From: Marinifilum caeruleilacunae
Lineage (GTDB): Bacteria; Bacteroidota; Bacteroidia; Bacteroidales; Marinifilaceae
NCBI RefSeq assembly: GCF_013141825.1
Contig: NZ_RZNH01000002.1
Span: 124,001-188,000 of the forward strand
Length of the DNA stretch: 64,000 nt
Direction: 5' to 3'
Every line of letters begins with the position of its first letter. The stretch's first letter is position 1. Under the pieces are notes generated by a model. The model had not been told where the DNA came from. It was given only the letters and a program-made list of their open reading frames with translations, and did not search any database. Positions 1 to 64,000 of the stretch are shown here, piece after piece. The translations under genes were made by a program, and so were the position numbers.

Positions 1-623
1 CAGGTTTTTTGGAAACCATAAAGGACAATCCGACCATGCCCGAGGATAAGAAAATCCTGTTTATTGAGCGTTCCTGTGTGCAAATTAATCGTCTGTCGAA
101 CCTCATTCAGGATATTTCGGTTCTGACCAAAATGGAGGAAACACAACAGTTGTTTAGCATCGAAAATGTAGATGTAGGACAATTGCTAAACGAGATGCTG
201 GATGATTTTGAATTGAAATTGGAACATGCCAAAATGAATATCGAACTTCAAATTCCAAAAGACCTGAGCATTAAAGGGAATACGGAATTGCTGGACTCTG
301 TTTTCAGAAACCTGATCGATAACTCGATAAAATATGCCGGTGAAGGTTCGAGCATCAAAATTGAAAACTATTTTGAGGATAACAACTACCATTATTTCTC
401 ATATCATGACAATGGAATAGGAATTTCGGAAGAACACCTGCCTAGAATATTTGAGAGATTTTACCGTGCCGATAATGGCCGATCAAGAAAAATGGGTGGA
501 ACCGGTTTGGGCCTATCCATTGTGAAAAATGCCGTTGGTTTCCACAAAGGACGAATTTTTGTAAAAGCTCGCAAAGAAGGTGGCACTGAATTTTTCTTCT
601 CGCTGAAAAAGCAATTGTCCTAA
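1..623 (+). CDS. Sensor histidine kinase, C-terminal part (5' end outside window)
   Basis: This is the C-terminal part of a membrane sensor kinase of the PhoR/ResE kind. The reading frame is open to the left edge, and the first visible residues resemble the segment just after the phospho-accepting His of PhoR-type kinases, so the His itself lies upstream. The HATPase_c domain fills the rest: N-box around FRNLIDNSIKY, G1 box DNGIGIS, F-box FERFYR and G2 box GGTGLGLSIVKN. All ATP-binding motifs look intact. The partner response regulator, if adjacent, lies outside the window. The TTG at position 9 should not be taken as the start. Family is certain; the signal sensed is unknown. Confidence 0.93.
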   Translation, partial: GFLETIKDNPTMPEDKKILFIERSCVQINRLSNLIQDISVLTKMEETQQLFSIENVDVGQLLNEMLDDFELKLEHAKMNIELQIPKDLSIKGNTELLDSVFRNLIDNSIKYAGEGSSIKIENYFEDNNYHYFSYHDNGIGISEEHLPRIFERFYRADNGRSRKMGGTGLGLSIVKNAVGFHKGRIFVKARKEGGTEFFFSLKKQLS

Positions 624-672
624 AGACCTTTAGACCTTTAGACTTTCGAACTTTTAAACTTTCGGACTTTCT
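622..672. repeat. Short degenerate tandem repeat (CTTTAGAC-like)
   Basis: The spacer after the kinase gene holds about six imperfect copies of a 7-9 base word of the type ACCTTTAG/ACTTTCGA. It encodes nothing obvious. Similar low-complexity spacers occur elsewhere in this window with other words, which suggests local slippage expansion. Confidence 0.6.
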
Positions 673-705
673 TTCTATCTTCATGCCACATCAAACAATT
701 CAAAT

Positions 706-1695
706 ATGCACAAAGCAAACGACGATAGGTACAATGAAATGCCTTACCGAAGAAGTGGAAGAAGTGGCCTCTTGTTACCAGCCATTTCATTGGGCTTATG
801 GCACAATTTCGGTCATGTAGATTTATACGACAATTACAAGCAAATTTTATTCAGGGCTTTCGACAGAGGAATTACCCATTTCGATTTGGCCAACAATTAC
901 GGTCCACCGCCAGGATCGGCAGAAGAAAACTTTGGAAAAATTCTGAAAGAAAATCTCAAGCATTACCGCGACGAAATGATTATTTCGACCAAGGCTGGCT
1001 ACCTGATGTGGCCCGGCCCGTACGGCGAATGGGGATCGAGAAAGTATTTGATTGCCAGTCTCGATCAAAGTTTGAAAAGAATGGGATTGGACTATGTTGA
1101 CATTTTCTACTCGCACCGACCAGATCCAAATACGCCGCTCGAAGAAACCATGATGGCATTGGATCATGTGGTACGACAGGGAAAAGCATTGTATGTTGGA
1201 ATTTCATCCTATTCGCCTGATGAAACTCGCGAAGCTGCCCGTATTTTGCGCGAACTAGGCACGCCTTGCTTAATTCATCAGCCTCGATACTCGATGTTCG
1301 ACCGTTGGGTGGAAGATGGTTTATTGGATCAGATCGAGAAAGACGGAATTGGTTCCATTGTCTTCTCTCCCCTTGCCCAGGGCTTGCTAACCAACAAATA
1401 CATTAAGGGAATTCCAGAAAATTCGAGAGCAGCCAAATCGCATGGTTTCTTACAGAAAGACCAGATTACCGATAAGCTAATTGGCAAAGTAAAAGCATTG
1501 AACGATATTGCAGCAAAAAGAGGCCAAAGCCTGGCACAAATGGCCATTGCCTGGCTGCTGAAAGACGAACGTGTAACTTCAGTTTTAGTAGGCGCAAGTT
1601 CCGTAAGTCAACTCGATCAGAACATCGACAGCATCAACAATCTTAACTTTGAGATTTTTGAACTGGAAGAAATAGAGCAAATCTTAAAAGCATAA
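706..1695 (+). CDS. Aldo/keto reductase, YghZ-like
   Basis: NADPH-dependent aldo/keto reductase with a TIM-barrel fold, 329 residues, close in layout to E. coli YghZ (L-glyceraldehyde-3-phosphate reductase), which detoxifies aldehydes. The N-terminal part carries the family pattern YRRSGRSGLLLPAISLGLW and the catalytic set Asp in HFDLANNYGPP, Tyr in the same motif, Lys in STKAGY and His in YSHRPDP. The segment GPYGEWGSRKY is typical of the YghZ/Kv-beta-like branch. The ATG follows an A-rich leader, and the gene is followed at once by a strong terminator, so it is likely monocistronic. The true substrate cannot be read from sequence. Confidence 0.93.
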   Translation: MHKANDDRYNEMPYRRSGRSGLLLPAISLGLWHNFGHVDLYDNYKQILFRAFDRGITHFDLANNYGPPPGSAEENFGKILKENLKHYRDEMIISTKAGYLMWPGPYGEWGSRKYLIASLDQSLKRMGLDYVDIFYSHRPDPNTPLEETMMALDHVVRQGKALYVGISSYSPDETREAARILRELGTPCLIHQPRYSMFDRWVEDGLLDQIEKDGIGSIVFSPLAQGLLTNKYIKGIPENSRAAKSHGFLQKDQITDKLIGKVKALNDIAAKRGQSLAQMAIAWLLKDERVTSVLVGASSVSQLDQNIDSINNLNFEIFELEEIEQILKA

Positions 1696-1702
1696 AGTAC
1701 AG

Positions 1703-1728
1703 AAAGGCGCCATTTGGCGTCTTTTTTT
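1703..1728 (+). terminator. Rho-independent terminator after the aldo/keto reductase
   Basis: Arms AAAGGCGCC and GGCGTCTTT pair (one G-U) around a 4-base loop and run into a T tract, 8 bases after the stop codon. Confidence 0.85.
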
Positions 1729-2054
1729 GGGTTTTAATATTGACACACATGTACATACTGCACTCCCATAAATGATATTAAGGTAGGAGTAAGACTTCGA
1801 TGCGCTGTACCTTAAAACAGTAGCTAATCCAACTGCTAACACATTCACAAAGTCACACATTCACAAAATAACAAAATCACACATTCACAAAATCACACAA
1901 TCACAAATTCGCTAAATCACAAAATCACGCCTTCATAGAGTCTCCCATCCTCTCTTATCAATATCATTATTTATGTAAGTACATATTTGCAGCATTATAA
2001 TATTTTGTTAATTTCACTATCGATAAGTAATACGCTAACTTAAATTGACAGAAG
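1729..2054. other. Intergenic stretch with an ATTCACAAAATCAC-type degenerate repeat
   Basis: No gene is supported here. From about 1840 to 1930 the DNA is a run of imperfect copies built from ATTCACAAAATCACAC-like words, A/C-rich on the plus strand. The stretch between it and the next ATG is AT-rich and contains CATATTTG near 1986, one base off the Bacteroidota -7 box, a possible promoter for the next gene. Confidence 0.6.
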
Positions 2055-2408
2055 ATGAAATTATTAAAACCTTATGTGAATTTGGTGAAATCTGCATCAA
2101 ATGGAGTTTACACTTTAAACTCGGTAGTATCTGTGCCTAAAGGTTATGCACTCAACTCTCTAAACCAGGGTGAAATTGAAAGAGATGGCAAAAAACTTTG
2201 GGCCGTTACAGCAACAATTACTTCCAATGGAAGTATCGAAACTGAAATTGCAGAGTTCTCTGTGCCTTTGGACCAAGGTCCAACCGATGAGATCAAAACG
2301 GTGAGTATGGTGATGGTGAATAATTCAATGATGTCTGGTCCGTCGAATCCTGAACAAGACAACCATACCGATGTAGATTATGACGATGCTGGAGGAGCAA
2401 CTCCATAG
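2055..2408 (+). CDS. Small protein of unknown function
   Basis: I do not recognise this 117-residue protein. It has no signal peptide and no membrane segment. The N-terminal 85 residues alternate hydrophobic and polar residues in a way that suggests beta strands, and the last 30 are disordered and acidic (several Asp, then GGATP). It starts with ATG after the A/G-rich leader ACAGAAG and is followed by its own strong terminator, so it is a separate transcription unit just upstream of a TPR sensor kinase. It could be a small secreted or regulatory protein, but nothing in the sequence fixes its role. The codon pattern is consistent with a real gene. Confidence 0.72.
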   Translation: MKLLKPYVNLVKSASNGVYTLNSVVSVPKGYALNSLNQGEIERDGKKLWAVTATITSNGSIETEIAEFSVPLDQGPTDEIKTVSMVMVNNSMMSGPSNPEQDNHTDVDYDDAGGATP

Positions 2409-2430
2409 TATAGAAATAACTTGCTAAACT

Positions 2431-2474
2431 AATGGATGACAAAGTAATTGATAACTTTGTCATTCATTTTTTTT
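2431..2474 (+). terminator. Rho-independent terminator after the small protein gene
   Basis: Arms AATGGATGACAAAGT and ACTTTGTCATTCATT pair with a single mismatch and are followed by a long T tract, separating this gene from the downstream kinase. Confidence 0.88.
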
Positions 2475-2508
2475 ATATTAGTTAGATCTAACTTGAAATC
2501 ATTGGCTT

Positions 2509-4548
2509 ATGCGTTTTTTGCTACTACTTTTAATTCTACCACTTACCGGCATTGCTCAAACGGTTGGAACAGTTGAGAATGCAATAGATAGTATTTCCAG
2601 TACGGATAAAAAAATTGAATACCTGAACGACTGGACAGGGAAAAACTATAGAAAACAGATTTCTGAAGCTGAATATTATGTGACATTAACCATACATCTG
2701 GCCAAAGAAACCAATAATCATTCCGGCTTAGGCAATGCCTACATTCGTATGGCACTTATTAACTCCAGGAAAGATAAAAATGAGAATGCCCTCAAAAATT
2801 ACAATGATGCAATATTAAACTTCAAGTTGTCCAATGATTTATATGGCCTGCATAAAACCTACATTAATCGTGGATACCTGAATCGAAAACTATCCAAACA
2901 TGAGGAGGCAACCAAGGATTTTCACAAAGGAATTAATTACTTTACAGATCATCCTGATCCTATGCTACTTGCCAATGCTTATAATGGTTTGGGCATTGTG
3001 CACAGGCACCTTAAAAATTACTCAAAAGCACTTGAATACTACAACAAATCGGCTGAAGTAAGTAAAAAGAATAATCTTCACAATTTCACTTATAATGCTA
3101 ATACGAATATTGCCAATGTATATTCCCTTCAAGGAAAATACAAAGAAGCTATGCTGCTGCACAAGCAAAATTTAAAATTGCTGGAAAAAAGACCTAGCAA
3201 ATATAAATCAGCTCAAACCTATCACAACATTGGGGCATGCTTTCTTGAAATGGAACAGTTCGGTTTCGCCCAGGAATATTTAGAGAAAAGCCTGGTGCTA
3301 AAAGAAGAAATTGGTAATAAATATTTGCTAGTCACTACCCTTAATGGACTATCTTACGCATACTATATGCAATACAATTTTGATAAATCTCTATCCTTAA
3401 GCAGGAGAGCTTTGGCATTAGGAAAAGAGGTTGGAAATATCGAAATTCAGAAAAATACCGCTGATCGCATATTCAAAATTTTCGCTTATAAAAACAATCC
3501 AGATAGTGTTGTTAGATATGTTAATTTTTCCAAGAAATTGAGAGATAGCTTACATACAATAAAAACCTTACAGCAAGTTGCTGAAATCCAAACTAAATAC
3601 GAAACAGAAAAAAAAGAAGCACAAATTGCTTTACTCGAAAAAGAAAACAACAGCAAAGCCATGCAGCGAAATGGCTTAATTGTAATTTTAATATTGATTT
3701 TAGGATATGCCGGTTTTATACTGTACTCCTACTACAGAAACAAAAAATTAACCAGGCTTCTTAGCTTGCAAAAATCGCGAATAGAATGGTCAAAAGAAAT
3801 TTTGGACCACAGAAACCAGGAATTGCGCATTTCCAACCAAACCAAAAACAAGCTTTTCCAGATTATTTCCCACGATTTGCGTTCTCCTTTGGCATCGGTA
3901 TCAGGCATTTCGAACTTAATACAAATTCTTTTAAGACAAGGCCGTTACCAGGAACTGGACGAAACCAGCCAGGATTTGAACGATTGTGTTACCCGTGTCC
4001 TCAACCTTACGGATAATCTCTTGTCATGGTCTTTGAATCAATCGGGCAAACTGCCATTTACTCCCGTGGTAATTCCGGTGAAAAACCTCTTATCAGGAAT
4101 TATTGAAATTTACAAGGCTGGTGCACAACAAAAGAACATTTTACTGGAGCTTTCCATTTCTCAAAATTTATTTGTGTACGCCGACCGCCCAATGCTCGAA
4201 ACCGTGGTTCGAAACCTACTAAACAATGCTTTAAAATTTACGCCAGAAGGTGGCCTAATTATTCTAGGAGCCGAAATGGTAGAAGACCATACCGAAATTT
4301 GGGTTGAAGACAATGGTGTTGGAATTCCCGATGATACAATTTCAAACATATTCGAATTGGATGCCTCAAGTAGCGGTACACGTGGTGAAAAAGGGAATGG
4401 CCTGGGCTTGATCCTGTGTAAAGATTTCATTGAGAAAAACCAGGGTGAAATTTGGGTAGACAGCAAAGCTGGCAAAGGAACCACATTTAGGTTTAGCGTA
4501 CCCAATGCCGAAAAAATTTACACCGAAGAATCCATTTCTCACCAGTAG
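2509..4548 (+). CDS. TPR-containing sensor histidine kinase
   Basis: Membrane-bound histidine kinase of 679 residues. Order: signal peptide (residues 1-16, ending GIAQ), about six tetratricopeptide repeats in the periplasm (roughly 60-330), a short coiled coil, one membrane helix at about 388-407, a second coiled coil, HisKA with phospho-accepting His near 455 in SHDLRSPL, and HATPase_c with N-box RNLLNNALKF, G1 DNGVGIP and G2 GNGLGLILCKDF. There is no receiver or DNA-binding domain and no response regulator next to it, so it must signal in trans. The TPR array suggests a protein or peptide partner rather than a small ligand. This architecture is common in Bacteroidota; the signal is unknown. 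Confidence 0.93.
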   Translation: MRFLLLLLILPLTGIAQTVGTVENAIDSISSTDKKIEYLNDWTGKNYRKQISEAEYYVTLTIHLAKETNNHSGLGNAYIRMALINSRKDKNENALKNYNDAILNFKLSNDLYGLHKTYINRGYLNRKLSKHEEATKDFHKGINYFTDHPDPMLLANAYNGLGIVHRHLKNYSKALEYYNKSAEVSKKNNLHNFTYNANTNIANVYSLQGKYKEAMLLHKQNLKLLEKRPSKYKSAQTYHNIGACFLEMEQFGFAQEYLEKSLVLKEEIGNKYLLVTTLNGLSYAYYMQYNFDKSLSLSRRALALGKEVGNIEIQKNTADRIFKIFAYKNNPDSVVRYVNFSKKLRDSLHTIKTLQQVAEIQTKYETEKKEAQIALLEKENNSKAMQRNGLIVILILILGYAGFILYSYYRNKKLTRLLSLQKSRIEWSKEILDHRNQELRISNQTKNKLFQIISHDLRSPLASVSGISNLIQILLRQGRYQELDETSQDLNDCVTRVLNLTDNLLSWSLNQSGKLPFTPVVIPVKNLLSGIIEIYKAGAQQKNILLELSISQNLFVYADRPMLETVVRNLLNNALKFTPEGGLIILGAEMVEDHTEIWVEDNGVGIPDDTISNIFELDASSSGTRGEKGNGLGLILCKDFIEKNQGEIWVDSKAGKGTTFRFSVPNAEKIYTEESISHQ

Positions 4549-6656
<2,108 letters not shown>

Positions 6657-6669
6657 GTCTATATAAACC

Positions 6670-6940
6670 TTAAACCTGAATTCACTTAAAATATTCATCA
6701 CAGAAAGTCATATTTGTTTAAGATTTGAATTAAAAATTTTGATAAAATACCGGGGTATTTTGAAGAATTTTTAATTCAAAGATTGAATGAAGATGGCTTA
6801 CATTATGGACTTCACTATTTTTTGCATAAATCGTTCCATATTTTTTTGAATTATCCCGATAGTACTGCAAAAATCTGAAACAATTTCTACTAAAAAATAG
6901 TTGAAGCTGTGTAAATATTTTTAAGTGAATTCAGGTTTTA
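6670..6940. mobile_element. MITE-like element with 24-25 bp terminal inverted repeats
   Basis: Left end 6673-6695 (AACCTGAATTCACTTAAAAT...) and right end 6915-6937 are near-perfect inverted repeats (one base indel). Both ends are flanked by TTA (6670-6672 and 6938-6940), as expected for a 3-bp target duplication. The inside has no reading frame and contains a long hairpin. It lies between the ABC-F stop codon and its terminator; removing it would put the terminator about 20 bases from the stop. This is the classic layout of a non-autonomous insertion. No transposase family can be assigned. Confidence 0.65.
6724..6780. repeat. Long hairpin inside the MITE-like element
   Basis: TTTGAATTAAAAATT (6724-6738) pairs perfectly with AATTTTTAATTCAAA (6766-6780). 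After a small internal loop a second stem AAAATAC/GTATTTT closes on a GC-rich loop. There is no T run after it, so it is not a typical terminator. Confidence 0.7.
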
Positions 6941-6945
6941 ATATT

Positions 6946-6978
6946 TCATCCCCCGGGCGTTCGCGCTTGGGGGATTTT
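6946..6978 (+). terminator. Strong terminator, probably of the ABC-F gene
   Basis: ATCCCCCGGGCG pairs with CGCTTGGGGGAT (two G-U pairs) around a TTCG tetraloop, followed by TTTTTT. This is the most GC-rich stem in the window. It now lies about 290 bases from the ABC-F stop because of the element inserted between them. Confidence 0.9.
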
Positions 6979-7022
6979 TTATACCATAAGTCTGGAATAT
7001 TAAATACAAGGATCATTAGTAG

Positions 7023-7370
7023 TACATTGATAATTGTACATTGATAATTGTACATTGATAATTGTACATTGATAATTGTACATTGATAATTGTACATTGA
7101 TAATTGCTCATTGATAATTGTTCATTGATAATTGTTCATTGATAATTGTACATTGATAATTGCTCATTGATAATTGCTCATTGATAATTGCTCATTGATA
7201 ATTGTTCATTGATAATTGTTCATTGATAATTGTTCATTGATAATTGCTCATTGATAATTGTTCATTGATAATTGTACATTGATAATTGCTCATTGATAAT
7301 TGCTCATTGATAATTGTTCATTGATAATTGTTCATTGATAATTGTTCATTGATAATTGCTCATTATTAAA
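7023..7370. repeat. Minisatellite: 24 tandem copies of a 14-bp unit
   Basis: Twenty-four complete 14-bp units follow each other with no gap from 7023 to 7358, plus a decaying 25th. The last 11 bases of each unit, ATTGATAATTG, are invariant; the first 3 are TAC, CTC or TTC. The first six units all carry TAC. Later the order TAC, CTC (2-3), TTC (3), CTC recurs, showing duplication of blocks of about 8 units. There is no reading frame through it. It ends just upstream of the deoB promoter. Confidence 0.95.
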
Positions 7371-7372
7371 TA

Positions 7373-7403
7373 TTGCTTATTAAGAATTGTTCTATTATCT
7401 TTG
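7373..7403 (+). promoter_or_regulatory. Predicted promoter of deoB
   Basis: TTG at 7373-7375 and TATCTTTG at 7396-7403, 20 bases apart, match the Bacteroidota -33/-7 pattern. The leader to the deoB ATG is about 53 bases. The -33 element lies right at the decayed end of the minisatellite. Confidence 0.7.
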
Positions 7404-7462
7404 CAGCACTACAAAAACAACCCATCATCTGTATTTTTCGAAATACATAAAAACACTGATTT

Positions 7463-8641
7463 ATGATTCAAAAAATTGAACGTGCTACCATCGTAGTATT
7501 AGATAGCGCAGGTGTTGGTTATTTACCAGATGCTGCTGAATTTGGTGATATGGGCTCAAACACCATGGGAAATATCGCAAAACATTGCGGTGGAATGAGC
7601 TTGCCAAACATGCAAAAGTTAGGTTTGGGAAATATCACTCCGATAGAGGGAGTTGAACCTACCGAAAATGCAAATGGTGCATTTGGAAAAGCTGCAGAAG
7701 CATCGAAAGGAAAAGATACAACCACAGGACACTGGGAAATTGCAGGTGTGAAACTGGCAAAAGCATTCCCAACTTATTCAAATGGATTCTCGGAAGAAAC
7801 CATCCGTTTGTTCGAAGAGAAAACAGGCCGAAAGGTAATGGCAAACAAGCCGGCATCGGGAACTGCCATTCTGGATGAATATGGCGATGAACAAATGAAA
7901 ACCGGCAATTGGATTGTGTATACATCGGCCGATCCGGTGTTTCAGATTGCAGCGCACGAAGAGGTAATTCCTTTAGAAGAACTTTACAAGGCTTGTGAAA
8001 TTGCCCTTGAAATTTGCTCTGAGCATGAACCTGTTGCTCGTGTAATTGCTCGTCCGTACCTGGGTAGCGGAAAAGGTAAGTTTACACGTACTTCCAATCG
8101 TCACGACTACTCGGTAACACCACCACAAGCAACGGTTTTAGACCGATTAAAAGAAAATGGTTTGGACGTTATCGGAATTGGAAAGACCAAGGATATTTTT
8201 GCCGGACAGGGAATAACCGAATCACGAGGAACCAACAAAGACAATGTAGATGGCATTGAAAAAACATTAGTTGCTCTGGAGGAAGATTCGAAAGGATTAA
8301 TCTTTACCAACCTGGTTGATTTCGACATGGTTTATGGTCACAGAAGAAATCCGGAAGGTTATAAAGCTGCTTTGGAAGAGTTTGACCAGTACCTGCCGCA
8401 AATTCAGGAAAAGCTAAAAGAGGATGAAATTCTGATTCTAACGGCTGATCATGGATGCGATCCTACTTACAAAGGAACAGACCACACAAGAGAATACATT
8501 CCTCTAATGGTTTATGGAAAAAACATCAAGCAGAATGTGAACCTGGGAACACGCACTACTTTTGCCGATATTGCCGCAACCATTGAAGAGTTGCTATTGG
8601 GCAATAAAGTGGAAGGTAGTTTTGCCAAAGATTTGTACTAA
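7463..8641 (+). CDS. deoB: Phosphopentomutase
   Basis: Interconverts (deoxy)ribose 1-phosphate and 5-phosphate in nucleoside salvage and catabolism, in the cytoplasm. The 392 residues match the usual family length (about 390-400). It belongs to the alkaline-phosphatase superfamily: the metal-binding Asp is in IVVLDSAGVGYLPDA, the phospho-accepting Thr in KGKDTTTGHWEIAG, and the second metal site in TADHGCDP and GTDHTREYIP. The cap domain lies between about 95 and 210. The gene stands alone between its promoter and a strong terminator, not in a deo operon. Identification is secure. Confidence 0.97.
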   Translation: MIQKIERATIVVLDSAGVGYLPDAAEFGDMGSNTMGNIAKHCGGMSLPNMQKLGLGNITPIEGVEPTENANGAFGKAAEASKGKDTTTGHWEIAGVKLAKAFPTYSNGFSEETIRLFEEKTGRKVMANKPASGTAILDEYGDEQMKTGNWIVYTSADPVFQIAAHEEVIPLEELYKACEIALEICSEHEPVARVIARPYLGSGKGKFTRTSNRHDYSVTPPQATVLDRLKENGLDVIGIGKTKDIFAGQGITESRGTNKDNVDGIEKTLVALEEDSKGLIFTNLVDFDMVYGHRRNPEGYKAALEEFDQYLPQIQEKLKEDEILILTADHGCDPTYKGTDHTREYIPLMVYGKNIKQNVNLGTRTTFADIAATIEELLLGNKVEGSFAKDLY

Positions 8642-8658
8642 TAATCGATAAAACTAAG

Positions 8659-8692
8659 AAAGTGCTGCTTCAAACGAAACAGCACTTTTTTT
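8659..8692 (+). terminator. Terminator of deoB
   Basis: AAGTGCTG (8660-8667) and CAGCACTT (8680-8687) form an 8-bp stem followed by seven T. It lies between the convergent deoB and cutC genes. Confidence 0.88.
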
Positions 8693-8711
8693 ATATGTCT
8701 AAAGATCAAAC

Positions 8712-9446
8712 TTACGCTTTCAAAGCCATAAGGGTTCTTTTTATTTTTTCCGAATCGGCTTCGTAATATTCAAATTCCGGAATACTGCCCTCTCCTCCCA
8801 TATTAATATTAGGATTCTGATATTCCATTTTACTTTTCACCAGCTTCTTGGCAGAACAGTGGAATTCTTTTGCCCCGGTAATTTCCTTTAGTTTGCCGAT
8901 ATTGTTTTCATTCACTCCGCTTCCCGGCATAATAACAATTCTGCCTTCAGCCTGATCGACCAGCTTTTTCAGCAAATCGATTCCCTCTTCGGCAGTTTGC
9001 ATGCCTCCTGATGTTAGAATTCTGTCTACTCCCATTTCAATTAACTGATCCAATGCCTGCGCATGATTCTCCACCATATCGAAAGCCCTGTGAAAGGTAA
9101 AACTCATGGGTTTGGCCAATTCAACCAATTCTTTATTTCTTGCGATATCAATACTTCCATTGCTTAGCAAAATTCCTGAAACCACACCTTCAACCCCTAA
9201 TTCTTTGCAAGCCAGAATATCTTTTTTGATATTTTCAAACTCAAGATCCGAATAACAAAAATCGGCTCCTCTTGGACGAATAATTACATGTACCGGAATG
9301 CTCAACTGCTCTTTCGCCATTTGAATGGTCGCCAGGCTTGGCGTGGTTCCTCCTTCGTATACGCCCGCACACAGTTCAATACGATTCGCTCCCGATTGTT
9401 CTGCAATAATTGCCGATTGCACTGAATAACAACAAATTTCTAACAT
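8712..9446 (-). CDS. cutC: CutC family protein
   Basis: TIM-barrel protein of the CutC family, 244 residues, first linked to copper tolerance in E. coli; the biochemical role is not settled. Family motifs are clear: MLEICCYSVQSAIIAEQSGA at the N-terminus, NRIELCAGVYEGGTTPS, VIIRPRGADFCYSD, FHRAFDM and ILTSGGMQTAEEG. I start at the internal ATG (9446) because the family begins exactly at MLEICCYS; the longer frame begins with a non-matching 30-residue tail. It converges on deoB with no shared function visible. The family assignment is firm, a role in copper is only inherited annotation. Confidence 0.93.
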   Translation of the reverse strand: MLEICCYSVQSAIIAEQSGANRIELCAGVYEGGTTPSLATIQMAKEQLSIPVHVIIRPRGADFCYSDLEFENIKKDILACKELGVEGVVSGILLSNGSIDIARNKELVELAKPMSFTFHRAFDMVENHAQALDQLIEMGVDRILTSGGMQTAEEGIDLLKKLVDQAEGRIVIMPGSGVNENNIGKLKEITGAKEFHCSAKKLVKSKMEYQNPNINMGGEGSIPEFEYYEADSEKIKRTLMALKA

Positions 9447-9642
9447 ATCTCGATTTCTTAAGCTGATTGTTTTTTTGATAGCATAAAAATAAATTTCTTC
9501 GTCCACATAACACAATATTTTACCTTTAGGAATCAATTTTATCTCTAAATATCTGATTTAACATTCTTTAAATTTATAAATTACGTAAGAAGAACTTTTT
9601 TCACTAATTTGCTAAGGATTCATAAACCCAGATTGACCCAAC

Positions 9643-12600
9643 ATGAACCACCTAAAACCCACCCTACTCTTTCTGTGTGTATTGTTGTGTGCATTTCAGC
9701 TTTCGGCACAACAAAGCAATATCCGTTTTAAACGAATAACCATTAACGATGGACTTTCATTAAGTTCTGTTTACTGTATCCACCAGGATTCGAAAGGATT
9801 TATGTGGTTCGGCACCGAAGATGGTTTAAACCGTTACGATGGAAAGAATTTTGTGATTTACAGGAGCGATCCTGAAAATTCAAATACCATATCCTACAAA
9901 TGGATTGAGCAAATATTTGAAGACAGCAAAGGAAAATTGTGGTTGGGTTCGAGAGGTGGTTTAAGCAGGTTCGATCCGGTTAATGAGCAATTTACTCAAT
10001 TCAGGGGAGCTGGACCTGGTAGCTCCTTATCAAACGACACCATTACTCATATCTTCGAAGATTCGGAAAACAGACTTTGGATAGGAACGCTAAAAGGAAT
10101 CAACTGTATTGATATTACAAGCCTGGCCAAGATCCAAATTCAAAATGCAAGACTCATTTCTTCCAGGGTAAATTGCATTCTTCAAATCAATCCAAAACAT
10201 ATTTTGTTTGGAACCGACAAGGGATTATTCTCCTATCATACTGAAACAAAAAGCATTAAAAAGGAAAATTACACAGGTGATCAGGAAAACAGAAGAGTGC
10301 TTTCACTGGCACAATCGTCCAATTCAATTGTGATTGGCACGAATAAGGGATTATTTGAGTGCAACAATCGTTTCGAATGTGACTCACTACCCGATTTGGA
10401 AAAACTTCAAATTGAAAATCTTTTATACGATAAGGATTCAACTTTATGGATTTCTACCAACAAAGCATTGTTGCACCGAAGTAAGAATTCTGATAAAATC
10501 AGATATTCAGTAAAATCATTTGAATCCTCAAACAGCCTATCCATTAATACCAGTAAACCGATTCTTCGCGATCAGAACAACAACATTTGGTTTGGCACAT
10601 TTGGTTCGGGTTTGTTCAGGTTTAATCCCAATGAAAAGAAAAAGAAGCATTACAAAAATAATTCGGCCGATGCTCAGAGTTTATCGGGCAATGCAATCAA
10701 TTGCATTTTCGAAGATCGCACTGGCGTGATATGGTTGGGTACCTTTGGTGCTGGAATTAGCATTTACGATCCACAATTGCACAAATTCGATTTGCTGAAA
10801 CACGATCCGCTCGACGAGAACAGTTTGCCTGCTAATTTCCTGTGGTCCATTTGCGAAGACAAAGATTCGAATGTATGGATAGGAACCAATAACCAGGGAG
10901 TATCAAAATACAATGTGAAACAGGATACTTTCATTAATTACGATTTTAGAGCGTCGAAAAAACTGCCACACAAAGCAATTCGTAAGGTATACGAAGACCG
11001 AAAAGGAATCATTTGGATTGGAACCGATGGAGATGGGTTGATACGCTTCAATCCTGAAACCAAATCAAGGAATCGCTACAGAAATAAAGCAAACAACAAT
11101 CGTTCATTAAGCAACAATTCGGTACGTGTAATTTTTGAGGACAGTGAAAATCTGCTATGGATTGGAACACAGAATGGCTTAAACCTATTCGATCCGGAAA
11201 CGGAAGAATTTACCCAGTTTAAACATTCGGAAAGTGATGCCAATAGCATTTCACACAATTTTGTTTATTCGGTGATTTTTGAAGATTCGAAAGGTCAGAT
11301 TTGGGTAGGAACCTATGGTGGCGGATTAAACGTTTACAACAAGCAAACAAAAGCATTTGCCAGATACACCTATTCAAGAAACTCGCAAAATTGCATTTCT
11401 GACAATGTGGTTTTCTCCATTTATGAAGAAAAAGACGGAATACTTTGGATTGGAACCAATAACAAACTGAACCGATTCAACCAAAACACACAGGAATTTG
11501 AACATTTTGGAACCGAACATGGTTTGCCAAACAATGTAATTTATGGTGTATTGAACGACAGCAAGAAAAACCTTTGGCTCAGCACCAACTCAGGCATTTG
11601 CAAATTCTCTCTAAGAAATTATTCCTGTAAAAATTTTGATGTCCATGATGGACTTCAAAGTAATGAGTTTAATGGAGGAGCATTCCATAAAGGAGAAAGT
11701 GGTCTATTGTATTTTGGTGGTGTTTATGGTTTAAATATTATCGATCCTGATAAAGAAATTAAAGAGGATGCTTTGTATGAAGCAGAAATTACAAAGCTTG
11801 AAGTTCATGGTCAACCTGTTCATGTATCAGCAGGAGAATCGAAAGGAAATTGGATTGCCTATGACAAGAATACAGATTCTTACAGTTTTTCCAAAAGCAT
11901 TGCATTTACCGATTCTATTGAATTGGATTATGAACACAGGTTTCTTTCTTTCGAGTTTTCGAGCGTGTCGAACTTCTCTCCCGATAAGGTAAATTATGCC
12001 TATCGTTTACAAGGCTTGGAAAAGAAGTGGGTATATTCTGAAAAACGAAATTTTGCATCCTACTCAAACCTTTCGCCAGGAAAATATACTTTTGAGGTAA
12101 TTGCCCAGAACCCTTATGGCAAATGGAGCGAAAAGCCAAGAGAGCTGCATATTGCAATTCATCCACCTTTTTACATGACCTGGTGGTTTATCCTGCTTGA
12201 AATATTTGTTGTTAGTGCTGTTTTCATATTTGTGTACAGGTATCTTTTAAACCTGAGAACCAACAAATTGCTGAGTGCACAAAATGAACAGATTACAATT
12301 GCCAATAAGAATTTAAAAGAATCGGAACAGAACCTGAAGGAGTTGGTGGCAACCAAAGATAAATTCTTTAGAATCATATCTCACGATTTAAAAAATCCGT
12401 TTACAAGCTTGTTATCAATCAGCGAAATGATTCATGAAAATTACCAGCTGATCGACGAAGATGAAAAGAAAGTGGGCATTCGAAAAGTTCATGAATCTGT
12501 GAAACACATTTTCAACCTTTTGGAGAATTTGCTCACCTGGTCGAGATCACAAACCGGGAAAATTGATTTTTCCCCTGTTGAATTCGATCTGTGTGAATTG

Positions 12601-13029
12601 ATTTCTGAAAGCCTTAGCCTCTATTCTGCTTCGGCCGAAAAGAAACAGATACAATTGACCAAATACTGTCCGGAAGAGATCATGGCCCTTGCTGATCGGA
12701 ACATGTGCAGCTCGGTATTGCGTAACCTTCTGAATAATGCCATTAAGTTCTCGCACAATTCCAGCGAAGTGGCAGTAAAAGTGATCCCTCATTCCAATTA
12801 TTGCGAAATACAGGTAATCGATCAGGGAATTGGAATCGATAAGGAAAATATCGACAAACTGTTTCGTATTGATTTGAAATACAAATCGTCGGGAACTGCC
12901 GGTGAAAAAGGAACCGGACTGGGCTTATTGCTCTGCAAAGAGTTTGTGGAAGCAAATGGTGGCAACATAGAAGTGAAAAGTGAACTGGGAAAAGGAAGTA
13001 CTTTTATATTCACTCTCCCATCGGCTTAA
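9643..13029 (+). CDS. Double-propeller sensor histidine kinase (HTCS-like, no regulator domain)
   Basis: A 1128-residue periplasmic sensor kinase. Order: signal peptide (1-22, ending LSAQ), about 14 two-component-propeller repeats with the WIGT.GLNRF pattern (roughly 25-690, enough for two seven-bladed propellers), a Y_Y_Y domain (about 735-840), one membrane helix at about 846-867, coiled coil, HisKA with His near 914 in SHDLKNPF, and HATPase_c (RNLLNNAIKFS, DQGIGID, GTGLGLLLCKEF). Known hybrid two-component systems of Bacteroides that sense glycans have this sensor half but end in a receiver plus AraC domain. Here both are absent and no response regulator is nearby. The ligand is probably a sugar or oligosaccharide by analogy, unproven. 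Confidence 0.95.
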   Translation: MNHLKPTLLFLCVLLCAFQLSAQQSNIRFKRITINDGLSLSSVYCIHQDSKGFMWFGTEDGLNRYDGKNFVIYRSDPENSNTISYKWIEQIFEDSKGKLWLGSRGGLSRFDPVNEQFTQFRGAGPGSSLSNDTITHIFEDSENRLWIGTLKGINCIDITSLAKIQIQNARLISSRVNCILQINPKHILFGTDKGLFSYHTETKSIKKENYTGDQENRRVLSLAQSSNSIVIGTNKGLFECNNRFECDSLPDLEKLQIENLLYDKDSTLWISTNKALLHRSKNSDKIRYSVKSFESSNSLSINTSKPILRDQNNNIWFGTFGSGLFRFNPNEKKKKHYKNNSADAQSLSGNAINCIFEDRTGVIWLGTFGAGISIYDPQLHKFDLLKHDPLDENSLPANFLWSICEDKDSNVWIGTNNQGVSKYNVKQDTFINYDFRASKKLPHKAIRKVYEDRKGIIWIGTDGDGLIRFNPETKSRNRYRNKANNNRSLSNNSVRVIFEDSENLLWIGTQNGLNLFDPETEEFTQFKHSESDANSISHNFVYSVIFEDSKGQIWVGTYGGGLNVYNKQTKAFARYTYSRNSQNCISDNVVFSIYEEKDGILWIGTNNKLNRFNQNTQEFEHFGTEHGLPNNVIYGVLNDSKKNLWLSTNSGICKFSLRNYSCKNFDVHDGLQSNEFNGGAFHKGESGLLYFGGVYGLNIIDPDKEIKEDALYEAEITKLEVHGQPVHVSAGESKGNWIAYDKNTDSYSFSKSIAFTDSIELDYEHRFLSFEFSSVSNFSPDKVNYAYRLQGLEKKWVYSEKRNFASYSNLSPGKYTFEVIAQNPYGKWSEKPRELHIAIHPPFYMTWWFILLEIFVVSAVFIFVYRYLLNLRTNKLLSAQNEQITIANKNLKESEQNLKELVATKDKFFRIISHDLKNPFTSLLSISEMIHENYQLIDEDEKKVGIRKVHESVKHIFNLLENLLTWSRSQTGKIDFSPVEFDLCELISESLSLYSASAEKKQIQLTKYCPEEIMALADRNMCSSVLRNLLNNAIKFSHNSSEVAVKVIPHSNYCEIQVIDQGIGIDKENIDKLFRIDLKYKSSGTAGEKGTGLGLLLCKEFVEANGGNIEVKSELGKGSTFIFTLPSA

Positions 13030-13132
13030 ATCCTAAGAAACATTTAAAATAAAGGTCTGGATTTGTAATTCTCGATAATTTAAAGATATTTGCATCTGTA
13101 TTTATACAACACTATTAGCAATTATAAAATTG

Positions 13133-14059
13133 ATGAGAGAGAAAGTTCTTCAACTGGCGAAAGAAAAAAACGCCGTTATATTAGCACACTATTACCAGAC
13201 TCCTGATATTCAGGAAATCGCAGACTTTAAGGGTGACAGTTTGGCTCTTGCCCAAAAAGCAACTGAAGTGGATGCAGATATCATTTTATTTGCGGGCGTT
13301 CATTTCATGGCAGAAACTGCTAAAATCCTGAATCCAAATACGAAGGTTCTTCTTCCCGATTTGGAAGCAGGTTGTTCGCTGGCAGAATCGTGTCCTGCCG
13401 GAGATTTTGCAAAATTCAAAGCAAAATATCCCGACCATATGGTGATTTCATATATCAACTGTAGTGCCGAAATCAAGACACTTTCCGATTTAATTTGTAC
13501 TTCGGGAAATGCAGTTCAGTTGGTGGAATCTTTACCAAAAGATCAGAAAATCATTTTTGCTCCTGATAAAAATTTAGGCCGCTATATCAACGAAGTTACC
13601 GGTAGAGAAATGGTGCTTTGGGATGGAACCTGTGAAGTTCATGATATTTTGTCTGCAGAAAAAATTATGCAGATGAAAATTGAAAATCCTGATGCGACTT
13701 TAATTGCTCACCCGGAATGCCCTCAGCCTGTTTTAATGCTAGCCGATTTTGTGGGTTCAACTACCGCAATGTTGAAATATACAAGAGAAAGCGATGCTCA
13801 GAAATTTATTGTTGCAACCGAAACAGGCATTTTGCACCAGATGAAGAAGGATTCGCCGAAAAAGGAATTTTTGATTGTTCCGGCAGATGAAACCTGCTCG
13901 TGTAATGACTGCGCATACATGAAGTTGAACACCATGGAGAAAATTTACCTGGCTCTTAAGAATGAACAGCCCGAAATTATTTTACCAGATGATATCATGG
14001 AAAATGCAAAAGCTCCAATCGTTAAAATGCTTGAAATGTCGAAACAGCTAAAGCTGTAA
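13133..14059 (+). CDS. nadA: Quinolinate synthase
   Basis: Condenses iminoaspartate with dihydroxyacetone phosphate to quinolinate in NAD synthesis, using a [4Fe-4S] cluster. The 308-residue length fits the short bacterial form. Visible signatures: ILAHYYQTPDIQEIADFKGDS at the N-terminus, GCSLAESCPAG with the first cluster Cys, YINCSAEIK, APDKNLGRY, HPECPQPV with the second Cys, FIVATETGILHQM, and the C-terminal TCSCNDCAYMKLN with the third. The ATG at 13133 is chosen over the TTG one codon earlier. nadB and nadC are not in the window. Identification is secure. Confidence 0.97.
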   Translation: MREKVLQLAKEKNAVILAHYYQTPDIQEIADFKGDSLALAQKATEVDADIILFAGVHFMAETAKILNPNTKVLLPDLEAGCSLAESCPAGDFAKFKAKYPDHMVISYINCSAEIKTLSDLICTSGNAVQLVESLPKDQKIIFAPDKNLGRYINEVTGREMVLWDGTCEVHDILSAEKIMQMKIENPDATLIAHPECPQPVLMLADFVGSTTAMLKYTRESDAQKFIVATETGILHQMKKDSPKKEFLIVPADETCSCNDCAYMKLNTMEKIYLALKNEQPEIILPDDIMENAKAPIVKMLEMSKQLKL

Positions 14060-14067
14060 TAAATAAG

Positions 14068-14098
14068 AAAAGCCATCAGATTTGATGGCTTTTTTCTT
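14068..14098 (+). terminator. Terminator of nadA
   Basis: AAAAGCCATC and GATGGCTTTT form a 10-bp stem followed by a T-rich tract; it sits between convergent genes and may work both ways. Confidence 0.85.
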
Positions 14099-14118
14099 TT
14101 ATATAGGTGTTTATCTTT

Positions 14119-14832
14119 TTACTCTTCCTTTATTTGCACATCCGCCAGCTTACATGCATCCTCGAAGTGTAACTCTTCCACTGCATTATACAATACTGCA
14201 AAAGCAGAATGAATCCATACGATGGATACAAACACACCAACAAAGAAGCAAATAATTCCAAGGATGATAATAAAGAACGACAAGATTCCCATTCCAAAAA
14301 TGGTCCAGAAATATCCTTTACTTAAATAGAAACTCAGCTTAATAGCCTGAATTGGATCCACCTTTTTATCCATCACCAAATAAGGAACAAAAACCAATTT
14401 ACAAAGAAGGTAAATGCCTGGTATAATCAGCAGCACAAATCCAAAGCCTACGATTCCAATTACAAGCAGGTGACTTAATATCACAACAATGTACTTCTTA
14501 AATCCCGAAAGGATTTCTTCAAATTGAGGTTCTTTTTTTCTTGCGGCATTCAGGTATATCCAATCAAATCCATAATTAAATGGTGTAACAATCATCACAT
14601 AATAGATAAAACCAAGCAGGCTGAAAAAGGAAACGCCTACTGAATAGGAATCGCCAACATTTTCCAAGTATTGTTTGTATCCCATTGGAATGTCCAATAG
14701 TGCGGCAAGTATTACCGCCAGGAATAGAATTAAAAAATGATTTTTTAAAACATTCCACCCCTCCTGGAAACATCCGCCAATGGTTGGATATACTTTTAAG
14801 ATCAAATTATCTTCACAGAAATCAACTTTCAT
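14119..14832 (-). CDS. Multi-pass membrane protein of unknown function
   Basis: Integral membrane protein of 237 residues with about five to six hydrophobic helices (near 30-50, 67-87, 112-145, 175-215). The middle contains IIPGIYLLCKLVFVPYLVMD followed by AIKLSFYLSKGYFW, a layout seen in DUF975/YciC-like families, where the segment PGIYL...PY precedes an amphipathic helix. I see no catalytic motif. It is a single gene convergent with nadA. A transport or envelope-homeostasis role is possible but not supported by sequence alone. Confidence 0.8.
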   Translation of the reverse strand: MKVDFCEDNLILKVYPTIGGCFQEGWNVLKNHFLILFLAVILAALLDIPMGYKQYLENVGDSYSVGVSFFSLLGFIYYVMIVTPFNYGFDWIYLNAARKKEPQFEEILSGFKKYIVVILSHLLVIGIVGFGFVLLIIPGIYLLCKLVFVPYLVMDKKVDPIQAIKLSFYLSKGYFWTIFGMGILSFFIIILGIICFFVGVFVSIVWIHSAFAVLYNAVEELHFEDACKLADVQIKEE

Positions 14833-15078
14833 ATTTCTTAATAATGGTTCGTTTTACTAGGATCAATTAAAATTAGTTATAAAATTCGAATCACTCGCTA
14901 TGATTGCAGTTCTTTCAAGGATTTAGGGATAATTTTTTGTTTTCAGAAAAAAAATGAAAAAAAATGCATTTTCTGATAGGGTATCAAAAGCTTCGCGCAT
15001 CATACTTATAGAAACCGGAAATCTAACGATCGTAATTCCATATTATCAATTAAAAGAAACAGATAAAAACATATTGCC

Positions 15079-16383
15079 ATGAGAACAAATTTTATATCAA
15101 AAATTACCATTCTGCTTTCGGCATTTATTTTACTTACATCCATGTCGGCTTCAGCAGGGGAATGGAAAAAGAAGAAAAAGAAAGAAAAGAATAAGGTTCA
15201 GCATGTAATTGATACCTTAAAGTATAATGTCTATAAAGGCAAGATACAAGACCAAGACTCTAAAGATCCTCTAATTTTTGCTACTGTTGCCGTTAAAGGT
15301 GTAAATGTTGCAACTGTATCGAATAACGAAGGTGAATTTATTTTAAAAATTGCCAAAGGTTTACCAGTTAGTAAAATTGAAGTAAGCCATGTTGGGTACA
15401 AAAACCTGGAGGTTGATATCAAATCATTGAAACCAAAGAAAAATGTATTGCAGCTACAAATGGCAGTTGTGCCGCTTGATCAGATTAATATTTATCCTTT
15501 AGATCCGAACGATTTGGTTCGTAGAATTTTGAAAAAGGTTGGTGAAAACTATTCGACTACACCAAACATGATGGAAGGATTCTACAGAGAAACCGTGAGA
15601 AAGAACAGAACCTATGTTGCCATCTCGGAAGCTGTTGTGAACATCCATAAATCGGGATACAAGCAAAGCAGATCTGACCAGGTTCAGATTTACAAAGGCA
15701 GAAAGAGCCAGGATGTGAAAAAAATGGATACCCTTCTGTTTAAATTGCAAGGTGGACCAACTACAGCTTTATTGCTTGATGTAATTAAAAATCCTTACAA
15801 CCTGCTTTCTGAGGACTTTAGCCAAAGTTATAATTTCACTTTGAAATCGATTACCAAAATTAATGAGAAGCTTCACTATGTGATTGAATTCAACCAAAAA
15901 GAAGATGTTGACATTCCATTGTACTATGGTTTATTATACGTTGAAACTCAAAATCTGGCATTAACAAGTGCCAAGTTCAGCTTGAACCTGGAGAATCCTG
16001 ATGAGGCAAGCAAACTGTTTATCAGAAGAAAACCATCGGGTGTTAAAGTGACTCCTACTTCGGCCGATTACATTGTGAACTATCATGAAACTGGTGGAAA
16101 GTGGTACTTTAACTATGCACGTGGAGAGATTAACTTTAAGTGTAACTGGAAGAAAAAATTATTCAACACCAATTATTCGGCAATGACAGAAATTGCAATA
16201 ACAGACAGAGATGATTCGGATGTTGTAAGATTTACTCGCAACGAAAAATTTAGATTGAACCAGGTAATGGTTGATGAAATTGGAAACTTTGCAGATAAGA
16301 ATTTCTGGGGAGCGCACAATACAATTGAACCTGATCAATCGATAGAGGCAGCAATTCGCAAACTAAAAAGAAAGGCTCGTTAA
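15079..16383 (+). CDS. Carboxypeptidase-like regulatory domain protein, envelope (paralog of 18188-19771)
   Basis: Exported protein of 434 residues: signal peptide (1-26, ending SASA), a very basic segment (EWKKKKKKEKNK), a carboxypeptidase-like regulatory beta domain (about 53-135: YKGKIQDQDSKDPLIFATV...NNEGEFILKI...VSHVGYKNLEV), then a long C-terminal domain of about 290 residues that I cannot assign with certainty. That C-terminal domain is clearly homologous to the one in the gene at 18188: both have FYRE, YKGRK/FKSRK, the pattern TxxxKLxGG or FRLKGG, and end in NFWGxxNxIxPDxSIxxA. There is no TonB plug or barrel. It sits just upstream of the sigma/anti-sigma pair. Confidence 0.88.
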   Translation: MRTNFISKITILLSAFILLTSMSASAGEWKKKKKKEKNKVQHVIDTLKYNVYKGKIQDQDSKDPLIFATVAVKGVNVATVSNNEGEFILKIAKGLPVSKIEVSHVGYKNLEVDIKSLKPKKNVLQLQMAVVPLDQINIYPLDPNDLVRRILKKVGENYSTTPNMMEGFYRETVRKNRTYVAISEAVVNIHKSGYKQSRSDQVQIYKGRKSQDVKKMDTLLFKLQGGPTTALLLDVIKNPYNLLSEDFSQSYNFTLKSITKINEKLHYVIEFNQKEDVDIPLYYGLLYVETQNLALTSAKFSLNLENPDEASKLFIRRKPSGVKVTPTSADYIVNYHETGGKWYFNYARGEINFKCNWKKKLFNTNYSAMTEIAITDRDDSDVVRFTRNEKFRLNQVMVDEIGNFADKNFWGAHNTIEPDQSIEAAIRKLKRKAR

Positions 16384-16426
16384 GAATTACAGTTAACCTA
16401 CTTATTTTAACGCTTTAAGATACAAC

Positions 16427-16489
16427 AATGGAAAGAATCATTCACTCTTTATTTGGGGAAACAAGGAGTAAACAGTGATTCTTTCCATT
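16427..16489. repeat. Perfect 14-bp hairpin upstream of the ECF sigma gene
   Basis: AATGGAAAGAATCA (16427-16440) and TGATTCTTTCCATT (16476-16489) are perfectly complementary around a 35-base loop, inside which ACTC and GAGT can pair. It starts 44 bases after the upstream stop codon and lacks a following T run, so it is either an unusual terminator or an RNA or DNA regulatory structure. Confidence 0.75.
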
Positions 16490-16612
16490 CGTTCCTTATA
16501 AAATGTTACAATTAACAGCTGTTTTTATTGAACATATCCTAAGGAAATACAGACTAAAAATCCTATATTAGAATAGAATTAAACTAATAGAAATAGGAAT
16601 ACGAAAACAAGA

Positions 16613-17167
16613 ATGTCGGAAGATACAAACACCATATTATTTAACATTCAAAAGGGTAATTTAAAAGAGTTTGAAAGATTATTTAAATTTTACTATCCAC
16701 TTCTTTGCCATTACGCAACAAAATTTGTGAAAGACCCGGATCAAGCCGAAGAAATCGTTCAAAATTTATTTTGTCAGATTTGGGAAGACAGGAAAAAATT
16801 AAAAATCCATACCTCTTTTAAGGCCTACCTTTACAAAGCAACCTATTTGAATAGCTTGCAGTTTTTACGAAAAAAAGGAATAAGAAACCAATACGAAGAT
16901 CATTTAAAAAAGACCAGAATTAACAGTTCATCCATGAATCACAGTTTGGAAGAAAAGGAAATTCAATCAATTATTCAAAATACACTATCAAATTTGCCGG
17001 AAAGATGCGGTAAAATATTTAAAATGAGTAGATTTGAAGGATTAAAATATCAAGAAATTGCAGATAAGCTTTCGATATCAGTGAAAACAGTAGAAGCCAA
17101 TATGGGTAAAGCTTTAAAAGCATTTCGGAAAAATTTAAAAGATTACGTAAGTATAATTGTGCTTTAA
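16613..17167 (+). CDS. ECF RNA polymerase sigma factor (FecI-like)
   Basis: Alternative sigma factor of the sigma-70 ECF class, 184 residues. Region 2 spans about 20-85 (FYYPLLCHYATKFVKDPDQAEEIVQNLFCQIWED, with the core-binding and -10 recognition helices). Region 4 spans about 120-175 (LPERCGKIFKMSRFEGLKYQEIADKLSISVKTVEANMGKAL), the -35 recognition helix-turn-helix. It is followed after 5 bases by a FecR anti-sigma factor, the usual cell-surface signalling pair of Bacteroidota, and then by an STN-domain protein. It probably activates that cluster and perhaps the 15079 paralog. Confidence 0.95.
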   Translation: MSEDTNTILFNIQKGNLKEFERLFKFYYPLLCHYATKFVKDPDQAEEIVQNLFCQIWEDRKKLKIHTSFKAYLYKATYLNSLQFLRKKGIRNQYEDHLKKTRINSSSMNHSLEEKEIQSIIQNTLSNLPERCGKIFKMSRFEGLKYQEIADKLSISVKTVEANMGKALKAFRKNLKDYVSIIVL

Positions 17168-17172
17168 ATAAA

Positions 17173-18180
17173 ATGAAGAACGAAACATCACATAACATTG
17201 AATGGGAGAGCATTTCGAAGTATTTGAGCGGAGAAATGAGTGAGGAAGAAAGAACAGCTTTTGAAAAGTTGATTGATTCGAACTCGGAATATGCACAAAT
17301 TGTTGCGGCATCGGAGAAAGATCTTGGCTTGGTTGAAGATGTGATTCAAATCAGGGAAAAATACAATTCGGATCATGCCTGGAATCAGGTACATTCAAGA
17401 ATTTCTAAGCCTGATAACAAAAACATGTCAATACTGGCAAATCAGAATTTTAAGAGAGTGCTTCAATTTGCGGCAATGATTGTTCTTGTAATCGGTTTGG
17501 GCCTGGTTTCAAATAAAGTGTACAAGGACTACCTTTCTCCATACAAAACATTTATTTCCAAGGCCGAGGATAGCAGCAAAACCATTGTTTTGGCAGATGG
17601 ATCAACGGTTACCCTAAATGGAGAGGCAAAACTGGTTTATCCTAAAAAATTCAATTCTGCAACAAGAAATGTAAGCCTGGAAGGTGAAGCATTTTTTGAT
17701 ATTGCCAAGAATCCTGAAAAAGCATTTATCATTACAGTAAAAGGTGCCGAAATTAAGGTTTTGGGAACATCATTTAATGTAATTGCCCAAGAGGATAAAG
17801 TCGAGGTTTTGGTAGAGTCTGGAAAGGTTCAGTTTTCAGAACTTGAGAACAATGAAGAGTCTGTAATTCTTGAAAAAGGTGATTTTGCTGTTTTAAAAGA
17901 AAACTCCCTGAACAAAACCCTGATGAACGATGACAATTATTTATCGTGGAAAACGCAGAAAATGGTATTCAGAGGCATGCCGTTAAAAGATGTTGCAAAA
18001 GTGATTGAGAGAACCTATAGAGTAAAAGTTGAATTTGAAAGCAATGATATTGCCAATGAAAAAATCAATACCACTTTTATTCAGGATCCTCTTAATGTTG
18101 TTTTGACTAACATCTGTATGTCGAAAAGTTTAACATACGAAAAGAAAGGCCAAACCATTACCATTAAAAAAGGAATTTAA
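17173..18180 (+). CDS. FecR family anti-sigma factor
   Basis: Inner-membrane anti-sigma factor, 335 residues. The cytoplasmic N-terminus (1-90) would hold the sigma factor; a membrane helix lies at about 96-114 (FAAMIVLVIGLGLVSN). The periplasmic FecR domain (about 130-225) shows ADGSTVTLNGEAKLVYPKKF, VSLEGEAFFDIAKNPEKAF and VLGTSFNVIA, and a C-terminal DUF4974-like domain (about 260-330) follows with MPLKDVAKVIERTYRVKVEF. It lies 5 bases after the sigma gene and 7 bases before the STN gene, so the three are almost certainly co-transcribed. In known systems the STN domain of an outer-membrane receptor signals to FecR; here the only STN partner nearby is the next gene. Confidence 0.95.
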   Translation: MKNETSHNIEWESISKYLSGEMSEEERTAFEKLIDSNSEYAQIVAASEKDLGLVEDVIQIREKYNSDHAWNQVHSRISKPDNKNMSILANQNFKRVLQFAAMIVLVIGLGLVSNKVYKDYLSPYKTFISKAEDSSKTIVLADGSTVTLNGEAKLVYPKKFNSATRNVSLEGEAFFDIAKNPEKAFIITVKGAEIKVLGTSFNVIAQEDKVEVLVESGKVQFSELENNEESVILEKGDFAVLKENSLNKTLMNDDNYLSWKTQKMVFRGMPLKDVAKVIERTYRVKVEFESNDIANEKINTTFIQDPLNVVLTNICMSKSLTYEKKGQTITIKKGI

Positions 18181-18187
18181 GCCATTT

Positions 18188-19771
18188 ATGAATAAGATTA
18201 AAACATATAACCTGTGCTTGATAAAAAGATTATCCATTCTTTTTATACTTGCTTTCGTGTGTTTTAATTCAGGCTTAGCCCAAACCAATGTTTTAGATAA
18301 AAAAATACAACTGGTCTTAAACGAAACCAGTATCGACAATGCTTTGGATAGCATTGAACAAAAGGCCGATTGTTATTTCACCTACAGTTCTGACCTATTC
18401 ATAAATCGCAAAAGTGTTAATCTTACGGCCAATAACGAAAAATTATCCAGCGTATTACGGAAGCTCATTCCCGACAAGGATCTTAGTTTTCATGTAACGA
18501 ATAAGCATATTGTTATCGTTCCGGTGAAAGAACAGGTTGCTAAAGCTGGCATAACGAAGGAAATTATCCCTTATATCTCCTACAGGAAAATTTCGGGATT
18601 GGTGAAAGATCATAACTCGAAAAAAGCCTTACCTTATGCAAGTATTGGCATTCGAGGCAAACATGTTGGTACCATTTCCAACCAGGATGGAGAATTTTCT
18701 TTAAGTTTATCTTCAGAAAACCTAAACGATACACTGGTTTTTTCTTATGTTGGCTATCAAAATGCCGAAATTAAAGTTGCCGATCTTAACAAAAACCATT
18801 TAGATATTTCCTTAAAAGAAGATTTTATTTCGCTTCAGGAAGTGATTATCAGAAACAATGATCCTTTGGCAATTTTGAATGCTGCGGTAAATAAATTTCA
18901 TATTAATTACCCTCAAAATCCAACCAACCTTACTTCCTTCTACAGAGAATCGGTACTGAAAAATAACAAGTACATGATTTATATGGAATCGGTACTGGAT
19001 ATCTATAAACACTCCTACTCGAACCGTACTGCACTGGAAAGAGTAAAAGTATTTAAAAGCAGAAAAATATATGATGTTTCAAGATTAGACACCATTTCAT
19101 TTCGACTTAAAGGCGGAATTAATGGCTGCTTGAAATTAGACATCGTCAAGAACCTTCCTGAGTTTCTTAATGAGGAGTTTACTCACCTTTATCAGTATCG
19201 TTTGGAAGATATTAGCACCTATGATAACCGATCGGTGTACATTATCGGGTTTAAACCCAAACCAAACCTAAGCGATCCCCTATTGGAAGGACGCGTTTTT
19301 GTAGAAACCAATAGCCTTGCCATTATACGAGCTGAATTTGGCTATAACAAAATGCGATTGAGCGAATTAAGAAATCGATTTATTGTGAAAGGAAGTGCAA
19401 AAACCAAGGCAAGACCCACTTTGGTTGATTACGTGGTGAGCTATCGAAACATCGATGGAAAATACTATCTAAACCATGCCTTGGGCAATCTTAAATTTAA
19501 GGTGAAGAACAAGAAAAAATTATTCTCCAGCATTTTTTCTACCTCTTTCGAAATGGCCACAACCGATTTGAAAACCGAAGATGTTTTAAAATTTAAATAC
19601 AAGGAGACGATTCATCCAACTACCATATTCTCCAATTACAAAACAACTTACGACCCTAATTTCTGGGGGAAGAGTAACTTTATAAAACCGGAAGAGAGCA
19701 TACAGGATGCATTAAAAAGAATCAATACCAGTATGCAGCAAGTTGCGCTGCGTAATTCCGATTCGAATTAG
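18188..19771 (+). CDS. STN plus carboxypeptidase-like regulatory domain protein without a barrel
   Basis: Exported protein of 527 residues. Order: signal peptide (about 1-31, ending GLAQ), STN domain (about 38-112: IQLVLNETSIDNALDSI ... KHIVIVPV), carboxypeptidase-like regulatory domain (about 133-215), and a C-terminal domain of about 300 residues homologous to that of the protein at 15079. The first two modules are exactly those that precede the plug and barrel in SusC/FecA-type receptors, but no plug or beta-barrel follows. It is co-transcribed with the sigma and anti-sigma genes and is therefore the likely input component. Whether the C-terminal domain is anchored in the outer membrane or is soluble is unknown. 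Confidence 0.9.
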   Translation: MNKIKTYNLCLIKRLSILFILAFVCFNSGLAQTNVLDKKIQLVLNETSIDNALDSIEQKADCYFTYSSDLFINRKSVNLTANNEKLSSVLRKLIPDKDLSFHVTNKHIVIVPVKEQVAKAGITKEIIPYISYRKISGLVKDHNSKKALPYASIGIRGKHVGTISNQDGEFSLSLSSENLNDTLVFSYVGYQNAEIKVADLNKNHLDISLKEDFISLQEVIIRNNDPLAILNAAVNKFHINYPQNPTNLTSFYRESVLKNNKYMIYMESVLDIYKHSYSNRTALERVKVFKSRKIYDVSRLDTISFRLKGGINGCLKLDIVKNLPEFLNEEFTHLYQYRLEDISTYDNRSVYIIGFKPKPNLSDPLLEGRVFVETNSLAIIRAEFGYNKMRLSELRNRFIVKGSAKTKARPTLVDYVVSYRNIDGKYYLNHALGNLKFKVKNKKKLFSSIFSTSFEMATTDLKTEDVLKFKYKETIHPTTIFSNYKTTYDPNFWGKSNFIKPEESIQDALKRINTSMQQVALRNSDSN

Positions 19772-19831
19772 TATTAAATTTAAGATCGAACCAGGTATTA
19801 TTGTATCTTAGAGACAATAATCGAGAAAGCT

Positions 19832-20245
19832 ATGCCTTGGACTTGCCCAAATTGTAAGAGAGTACTGCCCGGACCCAACCAGTACCATTCCTGTTATATT
19901 ACCGATAAGGAAACGCATACCCATAAAATGAGTACTGAAATACTCGATACTTTTGAACTTTTGAACCAATACATATTAGAGTTCGAAAATGTAGATATAT
20001 TGTACCTCAAAACCTGTATTCAGTTTAAAATAGGTGCTACATTCTTATCGGTTTATCCAAGAAAAGATCGCCTGGTGTTGGAATATCAATTGAATCAGGA
20101 AGAAGACTGTTTTCCGGTATTTAAATGTATCAGAATATCAAAAAACAGGGTTTTACATAGGTTGGTAATTGCTGAACCTTCCGATTTTGATACACAGATT
20201 AAGGAATGGATAAAGGCAGCCTACTGGACGGTGAGGAAAAAATAA
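19832..20245 (+). CDS. DUF5655 domain protein
   Basis: Small soluble protein, 137 residues. It starts with a zinc-ribbon-like CPNC and a later HSC (residues 1-22: PWTCPNCKRVLPGPNQYHSC), followed by the DUF5655 domain (about 40-135), known from the C-termini of some DUF4287 proteins and thought to relate to DNA- or nucleotide-associated functions. No catalytic residues are known to me. It lies between the STN gene and a flippase-like gene and is probably not part of the sigma cluster, from which 60 bases separate it. Confidence 0.82.
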   Translation: MPWTCPNCKRVLPGPNQYHSCYITDKETHTHKMSTEILDTFELLNQYILEFENVDILYLKTCIQFKIGATFLSVYPRKDRLVLEYQLNQEEDCFPVFKCIRISKNRVLHRLVIAEPSDFDTQIKEWIKAAYWTVRKK

Positions 20246-20285
20246 ATTTATATTTTTGCTCATTCACTCAACGAAAACATACTTG

Positions 20286-21278
20286 ATGATAAATAATATA
20301 AAAAGCATACTCAAAAATCTGTCGGGACTAATTATCGGGGCCATTTTTCTCTTTCTTACCCTGCACGAAAAACCACTTGGTCCTGTATGGGCAAGTTTAG
20401 CTGGTGCCGATTATTTTTTCATTTTTCTGAGTTTTCTTTGCCTGTTTTTGGTGTTTTATTTGCGTGCATTACGTTGGAAACTTTTAATTGAAGAGGCTGG
20501 TGAATCTCCAAAATCGGATAAGGTATTTACCTCATTACTTCTGGGTTATTTTGTAAACAGTTTTACACCCAAACTTGGCGAAATAATTCGCTGCACATCC
20601 TTACAAAAAAATTCGAAAGTTCCTGTGGCAGTGTCCATGGGGAGTGTAATGGCAGAAAGAGCGTATGATTTGCTGATTTTAGGCCTGGGAATTATTGCGA
20701 TTTTCTTTATCGAACTAGATCGTTTACAGGGGATTATAGACTCTACCATTGGTGGTATTTCTCATATTTACGGATACCGTTACATATATGTCCTTCCCAT
20801 TCTATTGGTCATTTTTGTTGTGCTGTTTTTTGTGAGTCTGAAAAAACTAAAAAAATCGGAAAGACCAATCATTAAAAAGGTGATTGGATTTATTCAAAGC
20901 ATGTTCGACTCTTTAAAGCATGGTTTACTACTCAAAAAGAGATTTAAATTTATTGTTCTTACCCTATTGATCTGGCTCTCATTGGTTGTTCTAAATTACA
21001 TCTACCTGCTATGTTTGCCAGAAACTTCGGGTTATTCCATATTTTTTGCTGTTATTATTCTGTTTATAGGAGGTTTGGGTTGGGCTCTTCCCAGTCCGGG
21101 TGGAATTGGAACCACACATTTCTTTCTTTTACAGCTGTTTCTGGCTTACCAGCTAGACGCTAATTCGGGCATCAGTTTTGGAATTTTATCCAATGGTTTA
21201 ACCTTTATTGGCACGCTGGTACTCGGTGGTTATGGTTATTTTCGATATTGGGTGGAAACCAAAGAAAAGAAGATTTAA
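20286..21278 (+). CDS. Flippase-like / LPG-synthase TM family membrane protein
   Basis: Polytopic membrane protein of 330 residues of the UPF0104/AglD family (lysylphosphatidylglycerol-synthase transmembrane domain) with about eight helices. Typical motifs are ALRWKLLI near 60, GYFVNSFTPKLGEIIRC near 90, MAERAYDLLIL near 125 and LPSPGGIGTTHFFLL near 275. Members are proposed lipid or polyprenyl-linked-sugar transporters; the catalytic MprF domain is absent. The ATG at 20286 is preferred over an upstream TTG whose first ten residues do not match the family. The substrate is unknown. Confidence 0.88.
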   Translation: MINNIKSILKNLSGLIIGAIFLFLTLHEKPLGPVWASLAGADYFFIFLSFLCLFLVFYLRALRWKLLIEEAGESPKSDKVFTSLLLGYFVNSFTPKLGEIIRCTSLQKNSKVPVAVSMGSVMAERAYDLLILGLGIIAIFFIELDRLQGIIDSTIGGISHIYGYRYIYVLPILLVIFVVLFFVSLKKLKKSERPIIKKVIGFIQSMFDSLKHGLLLKKRFKFIVLTLLIWLSLVVLNYIYLLCLPETSGYSIFFAVIILFIGGLGWALPSPGGIGTTHFFLLQLFLAYQLDANSGISFGILSNGLTFIGTLVLGGYGYFRYWVETKEKKI

Positions 21279-21341
21279 AACTTTATCGCCCAAACTCAGT
21301 TTTTACAGCTATCTTTGTCGCAAATTTGAAGACAAAGAATA

Positions 21342-22586
21342 ATGAAGTTTAGTCAATATAACTTTTCTCCGGATATCAAGAAAAATCTGGAAACACTTGG
21401 TTTTAAAAGACCCACCGACATACAATACAAAGCCATCCCTCCCATTGTAAAAGGAGAAGATGTTTTGGCCATTGCACAAACCGGTACGGGAAAAACTGCT
21501 GCTTTCGCAATTCCTATTATCGATAAAATTCACAAATCGAAAAAAAATAAAAGTAGCAAAGGCATTAAATGTGTTGTAATGGTTCCAACACGTGAACTTG
21601 CAATTCAAATCACTGAAGTATTTCAGGAAGTTGGGAAGTATACCAAGGTAAAAAGCTTTTGTGTTTTTGGTGGTGTGGAGCAAGATCCTCAAATTGAAAA
21701 ATTACAAAAAGGAATTGATATCCTGATTTCTACTCCTGGTAGAATGTTCGATTTAAGCAGTCAGGGTTATATCGATTTAAGCAGAATTGACACACTGGTT
21801 TTGGATGAAGCCGATCATATGCTGGATCTTGGTTTTATCAAAGATATTCGTGATCTGATTAAATTTCTTCCAAGAAATCGACAAACCTTATTCTTTTCGG
21901 CGACCATTACACCAAAGATTAAGAAACTGGCCTATTCATTGGTTCGAAAGGCTATTCGAATTCAAATTTCGCCTAAAGATCCGGTATCAAGAAATGTAGA
22001 GCACTCCTTGGCATATGTAAAAATGGATGACAAGAGATTCTTTTTGGAACGCATTGCCAAAGAACACGATGACAGTAAAATTTTGGTTTTTGTAAGAACA
22101 AAAGTACGTGCCGAGCGTGTACACAAAGCCATGGAACGTGTTGGAGTAAAAACCCAGTTAATTCATGGCGACAGGGAACAAAAAGATCGCCTGGTGGCAA
22201 TGAATGACTTTAAGGCTGGAAAAGTAAAAATTCTTATTGCCACAGATGTTAGTGCACGAGGCATAGATATCCCCAATGTAGATTATGTGGTGAATTACGA
22301 CTTGCCGGACGTATCGGAGAACTATGTGCACCGTGTAGGTAGAACGGGCCGTGGAGTTCAAAAAGGAATTGCCATTTCGTTCTGTTGCCCCGATAATGAA
22401 AAAGAGTTGCTTGCTGAAATCGAAGATTACCTGGGAGGTGAAATACAGGTAATGGATATTTCACACCATGAATATTCTGCTACTATTGACTTCTCGGAGG
22501 ATTATTCGAAAAGTCTGAAAGAATTAATGGACGAAGCAGAGGATTACTTTGAAAATCCAAAAAAGAAAAAAAGAAAGAAAAAATAA
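21342..22586 (+). CDS. DEAD-box RNA helicase (RhlE-like)
   Basis: ATP-dependent RNA helicase of 414 residues, probably for ribosome assembly or cold adaptation. All motifs are intact: Q motif near 22 (FKRPTDIQYKAIP), motif I AQTGTGKT, Ia PTRELA, Ib STPGR, II DEAD, III SAT, IV VFVRTK, V ATDVSARGIDIP and VI HRVGRTGR. The C-terminus is a short basic tail (NPKKKKRKKK), which usually aids RNA binding. It is a single gene with its own terminator. The exact subfamily (RhlE or CsdA-like) is less certain. Confidence 0.96.
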   Translation: MKFSQYNFSPDIKKNLETLGFKRPTDIQYKAIPPIVKGEDVLAIAQTGTGKTAAFAIPIIDKIHKSKKNKSSKGIKCVVMVPTRELAIQITEVFQEVGKYTKVKSFCVFGGVEQDPQIEKLQKGIDILISTPGRMFDLSSQGYIDLSRIDTLVLDEADHMLDLGFIKDIRDLIKFLPRNRQTLFFSATITPKIKKLAYSLVRKAIRIQISPKDPVSRNVEHSLAYVKMDDKRFFLERIAKEHDDSKILVFVRTKVRAERVHKAMERVGVKTQLIHGDREQKDRLVAMNDFKAGKVKILIATDVSARGIDIPNVDYVVNYDLPDVSENYVHRVGRTGRGVQKGIAISFCCPDNEKELLAEIEDYLGGEIQVMDISHHEYSATIDFSEDYSKSLKELMDEAEDYFENPKKKKRKKK

Positions 22587-22594
22587 AAGTCTTC

Positions 22595-22629
22595 AAGCTC
22601 AAACCAAAATCGTTTGAGCTTTTCTTTTG
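22595..22629 (+). terminator. Terminator of the DEAD-box helicase gene
   Basis: AAGCTCAAAC and GTTTGAGCTT pair perfectly over 10 bp with a 7-base loop, followed by a T-rich tract. Confidence 0.88.
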
Positions 22630-22672
22630 TTTTTTATTAAATTCGTTACGCACACATATCAAAATTTAATAT

Positions 22673-23839
22673 ATGCAATCACTCATCTCTCCCGATAGCA
22701 ATATGCTATTGTTTTTTATTGTGGCGGGTGCCGCAGCTTTTGGAATATACTCGGAACACAAAAAATGGTTCGGAAAACTATCCGGTATATTGGTCACCAT
22801 GATTTCCATGTCGTTGCTGGCAATGGCTGGAGTGGTTCCGGTAGCTTCAAATCCCAATATAAAGGTGGAAGTTTACGAATTGGTATTTTCTTACTTCATC
22901 CCAATTTCGATTCCGATGCTTTTATTCAGTTCCAATATTGTGAAAATTGTAAAAGAAAGTGGAAAACTACTAGTTGCCTATATTTTAGGAGCTATTGGAA
23001 TTGTCTTAGGTTGTTTTCTGGCATTTGGCTTTATTAACCTGGGGCCCGATTCAGGTAAAACTGCGGGAGTAATTGCAGCTACTCTTATTGGAGGTAGTGT
23101 CAATTTTATAGCAGCAGCCGAAGCCCTAAATTTTAGCACCAATCCATTGTTTACAGCTACCATCGCTGTAGATAATTTTGTTTCAAACCTGTATACCCTA
23201 TTTTTGTTCTTAACACCTTCCCTGTTGTTTCTTTCAAGGTTCTTTGTAAAACCTAAAGCCGAGAACCGTATCGAAGAAACCGGAAGTGGAAAAAAAGAGT
23301 TCCCAATTACAATAGAACGAATTGCAGTTTCGGTTTTTATTGCTGCATTGATTGCAGGAGCTGGAAATTTTGTATCGCCTTACCTTCAAAGCTTACTGAA
23401 TACCGATATCAACCTCAGCATTTTAATTATTACAGTATTTGCTGTTCTTGCAGCCAACCTGTTTCCAAAATTCTTACAACCTTTGGAAAATACAGCATTC
23501 TCTATTGGTTTATGGATGATGTATGTTTTCCTTGCTGTTATTGGTGCTGCAACCAACATTCAACAGATATTTAGCATTGGCCCTGCCGTATTAGCATTCT
23601 ACTTATGCATTATGCTGTTTCATTTCTTGTTCCTGATGTTTTTGGCCAAGTTATTCAAACTAGATGTTTACGAAGTGGTTATCTCTTCGGCTGCCAACAT
23701 TATGGGGCCTTCTGTAGCTGCTCCAATGGCAGCATCAATGGGACAAAAAAAACTGGTAACACCGGGAATTTTAGTAGGGATTTTAGGTTATGTAATTGGA
23801 ACATTTATAGGCGTTTCCATTGCAATTTACCTTACCTAA
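22673..23839 (+). CDS. DUF819 family membrane protein
   Basis: Polytopic membrane protein, 388 residues, about 10-11 helices, of the DUF819 (YjcL-like) family, whose fold resembles secondary transporters. Marker segments are ISPDSNMLLFFIVAGAAAFG at the N-terminus, LLLFSSNIVKIVKESGKLL, ATLIGGSVNFIAAAEAL near 145, and the mirrored C-terminal segment SSAANIMGPSVAAPMAASMG. The two Gly/Ala-rich, helix-breaking segments are what would be expected of an inverted-repeat carrier. Substrate unknown. Single gene followed by a hairpin. Confidence 0.9.
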   Translation: MQSLISPDSNMLLFFIVAGAAAFGIYSEHKKWFGKLSGILVTMISMSLLAMAGVVPVASNPNIKVEVYELVFSYFIPISIPMLLFSSNIVKIVKESGKLLVAYILGAIGIVLGCFLAFGFINLGPDSGKTAGVIAATLIGGSVNFIAAAEALNFSTNPLFTATIAVDNFVSNLYTLFLFLTPSLLFLSRFFVKPKAENRIEETGSGKKEFPITIERIAVSVFIAALIAGAGNFVSPYLQSLLNTDINLSILIITVFAVLAANLFPKFLQPLENTAFSIGLWMMYVFLAVIGAATNIQQIFSIGPAVLAFYLCIMLFHFLFLMFLAKLFKLDVYEVVISSAANIMGPSVAAPMAASMGQKKLVTPGILVGILGYVIGTFIGVSIAIYLT

Positions 23840-23870
23840 ATAAAATATTTACATCTATTTTTATCTAAAT

Positions 23871-23909
23871 AAGCAGCTTTATCATACACATGAAAAAGCT
23901 GCTTGTTTT
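23871..23909 (+). terminator. Terminator after the DUF819 gene
   Basis: AAGCAGCTTT and AAAGCTGCTT pair over 10 bp; the following tract is GTTTTA, so termination may be moderate. Confidence 0.7.
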
Positions 23910-24006
23910 ATATCATACAAGTAATTAGCCATTCAATATTCTTTTCATATAAATATTTTTATTATTCAGTAATATTGCATTGTCTACTATGTTTTTTTAT
24001 TAACTT

Positions 24007-24014
24007 TATGTTTG
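24007..24014 (+). promoter_or_regulatory. Predicted -7 box upstream of the DUF2167 gene
   Basis: TATGTTTG matches TAnnTTTG and would place the transcription start about 30 bases before the ATG at 24052. No well-spaced -33 TTG is present. Confidence 0.5.
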
Positions 24015-24051
24015 TAATACCATTTTATAAATACGATATTCTCTCACATTC

Positions 24052-24933
24052 ATGAAGTACACAATACTTTCTATCTTTTTTTGTTTATTATCAGTCAGCA
24101 TGTTAGGTCAAAACGATAGCCTTCAACTGAATTCAGAAGATTATTTACAAACCATCGATAGCATTAACAAAACATTCCAATATCAATATGGCAAGATCCA
24201 GTTGGGCAATAATATTGCTTGTATACATGTTCCTGAAGGATACAAATTTCTGAATGCTGGACAGAGTAATTACCTCTTGACTGAGCTGTGGGAAAATCCT
24301 CCTTCGGAAGTATTAGGAATGCTTTTTCGGGAAGATAATCACCCTTTAAGTTTAATTCCGAGTTATGCAGTAGGAATTACTTATTCAAAAGATGGTTACA
24401 TTAACGATGAAGATGCAAAAGAAATCGATTATGATGAACTTTTGAGGGAAATGAAAAAGGATACCAAAAATGCCAATATCGAAAGAAGTGAGAACGGATA
24501 TCCTACAATTGAATTAATTGGGTGGGCCTCGGAACCATTCTACGACGAAGTATCTAAAAAGCTACACTGGGCCAAAGAGTTAAAATTTTCCAATAGCGAG
24601 AACAACACTTTGAATTATAACATCAGAATTCTGGGCAGAAAAGGTTATATCAACCTAAATGCTGTGGGTAATATGGAAACTTTACCACAGTTTCAGCAAG
24701 ATGCTGAAAAAATTCTTGCTTCGATAGAGTTTAACAATGGTTACAAATACCGCGAGTTCAATCCCAATATTGATAAATTAGCCTCCTATGGAATTGGAGG
24801 TTTAATCTCTGGTAAAGTCCTAGCTAAAGCCGGATTTTTTGAACTTATTGAGAAATTCTGGAAGGTAATTTTAATTGTAACACTTGGAATTGTTGCCTTA
24901 TTCGCAAAGAAAATATTTGGATCGAAAATATAA
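24052..24933 (+). CDS. DUF2167 family membrane-anchored protein
   Basis: Exported protein of 293 residues: signal peptide (1-19, ending MLGQ), the DUF2167 domain (about 45-250; IQLGNNIACIHVPEGYKFLN, LWENPPSEVLGMLF, ELIGWASEPFYDEVSKKLHWAKEL, YNIRILGRKGYINLNAVG) and a C-terminal membrane helix at about 272-287. In other bacteria such proteins are periplasmic and held in the inner membrane by the C-terminal helix; their function is unknown. It is followed after 22 bases by a small membrane protein, probably in the same transcript. Confidence 0.9.
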   Translation: MKYTILSIFFCLLSVSMLGQNDSLQLNSEDYLQTIDSINKTFQYQYGKIQLGNNIACIHVPEGYKFLNAGQSNYLLTELWENPPSEVLGMLFREDNHPLSLIPSYAVGITYSKDGYINDEDAKEIDYDELLREMKKDTKNANIERSENGYPTIELIGWASEPFYDEVSKKLHWAKELKFSNSENNTLNYNIRILGRKGYINLNAVGNMETLPQFQQDAEKILASIEFNNGYKYREFNPNIDKLASYGIGGLISGKVLAKAGFFELIEKFWKVILIVTLGIVALFAKKIFGSKI

Positions 24934-24955
24934 ACCTAAGCTCTAATATAACAGT

Positions 24956-25453
24956 ATGAAAAAATCAGACCTTGTAGATTTAAGTGTAAAAGTGATCGGA
25001 ATTTACGTAATAGTAACAAGTGTTTTTTACCTGAAAGACCTCTATATGGTACTCTCATTTGCCAGTAAGCCAGAGGCGACAATGAACATGTCTTTCTACT
25101 TTATAGGTATTACGCTTTCCCTGCTTCTTGGATTGATAATGACATTTAAATCTCATGGAATAGCGAAAAAAATTACAAAAGAAGATGCTATTATCGAAAT
25201 TAGCTCGAAAATTGATATGGCTCAATTATTGGAAATTGCATTAACAATAATTGGACTACTTATCCTGATTTTTAAATTTACCTTCTTCTTCTCCGCCGTA
25301 TATCGACAGGTAAATCAATTATTTGTTGAAACGCCATTCATGCAACAAATGATTGCCACCGATATTGCTACTCTGTTACAATATGTATTGGGATTTGTAC
25401 TGATCTCCAAATCAGCATCACTTTCAAAATGGTTGGTGAGCATGAAGAAATAA
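24956..25453 (+). CDS. Small membrane protein of unknown function
   Basis: 165 residues with four hydrophobic helices (about 12-30, 43-62, 90-112, 137-155). I do not recognise the family. Its close spacing to the DUF2167 gene suggests co-expression; no motif indicates a function. Confidence 0.75.
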   Translation: MKKSDLVDLSVKVIGIYVIVTSVFYLKDLYMVLSFASKPEATMNMSFYFIGITLSLLLGLIMTFKSHGIAKKITKEDAIIEISSKIDMAQLLEIALTIIGLLILIFKFTFFFSAVYRQVNQLFVETPFMQQMIATDIATLLQYVLGFVLISKSASLSKWLVSMKK

Positions 25454-25587
25454 AGCAATCAGCAATGTTCTGTACAGCTGCAAATGCCGGGGATCTGTTT
25501 CTTCGGCTTTTTTTGTGAGAAATTCCTAAATAATAATGTCTTAATCTGATTTTTCAATTATTTTTAATCAGTAAAAATAGAGAATAC

Positions 25588-26571
25588 ATGTTGAAGTATA
25601 TTCACACAATTATATTATTAATCGGATTATCCTTTGGCGCGCTTGCCCAGGAAAATTTTAAATGGGTAAGTGTTAAAAAAGGGGAAGGATTTAATGCTTT
25701 TCTGTACAGAAATCAGTTAAACCCAAAAGAACACAGCGAAAAATTCAAAAATCTGAATCAAGGCAGATTTACCAAAAGTGGTCACCTTATTGCAGGAAAA
25801 AAATACAAAGTTCCTTTAAGATACAGCACTTTTAACATCCCATTGCTGGGAACAGAACATGCCAAAGTGAAGCAAACAGATAATGTACTGGAAGGTGCAG
25901 TAATACACCTGGTTGCCGGACATGGTGGTCCAGATCCTGGAGCTGTAGGGAAAGTTTCGGGCAATACAATTTGTGAAGATGAGTATGCTTATGATATAGT
26001 CCTAAGAATGGGAAAAGAATTGATTTCGCATGGAGCCAAAGTTCATTTTATTATTCGCGACATGAATGATGGCATAAGAAATGCTGCCTTTCTAAAACCA
26101 GACAAGGATGAAAAATGCTATCCTTCGCAAACTATACCCCGTAAACAAACGCCACGTTTAAGACAACGCGCAGCTGCCGTAAATATCCTGGCAAGGAAGG
26201 AAAAACCAGGAACCTACCAACGACTTATTGTTTTGCACCTCGATTCGAGAAGTAAAAGAAATCGTACCGATGTATACTTCTACCACCATGCAGGCAGCAA
26301 GAAGGGAAAAAGTATGGCACTGACCTTACAGAAGAAAATGAAAGCGAAATATGCCAAGCATCAACCCAATAGAAAATACACCGGAACAGTGGGAAGCCGA
26401 AGATTGTATATGCTCAAAACAACTACTCCACCATCAGTATTTGTAGAACTGGGAAACATTAACAATTACAGGGATCAGATTCGATTTACCAAAACAGACA
26501 ACAGACAAGCGCTGGCCAATTGGTTGTGCGAAGGAATTATTGAAGATTACAGAATGCAGAAGAAAAAGTAA
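25588..26571 (+). CDS. N-acetylmuramoyl-L-alanine amidase (Amidase_3)
   Basis: Periplasmic zinc amidase that cuts the bond between muramic acid and the stem peptide during cell division or peptidoglycan turnover. 327 residues: signal peptide (1-20, ending ALAQ), a LysM-like segment (about 25-70: WVSVKKGEGFNAFLYRNQL), then Amidase_3 from about 98. Zinc-binding His in VAGHGGPDPGA, Glu in CEDEYAYDI, His in IVLHLDSRSK, and the catalytic Glu in VFVELGNINNYRDQ. The usual DPGHGG start is slightly changed (AGHGG), and an insert lies between about 140 and 190. Single gene. Confidence 0.9.
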   Translation: MLKYIHTIILLIGLSFGALAQENFKWVSVKKGEGFNAFLYRNQLNPKEHSEKFKNLNQGRFTKSGHLIAGKKYKVPLRYSTFNIPLLGTEHAKVKQTDNVLEGAVIHLVAGHGGPDPGAVGKVSGNTICEDEYAYDIVLRMGKELISHGAKVHFIIRDMNDGIRNAAFLKPDKDEKCYPSQTIPRKQTPRLRQRAAAVNILARKEKPGTYQRLIVLHLDSRSKRNRTDVYFYHHAGSKKGKSMALTLQKKMKAKYAKHQPNRKYTGTVGSRRLYMLKTTTPPSVFVELGNINNYRDQIRFTKTDNRQALANWLCEGIIEDYRMQKKK

Positions 26572-26614
26572 GAAAAGAAAAGTATACTTTGTTTTTTAAT
26601 CATTTATATCATTT

Positions 26615-27088
26615 CTAAGTGTAACACTTATGTGTAAATTTCAAAACTACTGGTTCAACGCAATTGTGGAAATCTTCATACGATAACATGATTAGTTCGG
26701 TATGCGTTCCTGCATTGAATACGATATCGTCGTCTTCTACTAAACTTTCAGACACATAAACATCTAAATTGTATAGATTTCCAAAAGGAGGCATTGCACC
26801 TACTTCGCACTGAGGGAATATATCTTTAAATTCCTGTTCGTGAGCCAATTCAACTTTTTTACAGCCTAACATTTGTTTCAACAAATCAAAATCGATTAAA
26901 TAAGATGCTGGTAAGATAGCCATTGCCATTTTACCATCTATTTTAATCATCACAGTTTTTGCCAGCATTTTACCCGGAACATGGGCCGCTGCCGCAATCT
27001 GTTGAGCCGTATAAGCTGAAGAATGGCGAATCGTAACATATTTTATATGTCTCTCATCTAAATACTGCTTTAATTTACGGATAGGCAT
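26615..27088 (-). CDS. YbaK/EbsC-type aminoacyl-tRNA deacylase domain protein
   Basis: 157-residue cytoplasmic protein of the YbaK/ProX family, which hydrolyses mischarged tRNAs, for example Cys- or Ala-tRNA(Pro). Family signs: AHVPGKMLAKTVMIKIDGKM with the conserved Lys, VGAMPPFGN with the GxxxPFG loop, and NAGTHTELIMLSYEDF near the C-terminus. The precise specificity cannot be read from sequence. It is divergent from the blaI-type gene. Confidence 0.9.
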   Translation of the reverse strand: MPIRKLKQYLDERHIKYVTIRHSSAYTAQQIAAAAHVPGKMLAKTVMIKIDGKMAMAILPASYLIDFDLLKQMLGCKKVELAHEQEFKDIFPQCEVGAMPPFGNLYNLDVYVSESLVEDDDIVFNAGTHTELIMLSYEDFHNCVEPVVLKFTHKCYT

Positions 27089-27414
27089 AGCGTTTGATTC
27101 TATGGTTTAAAATTTGCAATCTGCATAAGGCTCGTTTTGCCTTTAACCGGGAAAACCGATTGAGTTTAATCCTCTTCTTTTCCTACTTCTGCCCCTTTTT
27201 AATTCCTTATAGGGGGAACTATTAAAATACGAAAAAAAAAGGTGGAAGTAAAGAGTAAATGCCTATCAGTAAACAATCCAGACTAAGGCACGAATGTTAA
27301 AAAATTGAAAAATTAAGCCTAAATACGAAAAATATCGTACTAAAATTTTGGAATACGAAATGTTTCGTATAATTTTATCTACGAAATTAATCGTATAACG
27401 GAATTCACCACAAA
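27089..27414. other. Divergent intergenic region with blaI-type control sites
   Basis: No gene is seen. The right third carries three operator palindromes and a promoter, listed separately. The left part, upstream of the ybaK-like gene, has AT-rich DNA and an isolated half-site TACGA near 27228. No other structure is evident. Confidence 0.6.
27324..27395. promoter_or_regulatory. Three TACGA-N6-TCGTA operators of the BlaI-type repressor
   Basis: Three 16-bp palindromes with identical arms TACGA and TCGTA lie at 27324-27339, 27354-27369 and 27380-27395, centre spacings 30 and 26 bp. They flank and split a promoter: TTTTG at 27346-27350 and TAATTTTA at 27370-27377 (19 bases apart, one base off TAnnTTTG). 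The second site lies between the two boxes and the third over the expected start. This is the arrangement of an autoregulated repressor gene. BlaI/MecI operators of Gram-positives have a related layout (TACA/TGTA arms). Confidence 0.88.
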
Positions 27415-27813
27415 ATGCCAAAGAAGATTAAGCCAACCGACGCAGAATTAGAAATTTTGCAAGTATTATGGACCTATGGCCCATCGACTGTTCGATTTGT
27501 AAATGAAAAACTAAAATCCGGAAGAGATGTTGGATACACCACCACCCTGAAGGTAATGCAAATTATGACAGAAAAGAATATGCTGAGTCGTGATAAAAAT
27601 TCGAGAACTCATATTTATGAGGCAATTGTGGAAGAGAAAGAAACCAAGAATTTATTGATTGATAAATTTATATCTACCCTATTTAATGGTTCTACTTCGG
27701 GCATGGTACTGCAAGCCCTTGGAAATAAAAAATGTAGCGCCGAAGAATTAAATAAAATTCGTAGCTTAATCGATAATATTGAATCTTCACAAAATCCTGA
27801 TCACAATGAGTAA
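27415..27813 (+). CDS. BlaI/MecI-family transcriptional repressor
   Basis: Winged-helix repressor of 132 residues. Residues 8-75 form the DNA-binding domain ([20 protein letters not shown] ... [19 protein letters not shown]); the C-terminal third is the dimerisation helix region, where the BlaR-type protease cuts relatives. It overlaps the following M56 gene by 8 bp, a translationally coupled BlaI/BlaR pair. Three operators sit in its own promoter. No beta-lactamase gene is nearby, so the regulon is something else, probably linked to the envelope. Confidence 0.95.
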
Positions 27814-30800
27814 TTTTTCTATTTATAAACTAATAGATGCTACAGGTTGGGCACTATTACACTCGGTTTGGCAAATTGTTGCTTTAGGTCTTATTGTGTG
27901 GATCGTTTTTCGATTTGTGTCGAAAGACAATGCCAAACTCCGTTACGGAATTGCATCCATTAGTCTGCTGTTTATCTTTTTAACTTTTGTGGCAACCCTG
28001 CTGCACTACTACTCAAATTCCAGTAAACCAGTTTTGACAGATTCCAATTTGAGTCCGGAATTGCTCCTGTTCTTACTCAATAATACTGCGGATACAGCAA
28101 AATCTTTCAGCCTTGAAAATTTGAATATTGCCAAATACTTGCCTGCAATGGTGAATTTATGGCTTATTGGTGTGTGTATTTTATCCTTACACATGACATT
28201 TAATTACATACAAAGCATAAAGTTACGAAAGCACCTTGCTTATCCACTATCAGCTCAAAATCAAAACATAGCTTCTCAACTTGTTCGGAAGTTTAATCTG
28301 AAACAAAAAATTACATTTAAGGAATCTGGTTATGTACAGACTCCCTCTTTAATTGGATATTTTAAACCTGTTGTTTTGTTGCCTGTAAGTATGCTTAGTG
28401 GCATACCCAACAATCAACTGGAAATTATCATAGCACATGAACTGGCGCATATTAAGCGTCACGATTACTTATTTCAGTTTATTCAAGGAATACTTGAACT
28501 GTTGTTTTTCTATCATCCTGTTGTTTGGTGGCTATCTTCTGTGGTTAATACCGAAAGAGAGCACATTTGTGACGACATCGCGGTAAAGGTTTGTGGTGAA
28601 TCCTTAACCCTTATTAAAGCATTGAATAATATGGAAGCAATTAGAAAAAAAAGGTTCGAACTGGTTTTGGGATTATCTGGTAAAAAGGACAATCTTTTTG
28701 ATCGTGTTCAACGAATAATAAGACCGAAATCGGAAACAGCAAAAAGCACCAATAAATTGGTATTTAGCGGTTTGTTTGTTCTTCTGTTTACAGGATTAAT
28801 CCTGGTATCGAATTTTGCCATTTCTGGAAATGCATTTTCAGGCAAACAGTTCTTCTCAAAAATTAATGTGATAGACCAGGAGCCTAAGCATTCTGGTGAA
28901 AAGGATGCCATTCTTATTGAGCAGGACAAAGACAAGAAAAAAGCAAAAAAGAAATCGAAAGCAACAAAAGCAGAAGAAGTTGAAAAAGAGGTGGTGGAAA
29001 TTGCACCAGAGGTAGAAGTTGAACCAGAAATGGAATTTTCACCTGAAATTGAGCTTGCTCCGGAAGTTGAAGTTGAGCTTGAAATGGAAGCTCAAGAGGC
29101 TATGGAACTCGCTTTTCCGAAAGATTCATTAAAATCGAAAGAATGGATCAGGAAAAAGGCATCTGAATTGATCGAAGAGCAAAAACAAGAGCTAAAAAGA
29201 GCCTTGGATCAGATGGAAAAAGCCAAAGCGGAGGTGAAACTGGAAGAAATGCAGCTTGAATTGAAAAGCGCGCTAAAAGAGCTAAACGCCGAAGAATTCA
29301 AGAAAGAATTACAAGAAAGTAAAATTGAATTGCAAAAAGAACTTCAACATTATTCGGAAGAGAAATATTTGAAAGAAATTCAAGAAGAGCAAGAAAGTGA
29401 GACGGAATCGTTAAAGGAACAACTTCAGAAAATTGAAGAAAACAATGAATTTAGCGATGAGAAAAAAGCTTATCTCAAAAAGAAGATCAAAGAATCGATT
29501 GAGAGAATAAGCTCAGAAGAATTTCAAGAGCAAATGAAAGTTCAGTTGGAGCGCTCAAAAGAAAGAATAAAAGAGCAGCTCGAAAAAATGGAATCTTCTG
29601 ATTTTGAAGCTCAATTGGAATTGAAAAGGCAAGCCATTCAAAAACAGTTGGAGAAACTGCAATCGCCAGAATACAAACAGCGCATTGAAGAGAACTTTAA
29701 CAGGGGAAAAGAACAAATTCAAAAGCATTTGGAGAAAGTGAATACCCCTGAATTCAGAAAAGAACTTGAAGAGAAGCTAAAAAATTCGAATCCTTCGCCT
29801 GACGAAACTTACGAGGCGGTTTTCGAAACCATGGGAACCAAATTGGTTACCGGAAGACCTATGCCGACATCTAATTCGGTAAGCATTCGAAGTTCAGAAC
29901 GAACATCGGAAGGAAGAAGAGTAAAAGGACTTTTACCTTCCAGTGCTCCAATTCATATTAAAAAACCATTGGTTCTTGTTGATGGTAAGAAAACACCTTT
30001 AGATGAAGTTGACCCGAGCACAATTAAAAGCATGCATGTATTAAAAGATGCTGAATCAATGGAAAAATATGGTGATGATGCTAAAAATGGAGTAATCATC
30101 ATAACACTTAAAAAAGAGGGTGAAAAGGACTCTGATTGGACGCCAAACGATGTTTTCGAAGACAGATATTACAAGTTCCCTAAACTGAACGAACAAAGTT
30201 CATATAGAACAGTGGTTGGACAAAGAATGAATCCAACTTCGGCATTCCATTACAATAAACTTCAACAAAATTTTGAAAAAGTTGATTTCGATATGCTGAT
30301 TGTTGTAGATGGAAAGGTGAAGACCAAAGATGAGATCAGTGATCTAAATCCTGATCATATCGAAAGCATGAACGTTTACAAAGGCAAAAAGGCAACCGAA
30401 CTTTTTGGCGAAAAAGCCGCTAATGGAGTAATTGTGATTCAAACCATTGGAAAATCGGTAGATGCCATACAAATAAAAGGCGAAGCAGGTGAAAACGCTC
30501 CCCTTTATATTCTGGATGGAAAGCCTATGAAATCAAAAACATTAAAAACAATTGATCCGGAAGACATTCATAGCATTTCAGTATTAAAAGATGCTTCGGC
30601 AACAGCAATTTATGGGCAGGATGGAAAAAATGGAGTGATTCTAATTGAATCAAAAAAGAACGCTAAATCCGATAAATCCTTTGTGGTTCTTGATAAAGAA
30701 GATGATATTCACTTTCCGAAAGTTAGAATTAAAGGGGTAAGAGGAGAAAAAGCACCACTTTATATTCTTGACGGAAAACCTTTGGATTCGCAGAATTTAA

Positions 30801-31132
30801 AAGCCATGCATCCAGATGAAATCGAAAGCGTATCTGTACTGAAAGGAGAATCGGCCGAGGCCATTTATGGTGAAGAAGGCAAACACGGCGTAATTATCAT
30901 TAGCACTAAAGAAGTTCAGAGTGATAAAGCTGTGAAACTAAACCTGGATAATTTTAAAGGTAAAAATGCTCCCATGATTATTATAGATGGTAAAAAAGTA
31001 AATGCAAAAGCATTGGATAAAATTTCGCCCGATGACATCGAGTACATCACAGTTTTAAAGGATGAATCAGCCATTGAAAAGTATGGTAAGAAGGGAAAAA
31101 ATGGAGTCATCGAAATTTCTTTAAAAAAATAA
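27806..31132 (+). CDS. BlaR1-type M56 metalloprotease with five TonB-plug-like repeats
   Basis: Membrane sensor-protease of 1108 residues. Order: three N-terminal membrane helices (about 12-30, 40-60, 110-130), the M56 zinc-protease domain with HELAH at about 211-215 and a downstream Glu in [10 protein letters not shown], a fourth helix (about 316-335), an acidic and coiled-coil segment rich in Glu/Lys (about 370-690), then five repeats of about 55 residues starting near 717, 826, 898, 982 and 1053. Each repeat follows the TonB-plug pattern: VDGK, (P)xxIxSxxVLK(D/G), (I/K)YG, KNGVIxI. BlaR1 proper has a penicillin-binding sensor domain instead, so this one senses something else. ATG 27806, overlapping blaI, is preferred. 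Confidence 0.93.
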
Positions 31133-31153
31133 TCACATTCATATCAATTGTAG

Positions 31154-31183
31154 AAGGATCACAATCATGTGGTCCTTTTTTTA
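31154..31183 (+). terminator. Terminator after the BlaI/BlaR-type operon
   Basis: AAGGATCACA and TGTGGTCCTT pair over 10 bp with one T-G pair, followed by seven T. Confidence 0.88.
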
Positions 31184-31199
31184 TATCCTTTAGTCTGAT

Positions 31200-31751
31200 T
31201 TGCAAGCAGAACAACAAATTCGTAACTTGATATATGGAATACTAATATATGTTTTTATGCTTTTAATTCTGGTGATATTATCGACTTATGTCCTGATTAG
31301 AATTGCTTCGATATTTAGCAATTATCTGAAAGCTTATACACGAAATCAGCATTTGCGTTTCGCTTTTGGAATTGCTGCTATTATCGTTGGAGCACTGCAT
31401 ATCATGTATCCATCTTTTTTTAGTCACCTGTTCTCAACAGTATTCAAATCGACCTATACAGCAACCAGTATTTCAGGATTTATTCAAATAATTTGTGGAG
31501 TTGGATTATTAATCAGGAGGGTGTATAAAGAAGCGGCAATTTTATTAATGATTTTGCTTGCCCTGTTTATTCCCTTGAGTATTCTAATGATGATGGAGTA
31601 CATCCCCGGACCATTGGGCCCTGAATATGAGCCTGTGCTTGGCTATATCAGGATTTTATCATTTCCATTACTGATATGGATTTTATTTAAAGCCTGTGAC
31701 ATGTCACCAAGAAAAGGCCTACAAACCGAACGATTTAACCACGATATCTAA
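31200..31751 (+). CDS. Membrane protein of unknown function
   Basis: 183 residues with four to five hydrophobic helices (about 10-35, 52-72, 85-105, 112-132, 150-165). I do not recognise the family. The start is uncertain: TTG at 31200 keeps the whole first helix but lies only 17 bases past the preceding terminator; ATG at 31257 would shorten the protein by 19 residues. No functional motif is visible. It may be transcribed with the DUF302 gene 27 bases downstream. Confidence 0.7.
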   Translation: MQAEQQIRNLIYGILIYVFMLLILVILSTYVLIRIASIFSNYLKAYTRNQHLRFAFGIAAIIVGALHIMYPSFFSHLFSTVFKSTYTATSISGFIQIICGVGLLIRRVYKEAAILLMILLALFIPLSILMMMEYIPGPLGPEYEPVLGYIRILSFPLLIWILFKACDMSPRKGLQTERFNHDI

Positions 31752-31778
31752 AATAACTACACTTCTAAAATTGAAACG

Positions 31779-32171
31779 ATGAGCTACTATATTAAACGTA
31801 CTACAAATTTCGGGTTCGACGAAGCAATCGAACGAGTTACAAAAGCGGTTCAAACCGAAGGTTTTGGAATACTAACCGATATTGATGTAAAATCAACCTT
31901 AAAAGAGAAAATTAATGTTGATTTTAAAAAGTACCGAATACTAGGTGCCTGTAATCCTTCTTTTGCTTATGAGGCTTTCCAGGTAGAAGACCAGATCGGC
32001 ATTATGATGCCATGTAACATTACAGTGATTGAGCAGGATAACGGTCATGTTGACATTTCGATTATGGACCCAACCGCAGCTTTTAATGTAATTGAAAACG
32101 AAGATCTTCAGCCATTTGCCATTGAATTGAAAATGAAGCTTGAACGTTGCTTAACCTATCTTGACGAATAA
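31779..32171 (+). CDS. DUF302 domain protein
   Basis: 130-residue protein consisting almost entirely of a DUF302 domain. Typical pattern: FDEAIERVTKAVQTEGFGILTDIDVKSTLKEK near the N-terminus, YRILGACNPSFAYEAFQ in the middle, MPCNITVIE, and the C-terminal IMDPTAAFNVIEN. The family is structurally characterised but without a known activity. It lies between two small genes on the same strand, likely one transcript. Confidence 0.92.
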   Translation: MSYYIKRTTNFGFDEAIERVTKAVQTEGFGILTDIDVKSTLKEKINVDFKKYRILGACNPSFAYEAFQVEDQIGIMMPCNITVIEQDNGHVDISIMDPTAAFNVIENEDLQPFAIELKMKLERCLTYLDE

Positions 32172-32189
32172 ATTAAATATGATATAAAT

Positions 32190-32690
32190 ATGAGAACACT
32201 TGTCATTTGGCTTGCAGTAATCTGTATGCCTTGCATTTGCATTGCCCAGGAAAAACCAGAACCTGTTGATCAATTTCGCCAATTCGATTTTTGGCTTGGA
32301 GAATGGGATGTTTATACCGGCGAAAATATGGTTGGGAAAAATAAAGTTGTATTGCTTCAGAATAAACATGTAATCCAGGAAAATTGGGTGTCCGAAAAGG
32401 AAAATTTTACCGGAACAAGTTATAGTTTCTACAATCCGAAAACAAAAAAATGGCATCAGGTTTGGGTAGACAGAAATGGCAGTAACCTACTTTTAGTTGG
32501 TGAGTTTACAAATGGGAAAATGGTGCTCACAAGTGGAATGGATTCCAATATGGGAGAACCTAACTCAAAGCACAAAATCACCTGGTCGCAACTTGCCAAT
32601 GGAGATGTTAAACAGGTGTGGGAATCGACAACCGACGATGGCAAAAGCTGGAACATACAATTCGAAGGCATATATAAGAAAGCGAATTAG
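32190..32690 (+). CDS. Exported DUF1579-like protein
   Basis: 166 residues with a signal peptide (1-20, ending CIAQ). The mature part reads DFWLGEWDVYTGENMVGKN, followed by beta strands of the kind seen in DUF1579 and lipocalin-like proteins that begin DFxxGxW. No active-site residue can be named. Its stop codon abuts directly the stop codon of the convergent pcm-like gene, with no base between them and no terminator. Confidence 0.78.
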   Translation: MRTLVIWLAVICMPCICIAQEKPEPVDQFRQFDFWLGEWDVYTGENMVGKNKVVLLQNKHVIQENWVSEKENFTGTSYSFYNPKTKKWHQVWVDRNGSNLLLVGEFTNGKMVLTSGMDSNMGEPNSKHKITWSQLANGDVKQVWESTTDDGKSWNIQFEGIYKKAN

Positions 32691-33410
32691 CTAATAGGCA
32701 TTTCCTTTAGAATCAACCATAGGGACAAATCGAACGGGAATTACATTTCTCTGTACGATTTTCCCTTTCTTTTTTTCCATTAGCACCAGTTTTTTCACAT
32801 TTTTTAATCCTACCGGAATCACAAGTTTTCCTCCTTCGGCCAGCTGATCGACCAAAGCTTGTGGCACTTTTGTGGGGGAACAAGTTACAATGATCCCATC
32901 GAACGGAGCTTGTTCGGGCCAACCCAAATATCCATCTCCATATCGGGTTTCAACATTTTCATATCCCAGCGAGTCAAGCACAAAATCGGCTCTTCTCTGC
33001 AAGGGTTTCACAATTTCGATACTGAATACCTTCCCTCCCAGTTCGCCCAATACAGCAGCCTGGTAACCAGAGCCAGTACCAATTTCGAGGAGCTTCTCTC
33101 CTTCTTCCACTTCGAGCAATTGCGACATCAAACCAACAATATAGGGCTGCGAAATGGTTTGCCCATGCCCAATGGGTAATGGCCTGTCCTGGTAGGCATA
33201 CTTTTGCAAATAGCGAGGCACAAACAAATGCCTCTCAACATTTTGCATCGCTTTAATTATCTTTGAATGATTCACTCCCCTCGATTGAATTTGCTCAGCT
33301 ACCATTTTAAATCTTTTCTCCTTAAAATCCATATCCTGAACATTTTGTTTTTGAGGAATCAACAAAGTGGTAATTAAAAAACCTAGTCCATATATCAATC
33401 CAAGCTTCAT
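32691..33410 (-). CDS. pcm: Protein-L-isoaspartate O-methyltransferase, exported form
   Basis: Repairs isoaspartyl residues in aged proteins using S-adenosylmethionine. 239 residues; the catalytic domain starts near 40 and carries LPIGHGQTISQPYIVGLMSQ, the SAM motif LLEIGTGSGYQAA, and TRYGDGYLGWPEQAPFDGIIVTCSP. Unlike cytosolic Pcm it has a hydrophobic N-terminus (MKLGLIYGLGFLITTLL) that looks like a signal peptide or membrane anchor, placing it in the periplasm, where a source of SAM would be puzzling. No surE or nlpD neighbour is present. The family is secure, the location is inference. Confidence 0.92.
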   Translation of the reverse strand: MKLGLIYGLGFLITTLLIPQKQNVQDMDFKEKRFKMVAEQIQSRGVNHSKIIKAMQNVERHLFVPRYLQKYAYQDRPLPIGHGQTISQPYIVGLMSQLLEVEEGEKLLEIGTGSGYQAAVLGELGGKVFSIEIVKPLQRRADFVLDSLGYENVETRYGDGYLGWPEQAPFDGIIVTCSPTKVPQALVDQLAEGGKLVIPVGLKNVKKLVLMEKKKGKIVQRNVIPVRFVPMVDSKGNAY

Positions 33411-33544
33411 CTTACTACATGTATACCATAAAGTTACGACATTATCGTATGACAGGAAAATTCATATGACAACAGTTCGGGCATATATTTAGAAGAGAGA
33501 TATAAGAAAAAGGAAATTAATTTTATTAAATTCACCATACATCT

Positions 33545-33552
33545 TATGTTTG
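33545..33552 (+). promoter_or_regulatory. Predicted -7 box of the M28 peptidase gene
   Basis: TATGTTTG matches TAnnTTTG, 20 bases before the ATG at 33572, giving a very short leader. Confidence 0.5.
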
Positions 33553-33571
33553 TTACTAAAAATTCATTGCG

Positions 33572-35089
33572 ATGAAGAAACTCTCCATTCTATCCTTCTG
33601 CCTGTTGATTTCCATCAAGTTACTTGCCCAGGAAATCGATCTTATTGATTTGTCTCATAACATATCGCTTGAGAATATTAAAAAAGATGTTTATGAGTTG
33701 GCATCGGAGAAAATGGAAGGCCGGGAAACAGGTGAAAAAGGACAAAAACTAGCTGCAGAATACATTTACAAGCAGTTTAAGAATGCAGGCTTGTTAAGCT
33801 ATCAGAAAAGAACAGATAGCTTAAGTTATTTCCAGGAGTTTTCGGTTTTTAAAGAGCAAGTGCCACAAGTAAGTCTGTCGGTTAATGGAAACAAGCTAAA
33901 GCCTTTCGATGACTTTTTTCTATTGGGGGTTAAAGATTTAAAAAAAGAGAATATTGAGCTGGTATTTTTAGGTTTAGCTCCTGATAGTGTATACCAAAAC
34001 CAGGATTTCTCAAATCGTGCAGTTTTGTTTTTAACATCGAATTTGTTTGCTGGTCCATCTAAAGCAATGGATATTATGAAGGAGACAAAAACCAGTATTG
34101 TGTTTTACTGTAATCCGGAAAATCCACATCAGATGCCAGCCATCGTTAATCGCCAGAAGAGATTGTACAACAGAAGACAGTTATTAGATCCGAAGCTTTT
34201 TCCATTTAAAAACCCTTACGACTCCCTTACGCATAAAAAATTCTACCACAATGTAGAGAGGATGATCAGTACCTACCAGGGACCAATTAGTGAAAAAGCG
34301 ACAGCGAAAATTCTTGAGCTTAAACCCAAAGACCTCAAGAAACATTTGAATGGAAAACTGGCTAAATCGCAAGAAAAACAAGATGTTAAAATTGATCTTG
34401 AATTTCGTAATATTTATAAGTCAAAACCTACAGAGAATGTAATTGCCAGTATTCCAGGAACCGATTTAAAAGATGAATACATTGTGCTTAGTGCACACTA
34501 TGATCATATTGGAAAACGAGGGAATAAAATATTCTACGGAGCCAACGATAATGCCTCAGGAACTGCTGCCTTAATGGAAATTGCACGTAGCATTCAAAAT
34601 GCAGTTAACCAAGGGTTAAAATTGAAGCGAAGCATTCTTTTTGTTGCATTTACCGGGGAAGAAAAAGGTTTGCTGGGCTCGAAATACTTTGTTGAATCCA
34701 ACACATTTCCACATCAGAAAATAAAGGCTAACTTGAATATTGACATGCTTGGAAGAATGGATGAATTACATGACACCACCAACTTTGTTTACCTTCTTGG
34801 AGCCAATGATCTGAATCCAAAACTTAAGTTAATAACAGACAGTTTAAATCAGTTGTATCCAAAACTGGAATTGGATTATTCCTACGATACAAAGGATAAT
34901 TTCTTATATGCGGCTTCCGATCAGGCATCATTCGTGAAGAGAAATATCCCGGCAATATTCTATTTTAATGGACTACACAACGACTATCACAAAACAAGCG
35001 ACACGCCCGAAAAAATGGATTTTGAAGCGATAAAAAAAGTGAGTAGTCTTATTTTACTAACCGCCATCGAATTGGCTAATCAAGAGTAA
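33572..35089 (+). CDS. M28 family zinc aminopeptidase, exported
   Basis: Exported metallopeptidase of 505 residues with a signal peptide (1-19, ending LLAQ). The M28 domain begins near 270 after a variable N-terminal region. Two-zinc ligands are all visible: His and Asp in LSAHYDHIG, Asp in GANDNASGTAALME, catalytic Glu and ligand Glu in FTGEEKGLLGSKYF, Asp in NIDMLGRMD, and His in LHNDYHKTSDTPEKMD. It probably trims peptides in the periplasm. The PA-domain insert seen in some relatives may correspond to about 90-200. Single gene. Confidence 0.94.
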   Translation: MKKLSILSFCLLISIKLLAQEIDLIDLSHNISLENIKKDVYELASEKMEGRETGEKGQKLAAEYIYKQFKNAGLLSYQKRTDSLSYFQEFSVFKEQVPQVSLSVNGNKLKPFDDFFLLGVKDLKKENIELVFLGLAPDSVYQNQDFSNRAVLFLTSNLFAGPSKAMDIMKETKTSIVFYCNPENPHQMPAIVNRQKRLYNRRQLLDPKLFPFKNPYDSLTHKKFYHNVERMISTYQGPISEKATAKILELKPKDLKKHLNGKLAKSQEKQDVKIDLEFRNIYKSKPTENVIASIPGTDLKDEYIVLSAHYDHIGKRGNKIFYGANDNASGTAALMEIARSIQNAVNQGLKLKRSILFVAFTGEEKGLLGSKYFVESNTFPHQKIKANLNIDMLGRMDELHDTTNFVYLLGANDLNPKLKLITDSLNQLYPKLELDYSYDTKDNFLYAASDQASFVKRNIPAIFYFNGLHNDYHKTSDTPEKMDFEAIKKVSSLILLTAIELANQE

Positions 35090-35181
35090 TTTATAGGTTT
35101 AAAAGCAAGCTGTTTAAAGTAATTTTGATTGAGTGGTTATTATTTCTTAAACAAAAAGAAAACATAAATTCATTTTTTACG

Positions 35182-35189
35182 TAAGTTTG
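35182..35189 (+). promoter_or_regulatory. Predicted -7 box of the lipoprotein gene
   Basis: TAAGTTTG matches TAnnTTTG and lies 35 bases before the ATG at 35225; it supports that start over the TTG at 35192. Confidence 0.55.
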
Positions 35190-35224
35190 TATTGTTCATT
35201 AGTGAATTCTATAAACCTATAATT

Positions 35225-35986
35225 ATGAATATCAACAGATTCTACCTATATCTTAGTATCACACTAATATTCACTGGAATAATATCCTGCTCGGAAGACG
35301 ATAAACACTCAGGTTATATTGATCCAAACGAAGAATTATTAGTTGGTTTAAGCGAAGTTGAAGGATACGATCACACTTACAATTACGATTTTAACATATT
35401 AAAAGAACGCGAAAGTGTAGATTTTTATGTGCCTGTAAGTTTTAATGAAGCCCTGAACAGAATTCCGGCAGATATGAGAACAAAGCTGAATCTTTTTTCT
35501 GCTTCCGAATTGCCTTTTACAACCAATATTCAGGAAGCAAACATTGTAACTTCCTGGAATGACAAAAACAAATTGGTTTTCCAAATTCAAATGTCCTATC
35601 TCGAAAATGATGAAAGTTACGATACAAACTTTAAAGACTTCTTTATTGTTTCGATTACCCAGCATCCCGAGAATCCATTTGAAACCATGAGTGAAACAGA
35701 ATTAGAAACCTTACACGAAGATTTGTCTAAAAGAGAATACGATATCCTGAATTTAACGGCCCAGGATTCTCTTTATTACCTTCCAAAAGACGAAGACAAT
35801 TTGTGGCCAAGAATGTTTGATTATTACAAGTATGATGAGTCGCAAAACAGAATCTTTAAAGAGTCGACGGGATCTTACCAGTATTACGCCTGGTACGACG
35901 GGTTAATTTATAAAATCGGCTTTAATATGGATGTAGAAGCCGTGGATGAAGAGGCTTTGGTTAGACAAATTATTCTGGGCAACTAG
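35225..35986 (+). CDS. Lipoprotein of unknown function
   Basis: 253 residues with a lipoprotein signal (residues 1-21, lipobox-like GIISC followed by SEDD, an acidic stretch that in Bacteroidota can mark surface export). The mature part is acidic with many aromatic residues and no domain I recognise. ATG 35225 is chosen because it puts a normal-length signal peptide at the N-terminus. Single gene ending in a strong terminator. Confidence 0.82.
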   Translation: MNINRFYLYLSITLIFTGIISCSEDDKHSGYIDPNEELLVGLSEVEGYDHTYNYDFNILKERESVDFYVPVSFNEALNRIPADMRTKLNLFSASELPFTTNIQEANIVTSWNDKNKLVFQIQMSYLENDESYDTNFKDFFIVSITQHPENPFETMSETELETLHEDLSKREYDILNLTAQDSLYYLPKDEDNLWPRMFDYYKYDESQNRIFKESTGSYQYYAWYDGLIYKIGFNMDVEAVDEEALVRQIILGN

Positions 35987-36010
35987 AATTATAATATTTT
36001 CAAGAAACAG

Positions 36011-36037
36011 AAAAGGACGTCTAAACGTCCTTTTTTT
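36011..36037. terminator. Bidirectional terminator between the lipoprotein and MOSC genes
   Basis: AAAAGGACG and CGTCCTTTT form a 9-bp stem with a 6-base loop, with T runs on both strands; it serves the convergent genes on each side. Confidence 0.85.
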
Positions 36038-36662
36038 ATTTGCTTAAATCTCTTCTGCAACTCTCTGCCAAAGCAACATCATCCAAAGCCTTTTTAAGTA
36101 GTTCCGGATCTTTATCCAACTGATACAAAAGCTGATAAACCTCTCTAACAGATAAACTCCCGGGCTTTCTCTCTTTCAAAATTAATTCATCTCCTTCCCT
36201 GATCATCCCTTCTTGTAATACCCTGATATAAACTCCAGGAAATCCGGCTTGAATAAATTCTTTCACCATGGTATCACAATCGAATCGATAATTCAATTTG
36301 TAACAAGGCTGTCGGGGCTGACTTACCTGTACAAGGCATTCTCCAATTTCATAAATATCTCCTATTTTAATTTCTCCTTCATCCAGTTCTGAAATGCTCA
36401 GGTTTTCACCAAACATGCCAAACTTCCAATCTAAATCGGGAAATCGTTTTTGCCAGAATTCGTAGTGCTTTTCAGAATACCAGTAACATGCCTTATCAAT
36501 ACCGCCATGATACCTTCTATCAATTACCGAATCATCCTTCACATCCTCCTTACCCAAAAAAATTCCTTCCTTTACCGGATATTTATAGATGCCTGTTTTG
36601 ACAATCTTCCCATGATAATTAATCTCTACCGACTTGCCTTTATTTGTAGATACTACCTTCAT
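36036..36662 (-). CDS. MOSC domain protein (YiiM-like)
   Basis: 208-residue protein with a MOSC domain (about 40-150) plus a C-terminal three-helix domain, the layout of E. coli YiiM, a molybdenum-cofactor-dependent enzyme acting on N-hydroxylated compounds. The conserved Cys lies in SQPRQPCYKLNYRFD; other family signs are RYHGGIDKACYWYSEKHYEFW and FGENLSISELDE. This fits the molybdate uptake genes at 53-56 kb. The ATG at 36662 is used rather than the TTG before it. It is 5 bases from the upstream gene on the same strand. Confidence 0.93.
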   Translation of the reverse strand: MKVVSTNKGKSVEINYHGKIVKTGIYKYPVKEGIFLGKEDVKDDSVIDRRYHGGIDKACYWYSEKHYEFWQKRFPDLDWKFGMFGENLSISELDEGEIKIGDIYEIGECLVQVSQPRQPCYKLNYRFDCDTMVKEFIQAGFPGVYIRVLQEGMIREGDELILKERKPGSLSVREVYQLLYQLDKDPELLKKALDDVALAESCRRDLSK

Positions 36663-36667
36663 CAATC

Positions 36668-37750
36668 TTATTTTTTAATCGATCGCAAAATTTGAACCGC
36701 TTCCTTTTTTAAACTTTCATAATCTTCCTCTCGGATATCCATAATCATTTCCACTCCAATTTCATTTTGAATGGTGTGAAAAACAATTACGGTATGCTTC
36801 TTTTTCTGATCATCGCTATAGGAACCCAGGTAACCCATCGAATTTTCCAATGAAAACAGCTCTTGCTCTTTCGCAATAACCTTATGAATATCAACTGTCA
36901 ATCGCCTTCTTTTGTAAGATGAATAATCCAGCAATTTCTGATCGGCCCCAATGTATTCCATAGACAAGATACAGTTTGGAGTAACACCACTAATCAAATT
37001 TTGACTTTCTCCATTTCTCGCAAAAAGGAAGTGCATGATTTCTTCTTCCTTAAACTGATCGGTAAGGCACCAATTTCCTTTCGGGAAAGCAATTTGAATA
37101 TCCGGTCCTTCGATAAAAAAGCTTTTTTGATATGATTCTTTACCCGTAAGTTCACCTCGATCAGACCAATAGGTCCATTTCCCTACTTTTTTTCCATTTT
37201 TAAAATTTCCTCTTTGAGAAACCTTACCATTTGAGTGATAATAAGCCGCTGGACCATTTAAAGTATCATTTTTAAAATTCACTGAAAGACTTGCCTTTCC
37301 ATTTTGATAATATTCAAGATACAATCCGTTAGCAATGTGCTTGCTTGCAACAAAATCCCGAAATAATTTACCATCCTCATCCCACAATCGCACATTACCT
37401 TCCTGTTTTCCCTTTTCATAGGTAAACATTCTTTTGCGATTCCCGTTGGGATAGTATTCGATACACTTGCCATCTTCAATGGCAAGATCATGAAATCCTT
37501 CCTCGTACAGTCTTTCCCATACAATTTCATTTGCAATTCGCGAATACTCCGTTTCGGAGAGTAATTCGCCAGAAATCGTATAATCTTTTACCTGGTATTT
37601 ACCCCCTTTAATAGGATAGATCAGACTGTAGTAGGTGGCTTCTGATTTTTCAACATTCAACCAATTGTTATCGAAATAGACTTTTTTTTGTCCAAAACTT
37701 ACTGTTGATAGTAAAGTCAGGCAGATCAATAGGCTTATCATTGCTTTCAT
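36668..37750 (-). CDS. Exported MORN-repeat (YwqK-type) protein
   Basis: 360 residues with a signal peptide (about 1-19, ending SFGQ) and at least four MORN_2-type repeats between about 70 and 210 (patterns ECYPNGNRKRMFTYEKGKQEG-like: Y(Y/H)xNGK, FKNGxxxG). Such repeats are often annotated as YwqK-family antitoxins in Bacteroidota, but nothing here suggests a toxin partner. The C-terminal 150 residues are unassigned. The start is placed at the internal ATG giving MKAMISLLICLTLLS; the 25 residues upstream are not signal-like. Confidence 0.85.
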   Translation of the reverse strand: MKAMISLLICLTLLSTVSFGQKKVYFDNNWLNVEKSEATYYSLIYPIKGGKYQVKDYTISGELLSETEYSRIANEIVWERLYEEGFHDLAIEDGKCIEYYPNGNRKRMFTYEKGKQEGNVRLWDEDGKLFRDFVASKHIANGLYLEYYQNGKASLSVNFKNDTLNGPAAYYHSNGKVSQRGNFKNGKKVGKWTYWSDRGELTGKESYQKSFFIEGPDIQIAFPKGNWCLTDQFKEEEIMHFLFARNGESQNLISGVTPNCILSMEYIGADQKLLDYSSYKRRRLTVDIHKVIAKEQELFSLENSMGYLGSYSDDQKKKHTVIVFHTIQNEIGVEMIMDIREEDYESLKKEAVQILRSIKK

Positions 37751-37796
37751 AGTGTCTGGTTTTTTGTTCTTGCAACAATTTTCATTCCTAAACTTA

Positions 37797-38618
37797 CTAT
37801 TTTTCTTTCTTTCTTGCATTTTCATGAAACTGCAAGTGCCTTAAGCCATTCAATATACCATCATCGGTATAAAAATTCCAGAAATAATCGAACCTGTGTT
37901 CCACGCCATGTAGTACTTCAAATTCATGTGCAATATCGTGTTCCGATAGAAAATCGTGCAAATCGAAAATGCATCTTCGGTTTTTGGTTTTCACAAAACT
38001 ATCTTCTGTTCCTATTTCCAATCTTAAAGGTACATCTCTATCTTTTAATGCATCCAAATTTTCAAGCGCAAGTTGCTTATTTGCTGCCAAAGTATAATCG
38101 CTCACATAGCCCATACCTACTACCGATACAAACTTTCCGGGATATTTTAAATAGTAATGAATGGCTCCTGCTGCCCCTCTCGAATGTCCTTCTATGGAAA
38201 TGCTATTGGGAAGCGTTCCAGCCTTAAAGTTCTTTTGGCAATATGCAATGAACTCTCCCCTTTGTTCTCCCACAATTAGTTTTTCGTTCTCAGCTGTGAA
38301 CCACTGAACATGATCCCGATCATTATCACCCCGAATTCCTGCTATTACCACCGGCTCAATTTCGCCATCCAAAATCCATTGATTTAACTGTGCAGCATTT
38401 ACATACTTATTAAAAGTGCTTTCGTCTCCTCCCTGTCCGTGCATAAAAAGCACCAGTGGATAATCTTCTTCCTTCGACCAGTTGGGAGGCAAATACACAA
38501 AAAAAGGAATCCATGAACGAGATAGACTTTCGAATACAGAGAAATTAATTTCCCCTTTCATGTTATTAAAATCGGAACGTTCATTATAGCTTTCAAAACC
38601 ATATGTAGAGGCTTTCAT
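37797..38618 (-). CDS. Alpha/beta-hydrolase fold esterase
   Basis: 273-residue esterase of the alpha/beta-hydrolase fold. Oxyanion segment LFMHGQGGDES near 60, nucleophile elbow GHSRGAAG near 145, acid residue in IGTEDSFV, and His in LHGVEHRFDYFW. It resembles esterase D and feruloyl-esterase-like enzymes. There is no signal peptide, so it is probably cytoplasmic, or exported by another route. Its 3' end lies 46 bases before the MORN gene, so they may be one transcript. Confidence 0.88.
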   Translation of the reverse strand: MKASTYGFESYNERSDFNNMKGEINFSVFESLSRSWIPFFVYLPPNWSKEEDYPLVLFMHGQGGDESTFNKYVNAAQLNQWILDGEIEPVVIAGIRGDNDRDHVQWFTAENEKLIVGEQRGEFIAYCQKNFKAGTLPNSISIEGHSRGAAGAIHYYLKYPGKFVSVVGMGYVSDYTLAANKQLALENLDALKDRDVPLRLEIGTEDSFVKTKNRRCIFDLHDFLSEHDIAHEFEVLHGVEHRFDYFWNFYTDDGILNGLRHLQFHENARKKEK

Positions 38619-38923
38619 AATCAGTAAATTATCAATGTAAAAATTCTTCCTTAGCTTGAATTAATTATCGCAAGAAATGTTGTAACTTCTACAAAACTAA
38701 ACAATATCAACCAATTAAAAACTTTTTCTTGAATCTGAACTTCCACAATATTGGTAATCTCTGAAACAGTGCATATTTAGAAGCTTTCAGTACACCAATA
38801 TTAATTCTCTCTATAAGGGCATAAAGATTACTGATTAATATAATTTGTGCGTTATTCAAATCAATTCTACATTTGTATCGGTTACAAAAACAAAGAAAAA
38901 ATAAACTTTAAAATATTAATAAG
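38619..38923. other. Divergent intergenic region with the peroxiredoxin promoter
   Basis: No gene is supported. The stretch is AT-rich and holds the promoter at 38844-38875, listed separately. I see no clear operator for an oxidative-stress regulator. Confidence 0.55.
38844..38875 (+). promoter_or_regulatory. Strong predicted promoter of the peroxiredoxin gene
   Basis: TTTG at 38844-38847 and TACATTTG at 38868-38875 are exactly 20 bases apart, a full match to the Bacteroidota -33/-7 consensus. The leader to the ATG is about 42 bases. This is the best promoter in the window. Confidence 0.8.
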
Positions 38924-39553
38924 ATGCAAACTTTAATCGGAAAAAAAGCACCATCATTCAAGGCAAGTGCAGTAGTTAACGGAAACCAAATCGTTGAAGG
39001 TTTTTCATTAGATCAATTTGTAGGAAAGCAAGAAGTAGTATTCTTCTTCTACCCACTTGATTTTACTTTCGTATGTCCAACTGAGCTGATCGCATTCCAG
39101 GATAAATTGGCTGAGTTTGAAGCTAGAAATGTAGCTGTTGTTGGTTGTTCTGTTGATTCAGAATTCTCTCACTTTGCATGGTTGAATACCCCAAGAAATA
39201 AAGGTGGTATCGAAGGTGTAACTTACCCATTGGTTGCAGATTTGTCTAAAACAATTTCTGAAAACTTTGGTGTATTGGCTTCAGAGTATGATTACGATGC
39301 AGAAGGAAATGCAGTTTCAACCGGAGCTCCTGTTGCTTACCGTGGGTTGTTCTTAATCGACAAACAAGGTGTTGTTCGCCACAGCGTTATTAACGACCTT
39401 CCTTTAGGACGTAATGTTGATGAAGCGATCCGTATGGTTGATGCATTACACCACTTCGAACAAAACGGTGAAGTTTGTCCTGCAAACTGGAGCAAAGGTG
39501 AAGAAGCAATGCAAGCTACTGCTGAAGGTGTTGCTGAGTATCTAAGCAAGTAA
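38924..39553 (+). CDS. 2-Cys peroxiredoxin (AhpC/Prx1 type)
   Basis: Reduces hydrogen peroxide and organic peroxides in the cytoplasm. 209 residues; the peroxidatic Cys is in DFTFVCPTEL near 51 and the resolving Cys in NGEVCPANW near 186; catalytic Arg in the middle of the thioredoxin fold. It is the typical Prx1 type, not the longer AhpC/F type; no ahpF is adjacent. Followed after 62 bases by a superoxide-reductase-like gene, an oxygen-defence pair seen in anaerobes. The strong promoter and codon use suggest high expression. Confidence 0.96.
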   Translation: MQTLIGKKAPSFKASAVVNGNQIVEGFSLDQFVGKQEVVFFFYPLDFTFVCPTELIAFQDKLAEFEARNVAVVGCSVDSEFSHFAWLNTPRNKGGIEGVTYPLVADLSKTISENFGVLASEYDYDAEGNAVSTGAPVAYRGLFLIDKQGVVRHSVINDLPLGRNVDEAIRMVDALHHFEQNGEVCPANWSKGEEAMQATAEGVAEYLSK

Positions 39554-39615
39554 TTTACAAAATCAAATAATCTCTTATACCGTTTTATTACGGTTCATAT
39601 CAAAAAAACAATATC

Positions 39616-39996
39616 ATGAAAATTAATACATACCAGGATATCACCACTATCGATGGTGAAGCAAAAAAAGACTATATCGACAGACACTCTGCTTTCATTC
39701 ACTGTGATGAATCAGCAAAGAAAGGTGAAAAATTCAAGGTAAAAGTAAAAATAGGTGATGCTTATGCTCATCCAGATGATTTCGATCATTACGTAGCATG
39801 GGTACAATTGTGGGATGGCGAAAAAATGTTAACTCAGGCTAACTTCTCATCAGGTGTTCTTGGTGGAGAAGCTAACCAAACAGAAGTTGATTTTTATGTA
39901 GTTCCATCTCGTAAAATGAAATTAACTGCCACTGCTTTCTGTACAAAGCACGGTTTATGGCATTCAGATGAGAAACTAGTTGAAGTTTCAGAATAA
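39616..39996 (+). CDS. Superoxide-reductase-like (class II SORL) protein
   Basis: 126-residue protein of the class II superoxide reductase (neelaredoxin) family, which reduces superoxide to peroxide without making oxygen. Iron ligands expected of the family are present: His24, His52 (AHPDDF), His58 (DHYVAW), Cys109 and His112 (AFCTKHGLW). The usual Glu-Lys before the first His is changed to Asp22-Arg23, so the positively charged residue that guides superoxide is Arg. Adjacent to the peroxiredoxin, which can remove the peroxide formed. Activity is inferred from the ligand set. Confidence 0.9.
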   Translation: MKINTYQDITTIDGEAKKDYIDRHSAFIHCDESAKKGEKFKVKVKIGDAYAHPDDFDHYVAWVQLWDGEKMLTQANFSSGVLGGEANQTEVDFYVVPSRKMKLTATAFCTKHGLWHSDEKLVEVSE

Positions 39997-40014
39997 CAAT
40001 TTCATAGATTTGTA

Positions 40015-40046
40015 AAAAAGGGAAACCGTTTGGTTTCCCTTTTTCT
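40015..40046. terminator. Bidirectional terminator between the SOR-like and S9 genes
   Basis: AAAAAGGGAAACC and GGTTTCCCTTTTT form a 13-bp perfect stem with a 4-base loop and T runs on both strands. Confidence 0.92.
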
Positions 40047-40052
40047 TTTTTA

Positions 40053-41969
40053 TTATTTCGATTCCTTCTTTTCCATCAGGTATTTATCAAGGAAGGTAAC
40101 AATCTGACCATATCCTTTGATCTCATTTTCCTTTTTCAGGAAGCCATGTCCTTCATCGGGGAATACAATGTATTCAACTGGAACATTGTTTTTCTTCACC
40201 GCTTCAACAATTTCATCCGATTCAACCTGAAGCACTCGTACGTCGTTTGCTCCTTGCAGAACCATTAATGGCTTAGTAACCTTATCAGCAAAAAACAGAG
40301 GCGATTTGTTATACAGGGCCACAGAATCTGCCGTGAAAGGATCGCCCATTTCGGCATATAAAGCTTTACGGAACGATTCCCAGTATGGAGGAATTGACTT
40401 TAGCGTACGCAACCAATTGGTTACTCCAAAAATATTAACACCAACCTTAAATTCTTCCGGAGCATAAGTTAAGGCTGCCATGGTCATGTAACCACCATAC
40501 GATCCTCCAATAATTCCAATTTTATCAGCATCAACAACGCCAGTATTGATTAGGAATTTCTTTGCCCAAATGCAATCTTTCAAATCAACATCTCCATGTT
40601 TTTTATCATCCATTGCATAGAATTTTTTACCATATCCGCTACTTCCACGATTATTAACAGCCAAAACAGCATAGCCCTGGTTCACCATGTATTGAATCAG
40701 CGAAAAATAACCTACTCTTGATTGTCCACCTGGTCCACCATGTACCCAAACCAAAGCAGGAACTTTATGGTCTGCACTGGCAACTTTGGGTTGATAATAG
40801 ATGGCAGGGATTTGCAAGCCATCGAAGGATTCATATCGAATTACTTCTGCTTCAACCAAATTGTTTGGATCAATCTCAGGGTTTAAAGTGTTGGTTAACT
40901 TTTTAGCTTCTTTATCGCCCATATCAAATACATAAATATTATTTGGCGATACGGATGTACCAACTACCAATCGTCCGCGTTGCTCATCTCTGGTTAATCG
41001 AATCGATTTGATATCTCCTCCAGAAATTTCAGGCAACTTCACCTCTTTTCCCGAAGCAATATCGAAAACTTTGATGTTGGTTTTACCATCCTCGTTAATT
41101 CCAATAACACGATAGGTTTCGTTAAAGCTATGGTATGCATACCAAACATCCCAGTTTGTTTTGTATACCAAGCTCTTTTCTCCCGTTTTTATATCGTATT
41201 TGTTTAGGTATACGAAATCCGAATCCTCGTTACACAGATAATACAAATAGTTGTTATCCAAGCTGAAAAACTGAGGATCGTAGGTAGCATCGCCAAAATG
41301 TTCCGAAATGTGAGTTCTCTTGCCAGTTCTTCGGTCGTACAAATACATTTCATTATTTGTGGTAGTAATACTCTGTGTTAATGCTAAATATCTGTTATTT
41401 GAACTTTTAGCTGCAACATCGAAACCATCGCGATTTGTATACAATAATTTGGCGTTTGCTTTGCCATCCATTACCGATTCAACACTAAGTTGATACAAAT
41501 CCATGAATTTTGCATCTCGTTTGTTACATTGGTAATAAAATGATTTTTCGTCGCGATCCCAGCCCCAGAAACTTGCCCTGGCATTTTCGAATGGAGTAAG
41601 GTCAGTAATGTTACCTTCTTCATCTCTCATGTAAATATGGCTGTTCTCATTTCCACCCTGGTCCGCTGAAAATAAAACCTTATCGCTATTTGGGAAGTAC
41701 GATATGGCAAAGTAAGATTCCTTGTCGGAAGAGGTGAGTTGCTTTTGCGGAGATCCGTCTACAGGAATTTCGAAAAGATTGTAAATTCCCGTTTCATTGC
41801 TACTTACCAATAATTTCGATTTATCAGAAGAAAATGATCCTCCGCTTACATTCACATTTTTGTAAAATTGTTCGATACTGTAAGAAGGTATCGATACTTT
41901 CTCTTTGGCTGGCTCACATGCAATAAGAGCAAGAACAAAGACCAATAAAGTCAGATAATTACGTGTCAT
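40053..41969 (-). CDS. S9 family prolyl oligopeptidase, lipoprotein
   Basis: Serine peptidase of 638 residues in the DPP4/acylaminoacyl-peptidase branch. It starts with a lipoprotein signal (LALIAC, Cys at about 18), then a seven-bladed WD40-like propeller (about 45-370) and the alpha/beta-hydrolase domain (about 400-638). The catalytic Ser is in GIIGGSYGGYMT near 500, the Asp in LQGANDVRVL and the His in DEGHGF near 620. It probably degrades peptides at the periplasm or cell surface. Single gene. Confidence 0.95.
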   Translation of the reverse strand: MTRNYLTLLVFVLALIACEPAKEKVSIPSYSIEQFYKNVNVSGGSFSSDKSKLLVSSNETGIYNLFEIPVDGSPQKQLTSSDKESYFAISYFPNSDKVLFSADQGGNENSHIYMRDEEGNITDLTPFENARASFWGWDRDEKSFYYQCNKRDAKFMDLYQLSVESVMDGKANAKLLYTNRDGFDVAAKSSNNRYLALTQSITTTNNEMYLYDRRTGKRTHISEHFGDATYDPQFFSLDNNYLYYLCNEDSDFVYLNKYDIKTGEKSLVYKTNWDVWYAYHSFNETYRVIGINEDGKTNIKVFDIASGKEVKLPEISGGDIKSIRLTRDEQRGRLVVGTSVSPNNIYVFDMGDKEAKKLTNTLNPEIDPNNLVEAEVIRYESFDGLQIPAIYYQPKVASADHKVPALVWVHGGPGGQSRVGYFSLIQYMVNQGYAVLAVNNRGSSGYGKKFYAMDDKKHGDVDLKDCIWAKKFLINTGVVDADKIGIIGGSYGGYMTMAALTYAPEEFKVGVNIFGVTNWLRTLKSIPPYWESFRKALYAEMGDPFTADSVALYNKSPLFFADKVTKPLMVLQGANDVRVLQVESDEIVEAVKKNNVPVEYIVFPDEGHGFLKKENEIKGYGQIVTFLDKYLMEKKESK

Positions 41970-42140
41970 AACTATTTTAATGAAGATTAAAAATACTTTT
42001 GATTCAAGTATCGAGAATGGTGTCCGGACATAAATTTATAACAATGAATTGGCTTTACAAAATATTTTTAATAAGGTCCAAACTTGAGCCATTCATTAAT
42101 ATATTAGGCTCTGTAAACTGTCTAATCAATTCAAAAGCTA

Positions 42141-42148
42141 TATATTTG
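42141..42148 (+). promoter_or_regulatory. Predicted -7 box of the phosphofructokinase gene
   Basis: TATATTTG matches TAnnTTTG; the ATG follows 17 bases later, so the leader would be very short. No good -33 TTG is seen. Confidence 0.5.
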
Positions 42149-42164
42149 CCGAATCTTTATAAAA

Positions 42165-43409
42165 ATGATATTTGATACTAAAGTAGATATGAAAGATTCT
42201 GTTGTTATTTTGTGTGGTGGAGGTCCTGCTCCGGGAATTAATACTGTGATTAGCAGTGTTGGTAAAGTATTCTTAAGAAATGGTTATCGAGTAATCGGTT
42301 TACATGAAGGTTACAAAGGATTATTCTCTGAAGATCGTAAGATGGAAGAACTTGATTTTGTGACTCTTGACGCAATTTTCACCAAAGGTGGTTCTCACCT
42401 GAAAATGAGCCGATTTAAACCAAAAGATAGTGACTTTTCTACCAAATTCTTCGTAGATAACAATGTAAAACTTTTGGTAACAGTAGGTGGAGACGACACC
42501 GCTTCTACTGCAAACAGAATTAGCAAATATCTGGCAGAAAATAATGTAAGCATTTCAAATATTCACGTACCTAAAACCATCGATAACGATCTTCCATTGC
42601 CAGAAGGAAGTCCAACATTTGGATTCCATTCTGCCAAAGATGAAGGTGTAAAGATTGCCACTACCGTGTACGAAGATGCAAGAACATCTCAAAACTGGTT
42701 CGTATTGGCAGCGATGGGACGTGAAGCTGGTCACCTTGCATTCGGCATTGGTGCGGCATGTCATTTCCCAATGATCATTATTCCAGAAATGTTCAACAAA
42801 ACTGCAATTTCGGCAGAGAAAATTGCCCAATTGGTAATTTCATCTATCGTTAAACGTAGAATTCTAGGTTTAAACTATGGTGCTGCTGTAATTAGTGAAG
42901 GTGTTTTCCACTTTATGAGCGATGAAGAAATTGAAAGTACAGGAGTTAACTTTACTTACGATGCTCACGGTCACCCTGAATTGTTCAATGTAAGTAAGTC
43001 TCATGTTTTCAACATGTTGATACAGCGCAAAATGAAATCTTACGGATTAAATATCGGTACACGCCCTGTTGAATTGGGATTCGGATTGCGTTGTTGTCGC
43101 CCGATTGGATTTGACTTGAGCCTTTGTACTCTTCTTGGCGATGGAGTATACAGCCTGTTTAAGCAAGGTCATTCGAAATGTATGGTAACTGTCGATCCAA
43201 AAGGTGATGTTTCTCCTCTTTTCCTAAAAGATGTAGAAGATGAAAATGGAAAAGTAAAACCTCGTTTGGTAGATGTGAACTGTCAGAAGGTTCAATCGGT
43301 TGTAAATTACAATCTTCACTACCTGACAGAAGAAGATGTAGAAGCAGCTAAGGAGTATCTTCCTGATGCAGAAAATTACATTTTCAAGAAGATTCTGAAT
43401 TGGGAATAA
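42165..43409 (+). CDS. pfp: Phosphofructokinase, probably pyrophosphate-dependent
   Basis: Phosphorylates fructose 6-phosphate in glycolysis, 414 residues. The N-terminal GGGPAPGINTVI and GGSHLKMSRF motifs are present. Two positions known to set the phosphoryl donor are of the PPi type: GGDDT, where ATP enzymes have GGDGS, and PKTIDND, with Lys instead of Gly in ATP-type PGTIDND. Other motifs are MGREAGHLAFGIG and the C-terminal domain with GTRPVELGFGLRCCRP. PPi use also allows a reversible reaction. The start could be the second Met at residue 9. Donor inferred, family certain. Confidence 0.93.
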   Translation: MIFDTKVDMKDSVVILCGGGPAPGINTVISSVGKVFLRNGYRVIGLHEGYKGLFSEDRKMEELDFVTLDAIFTKGGSHLKMSRFKPKDSDFSTKFFVDNNVKLLVTVGGDDTASTANRISKYLAENNVSISNIHVPKTIDNDLPLPEGSPTFGFHSAKDEGVKIATTVYEDARTSQNWFVLAAMGREAGHLAFGIGAACHFPMIIIPEMFNKTAISAEKIAQLVISSIVKRRILGLNYGAAVISEGVFHFMSDEEIESTGVNFTYDAHGHPELFNVSKSHVFNMLIQRKMKSYGLNIGTRPVELGFGLRCCRPIGFDLSLCTLLGDGVYSLFKQGHSKCMVTVDPKGDVSPLFLKDVEDENGKVKPRLVDVNCQKVQSVVNYNLHYLTEEDVEAAKEYLPDAENYIFKKILNWE

Positions 43410-43455
43410 TAATAATGAATAATTATTAATGAGTAATTAATAATTGAAAGCATAT

Positions 43456-43491
43456 AAAAAGGCAGTTGTGGTAAATCAACTGCCTTTTTTA
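43456..43491 (+). terminator. Terminator of the phosphofructokinase gene
   Basis: AAAAAGGCAGTTG and CAACTGCCTTTTT form a 12-13 bp stem around a 9-base loop with six T after it. The spacer before it has ATTAATGAGTAATTAATAATTG, another AT-rich repeat-like stretch. Confidence 0.9.
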
Positions 43492-43554
43492 TTTATTTTC
43501 TCTCCATCATTAACCATTAAAAATAGTTCTGAGCAGATTTAAAGACTTATTCAA

Positions 43555-44505
43555 TTATTGTTCCCGTATCTGGTAAAAAACACCTCTCTCCTGCTGCACT
43601 TTTTCAAATCCTTTCAGACTGGCAAGATTGTCAAGGCAACGAGTAACTTCCTCTTCGCACATACCAAGCATACTTATTAAATCCTCCACTGTACAGGGTC
43701 TTCTTGAAATGGTTTCCTTAATTGCTGTTTCGGTATCCGATCTAAATTGGTTTTGTTTTGTTTGTTTCGCTTTCGCGATAATTCTTACATTATCCAACTG
43801 CCAGAAATCCATAACAGCTTGCAATTCCTCTTGTGTTGCACCACGTAGCTTTGCAATGGTTCCTGGACGATCCAGCGTATTTAGCTGAACGATATCTGGT
43901 TTAATCTGTTGAATGGTTTTCTTTAAAGCCTCTAGTTCCTCTTTCTGATCATTATAAGCTGGTAAAATGAACACCTCTAACCAGATCTTGCCTTTAAATT
44001 CTTGTGCAAAATCAATCATTCCCTGTATGTAGGATTCGAAATTGATCTGCTTATGCGGACGGTTAATTTTCCTGAAAACGGGTTCTGTTGCCGCATCCAG
44101 TGATGGCAGTACCAAGTCGGCCTGACCTAAGGCGGCTCTCACTTTTTGATCATGTAAAAGTGTTCCATTGGTGATGATACAAACCGGAATATTTGCCTCA
44201 TTCTGTTTCACGAATGCTATGATCTCTTCCAAATTGGCATTTAATGTTGGCTCGCCCGAGGCCGTAATGGTCACATAATCCGGTGCCTGATTGTTCTCCA
44301 GGTAGTGACTCAACTCTTCTTTTATTTTATCAGCCTCTATATAATCTTCCCGATCGATTGATAAAGTGGTGGTTTTGCCAACTTCGCAATACACACAATC
44401 AATCGAACACACTTTTTTTGGCACCAAATCAACTCCAAGCGACATGCCCAGGCGTCGCGATGGAATTGGGCCAAACAAATATTTATACATTCTCTTCTCA
44501 GTCAT
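43555..44505 (-). CDS. Radical SAM protein (COG0731-like)
   Basis: 316-residue radical SAM enzyme; the CxxxCxxC cluster motif is CSIDCVYC near 33, followed by ITASGEPTLN, the SAM-binding GEPT motif, and the strand ICIITNGTLL. It begins with the family motif FGPIPSRRLGMSLGVDLVP. About 100 C-terminal residues form an extra domain with a winged-helix look. Proteins of this group (COG0731) are commonly annotated only as radical SAM; some relatives act in tRNA wybutosine modification. The reaction is not known. Confidence 0.9.
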   Translation of the reverse strand: MTEKRMYKYLFGPIPSRRLGMSLGVDLVPKKVCSIDCVYCEVGKTTTLSIDREDYIEADKIKEELSHYLENNQAPDYVTITASGEPTLNANLEEIIAFVKQNEANIPVCIITNGTLLHDQKVRAALGQADLVLPSLDAATEPVFRKINRPHKQINFESYIQGMIDFAQEFKGKIWLEVFILPAYNDQKEELEALKKTIQQIKPDIVQLNTLDRPGTIAKLRGATQEELQAVMDFWQLDNVRIIAKAKQTKQNQFRSDTETAIKETISRRPCTVEDLISMLGMCEEEVTRCLDNLASLKGFEKVQQERGVFYQIREQ

Positions 44506-44597
44506 TTCAAAAAATACTTGCAGTTCGTTTCAACCGCTAAATTACTTAGCAAACCTAATGAATTATCTTATGATTTTCTCTCTTTCGCTAAAATTTC

Positions 44598-44605
44598 TAT
44601 TTTTG
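44598..44605 (+). promoter_or_regulatory. Predicted -7 box of purU
   Basis: TATTTTTG matches TAnnTTTG, about 84 bases before the ATG at 44689, in the divergent spacer with the radical SAM gene. Confidence 0.5.
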
Positions 44606-44688
44606 CATCACACACCTATCAAATTCTAACGGACAATTCGTTAATTTTAAGTAAAAACCATCGGTTGTATCCGATTAAATACACGAAT

Positions 44689-45552
44689 ATGTCTGAAAAT
44701 AATGTAAATGCTTATTTACTTTTAACTTGTCCCGACCAGAATGGGATTGTAGCTAAAATCACCCAGTTTATTTACCAAAGTGGAGGCAATATTATTGCCC
44801 TGGACGAACACGTAAACCAAAATCAGGAATTCTTTTCATTTCGTGTAGTTTGGAACATGAAAAACTCCAGCATTCCGGCTTCGGAATTGCATGCTGCATT
44901 CGAACCCTTGGCTCGTGAATTTAATGCTCATTGGAGAATTGAGTTTTCGGGGCAAAAACAGCGCGTGGCAATTTTTGTATCGAAATACGATCACTGTTTA
45001 CAGGAAATATTATGGCGACATAACATGAATGAATATGAAATCGATATTCCTTTGATTATTTCTAATCATCCAGATCTACAGCACATCGCCGATGCTCACA
45101 ATATTCCATATCATGTATTCCCAATCAGTAAAGAAAACAAATTGGAACAGGAAGCAAAAGAGATTGCTTTGCTGAAGGAACATGATATTGATTTAATTGT
45201 TCTGGCCCGCTACATGCAGGTATTGTCGCCAGGCTTTATCAAAGAATATCGGAATAAAATCATCAATATTCACCACTCTTTCCTTCCGGGATTTGTGGGT
45301 GGAAATCCATACAAGCAGGCCTACGAACGTGGTGTTAAAATGATTGGAGCAACCAGCCATTTCGTTACCGAAGATTTAGATGAAGGACCAATTATTGAAC
45401 AAGATATCATGCGTATCACTCATAAGGATACCATTCCTGATTTAATCCGTAAAGGAAGAGATTTGGAACGTATTGTACTTGCGCGGGCTTTAAGCTACAA
45501 AGCGGAGCATCGAATTATTGTAGATGGCAGTCGTACCATTGTTTTTGGTTAG
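44689..45552 (+). CDS. purU: Formyltetrahydrofolate deformylase
   Basis: Hydrolyses 10-formyl-THF to formate and THF, feeding formate to purine synthesis. 287 residues, the normal family length: N-terminal ACT domain (about 8-85; LLLTCPDQNGIVAKIT) and formyltransferase-like domain (about 95-287) with the catalytic set Asn in NIHHSFLPGF, His in the same motif and Asp in FVTEDLDEGPIIEQD. ATG 44689 is used because the family begins with the ACT domain there; the longer frame upstream is non-homologous. Single gene with its own terminator. Confidence 0.96.
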   Translation: MSENNVNAYLLLTCPDQNGIVAKITQFIYQSGGNIIALDEHVNQNQEFFSFRVVWNMKNSSIPASELHAAFEPLAREFNAHWRIEFSGQKQRVAIFVSKYDHCLQEILWRHNMNEYEIDIPLIISNHPDLQHIADAHNIPYHVFPISKENKLEQEAKEIALLKEHDIDLIVLARYMQVLSPGFIKEYRNKIINIHHSFLPGFVGGNPYKQAYERGVKMIGATSHFVTEDLDEGPIIEQDIMRITHKDTIPDLIRKGRDLERIVLARALSYKAEHRIIVDGSRTIVFG

Positions 45553-45571
45553 TTCATTAAAAAAAAATACC

Positions 45572-45602
45572 AAGGGTATCACTTCAAGTGATGCCCTTTT
45601 TC
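45572..45602 (+). terminator. Terminator of purU
   Basis: AAGGGTATCACT and AGTGATGCCCTT pair over 12 bp (one T-G pair) with a 3-base loop and a T run after it. Confidence 0.88.
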
Positions 45603-45655
45603 ATATGCATATCAAGAAAACATTGATTCTTTGATCTATTGAATTAAGACTTCAT

Positions 45656-46084
45656 TTAAAACTTTTCCAGGCTAAAAGTCTTACTACACATCACTTTACC
45701 ATCATAGAGAATTTCAAATATCCATTCGCCCAATTGCATTTCCCAATCAAATTCAATGGTGTAGAAATCAAAACCCAACTCATCGCTAAAGCAGTCCTTT
45801 TCCTCGCTTGTTTCCACAAATACTTCTTTGTTTCCCGGGTTGGTCAATTTCGGGTGTCTGATTCGACAAATGAAATCAACTAACTCCGATTCTTTCGATT
45901 CCGTTTCAAATTCATAACTGATTCCAAAGCTCATTCCTAGCTTTGGATAGATCACATCAGTTTGCTGAAGAAACTCCATATCATCCGAATGCAAGAAATA
46001 TCCTGTTGCACTTTCTGGTACAATATCCTTTTTTGTTTCTCCAATTGCTCTGCAAATTCCGTAATTGACAATATTTATTTTCAT
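45656..46084 (-). CDS. DUF3859-like protein
   Basis: 142-residue soluble protein with no signal peptide. The pattern NYGICRA near the N-terminus, PKLGMSFGISYEFE in the middle, IRHPKLTNPG and a C-terminal GEWIFEILYDGKVMCSKTF fit the DUF3859 family, an immunoglobulin-like beta fold of unknown function. The gene lies 84 bases downstream of the RNase H-like gene on the same strand and may be co-transcribed. Confidence 0.78.
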   Translation of the reverse strand: MKINIVNYGICRAIGETKKDIVPESATGYFLHSDDMEFLQQTDVIYPKLGMSFGISYEFETESKESELVDFICRIRHPKLTNPGNKEVFVETSEEKDCFSDELGFDFYTIEFDWEMQLGEWIFEILYDGKVMCSKTFSLEKF

Positions 46085-46167
46085 GATAATCTTTTAAACC
46101 AATAAGCTACTCATCCTAACAGATTGAGCGAATCTACCTTTCTTAATTTGCATGCAAATATGAGGTT

Positions 46168-46950
46168 TTATTTTTGGCTATTGGCCGATTTTCGAGCCAA
46201 TTGATGGCAAAACGCCTGTTTGTTATTATCGGAGTTTCCCTTAATCCATTTTAATTCGATTAATTTATTTTCACAAAGTTCATCGATAAGTTTCCAGTAT
46301 TGTACAAACTTCACTTCGTTACCATAGGCAGTTTGCCAATTGTTATGCTTCCAAAAATGAATCCATTGAACCACTCCTCTTATCACAAAACGGCTGTCGG
46401 TATTCACCTGAATTTTAGTCTGATTTCCAACACGTTTTAGTCCTTCAATAACTGCTAACAGTTCCATTAAATTACTGCTGCCATCTTTATACGATTCATA
46501 ATAGATTTCCTGAATTCCTGTTGTCGATTCTATAAAACCAGCATACCCCGACTGATTCAACTCTGCCGAATGAGAACCATCGGCATAGATTTTATGAATA
46601 CCGCGTAATCCTGATTGACTTGTCGTGATTTCTAATTTTCCAGCAAGTCTATCCACTCTAATGTAGCGATTGAATTCAAGTCTGTTTAGAAAGTTAAATC
46701 CATCAATAAAAACGCAGCTAATCGATTGGCCTATATTCAATTTCCCTTTTATGGATGTTCTGATTACCTTTTCGAACTGTAGTTTTAGCTTACAAATCAT
46801 TTTTGACAAACTTGTATCTTCCAAACAGACAATCGTTCTCTCTTCGGGAAAATAACTTAATTGAATTTCCTCGTGTCCATCAGAAAGTAAGCACTCTATT
46901 TTAAGTGCGCTTTTTGATTGAATCAGCAATATGACCTTAATCACTTTCAA
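46168..46950 (-). CDS. RNase H-like protein with an unknown N-terminal domain
   Basis: 260 residues. The C-terminal half (about 115-258) has an RNase HI fold: IYADGSHSAE with the first Asp, SSNLMELLAVIEGL with the Glu, VNTDSRFVIRGV with the second Asp, WIHFWKHNNW. In the last motif, usually KGHxGxxxNExADxLA, the protein has KGNSDNNKQAFCHQLA, so the His and the fourth Asp are replaced. The core D-E-D is kept. The N-terminal 110 residues are beta-rich and not recognised by me. It may cleave RNA in RNA-DNA hybrids, or only bind nucleic acid. Confidence 0.85.
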   Translation of the reverse strand: MKVIKVILLIQSKSALKIECLLSDGHEEIQLSYFPEERTIVCLEDTSLSKMICKLKLQFEKVIRTSIKGKLNIGQSISCVFIDGFNFLNRLEFNRYIRVDRLAGKLEITTSQSGLRGIHKIYADGSHSAELNQSGYAGFIESTTGIQEIYYESYKDGSSNLMELLAVIEGLKRVGNQTKIQVNTDSRFVIRGVVQWIHFWKHNNWQTAYGNEVKFVQYWKLIDELCENKLIELKWIKGNSDNNKQAFCHQLARKSANSQK

Positions 46951-47029
46951 TTTGAAATCGGATTTTCTTCAATTTACGCCATTGTAGCCAAATCATTCAA
47001 TCTTATTGTCAATTCTTACACCAAAGCAC

Positions 47030-47060
47030 AAAAAAACCGCCTCAAAACTGAGGCGGCTCA
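47030..47060 (-). terminator. Terminator of the M13 peptidase gene
   Basis: On the minus strand CCGCCTCA and TGAGGCGG form an 8-bp GC-rich stem with a 4-base loop, followed by seven T. Confidence 0.9.
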
Positions 47061-47085
47061 TATCTTTTCAACAAATCTTAGCAAT

Positions 47086-49118
47086 CTACCAGATTACAGC
47101 TCTTTGTTCTTCGCTGCGATACAATGGATCTGTTTCTGAAATTTCAAATGCTTCATAGAACTCAGGAATATTAAATAAACCACCGTTTACACGATATTTA
47201 CCTGGTGAGTGAACATCTTCCTTGATCAGTTTTCTTAGGTATTTATCACGCGTATTACCTCTCCATACTTTTGAATAAGCAAGGAAGAAACGCTGCATGT
47301 TTGTGAAACCATCAATATCTTCAGGCTGCTCTCCATTTAAAGCCATTTTATATGCTTCTAATGCAACTGTCAATCCACCGTAATCAGCAATATTTTCACC
47401 TAAAGTTAGTTTTCCATCAACATGAAGATCTTCGAAAGCATAAAATCCGTTGAATTGCTCAACCAACTTCTCAGCTCTTGCATTAAATTTCTCCGTATCT
47501 TCTGGTGTCCACCAGTCTCTCATGTTTCCATCCTTGTCGAATCTACGACCAGAATCATCAAAACCGTGAGTCATTTCATGACCAATTACAACACCAATAG
47601 CTCCGTAGTTTACTGCATCATCACCATCAAGGTAGAAGAAAGGAGGCTGAAGAATTGCAGCTGGGAAAACCACTTCGTTCAATAATGGGTGATAGTATGC
47701 ATTTACAGTTTGTGGAGTCATGCTCCATTTTTCCAAATCAACTGGCTGACCTAATTTAGCAATGTTTTTAGCATCCTGGAATCTTGCAGCTCTCCACAAG
47801 TTTTGGATGTAAGAATCAGTAGAAACTTCAAGCTTCGAGTAATCTTCCCATTTGCTAGGATAACCAATTTTCACACCAAAAGAATTTAGTTTGGCCAAAG
47901 CTTCCACTCTTGTTTCATCGCTCATCCACTCTAGTTTTTCAATTCTTCCGCGCAAAGCAACTTTCAAGTTTTCAACCAACTTGTCCATTCTCTCCTTAGC
48001 TTCTGGTGGGAAATATTTTTCAACGTATAACTGTCCAACAGCTTCGCCTAAAACATTACCTGTTGTTTTCGACATACGTCTCCAACGTGGTTGTTGCTCA
48101 GTAGCTCCTGTTAAAACAGTTCCGTAAAAAGCAAAATTCTGATTTTCCAAATCGGTTCCAACTGCACCTGCTGCATCGTCTAAAACTTTCCATTTCAGGT
48201 ACAATTTGATGTCTTCCATTTTCTCATCAACCAACATTTGGTTCAATTCAGCCATATATCTTGGATGAGTAGTAATTACATACTCTTTGATATTTGCTCC
48301 TCTTTCTTCGAAATAAGTTGCCCAATCGAAGTTAGGATATTCCGACATCAATGTTTCAACCGGCTTAGGATTGTACATTGCTGGGTAGTTTCTGTTCTCA
48401 AGACGAGTATTAAACTTAGCAGCCATTCGAATTTCATGATTCTCTCAGCATTTTTGGCTGCATCATCAGCATTTTCGCCGATTAATTCGAACATCTTAGC
48501 AACGTGTTTTACAAATTCTTTACGGATATTCAGGTTGGTTTCATTATCAACTACGTAATAATCACGATCTGATAAAGAAAGACCCGACTCAGATAAATAC
48601 ATACGATTTACCTCGGTATTTTTCATATCCTGTTCAACTCCTGCACTAAACAAAGCACTAATTCCCAATTGGTGTAGGTGTACCAACTCTTTACGAAGAT
48701 CTGTTGCATTCTTAAGATTGGCAATTCTTTCAAATTCTGGCAACAATGGAGCGATACCTACTTCATCAATTTTTTTGGTATCCATTGCAGTAGCATAAAA
48801 ATCCTGAATCTTCTTCAAGTTACTTCCCTCTTCTGCATTTTCAGCTTTTGCAGCATCTTCCAATAAATTGTGAACTGCTTCGTTGGCTTTTTCTCCAAGA
48901 ATATCGAAAGCTCCGTAGCGACTTCGGTCTGCAGGAATTGGAGTATTTTTCATCCAGGTTCCATTCGCATATTCAAAGAAATCCTCACCTGGTTTAACAG
49001 ACAAGTTCATGTCTTCTTTTTTGATCACGCCAGCACCTTTTTGTGCCTGCTGTGAACATGCAACTGTAATAGCAAGAGCGGCACCAAGACCTATTGCTCC
49101 CCATTTCAATTTTTTCAT
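47086..49118 (-). pseudogene. M13 family zinc metallopeptidase, split by a frameshift
   Basis: Two overlapping frames together make one neprilysin/PepO-type peptidase of about 677 residues. The N-terminal frame (49118 to 48348) has a lipoprotein signal (ITVACSQQ) and the M13 N-domain; the C-terminal frame (ending at 47086) has NAYYHPLLNEVVFPA, the zinc motif VIGHEMTHGFDDSGR, the third ligand GENIADYGG and the C-terminal W. The N-terminal frame runs correctly up to NAERIMKFE, then shifts; one missing A (plus-strand T near 48426-48427) would restore KFEMAAKFNTRLE. All catalytic residues survive in the second frame, so it is either a recent loss of function or an assembly error. Confidence 0.9.
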
Positions 49119-49367
49119 GTTTGTTATTATTTATGATTAGGTTTAATTATTAGAATCTACAAGTTGCCGAATTTATAAAAAAAGCGAACAAAACACTCAT
49201 TTTTTCGATAAGCAGAACAAATCTCGGGATAAGTCACACTGCCTATCTTAAGTAAAAATGCCAAAACGTTATTTAGCTGTAATTATGAATTTGTTATTTA
49301 CCTGTTCAAACCGCAAAACTCTTACATTCTGCATTGATCAGAAAAAAGCAAAGACTTCAGGAAATGC

Positions 49368-51749
49368 TTATTTCTGATTGTCGAAATTATAGGTCAACTT
49401 CAACATTACATATGGTTTGTTTCTATAGTGATCCTCGAAAATAAAATTATCGCCCTTGGTTGTGCTCTTGTATTTAATACTATTGAATACATTGTTTACA
49501 GATAGTAAAATCTGCCACTGATCATCCTTAATGGATTTCTTTAAGGCCATATTTGAAAAAATATAAGCTTCTCGTTCCGATTGTGCCGTAACATGAGGGC
49601 TTTTATATTTCACATCCCATTTAAAAGTAAAGTTCTTAGGCAAAGTAATGATATTATTCAGCCTTGTATCAAGTTTAAACTGTTCCTCTTTTGTATTCTG
49701 ATTCTCATAATCTACATCCAATCGGTAATGATACATGCTGGTTGACAAATTCATATTCCACCAGGAGCACAAATCCACTCCACCCATTAATTCAAAGCCT
49801 ATACTCAATGAGTTGCCAATATTATCTTGGGAAGAAACACTCACGTTTTCAGATTCCAATCGATAATAATCCTGTATTACATCAGAGGATTCATGAGCAA
49901 ACAACTCAAATCCGATAAAATCTTTATTCCATGATTTCTTATAATTCAATTCATATGAATTTGAATAAGAAGGCTTTAAATTTGCATTTCCTTCTACGTA
50001 AGAGTAGCTATCTTCGTAAGTCCTAAAAGGAGCCAATGGCCAATAGTTCGGCCTCCTAATTCTACGAGAAAAACTGGCTCCAATTTGATGCTCATCGGTA
50101 AAATTGTATAACAAATGAGCGCTTGGAAAAAAATCCCAAAAATCCTTGCTAGATGGTTGTTTTATTCTTTCTCCCTGTTGATTGGTATATTCATAATCCG
50201 ATTGTCGGTCAGTCCATTCCACTCGAGCCCCCAATTTATATTCAAACTTCCCAAATTCACTCTTAAATGTAGCGAATCCAGCATAAATATCTCTTTTGTA
50301 AACCACCACCTGGTCTATTGGATCGTTTGGAATAGGCATAAACACATCATTCGAATCGTATGATCCATTCACGACTGTCATATTTGGAATATGATCCGTG
50401 TCTACCTGTCCTCCTATTTCAAAAGAGGAGTTTTCACTCAATTTATTTGAGTAACACAGTTTCAGGCTTACAAAAGTTTCATTGTTTTCGGTATCTTTTG
50501 AACCTATTCTTTCAACCCTATCGGCATATGTTTTTGTATCAATCGCTTCTCCGATATACTTATGCAAGTAGGTGGAATAATCGGCATAAAAACTCAACAA
50601 ATGATTTCTGTTTTTGGTAAAACTGTGCTCGTATTCCAAAGTTGCTCCCAGGTATTGATAATCGCTCCTGTTGCGATTCTTCAAATCGTATTCTTGATAA
50701 TCGATTTCATTTCCTTCCTGTAAGGTTTTTTCCTCAAAATGACCGTTCGCATCGTGATCATTACCAAGTAAAAGTGGGTTTACATTAATATTAAAATCTA
50801 TACAGTCTTTGTCTGTGAGGTCATAATTAAAACCAAACTCTACATATCCATTGGTTCCAGATTGTTTTCGATCTAATTGGTAATCAACCAAGAATTGCTT
50901 GCCCTCATAATTATTGACCTTGCTCCCATTTATTACTACATCTCTCCAATAATTTTTACTAGCATTTCCATTAATGTACCATCCCCCCTTTTCGGATTGT
51001 TTATCAATTGATAATGAAAAGCGTTTTGTATCGTTGGTAGAAAATTGAGCACTTGAAGTAATTGCATATCCCTCCAAACGATTCTTCTTCAAGATTATTT
51101 GAATAATACCCGCCGTTCCTTCGGCATCATATTTCGCTGATGGATTTGTAATTACCTCAATTTTATCAATTTTTGAGGCATCTAATTGCTGCATTTTTTC
51201 CACCCCATTTCTTACTGGATGTCCATTAATAAACACTTTAAAAGTCCCATCTCCTCGATAGGTTAATTCTCCTTCAAAACTAACTTCCAATGATGGTACA
51301 TTCTCCAAAAGATCTAAAGCCACACTTGCTTCAGGAAAACTGGAAGCATTAATCACTTTTCGATCCACCTTATAGCTTACCGGAGATTTAATTGCTTTAA
51401 CAGTTACCTCATTTAAATTTTCATTTAATACTTTTAGTTTCAGATCTCCAAGCTTTCTTGTTCCCTTGTACACATCCACATCCTTAAACTCAACTGATTG
51501 GTAGCCAATAAAGCTTATCATCAAATTGTATTTCCCCTTCTTTATTTTTTCTATTTCAAACACTCCTTCATCATTCGTAATTGCTCCCAATAAAATGGTC
51601 GAATCACTTAATGAAGTTAAAATAGCATTGGCATAAGGAAGTGGATTTGAATTCTGTTCATCAATTATTTTTCCAGTGATTTTACAGTTTTGGGCATGGA
51701 CATTTTGTAATAACAGAAGGAAAACGATTATTAAAATCTTGTGTTTCAT
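49368..51749 (-). CDS. TonB-dependent-receptor-like outer membrane protein
   Basis: 793-residue outer-membrane protein. Order: signal peptide (1-19, ending VHAQ), carboxypeptidase-like regulatory domain (about 22-105), plug domain (about 115-225; NVPSLEVSFEGELTYRGDG, KVFINGHPVRNG, IDKIEVITNPSAKYDAEGTAGIIQI), and a C-terminal beta-barrel of the outer-membrane beta-barrel-3 type (about 230-793) ending in LTYNFDNQ. These proteins are related to SusC but lack a SusD partner here, and no ECF sigma gene is near. Substrate unknown. Confidence 0.93.
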   Translation of the reverse strand: MKHKILIIVFLLLLQNVHAQNCKITGKIIDEQNSNPLPYANAILTSLSDSTILLGAITNDEGVFEIEKIKKGKYNLMISFIGYQSVEFKDVDVYKGTRKLGDLKLKVLNENLNEVTVKAIKSPVSYKVDRKVINASSFPEASVALDLLENVPSLEVSFEGELTYRGDGTFKVFINGHPVRNGVEKMQQLDASKIDKIEVITNPSAKYDAEGTAGIIQIILKKNRLEGYAITSSAQFSTNDTKRFSLSIDKQSEKGGWYINGNASKNYWRDVVINGSKVNNYEGKQFLVDYQLDRKQSGTNGYVEFGFNYDLTDKDCIDFNINVNPLLLGNDHDANGHFEEKTLQEGNEIDYQEYDLKNRNRSDYQYLGATLEYEHSFTKNRNHLLSFYADYSTYLHKYIGEAIDTKTYADRVERIGSKDTENNETFVSLKLCYSNKLSENSSFEIGGQVDTDHIPNMTVVNGSYDSNDVFMPIPNDPIDQVVVYKRDIYAGFATFKSEFGKFEYKLGARVEWTDRQSDYEYTNQQGERIKQPSSKDFWDFFPSAHLLYNFTDEHQIGASFSRRIRRPNYWPLAPFRTYEDSYSYVEGNANLKPSYSNSYELNYKKSWNKDFIGFELFAHESSDVIQDYYRLESENVSVSSQDNIGNSLSIGFELMGGVDLCSWWNMNLSTSMYHYRLDVDYENQNTKEEQFKLDTRLNNIITLPKNFTFKWDVKYKSPHVTAQSEREAYIFSNMALKKSIKDDQWQILLSVNNVFNSIKYKSTTKGDNFIFEDHYRNKPYVMLKLTYNFDNQK

Positions 51750-51929
51750 TTCAATTCTTTTGAGTTAATGAATTTTAGAGATTGCAATCCTTACTCGTTG
51801 TCTATTTCTTATCTTTTTCTGATATTTGGCAAAACTTTGACCGAATATTTTATGTAATATTAAAGACAAGACGAACAGGTGTTTGAAAAGTTACAGGTCA
51901 AATTTTAAAAACATAATTACATTCACAAT

Positions 51930-53030
51930 ATGAGTGATGCAGATAAGGCAAGAGGAAGAGTGATTTTAGGAATGAGTGGAGGAACCGATTCTTCGGTTAC
52001 TGCCATGATGCTAAAAGACAAGGGGTACGAGGTAATTGGAGTCTCTCTATGGTTTTATACCAATGAGCATTCATATGATGAAAATGATGCTTATCCTGAT
52101 TTTATTCGTGATGCTCAGAAACTTGCCGAAAGACTTGGATTAGAACATCATGTTATTGATGCCCGTAAAGCCTTTCGCGATAGCATTATCCAATTCTTTT
52201 TGGATGAATATTTGGCGGGTCGTACACCGAGTCCGTGCATACAGTGTAATCCAAATTTAAAATGGAAACTTTTACTCAAAAAGGCTGATGAACTAAATTG
52301 CAAGCACATTGCAACTGGTCATTACATTAACATCGAAAAGGAAAATGATCTGTTCTATATCCGCAAAGGAAAAGATCCTGCTAAAGATCAATCTTATTTT
52401 CTCTGGAATTTGAAACAGGATATTCTGTCGAGAACCTTAACGCCTTTGGGAAAATATACAAAAGCCAAAGTGCGCGAAATTGCCAAATCATACGGCTTTG
52501 AGGAAGTAGCTCATAAAAAGGAGAGTATGGGTGTTTGCTTTATGGATCGTAAGGATTATCGCGATTTTCTCCAGGAAATGATTCCTGATTTGAATGAGAA
52601 AATTGGCAAGGGTAAAGTCTTTAATATTCAAGGAGAAGAAATTGGCACACACGATGGCTATCCGTATTACACGGTTGGCCAGAAACGTGGAATTGAACTG
52701 AAAGAGAAATCGGGATTAATGGTGAGTAAAATTGACCCGAAAAACAATAGGCTCATCCTGGAAAAGAAGGCGGATCTTAACAAGCTTCAACTTCGAATAT
52801 CTGGCTATTACTTCCACAATATTGAGGATATCCAACAAGAAAAAATTACAACTGTAGTAAGAGGTCTGGGACTAAATCCGGAAGGCTATTCAAAAATTTC
52901 AATCTTAAACGACAGCGAACTTTTGGTTGATCTTGAGCATCCTGCCTGGGCAATGGCTCCTGGCCAACCAGTTGCATTTTACATCGACGACAAGCTCATT
53001 GGAGGCGGCTTTGCCGAATACAACGATTAG
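51930..53030 (+). CDS. mnmA: tRNA-specific 2-thiouridylase MnmA
   Basis: Makes 2-thiouridine at U34 of tRNAs for Glu, Gln and Lys. 366 residues: PP-loop ATP-binding motif GMSGGTDSSVTAMML near 14, the first catalytic Cys in TPSPCIQCNPNLKWKLL near 100, the persulfide Cys in ESMGVCFMDRKDYRDFL near 202, and the C-terminal beta-barrel with YTVGQKRGIELK. The motif reads TPSPC where many homologues have TPNPC. Followed after 61 bases by a DUF3820 gene, probably in the same transcript. Confidence 0.96.
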   Translation: MSDADKARGRVILGMSGGTDSSVTAMMLKDKGYEVIGVSLWFYTNEHSYDENDAYPDFIRDAQKLAERLGLEHHVIDARKAFRDSIIQFFLDEYLAGRTPSPCIQCNPNLKWKLLLKKADELNCKHIATGHYINIEKENDLFYIRKGKDPAKDQSYFLWNLKQDILSRTLTPLGKYTKAKVREIAKSYGFEEVAHKKESMGVCFMDRKDYRDFLQEMIPDLNEKIGKGKVFNIQGEEIGTHDGYPYYTVGQKRGIELKEKSGLMVSKIDPKNNRLILEKKADLNKLQLRISGYYFHNIEDIQQEKITTVVRGLGLNPEGYSKISILNDSELLVDLEHPAWAMAPGQPVAFYIDDKLIGGGFAEYND

Positions 53031-53091
53031 CTAAAAATTGAATTTGTACAGACGCAAGGGCTTATATTATATACAACAACAACTAACATAA

Positions 53092-53334
53092 ATGACTGAC
53101 GAAATCAACAAAGCAGAACTTAACGAAGAGTTAATTAAACTGATACAAATGCGCATGCCTTTTGGCAAATACAAAGGCAGATACCTGATTGATTTGCCGG
53201 AGCCTTATTTGGTTTGGTTTCGTGAAAAAGGCTTTCCTCCAGGAAAATTGGGAGAAATGTTAGCATCTATGTACGAAATCAAACTAAACGGATTGGAAGG
53301 AATGCTGCGTCCGCTATGTAAAAAATATCAGTAA
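53092..53334 (+). CDS. DUF3820 family protein
   Basis: 80-residue protein of the DUF3820 family with the core MPFGKYKGRYLIDLPEPYLVWF near residue 25. Similar domains occur in phage exonuclease-like and helicase-associated proteins, where the segment is a quorum-of-sequence motif without known catalysis. Its position right after mnmA and convergent to modC gives no clear functional hint. Confidence 0.88.
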   Translation: MTDEINKAELNEELIKLIQMRMPFGKYKGRYLIDLPEPYLVWFREKGFPPGKLGEMLASMYEIKLNGLEGMLRPLCKKYQ

Positions 53335-53352
53335 AAAAACCTTGAATAAATT

Positions 53353-54447
53353 TTAGGTATTCACCTGCAAAGCCATCGATTTAAACAGGCAATACACCTC
53401 GCTGCCTGTTTCCAGCTTCATTTTTTGTTGAGATGCCTGGGTAATAGAAACGATAAGCAGAAAACCAACATCTACCAAACAGTAAATTCGATTCTCTTTT
53501 TTGATAATTTTGCTGACCTTACCCTTTAACTGATTACGAATAGATATATCTTTTATTTCTTGTAGGGTTATCGCTATATCTTCAGGTCGTAGTGAAACAT
53601 TCAGCTCATCGCCTGCATTACAAGAATCGTTAATTAGTTCACGTTCTACATGGATTTCATGGCTGGCGTCACGGTTCATCAAATGGGTCAATCCATTCTC
53701 TACATCATGCGATTCAACTTTAAAAGGAATCACATTCATTAAACCTGCTCCTCGCATCATATCCAGCGATTTTTCAGATTGAATCAGGTCGAAGTAATTC
53801 CCATGCCCTTCTACTCTTCCATTTCTTAAGAGAAACAACTCCTGGGTAAGACTTAACAAATCAGGTAAGTCATGACTAACCACCAACATAGGTATACCCA
53901 GTTTTTTATTAATTTTTATCAGGTATGGAATAATTTGTCGGCGCAAAGCCACATCCAAGGATGAAAATGGCTCATCCATTAAAAGTAATTTGGGTGCGCT
54001 TAACAAAGCTCGGCCAATAGCCACTCTTTGCCTTTCTCCACCCGATAAATTCTTTGGCCTTTTCTCCAGCAAATCCCGAATCTCCAATAGCTCTACAAGT
54101 TCTTCAAACTCTATGAGTTGCTTAGCTTGGTGCGTATACGAACTTCCAAATAACAGGTTTTTTCGAACCGTCATATGTGGAAATAGACGGCCTTCCTGAA
54201 ACACATATCCTATTTGTCGTTTCCTGGTTTTAACATGCACCTGTTTCGAAGTGTCCAAAACAACTTCATTGTCAATGGTAATATATCCATGATCTGGATT
54301 TTCCAATCCTGAAATAACATGCATTAAGGTAGATTTTCCTGAACCCGATGGACCGTATATTCCTGTGATTCCATTGATAAAATCAACTTCCAAATCGAGA
54401 GTAAAATTTCCCTTTTGAGTTTTTAATTTGGCCCTTAGTGCATGCAT
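53353..54447 (-). CDS. modC: Molybdate ABC transporter ATP-binding protein
   Basis: ATPase of the molybdate importer, 364 residues. Walker A GPSGSGKST near 33, Q-loop VFQEGRLFPHMTV (the RLFPH form typical of ModC), signature LSGGERQRVAIGRAL, Walker B LLLMDEPFSSLD and switch His SHDLPDLL. A C-terminal TOBE/Mop-like domain (about 290-360) may bind molybdate to regulate transport. It lies 16 bases after modB and ends the modABC operon. Tungstate could be a second substrate. Confidence 0.96.
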   Translation of the reverse strand: MHALRAKLKTQKGNFTLDLEVDFINGITGIYGPSGSGKSTLMHVISGLENPDHGYITIDNEVVLDTSKQVHVKTRKRQIGYVFQEGRLFPHMTVRKNLLFGSSYTHQAKQLIEFEELVELLEIRDLLEKRPKNLSGGERQRVAIGRALLSAPKLLLMDEPFSSLDVALRRQIIPYLIKINKKLGIPMLVVSHDLPDLLSLTQELFLLRNGRVEGHGNYFDLIQSEKSLDMMRGAGLMNVIPFKVESHDVENGLTHLMNRDASHEIHVERELINDSCNAGDELNVSLRPEDIAITLQEIKDISIRNQLKGKVSKIIKKENRIYCLVDVGFLLIVSITQASQQKMKLETGSEVYCLFKSMALQVNT

Positions 54448-54463
54448 ATTTAAACGATATTCT

Positions 54464-55159
54464 TTATTTACGATGATGAAGTTTTTTGACTAAAAATTCT
54501 GAAAAAGACATGGCTACAAATGAGAAAATCACTGCAACCATCAACAATCGAAATGCTGCAGATTCATGACCAGGAATCTGAATCTCATTAAATAAAGCCA
54601 AAGGTATGGTTTGGCTTTCGCCTGATATGTTTCCTGCAAAAATTATGGTTGCACCAAACTCTCCTAATGATCGGGCAAAAGCCAATACAAAACCACTAAT
54701 AATTCCGGGTAATGCCAAAGGCAAAGTTACACGTACAAATGTTTGCAGCGAATTGGCTCCAAGTGTTTTGGCAGCCTCTTCGTAAGCCGGATCTACCATT
54801 TCGATAGATAAACGGATGGCACGAATCGCAAGCGGAAACGAAACAACCATAGAAGCAATTACTGCTGCGTAAAAACTAAATGCCAGTTTCAGTCCAAACC
54901 AGTCGTTTAGGTATTTTCCCAACACACCATTTGTTCCTAAAAGCAATAGAAGAATAAATCCTGTTGCAACAGGTGGTAAAACCAATGGCAGGTTCAAAAA
55001 ACCTTCCACAACAGATTTACCGCGGAAATTCTTTCGTGCAAGCCACCAGGCAATCATAAGCGATGGAGGCAATATGAGTACTGCACACCATATGGCGACT
55101 TTGAATGATAATCCGATAGCCAGTAGCTCCTCTTCACTAAAATTAAGCAGTTCACTCAT
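54464..55159 (-). CDS. modB: Molybdate ABC transporter permease
   Basis: Inner-membrane permease of 231 residues with about five to six helices. The EAA loop that docks ModC is AAKTLGANSLQTFVRVTLPLALPGI near 130-155; other ModB signs are NLPLVLPPVATGFILL and ARSLGEFGATIIFAGN. It sits 4 bases after modA and 16 before modC, so the three are one operon. Confidence 0.96.
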   Translation of the reverse strand: MSELLNFSEEELLAIGLSFKVAIWCAVLILPPSLMIAWWLARKNFRGKSVVEGFLNLPLVLPPVATGFILLLLLGTNGVLGKYLNDWFGLKLAFSFYAAVIASMVVSFPLAIRAIRLSIEMVDPAYEEAAKTLGANSLQTFVRVTLPLALPGIISGFVLAFARSLGEFGATIIFAGNISGESQTIPLALFNEIQIPGHESAAFRLLMVAVIFSFVAMSFSEFLVKKLHHRK

Positions 55160-55163
55160 TCTA

Positions 55164-55922
55164 TTAAGGTTTAAAACCGTTTTTATTCCAAATCTGTTTG
55201 GCCTCTATAGATTGAAGATACAATAAAAATTGATCTAAGCTTTCAGATTTCGATTTGCTTGCAGCGCCCATATAGTGTATTGAATCGCATGCATGGTAAG
55301 GAAATGTATAAACAATATTTACTTTGACTGATTTTTTAGCATCTGTTTGGTACACAATTCCCATTTCCGCTTCGCCCAATTCCACCATAAGCAATGCATC
55401 TCTAACATTTTTAGCTGGTAATATTCTATTCCCCAGCTCTTCGTCCCATTCGTAATAGTCTATGGCCTGCATGGCATACTTACCTGCAGGTACATGTTTG
55501 GGATCACCAATGGATAATCGACCTGAGAACAGAGATGGAAATTGCATCAAGAACTCATTTTCTGATATCGCTCTTTGATCAGTGAATGGAACAATGGCTA
55601 CCAATTGATTTGATGCCAAATTACGAATGGAATGTTTATTTACGAGTGACAAACTATCCACATATTTCATCCAATTTTGATTGGCTGAAATGTAGTAGTC
55701 AAAAAGAGCACCACTTTCAATTTGCCTGGCTAATATCCCAGACGATGCAATATTTAATTTCACTTTAATGCCACTGCTACGTTCAAAATCATGAGCCAGT
55801 TCTCGCGCCACATTGGTAACACTCGAAGCCGCAAAAATGCTAATCTGATTTTTCTTTTCCTGCCTATTCGAACAGGAAATCATGAAAAGAACAAAAAGAG
55901 AAAGTAGTGTAATTCTATTCAT
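55164..55922 (-). CDS. modA: Molybdate-binding lipoprotein
   Basis: Periplasmic substrate-binding component, 252 residues, anchored as a lipoprotein (LFMISC, Cys near 17). The molybdate-binding pattern is ISIFAASSVTNVARELAHDF near 28-47 and KVKLNIASSGILARQIESGALFDYYISA. The internal ATG at 55922 is preferred: it gives a normal lipoprotein signal, while the 20 residues upstream do not. First gene of modABC, divergent from a Crp-type regulator gene 187 bases away. Confidence 0.95.
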   Translation of the reverse strand: MNRITLLSLFVLFMISCSNRQEKKNQISIFAASSVTNVARELAHDFERSSGIKVKLNIASSGILARQIESGALFDYYISANQNWMKYVDSLSLVNKHSIRNLASNQLVAIVPFTDQRAISENEFLMQFPSLFSGRLSIGDPKHVPAGKYAMQAIDYYEWDEELGNRILPAKNVRDALLMVELGEAEMGIVYQTDAKKSVKVNIVYTFPYHACDSIHYMGAASKSKSESLDQFLLYLQSIEAKQIWNKNGFKP

Positions 55923-56004
55923 AAAGCATAATTGTGAAGACCTGAAAATACTAATTTTTAAGCAAAGGCAATGCTTCTGCACTTATTTGACATCTGAAAA
56001 GAAT

Positions 56005-56019
56005 ATTCATAAAATGAAT
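56005..56019. promoter_or_regulatory. Palindrome between modA and the Crp-type gene
   Basis: ATTCAT-AAA-ATGAAT, a perfect 6-bp inverted repeat with 3-base spacer, lies in the centre of the divergent spacer; a possible operator for either direction. No ModE-type or FNR-type consensus is evident. Confidence 0.4.
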
Positions 56020-56109
56020 TAACAAATTTTTATGACAGCTTATTTTGAATCAGTTTAGATAAATTTCGTATCTTCATAAGTGCTGATTAATCCACCAAAT
56101 CAACGAGTT

Positions 56110-56784
56110 ATGCAAGACAGGATACTTTGGTATTTCGAAAATTTCAATTTCTTAGGTTCTCTTTCCATATTGGAGAAAATGGATTTAAGAAAGAGGGTAA
56201 AAATGTTGGAAGCCACAAAAAATCAAACCATCTATTTACCAAATGATGAAGCCAATTCGGTTTACTTCCTCAAGAAAGGAAAAGTAAAAATCTCATCCTT
56301 TTCGGATGATGGTAAGGAGCTTATTTATGCCATTCTTGGTCCGGGAGAAATATTTGGAGAGTTAGCCATTACAGGACAGAGCAAACGTGAACAAATTGCT
56401 GCAACAACCGAATATGCCGAAATTTGCTATGTAAACATTCAGGATTTCGAACATTTCCTGGCTTCTCATCCCCGCCTTAGTTTAAAGGTCACCAAACTTA
56501 TCGGTTTTCGTCTGAAAAAAGTGCGTAGCAGATTGGAACGAATGTGGTTTAAATCGGCTCCGGAAAGGGTAAAATGCCTATTGCTCGATTTAATTGAAGA
56601 ACATGGGGTAAAAATTGGAGACGAAAGAGAAATCAGATTAAATCTTACACATCAGGATATTGCCAGTTTGGCTGCCACTACCCGCCAAACGGTAACAACC
56701 ACACTAAATGAATTGGAACGCGAAGGTGTAATTACCTACGACAGACGTCGCATTTTGGTGAGAAAACCAACAGCTTTAAACTGA
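56110..56784 (+). CDS. Crp/Fnr family transcriptional regulator
   Basis: 224-residue regulator: cyclic-nucleotide-binding-like beta roll (about 25-115; VYFLKKGKVKISSFSDDGKELIYAILGPGEIFGELAI), dimerisation helix (about 118-145) and a winged helix (about 155-220; LTHQDIASLAATTRQTVTTTLNELEREGVI). The N-terminal Cys set of FNR is absent. ATG 56110 is preferred over GTG 56080. It is divergent from modABC and may control it. Its 3' end overlaps the convergent ferric-reductase-like gene by 49 bp. Confidence 0.93.
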   Translation: MQDRILWYFENFNFLGSLSILEKMDLRKRVKMLEATKNQTIYLPNDEANSVYFLKKGKVKISSFSDDGKELIYAILGPGEIFGELAITGQSKREQIAATTEYAEICYVNIQDFEHFLASHPRLSLKVTKLIGFRLKKVRSRLERMWFKSAPERVKCLLLDLIEEHGVKIGDEREIRLNLTHQDIASLAATTRQTVTTTLNELEREGVITYDRRRILVRKPTALN

Positions 56785-57443
56785 TGCTGTAGAATCAGTT
56801 TTAATTTTTTAGATTCAAAAAACTGACGGACTGGGCCAAATCTCACGATCATTCCAAGGGCAAATAAACTGGTATATAACTCCCAGCCTTTGTTTAATAA
56901 TACTACATGAGCTATGGTTAAGACAGCTGCAAAGTATACCAATCGATGCAATGTTTTCCAGTGCTTTTTTAAGAGTTTCATCGATCTACGATTTGATGTG
57001 ATACACAAGGCAAAGATGATCACGGCTGAAATGGCCGATAAAATCAATGGCAAGTCAGAAAATACTGCAAAAAACCCTTCGTGATACATGAAAAAGAAGG
57101 CATGTAGAAATACGTAAACACCACAAGAAATCCCCATAGCCTGCCTAACAAATAAATTACTTTTGGTTCCAAAAACAATTTTGAATGGAGTAATCAGTAA
57201 TACTGCAATAAGCCAGCGAATTGCCCATTCACCGGTTTGCTCTATGGCCAGTTCTATTCCCGGAAGAATATCTCTACCGGTTTGCAGCGCCATTTTTTCC
57301 GATAATTCGACATCATCAAAAAGAAGCATATCAAATTCGGGATATTCAAAGTTGAAACTGATTAATGAAAATATTTTAAATAAAGGAGTTAAAGCCACAC
57401 AACACACCAATAGCCACGCCCAGTTTTTTCTAATAAATGCCAT
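56736..57443 (-). CDS. Ferric-reductase-like transmembrane protein
   Basis: Membrane protein of 235 residues with about six helices of the ferric-reductase-like/YedZ (MsrQ) domain. Candidate heme-ligating His residues pair across two helices: VYVFLHAFFFMYHEGFF near 110-125 and HWKTLHRLVYFAAVLTIAHVVLL near 165-185. There is no flavin or NAD domain, so it would pass electrons to a partner. No msrP gene is visible in the window. ATG 57443 follows a purine-rich leader and is chosen over the upstream TTG. The C-terminus overlaps the Crp-type gene on the other strand. Confidence 0.88.
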   Translation of the reverse strand: MAFIRKNWAWLLVCCVALTPLFKIFSLISFNFEYPEFDMLLFDDVELSEKMALQTGRDILPGIELAIEQTGEWAIRWLIAVLLITPFKIVFGTKSNLFVRQAMGISCGVYVFLHAFFFMYHEGFFAVFSDLPLILSAISAVIIFALCITSNRRSMKLLKKHWKTLHRLVYFAAVLTIAHVVLLNKGWELYTSLFALGMIVRFGPVRQFFESKKLKLILQHQFKAVGFLTKMRRLS

Positions 57444-57571
57444 AATTATTCCTATTAATCCTAAAATTGACAGAATACATGTCAATTTATTTAGAACAGT
57501 TCAAAATTGGAAAATTAAGCTGAGGATGTAAATACCTACATGTTGGTATTTTGTGTGGGTAAGAATTACAA

Positions 57572-58276
57572 CTAACCTACTCTACTAATATTTTGCAGAC
57601 GTTCCATATCTAAAATTTGAATATTTCTACCATCTACAGAAATGATCTTGTCTTGCTCGAAACCCGTAATTTGTTTGGAAACACTCTCACGACTTGTTCC
57701 AATCATATGAGCTATTTCTTTTCTGCTTAATGGCAATTCAAATTCTTCTTTTCCAAAAATTACTTTAGAAAAGTACAACAGGGCATCGGCCACCTTACCA
57801 TATATTTTCTTTTGGTGCTGATCGATAAAGCGATGGTAATTGTTTAGACTATCGTTGCAAACCGAGGAAAGAATTTCGTATCCAAACAATCCATTTTCTT
57901 TAATAAATTGTGAGAAAACCAACAATTCGATAAAGCAAACACGAACCGGTGTAATGGCTGCATAGGAATAATGATTATTGGTATCGCTGAATATGGAGTG
58001 CAGGCCAAGGTAGGAATGTGGTTTCACCACCTGCAGAATATGCTCATCTTGTAAACCATTTTTACCATATTCTTTTACCAAGCCTTCTCGTAGGTATACA
58101 ATATGAGAAGTTCTTGAACCTTCAGCCAGGATAATATCTCCCTTATCAAATTTTACTTCATTGCAGCTTTTACTGAGTAGTTCCAATTCTTGATCCGAAA
58201 GTGTTTGAGAAGCACAAGACCTGTCATCGCACATCTGACAGTTGGTAAAAATTTTATAGTCGGGCTGGTGTAACAT
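57572..58276 (-). CDS. FNR-like regulator with four candidate iron-sulfur cysteines
   Basis: 234-residue Crp/Fnr-family regulator. The N-terminus holds Cys13, Cys16 and Cys21 (NCQMCDDRSC), and Cys114 lies in PVRVCFIE, which aligns by position with the fourth cluster Cys of E. coli FNR (20, 23, 29, 122). This suggests an oxygen-sensing [4Fe-4S] cluster. The beta roll follows, then a winged helix (about 190-228; LSRKEIAHMIGTSRESVSKQITGFEQ), with recognition-helix residues S-R-E-S-V. ATG 58276 is preferred; it starts 5 bases from a CRP-type palindrome in its own promoter. Confidence 0.93.
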   Translation of the reverse strand: MLHQPDYKIFTNCQMCDDRSCASQTLSDQELELLSKSCNEVKFDKGDIILAEGSRTSHIVYLREGLVKEYGKNGLQDEHILQVVKPHSYLGLHSIFSDTNNHYSYAAITPVRVCFIELLVFSQFIKENGLFGYEILSSVCNDSLNNYHRFIDQHQKKIYGKVADALLYFSKVIFGKEEFELPLSRKEIAHMIGTSRESVSKQITGFEQDKIISVDGRNIQILDMERLQNISRVG

Positions 58277-58281
58277 GATTG

Positions 58282-58303
58282 TGTGAAATATATCACAAAG
58301 ATA
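58282..58303 (-). promoter_or_regulatory. CRP/FNR-type operator over the promoter of the FNR-like gene
   Basis: TGTGA-AATATA-TCACA (58282-58297), a perfect inverted repeat of the CRP consensus type, overlaps on the minus strand the -7 box TATCTTTG (complement of 58296-58303). The transcription start would fall inside the palindrome, about 14 bases before the ATG. This placement suggests autorepression or repression by a Crp-family protein. Confidence 0.75.
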
Positions 58304-58352
58304 AGATAAAACAATCACATAGCTCCTTTAAAAGATACATAATAAGCTGTTG

Positions 58353-58360
58353 TAACTTTG
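58353..58360 (+). promoter_or_regulatory. Predicted -7 box of the small Cys-rich protein gene
   Basis: TAACTTTG matches TAnnTTTG and lies 43 bases before the ATG at 58404. No good -33 TTG is seen. Confidence 0.5.
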
Positions 58361-58403
58361 TAATAGTGTTAACGATTAAGTAGTGTGTAGAAAATTATTA
58401 AAA

Positions 58404-58616
58404 ATGAAAAAACTGTTGTTCACAGCATCTCTTTTAGCCTGTATTCTGTTTTTAGATTACCTGGTATTAATTGCCCTTGGTTGTTCTGCTTTTACATGTG
58501 GAGCTAAGGATGGTTTTTATTGCGGTTTTTACTGCAAGTTTGCAATAGGTTTAGTTTTTACTTCAATTATTGGGGGTATTTATTGTGTTAAGAAACTTAT
58601 GCATCATGTAGTATAA
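58404..58616 (+). CDS. Small Cys-rich membrane protein
   Basis: 70 residues with two hydrophobic helices (about 5-25 and 45-62) and a short loop between them rich in Cys (GCSAFTCG, FYCGFYCK, IYCVKK). I do not recognise it. The ATG at 58404 is used; a GTG 7 codons upstream is possible. It is divergent from the FNR-like gene across a shared spacer and ends in a strong terminator. The Cys pattern could bind metal or form disulfides; this is inference. Confidence 0.72.
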   Translation: MKKLLFTASLLACILFLDYLVLIALGCSAFTCGAKDGFYCGFYCKFAIGLVFTSIIGGIYCVKKLMHHVV

Positions 58617-58647
58617 ACAAACTGGGTAATTACAAAACACTTTATAC

Positions 58648-58688
58648 AAAACGAGGCTGCACCTAATGGTGTACAGCCTCGTTTTTTC
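58648..58688. terminator. Bidirectional terminator after the small Cys-rich gene
   Basis: ACGAGGCTG and CAGCCTCGT form a 9-bp stem, extended inward by ACC/GGT, with A and T runs on both sides; it serves the convergent genes. Confidence 0.9.
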
Positions 58689-58705
58689 TATTTTTTAAAT
58701 CCCTT

Positions 58706-59323
58706 TTACAATCCAAGATTTTTATTTTTGATCACCTCGTCCTGAAGTCGGCGAGCCAATTTTTGTTCACGTACCAAAGCATTCTTTCTATGGGTATCAA
58801 ATTCTTCTCTTACCTCTTCTAAAGTCTGTTTGGTTTCAACTGTTACCACATTGCTTCTTTTGAACAACATAAAACAAACTCCAGCTACAGCCAATGAACC
58901 GATAATCAAAATCCACATCAAAGTGTTATAGGATGATTTTGTCATTTCCATTCCCAAAAACTTCATGCTGTCTTTCATGCGAACGGTTTCATCCAATTGC
59001 TTTTTCAGATTTTCAATTTCAGTATTTAAACCAGAAATTTCTCCTTCTTGTTGATCTAATTTGCTCTCAGAACTTTTAAGTGTCGATTTTAAAAGCTTTA
59101 GCGTATCCTGAACATTCGATTGATATTTATTTAGCATGTCGACCTTTATTACCTCATGACCTTGCCAATTGCTCGATTTTTTTGTCATAAAATTAAATTG
59201 GCTATCAATGGTTCCATGATCTAATGAAGGCTTAACTTCTTGCTTGACAGGTTCTGTTTCCTGAGCGGAAAGTGTCAGCGAAAATAAAAATATCAAACAG
59301 TAAGTAAGAATTGATTTGTGCAT
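58706..59323 (-). CDS. Exported coiled-coil protein with one membrane helix
   Basis: 205 residues. Signal peptide (1-20, ending LSAQ), a coiled coil of about 50 residues (80-128, with leucine/isoleucine heptads LKLLKSTLKSSESKLDQQEG), a membrane helix at about 138-158 and a basic cytoplasmic-like tail of coiled-coil character. I do not recognise the family. The double-sided coiled coil around one helix suggests a structural or scaffold role in the envelope. Confidence 0.75.
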   Translation of the reverse strand: MHKSILTYCLIFLFSLTLSAQETEPVKQEVKPSLDHGTIDSQFNFMTKKSSNWQGHEVIKVDMLNKYQSNVQDTLKLLKSTLKSSESKLDQQEGEISGLNTEIENLKKQLDETVRMKDSMKFLGMEMTKSSYNTLMWILIIGSLAVAGVCFMLFKRSNVVTVETKQTLEEVREEFDTHRKNALVREQKLARRLQDEVIKNKNLGL

Positions 59324-59422
59324 GTTCTTTGGGTTTCTATTATTATTTAAGTTTTAATTACATATGAAACGATCCGCAAGTCTCAAAATTGCCATTTGTT
59401 CATGTTTTCTTAAACTTTTTTC

Positions 59423-61972
59423 TTAGGCTGAATTACGACTTGCATTTATGTTTCCATAAAGAGATCGGATGACCAACTTCTGCAATATACTGTATTTTGT
59501 AGCGTTTGTTTCATTATTTCGCTCCAATTCTCGAATTTTTATCAATGCATACTGTTGAATTGTAATTAGTGGAAGTACCATCTCTTCTCTCAAATTTATC
59601 GAATCTTTTAAGAATAAAGCAGTTTGCATTAATTCATCCTGATCGGATACTTTCAGCAACATTTCTATACTTAATTCATATTCGTCGTGAATCCAGGTCC
59701 AAAAATCACCAAACTCCTCATCTTTCTTCATGTATTCCGTCAACTTAAAGTAGGATTTACAGATGGATTGCATACTGTTTGCCACCAAAGTTTTAAAAAA
59801 GAGTGAGCTTTGGTAAAGTTTCTTACAATCGTCGAACAAGCCTTCTTCCTCAAGTTTCTTTAGGGATGAACCCACGCCAAAAAATCCGGGTACATTTTGC
59901 TTCATTTGGCTCCATGCTCCAACAAATGGAATGGCACGCAAATCTTCAAAATTCAATTTTTCCGACTGTTTTCTCTTTCCTGGTCGACTCCCGATATTTG
60001 CCTTACCGTAATATTTCAGAGCACTCATTTTTTCGAGGTATGGCACAAATTTATCCGAAGATTTAAATCTTTGGTATTCTGCCAAACTGTATTCCGAAAG
60101 TTTTTCCATCACCACACGATCGGTGTCTGAAAGTAACTTATCAGGATCGTCGAATAGACTATTTTCAAGTACAGCCGATAATAACCTTTCCTGGTAGAAT
60201 CTCGCAGAATCGTGAGTTCCAAATTTCGAACTAATGGTTTGCCCTTGTATGGTCACCTGTATTTCACGATTTTCGATGGTATTTCCTAATGATGAGTAGA
60301 ACTTGTGCGTATTCCCACCTCCTCGCGCCGGAGGTCCTCCACGACCGTCGAAGAAGGCCACTGTAATTCCCATCTCACGTGAAAGCCTGGTAATATTTTC
60401 TTTTGCTTTGTAGATATTCCAGTTGGCAGAGAAATAACCACCATCTTTGGTTCCGTCTGAGAATCCCAGCATAATGGTTTGCTTCTTACCTCTGAACTCT
60501 AGATGCTTGGCATACTGCTCATTTTCATATAACTTACGCATGGTAATGGCAGCTTTCTCCAAATCGTCAATGGTTTCGAAAAGAGGAATAATATCCAATG
60601 GGATTTCGCCTTGCCAAGCACACATTTTCGCCATGGCAAATACTCTTGCTACATCATCCTCGCCTCTACAGTTGCTAATAATAATTCGATTACAAGCCTT
60701 TTCGCCATTTCTGTGCTGAATTTCTTTTATTGTTCCAAACAAGCTTAGGGTATCTTTTACCACCTCATCGTCCGATTGGAACATGGAAACAGGTGTACTC
60801 AAATTGGTGAGTTCTTCAAAATTCAAATTGCCGGTTTGATCTTTTAATTCGGGCGCTGTAGAGCAAAGAACATCAAAAGCATTTTTAATGATTCTACTAT
60901 CCTGTCGGATATCGATTCCTGCAAAATGAGTTCCGAACAACAATACTTTGTTTCTGAATTCGTGTAATAAGTCTACAAAGAATCCATCATGTTCGTCTAT
61001 CAATTGCTTTTCGATTACTGAAAGAGAACTGAGAATCTCTTCCTGCTGAATTCTGGATGCAGTATCTTCTCCATTCACCGCCTGAAGAATCCGCTCCTCG
61101 AGAGCGATAAGTTTTTCGTACACTCCCTTAAAACTTAACCTTCTTCTTAATTTCCTGATATCAGTATGATAATTAGCCAGCAAAATACTTCTCAATCTAT
61201 CAGCTACAGCAATAGTTGTATCAACCTTTACAAAGGGATTACCATCGCGATCGCCACCAGGCCAAAAACCAAAAGTTAAAACATTCCCAGCTTGTTCTTC
61301 CGGATTGCTTACTTCTTTTAATAAATCGCCATAAAGTTCCGATGCCGACTGATAAAAGATATTTTCGAGATACCAACTTAAGCTCTTCGCTTCATCGTAA
61401 GGTGTTGGTCTTTCTTTTTTAAAGAATGGTGTTTTTCCCAACTGGGTAAGTAGCATTTTAATTTCCAGCAGGTCATTTTTCTGAATTGCATCAATTAAAT
61501 CATTGATGATCGCAAGAACCGTGCTCGGATAAAATTGTGTTGGGTGAGCCGTTAAAACAATACGAACCGCCAAATTCTTCAATGCTTCTCCTATTTTCTC
61601 TTTTCTTTCCTCACTGTCCAGCCTACTCTTAATCGACTCAATTTTTCCGACTCTCCTTGCATCGTGCAGGTCTAAAAAAGCTGCATCTTCCAAAGCATCC
61701 AGCAACACTACCTGGCGCTCGATGTAACTAATTACCCGAAACATGAAATCCAATTGTTCATCTTCTGATGTAAAATTGGTCTGTTTTTCGAAAAAATGAT
61801 CTAAAATTTCAACAGGAGATTTTCCTTTTTCCAAGCCCTTCCGGCATTCATCTTTCATTAGTGGAATGAGAATACCTGTTCCATGTATACCATCTAAGGG
61901 AAGTGTCAGAAAAATACTGTTGTACAATTTGTACTTTAATTCTACTTCGTTCTGAAATGTTTCTGATTGCAT
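59423..61972 (-). CDS. ppc: Phosphoenolpyruvate carboxylase
   Basis: Carboxylates PEP to oxaloacetate to refill the citric acid cycle. 849 residues from the ATG at 61972; an in-frame TTG at 62053 would add 27 residues that do not resemble the family start. Catalytic motifs are intact: LTAHPTQFYPST near 162 with the catalytic His, the Arg-rich FWPGGDRDGNPFV, GFSDGTKDGGYFSANW and FFDGRGGPPARGGG near 545 (GRGG loop), and SRPGKRK. The C-terminus ends NINASRNSA, where the family usually ends NTG after a run of conserved residues, so the final motif is changed. Single gene. Confidence 0.95.
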   Translation of the reverse strand: MQSETFQNEVELKYKLYNSIFLTLPLDGIHGTGILIPLMKDECRKGLEKGKSPVEILDHFFEKQTNFTSEDEQLDFMFRVISYIERQVVLLDALEDAAFLDLHDARRVGKIESIKSRLDSEERKEKIGEALKNLAVRIVLTAHPTQFYPSTVLAIINDLIDAIQKNDLLEIKMLLTQLGKTPFFKKERPTPYDEAKSLSWYLENIFYQSASELYGDLLKEVSNPEEQAGNVLTFGFWPGGDRDGNPFVKVDTTIAVADRLRSILLANYHTDIRKLRRRLSFKGVYEKLIALEERILQAVNGEDTASRIQQEEILSSLSVIEKQLIDEHDGFFVDLLHEFRNKVLLFGTHFAGIDIRQDSRIIKNAFDVLCSTAPELKDQTGNLNFEELTNLSTPVSMFQSDDEVVKDTLSLFGTIKEIQHRNGEKACNRIIISNCRGEDDVARVFAMAKMCAWQGEIPLDIIPLFETIDDLEKAAITMRKLYENEQYAKHLEFRGKKQTIMLGFSDGTKDGGYFSANWNIYKAKENITRLSREMGITVAFFDGRGGPPARGGGNTHKFYSSLGNTIENREIQVTIQGQTISSKFGTHDSARFYQERLLSAVLENSLFDDPDKLLSDTDRVVMEKLSEYSLAEYQRFKSSDKFVPYLEKMSALKYYGKANIGSRPGKRKQSEKLNFEDLRAIPFVGAWSQMKQNVPGFFGVGSSLKKLEEEGLFDDCKKLYQSSLFFKTLVANSMQSICKSYFKLTEYMKKDEEFGDFWTWIHDEYELSIEMLLKVSDQDELMQTALFLKDSINLREEMVLPLITIQQYALIKIRELERNNETNATKYSILQKLVIRSLYGNINASRNSA

Positions 61973-62069
61973 AGCCTCTGTATTAAATAATCCCCCTTTT
62001 GTTAATTTACGAGTCAAGATAACAAAAAGTGCGATTTGCACTAAAGGATCCAATCAGAAACTTGAGAAA

Positions 62070-62891
62070 TTATTTTTTGATTTCAATCAGAACTGGCAAA
62101 TGATCTGATGGGAATCGCCCATTAAACTTGTCATCTATAATCCGATAGCTTTTCACTTTCGTGGATTGATCAACAAAAATATAATCGATTCTATCCCTTA
62201 CTGGTTCTGCATGTTTAAAAGCATTAAAGGTTCCCATATCCTGAATCTTATTAATTTGAAGGTGAGCATCCAACATCTTACTGCTTAAAAACTGTATGGC
62301 TTCACTCTCTGGTTTCAGGTTTAGATCACCCATTAGGATTACAGGCAATTTCTTTTGATTGAGCTCTTCAACTTTTTGTAATATCAATTTTGAGCTTTCG
62401 TACTGAGCCTTTTTTCCCACATGATCGAAATGTGCATTAAAAACAAAAAACTGCTTTCCTGATTTCTTGTTTTCGAACAAAGCATAGGTGCAGATTCTTT
62501 CCAAAACAGCATCCCAGCCAACTGAAATCTGATTTGGTGTGGTCGACAGCCAAAATGTTGATTGTTTAACCACCTTGTATTTATCATGATCATAAAAGAT
62601 CGCGCAATACTCACCTTTGCTTTTTCCATCGTCTCTACCCACTCCAATGTATGAATAGCTATCCAGTTCATGATTCAAATATTCAAGTTGATGATGCAAA
62701 CCTTCTTGTGTTCCGAAAATATCGGGTGAATAATTTACAATTAGCTTTTGAACTTGTTCTTTTCGCAATTCCCACTTGTTAATTCCATCTCCCGGATTAT
62801 CGTAACGTAGGTTGTAGGTCATGAATTTTTGAGCATTCATGGAAAGCCCAAAAAACAATATCATTTGAAGTAAAATGATTCTTTTTTTCAT
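62070..62891 (-). CDS. Exported endonuclease/exonuclease/phosphatase family protein
   Basis: 273 residues with a signal peptide (1-20, ending MNAQ). The DNase I-like metal-dependent fold is complete: MTYNLRYDNPGD near 24, Glu in GTQEGLHHQLEYL, NAHFDHVGKKAQYESSK, MGDLNLKPES, DRIDYIFVD and SDHLPVLIEIK at the C-terminus with the catalytic His. In Bacteroidota such exported proteins are often found near glycan-degradation genes; here the next gene on the same strand is a GH92 mannosidase. The substrate may be a nucleic acid or a phosphodiester. Confidence 0.92.
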   Translation of the reverse strand: MKKRIILLQMILFFGLSMNAQKFMTYNLRYDNPGDGINKWELRKEQVQKLIVNYSPDIFGTQEGLHHQLEYLNHELDSYSYIGVGRDDGKSKGEYCAIFYDHDKYKVVKQSTFWLSTTPNQISVGWDAVLERICTYALFENKKSGKQFFVFNAHFDHVGKKAQYESSKLILQKVEELNQKKLPVILMGDLNLKPESEAIQFLSSKMLDAHLQINKIQDMGTFNAFKHAEPVRDRIDYIFVDQSTKVKSYRIIDDKFNGRFPSDHLPVLIEIKK

Positions 62892-62938
62892 CTTATATCT
62901 TATAAAAAAGGCTGTACAAATCTCACAGCCTTTCTAAA

Positions 62939-64000
62939 TTATTTCCTTGATTTTAATACAAAAAGTAATTCCCCACCCTGCATAATCTGCTGATGCGTAA
63001 TTGTCAATTGCTGATACTCCTTACCATTAAGCAATACCTTTTCAATATAATGGTTGTTTTTGCCTTGATTTTCTGTAGTAATGGTAAAGGTTTTTCCATT
63101 TGGCAAGTGCAAGACAGCTTTATCCAGCCATGGCGAAGTAATATCGTAAACCCCGTTTGCCGGATTTACTGGATACAATCCCATTGAAGAGAATACCATC
63201 CAGGCCGACATTTGTCCACAATCTTCATTTCCACAATAACCATCAGGTTTGGTCGTATATTGTGTGTTAATAATTCTTCGGACCATTTCCTGGGTTTTTT
63301 CTTCCTGATCGATATAATTGTAGAGGTAAGCAACATGGTGGCTTGGCTCATTTCCATGTGCATACTGGCCAATCATTCCTGTGCTGAAAATTGGCAGTTT
63401 ATCATCTGCCGAAGGGTAATAGGTGAACATAGAATCCAACTTGGCAGAAAACTTTTCTTCGCCTACTGTTTTAATAAATTCAGGAACATCTTGTGGTACA
63501 TACCAAAAATACTGCCATGCATTACTTTCGCAATAGTAGTTGGTGTATTCTTTGGGTACAAAAGGCGAAACAAAATTTCCTTTTGGATCTTTTGGTCTGA
63601 AGAAGGTCGATTTTGGATCATACAAATTCTTCCAGTTTTCTCCCCTTTTCAGGAAATATTCATAATCTTCCTGCTTGTTTAAAGCTTTCGCAAACTGGGC
63701 AATACACCAATCATCGTAAGCATATTCCAAAGTTTTTGAAACCGACCAGTTTTCACCTTCTTCATCGGTTGGAACATAGCCCAGGTGCATGTATTCATCA
63801 ATTTGGCGGCCTTTTTCTTTAGCCGATTCCACACAAGACTGGTAGGCTTTTTCAACATCCATTTCAATTCCTTTGAAATAAGCATCAACAATTACTGGAA
63901 CAGCATGGTAACCAATCATCATATTGGTTTCGTTACCAGCCATAGACCAAACCGGAAGTAAACCCGTCTCGTCATAATGAACCAGGAACGACTTGATAAA
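62939..64000 (-). CDS. GH92 family alpha-mannosidase, C-terminal part (5' end outside window)
   Basis: The reading frame is open to the right edge and the visible 353 residues are the C-terminal part of a glycoside hydrolase 92 enzyme (exo-alpha-mannosidase, calcium dependent). Family motifs: HYDETGLLPVWSMAGNETNMMIGYHAVPVIVDAY near the right edge, GNEPSHHVAYLYNY, GNEDCGQMSAW with the catalytic acid region, and FSSMGLYPVNPANGVYDITSP. Many GH92 enzymes act on N-glycan or yeast mannan. The ATG at 63943 is internal and not the start. It lies 47 bases upstream of the endonuclease-like gene on the same strand, a likely operon. Confidence 0.95.
   Translation of the reverse strand, partial: FIKSFLVHYDETGLLPVWSMAGNETNMMIGYHAVPVIVDAYFKGIEMDVEKAYQSCVESAKEKGRQIDEYMHLGYVPTDEEGENWSVSKTLEYAYDDWCIAQFAKALNKQEDYEYFLKRGENWKNLYDPKSTFFRPKDPKGNFVSPFVPKEYTNYYCESNAWQYFWYVPQDVPEFIKTVGEEKFSAKLDSMFTYYPSADDKLPIFSTGMIGQYAHGNEPSHHVAYLYNYIDQEEKTQEMVRRIINTQYTTKPDGYCGNEDCGQMSAWMVFSSMGLYPVNPANGVYDITSPWLDKAVLHLPNGKTFTITTENQGKNNHYIEKVLLNGKEYQQLTITHQQIMQGGELLFVLKSRK

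Follow-up and report, generated by a model that had tools for sequence, protein, structure and literature searches.

A Bacteroidales sigma/FecR unit that combines a soluble-looking STN protein with a promoter-linked, STN-less paralog

Main

We found that Bacteroidales genomes share a gene unit in which an ECF sigma factor (S) and a FecR regulator (F) are encoded beside an STN protein that looks soluble (T) and beside an STN-less paralog of that protein (A), which a conserved promoter-like element marks as a likely direct target of the sigma factor. FecR/STN signalling is known as a switch for TonB receptors, and the STN domain usually occurs in receptors such as FecA and SusC. The parts of the unit and its logic are already known; what appears to be new is their combination.

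Gene content of the unit

The unit occupies positions 15079–19771 of the window, by which we mean the whole analysed stretch of 64,000 nucleotides at positions 124001–188000 of contig C2 in genome G000, and is read in the order A-S-F-T. Its genes and domains are as follows.

15079–16383, + strand: A, with a signal peptide, CarbopepD_reg_2 (residues 53–134) and a predicted LolA/RseB-like C-domain, without STN
15484–16380, + strand: C-domain of A (residues 136–434), modelled alone
16613–17167, + strand: S, ECF sigma factor, TIGR02985 (Sig70_bacteroi1), from Sigma70 and TIGR02985 matches in Pfam and NCBIfam
17173–18180, + strand: F, FecR anti-sigma factor/regulator with one transmembrane helix (about residues 95–112), FecR and STN-like FecR_C domains
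18188–19771, + strand: T, with a signal peptide, STN, CarbopepD_reg_2 and a predicted LolA/RseB-like C-domain, without plug or barrel
18296–18544, + strand: STN signalling domain of T (residues 37–119), from Pfam and model alignment
18590–18850, + strand: CarbopepD_reg_2 of T (residues 135–221), whose fold is shared with the SusC N-terminal extension, from Pfam and model alignment
18851–19768, + strand: C-domain of T (residues 222–527)

The gene coordinates confirmed the sigma/FecR/STN cluster proposed in an earlier note on this DNA, with gaps of 5 bases between S and F and 7 bases between F and T. Pfam and NCBIfam matches also agreed with its description of T as a signal peptide, an STN, a carboxypeptidase-like domain and a non-barrel domain of about 300 residues; the STN of the window T scores just under the curated Pfam cut-off. 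The C-terminal 300 or so residues of A and T matched no Pfam family. They align with each other at 34% identity, which bears out the note's statement that A is a paralog sharing this domain. F is 335 residues long, carries only FecR and FecR_C among Pfam domains, and its profile matched the structures of PupR (6ovk_R, E = 1e-11) and of an anti-sigma factor (4m0n, E = 2e-50). FecR was found in all 27 F proteins scanned and FecR_C in 25 of them. Three genes upstream of A, at 9643–13029, the window also encodes a propeller-type sensor protein (Reg_prop, Y_Y_Y, histidine kinase).

T proteins lack a barrel

The earlier note regarded the cluster as sigma-controlled signalling with a barrel-less input protein. 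Among 34 T proteins scanned, all contained CarbopepD_reg_2 and 25 matched the Pfam STN family (E ≤ 0.01), and no Plug or TonB-barrel family was matched in any of them. All 45 T proteins have a hydrophobic N terminus, and none has a hydrophobic helix beyond residue 90; a lipobox-like match (2/45) or a terminal aromatic residue (3/45) is rare. The simplest reading is that T looks like a soluble periplasmic protein. These results support the note's view of a barrel-less protein, with domains and synteny suggesting that T serves as the input.

Within its genome, T is the odd one out among FecR-linked proteins. We found 11 FecR matches, and the next protein was of 1166–1250 residues in six cases, of 831–860 residues in three, a 618-residue STN protein in one, and T in one. 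The six largest are taken as SusC-like because of their size, their position in the gene order and their similarity to the N-terminal region of T, and the one protein of the 831–860 class that was scanned contains Plug. The 618-residue STN and CarbopepD protein has repeats of the GVQVAGAVN type and an aromatic C-terminal residue, as outer-membrane proteins do, and for these reasons was not counted as barrel-less. Its gene follows an S-F pair (L064:7714–11259, contig C149 of genome G000), and an STN-less TonB receptor lies upstream (5225–7585); the two may form a split receptor/transducer pair.

A barrel-less T could also be a split transducer, docking through CarbopepD_reg onto a separate outer-membrane barrel (a TonB receptor, a DUF5686 protein or the BAM complex) that is the true sensor, with the half-barrel of T serving a structural role. 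In search of partners, we scanned 45 ORFs of at least 450 residues within 6 kb of 38 units (some fetched stretches were shorter than 6 kb, and 14 units from close relatives were left out). Plug was present in 2 of the 45, including a receptor-type gene that has an S-F pair of its own and lies close to the unit of genome G057, and no neighbour family exceeded 4 of the 45. Of the two findings that the note had named as able to overturn its view, a neighbouring TonB receptor was not seen as a recurring gene, and no plug or barrel family was matched in the 34 T proteins scanned. The BamP model NF053692 gave weak matches to 2 of 34 T proteins (best E = 9e-7); three of ten proteins scored 17–24 bits against a cut-off of 230, and none of nine others reached E ≤ 0.01. 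Mean identity to the window T is 43% for both the C-domain and the CarbopepD domain and 31% for STN, and since the first two are equally conserved, conservation favours neither a half-barrel sensor nor a split transducer. With no barrel gene recurring by the unit, although a barrel partner could be encoded elsewhere, we consider the split transducer unlikely.

Predicted fold of the shared C-domain

Two low-confidence models, of the A C-domain and of T, place the C-domain nearest to the LolA/RseB/MucB superfamily, at TM-scores of 0.20–0.38. The T model scored 7.7 with RseB and 7.4 with MucB, the A model only 6.3 and 6.2, and RseB lay near background in one of the two. The LolA families PF16584 and PF17131 gave no Pfam match and hhalign probabilities of 4.7 and 54.6, and the RseB models of Pfam and NCBIfam were unmatched by the window A, the window T and the 34 T proteins scanned. 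These models, of the kind that the note had called for, suggest a LolA/RseB-type half-barrel for the shared C-domain.

The unit is old

The note had proposed a survey of genomes for this synteny. A single script gathered 52 A-S-F units, close relatives included, 26 through protein search and 26 through the promoter pattern described below. T is the next gene in 45. In four of the other seven (L243, L258, L259 and L260) the contig or fetched stretch ends there, and in three (L058, L060 and L244) another gene takes its place. The units fall under 16 family labels within Bacteroidales (f1, f8, f11, f15, f25, f26, f27, f137, f149, f163, f169, f172, f173, f177, f188 and f190). Among the 58 relatives listed, 17 genomes encode a full-length T, and the order A-S-F-T holds in 16 of these; in the remaining one (G015), T lies on a different contig from A-S-F. 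The named relatives found are Marinifilum and Labilibaculum. In a survey of 395 genomes of the class (E ≤ 1e-30, three candidates scored per genome), 16 had a match: seven had T, all seven of them also A, six had A alone (five from one family) and three had more distant matches. Gene order and distribution thus indicate that the A-S-F(-T) unit is old.

A tree of C-domains from a chosen set of 75 sequences placed the 39 A proteins in an exact clade (support 1.0), with the 35 T proteins outside it, together with the outgroup. This pattern points to a clean, old split between A and T.

Several variants of the arrangement were observed. A tandem pair of A copies precedes S in three f15 units (L057:10381–13176, L247 and L257), and in genome G307 A and T lie on separate contigs (L196 and L197), neither adjoined by S or F in the fetched stretch. 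In many relatives of the same family, another sigma/FecR pair is encoded some 6 kb downstream of T (L009:15745–17392, L046:3566–5179 and equivalents), about 36–41% identical to S and 30–35% to F, with no adjoining STN protein seen.

A conserved promoter-like element precedes A

The note had proposed A as a second effector of the system, and this gained strong support from the DNA upstream of its gene.

14977–15004, + strand: promoter-like element TAGGGTA-N14-CATCATA, candidate −35 at 14977–14983 and −10 at 14998–15004

The element lies 74 nt from the ATG of A and is the sole match in the window at up to two mismatches. In an alignment of 11 same-family sequences that precede A, TAGGGTA-N14-CATCATA stood out as an island amid poorly alignable DNA, and the general form TAGGGTA-N14-YATCWTA also occurs in more distant lineages. 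Upstream of A in the 26 units from the protein search, the best match had no mismatch in 21, one in 2, two in 2 and three in 1. The regions before S, F and T (26, 26 and 24) never gave a match with fewer than three mismatches, and the closest match on the opposite strand of the A regions had two. Most of the 26 A regions helped to define the motif or its degenerate positions; five units outside the motif definition, which form an independent check, had 0, 0, 1, 2 and 3 mismatches.

A gene-blind exact search of 393 genomes of the order found 68 sites. The reversed pattern still gave 52 when counted by eye, which shows that the motif by itself lacks specificity. We examined 58 of the 68 sites, and at 33 of them the gene downstream is A, counting both tandem sites of G547 and including families outside the motif definition. 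One other precedes a lipoprotein gene described below, and the remaining 24 are intragenic, precede other genes or have no recognisable gene after them. These data are strong sequence evidence for a conserved promoter-target pair and suggest that A is likely a direct target of the sigma factor. No such element precedes S, so transcription of the sensor genes may rely on read-through from A.

Two groups of related sites were noted separately. Three f170 genomes have six exact sites 23–59 nt before other genes, some for secreted proteins (L254, L255, L256, L264, L266 and L267); no A-S-F-T was seen in the fetched f170 stretches, and a related sigma factor may share the −35 and −10 elements. Five sites in G038 (L121 and others) keep TAGGGTA with the second half TTGTCATA, which suggests a sister sigma specificity.

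Leader elements and further candidate targets

Two inverted repeats accompany the A gene.

15017–15039, + strand: imperfect dyad with a CGATCG core in the presumed 5′ leader of A, from direct reading and 11 aligned same-family leaders
16427–16489, + strand: hairpin between A and S with a 16-bp stem and a 31-nt loop, a candidate attenuator

In the leader alignment, the L047 leader was shortened, as the listed ORF start lies upstream. The arms of the dyad seem to covary in relatives of the same family (GGAA/TTCC versus GAAAA/TTTTC). In 25 of 52 units, the longest stem of the A-S gap was longer than any stem in 20 simple shuffles; stem sequences vary with the lineage, and stems are missing from the shortest gaps. 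A terminator scan, which covers loops of 3–8 nt only, does not list the 16427–16489 hairpin.

In the genome of the window, an exact site and a one-mismatch site also precede genes for a lipoprotein that matches Hydrolase_4 weakly (21.1 bits against a cut-off of 27) and for a BamB-like propeller protein. A lipoprotein with a similar start lies 21–24 nt after the site in G001–G005, G012, G013 and G024, and in G026 the lipoprotein is preceded by a one-mismatch site. The propeller gene of G001 does not adjoin the lipoprotein gene. In G005, a genome that is 80% complete, the lipoprotein site carries a single mismatch, and neither A nor T was found. The regulon therefore appears, from these sites, to include the hydrolase-like lipoprotein in close relatives and the BamB-like propeller gene in the genome of the window.

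A model for signalling through T

Model alignment placed the STN of T with PupA, FecA and one chain of a PupR complex, which we infer to be the PupB signalling domain. Since F itself matches PupR, contact between T and F is reasonable to assume. By analogy with solved relatives, the STN of T would dock on the STN-like C-domain of FecR.

On balance, we favour a model in which T, a soluble STN and half-barrel protein, caps FecR until a ligand binds, whereupon the sigma factor makes A. The predicted LolA/RseB/MucB-type half-barrel of T would be the sensor. At rest, FecR would be capped by T and thereby shielded from proteolysis; uptake of a ligand by the half-barrel, most probably an acyl chain that belongs to LPS, a phospholipid or a mislocalised lipoprotein, would loosen the cap, so that FecR could be cut and the sigma factor freed. 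Freed sigma factor would transcribe A from the element at 14977–15004, the step with strong sequence evidence, and A, as a half-barrel without STN, may bind or carry the same ligand and so close the loop. The model joins two published observations. PMC11637429 describes an STN signalling domain that binds the anti-sigma factor without signal, blocks its proteolysis and is itself cleaved off, and PMC7400510 describes MucA as shielded by MucB and released upon lipid binding.

A narrower proposal, put forward tentatively, is that the unit is an RseB-like envelope stress sensor of Bacteroidales, consisting of an STN-fused LolA-type sensor, sigma/FecR and the LolA-like A as feedback output. In the same tentative reading, fusion of STN to a LolA-type module would convert a sigma/FecR device for nutrient uptake into one that monitors outer-membrane lipid or lipoprotein traffic.

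The polarity of the T-FecR contact might be the reverse. In the classical model of cell-surface signalling, the interaction is induced by the signal. Ligand-bound T would then present STN to FecR and turn the sigma factor on, and loss of T would silence the operon. PMC11637429 states signal-induced interaction as the current model, and a FecR-like regulator is described as both inhibitor and positive regulator in PMC12155086; however, the interaction that PMC11637429 itself goes on to describe occurs without signal. We judge activation by binding to be rather less probable than capping, and somewhat unlikely overall.

The unit might instead regulate nutrient or glycan use, with the C-domain a non-lipid binding module and A an envelope protein merely of common ancestry with T. 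Six of the 11 FecR units of the genome look SusCD-type in size and order, the G047 unit has a glycoside hydrolase family 2 gene nearby, and MFS-type transporters account for 2 of the 45 large neighbours; beyond MFS, however, the 25 commonest of 184 neighbour families include no recurring sugar-handling family. LolA/RseB-type families bind lipids or lipoproteins, and the closest folds to the C-domain are such binders, which argues against this reading. An expression hint favours it: in P. merdae RNA-seq data (Table 2 of PMC12893687), two genes named like A and T drop together on Neu5Ac, NQ542_RS07340 (carboxypeptidase-like regulatory domain-containing protein) with a log2 change of −2.23 and NQ542_RS07355 (STN and carboxypeptidase regulatory-like domain-containing protein) with −2.00. 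They are three tag steps apart, as A-S-F-T predicts, and the intervening tags are absent from the table. The latter product name indicates that annotation already covers T-type architectures, though it assigns them no function. Taken together, we regard a nutrient or glycan regulator as distinctly improbable.

Comparison with known systems

The unit resembles FecI-FecR-FecA, and likewise PupI-PupR-PupB and FoxI-FoxR-FoxA, in its ECF sigma factor, its single-TM FecR protein with FecR and STN-like C-domains, and the STN-bearing partner encoded next door. Unlike FecA, T has no plug or barrel and looks soluble, and the conserved target here is a soluble paralog of the sensor and no receptor. As in sigmaE/AlgU-RseA/MucA-RseB/MucB, a soluble periplasmic protein, here with a fold that low-confidence models place near LolA, is paired with an anti-sigma factor. 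By contrast with RseB/MucB, that factor is of the FecR type, contact would be made through an added STN, no RseB Pfam model is matched and a CarbopepD_reg domain is added.

DUF5686 proteins combine CarbopepD_reg, a periplasmic part and a barrel; their profile after CarbopepD_reg aligns with the C-domain (probabilities 81 and 80), whereas A and T end before any barrel, and the Pfam model PF18939, unmatched by the window A and T, has two matches elsewhere in the genome. BamP of the Bacteroidota BAM complex (PMC12611786) has a weak sequence match across the CarbopepD region and part of what lies beyond, and one chain of the complex shares the CarbopepD fold with the T model. BamP differs by a long linker and a three-helix C-domain (PMC12611786), and A and T score far below the NCBIfam cut-off for it. 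The Dma anti-sigma factor likewise controls a Bacteroidota ECF factor by a device not based on SusC. Dma combines anti-sigma domain, TM, tether and barrel in a single protein, whereas the unit here uses FecR plus a soluble STN protein, and F (FecR and FecR_C only) has no outer-membrane barrel fused to it.

We found no precedent in the open-licence literature for a soluble STN and LolA/RseB-like sensor with an STN-less paralog as sigma target. Across 16 or more family labels, the unit keeps FecR/STN parts together with a sensor that looks soluble and with a promoter-target pair that stays constant. If the predicted fold is true, a LolA-type module has been joined to anti-sigma control in a second way, and the unit would open a route to the study of how Bacteroidota sense lipoprotein and LPS stress.
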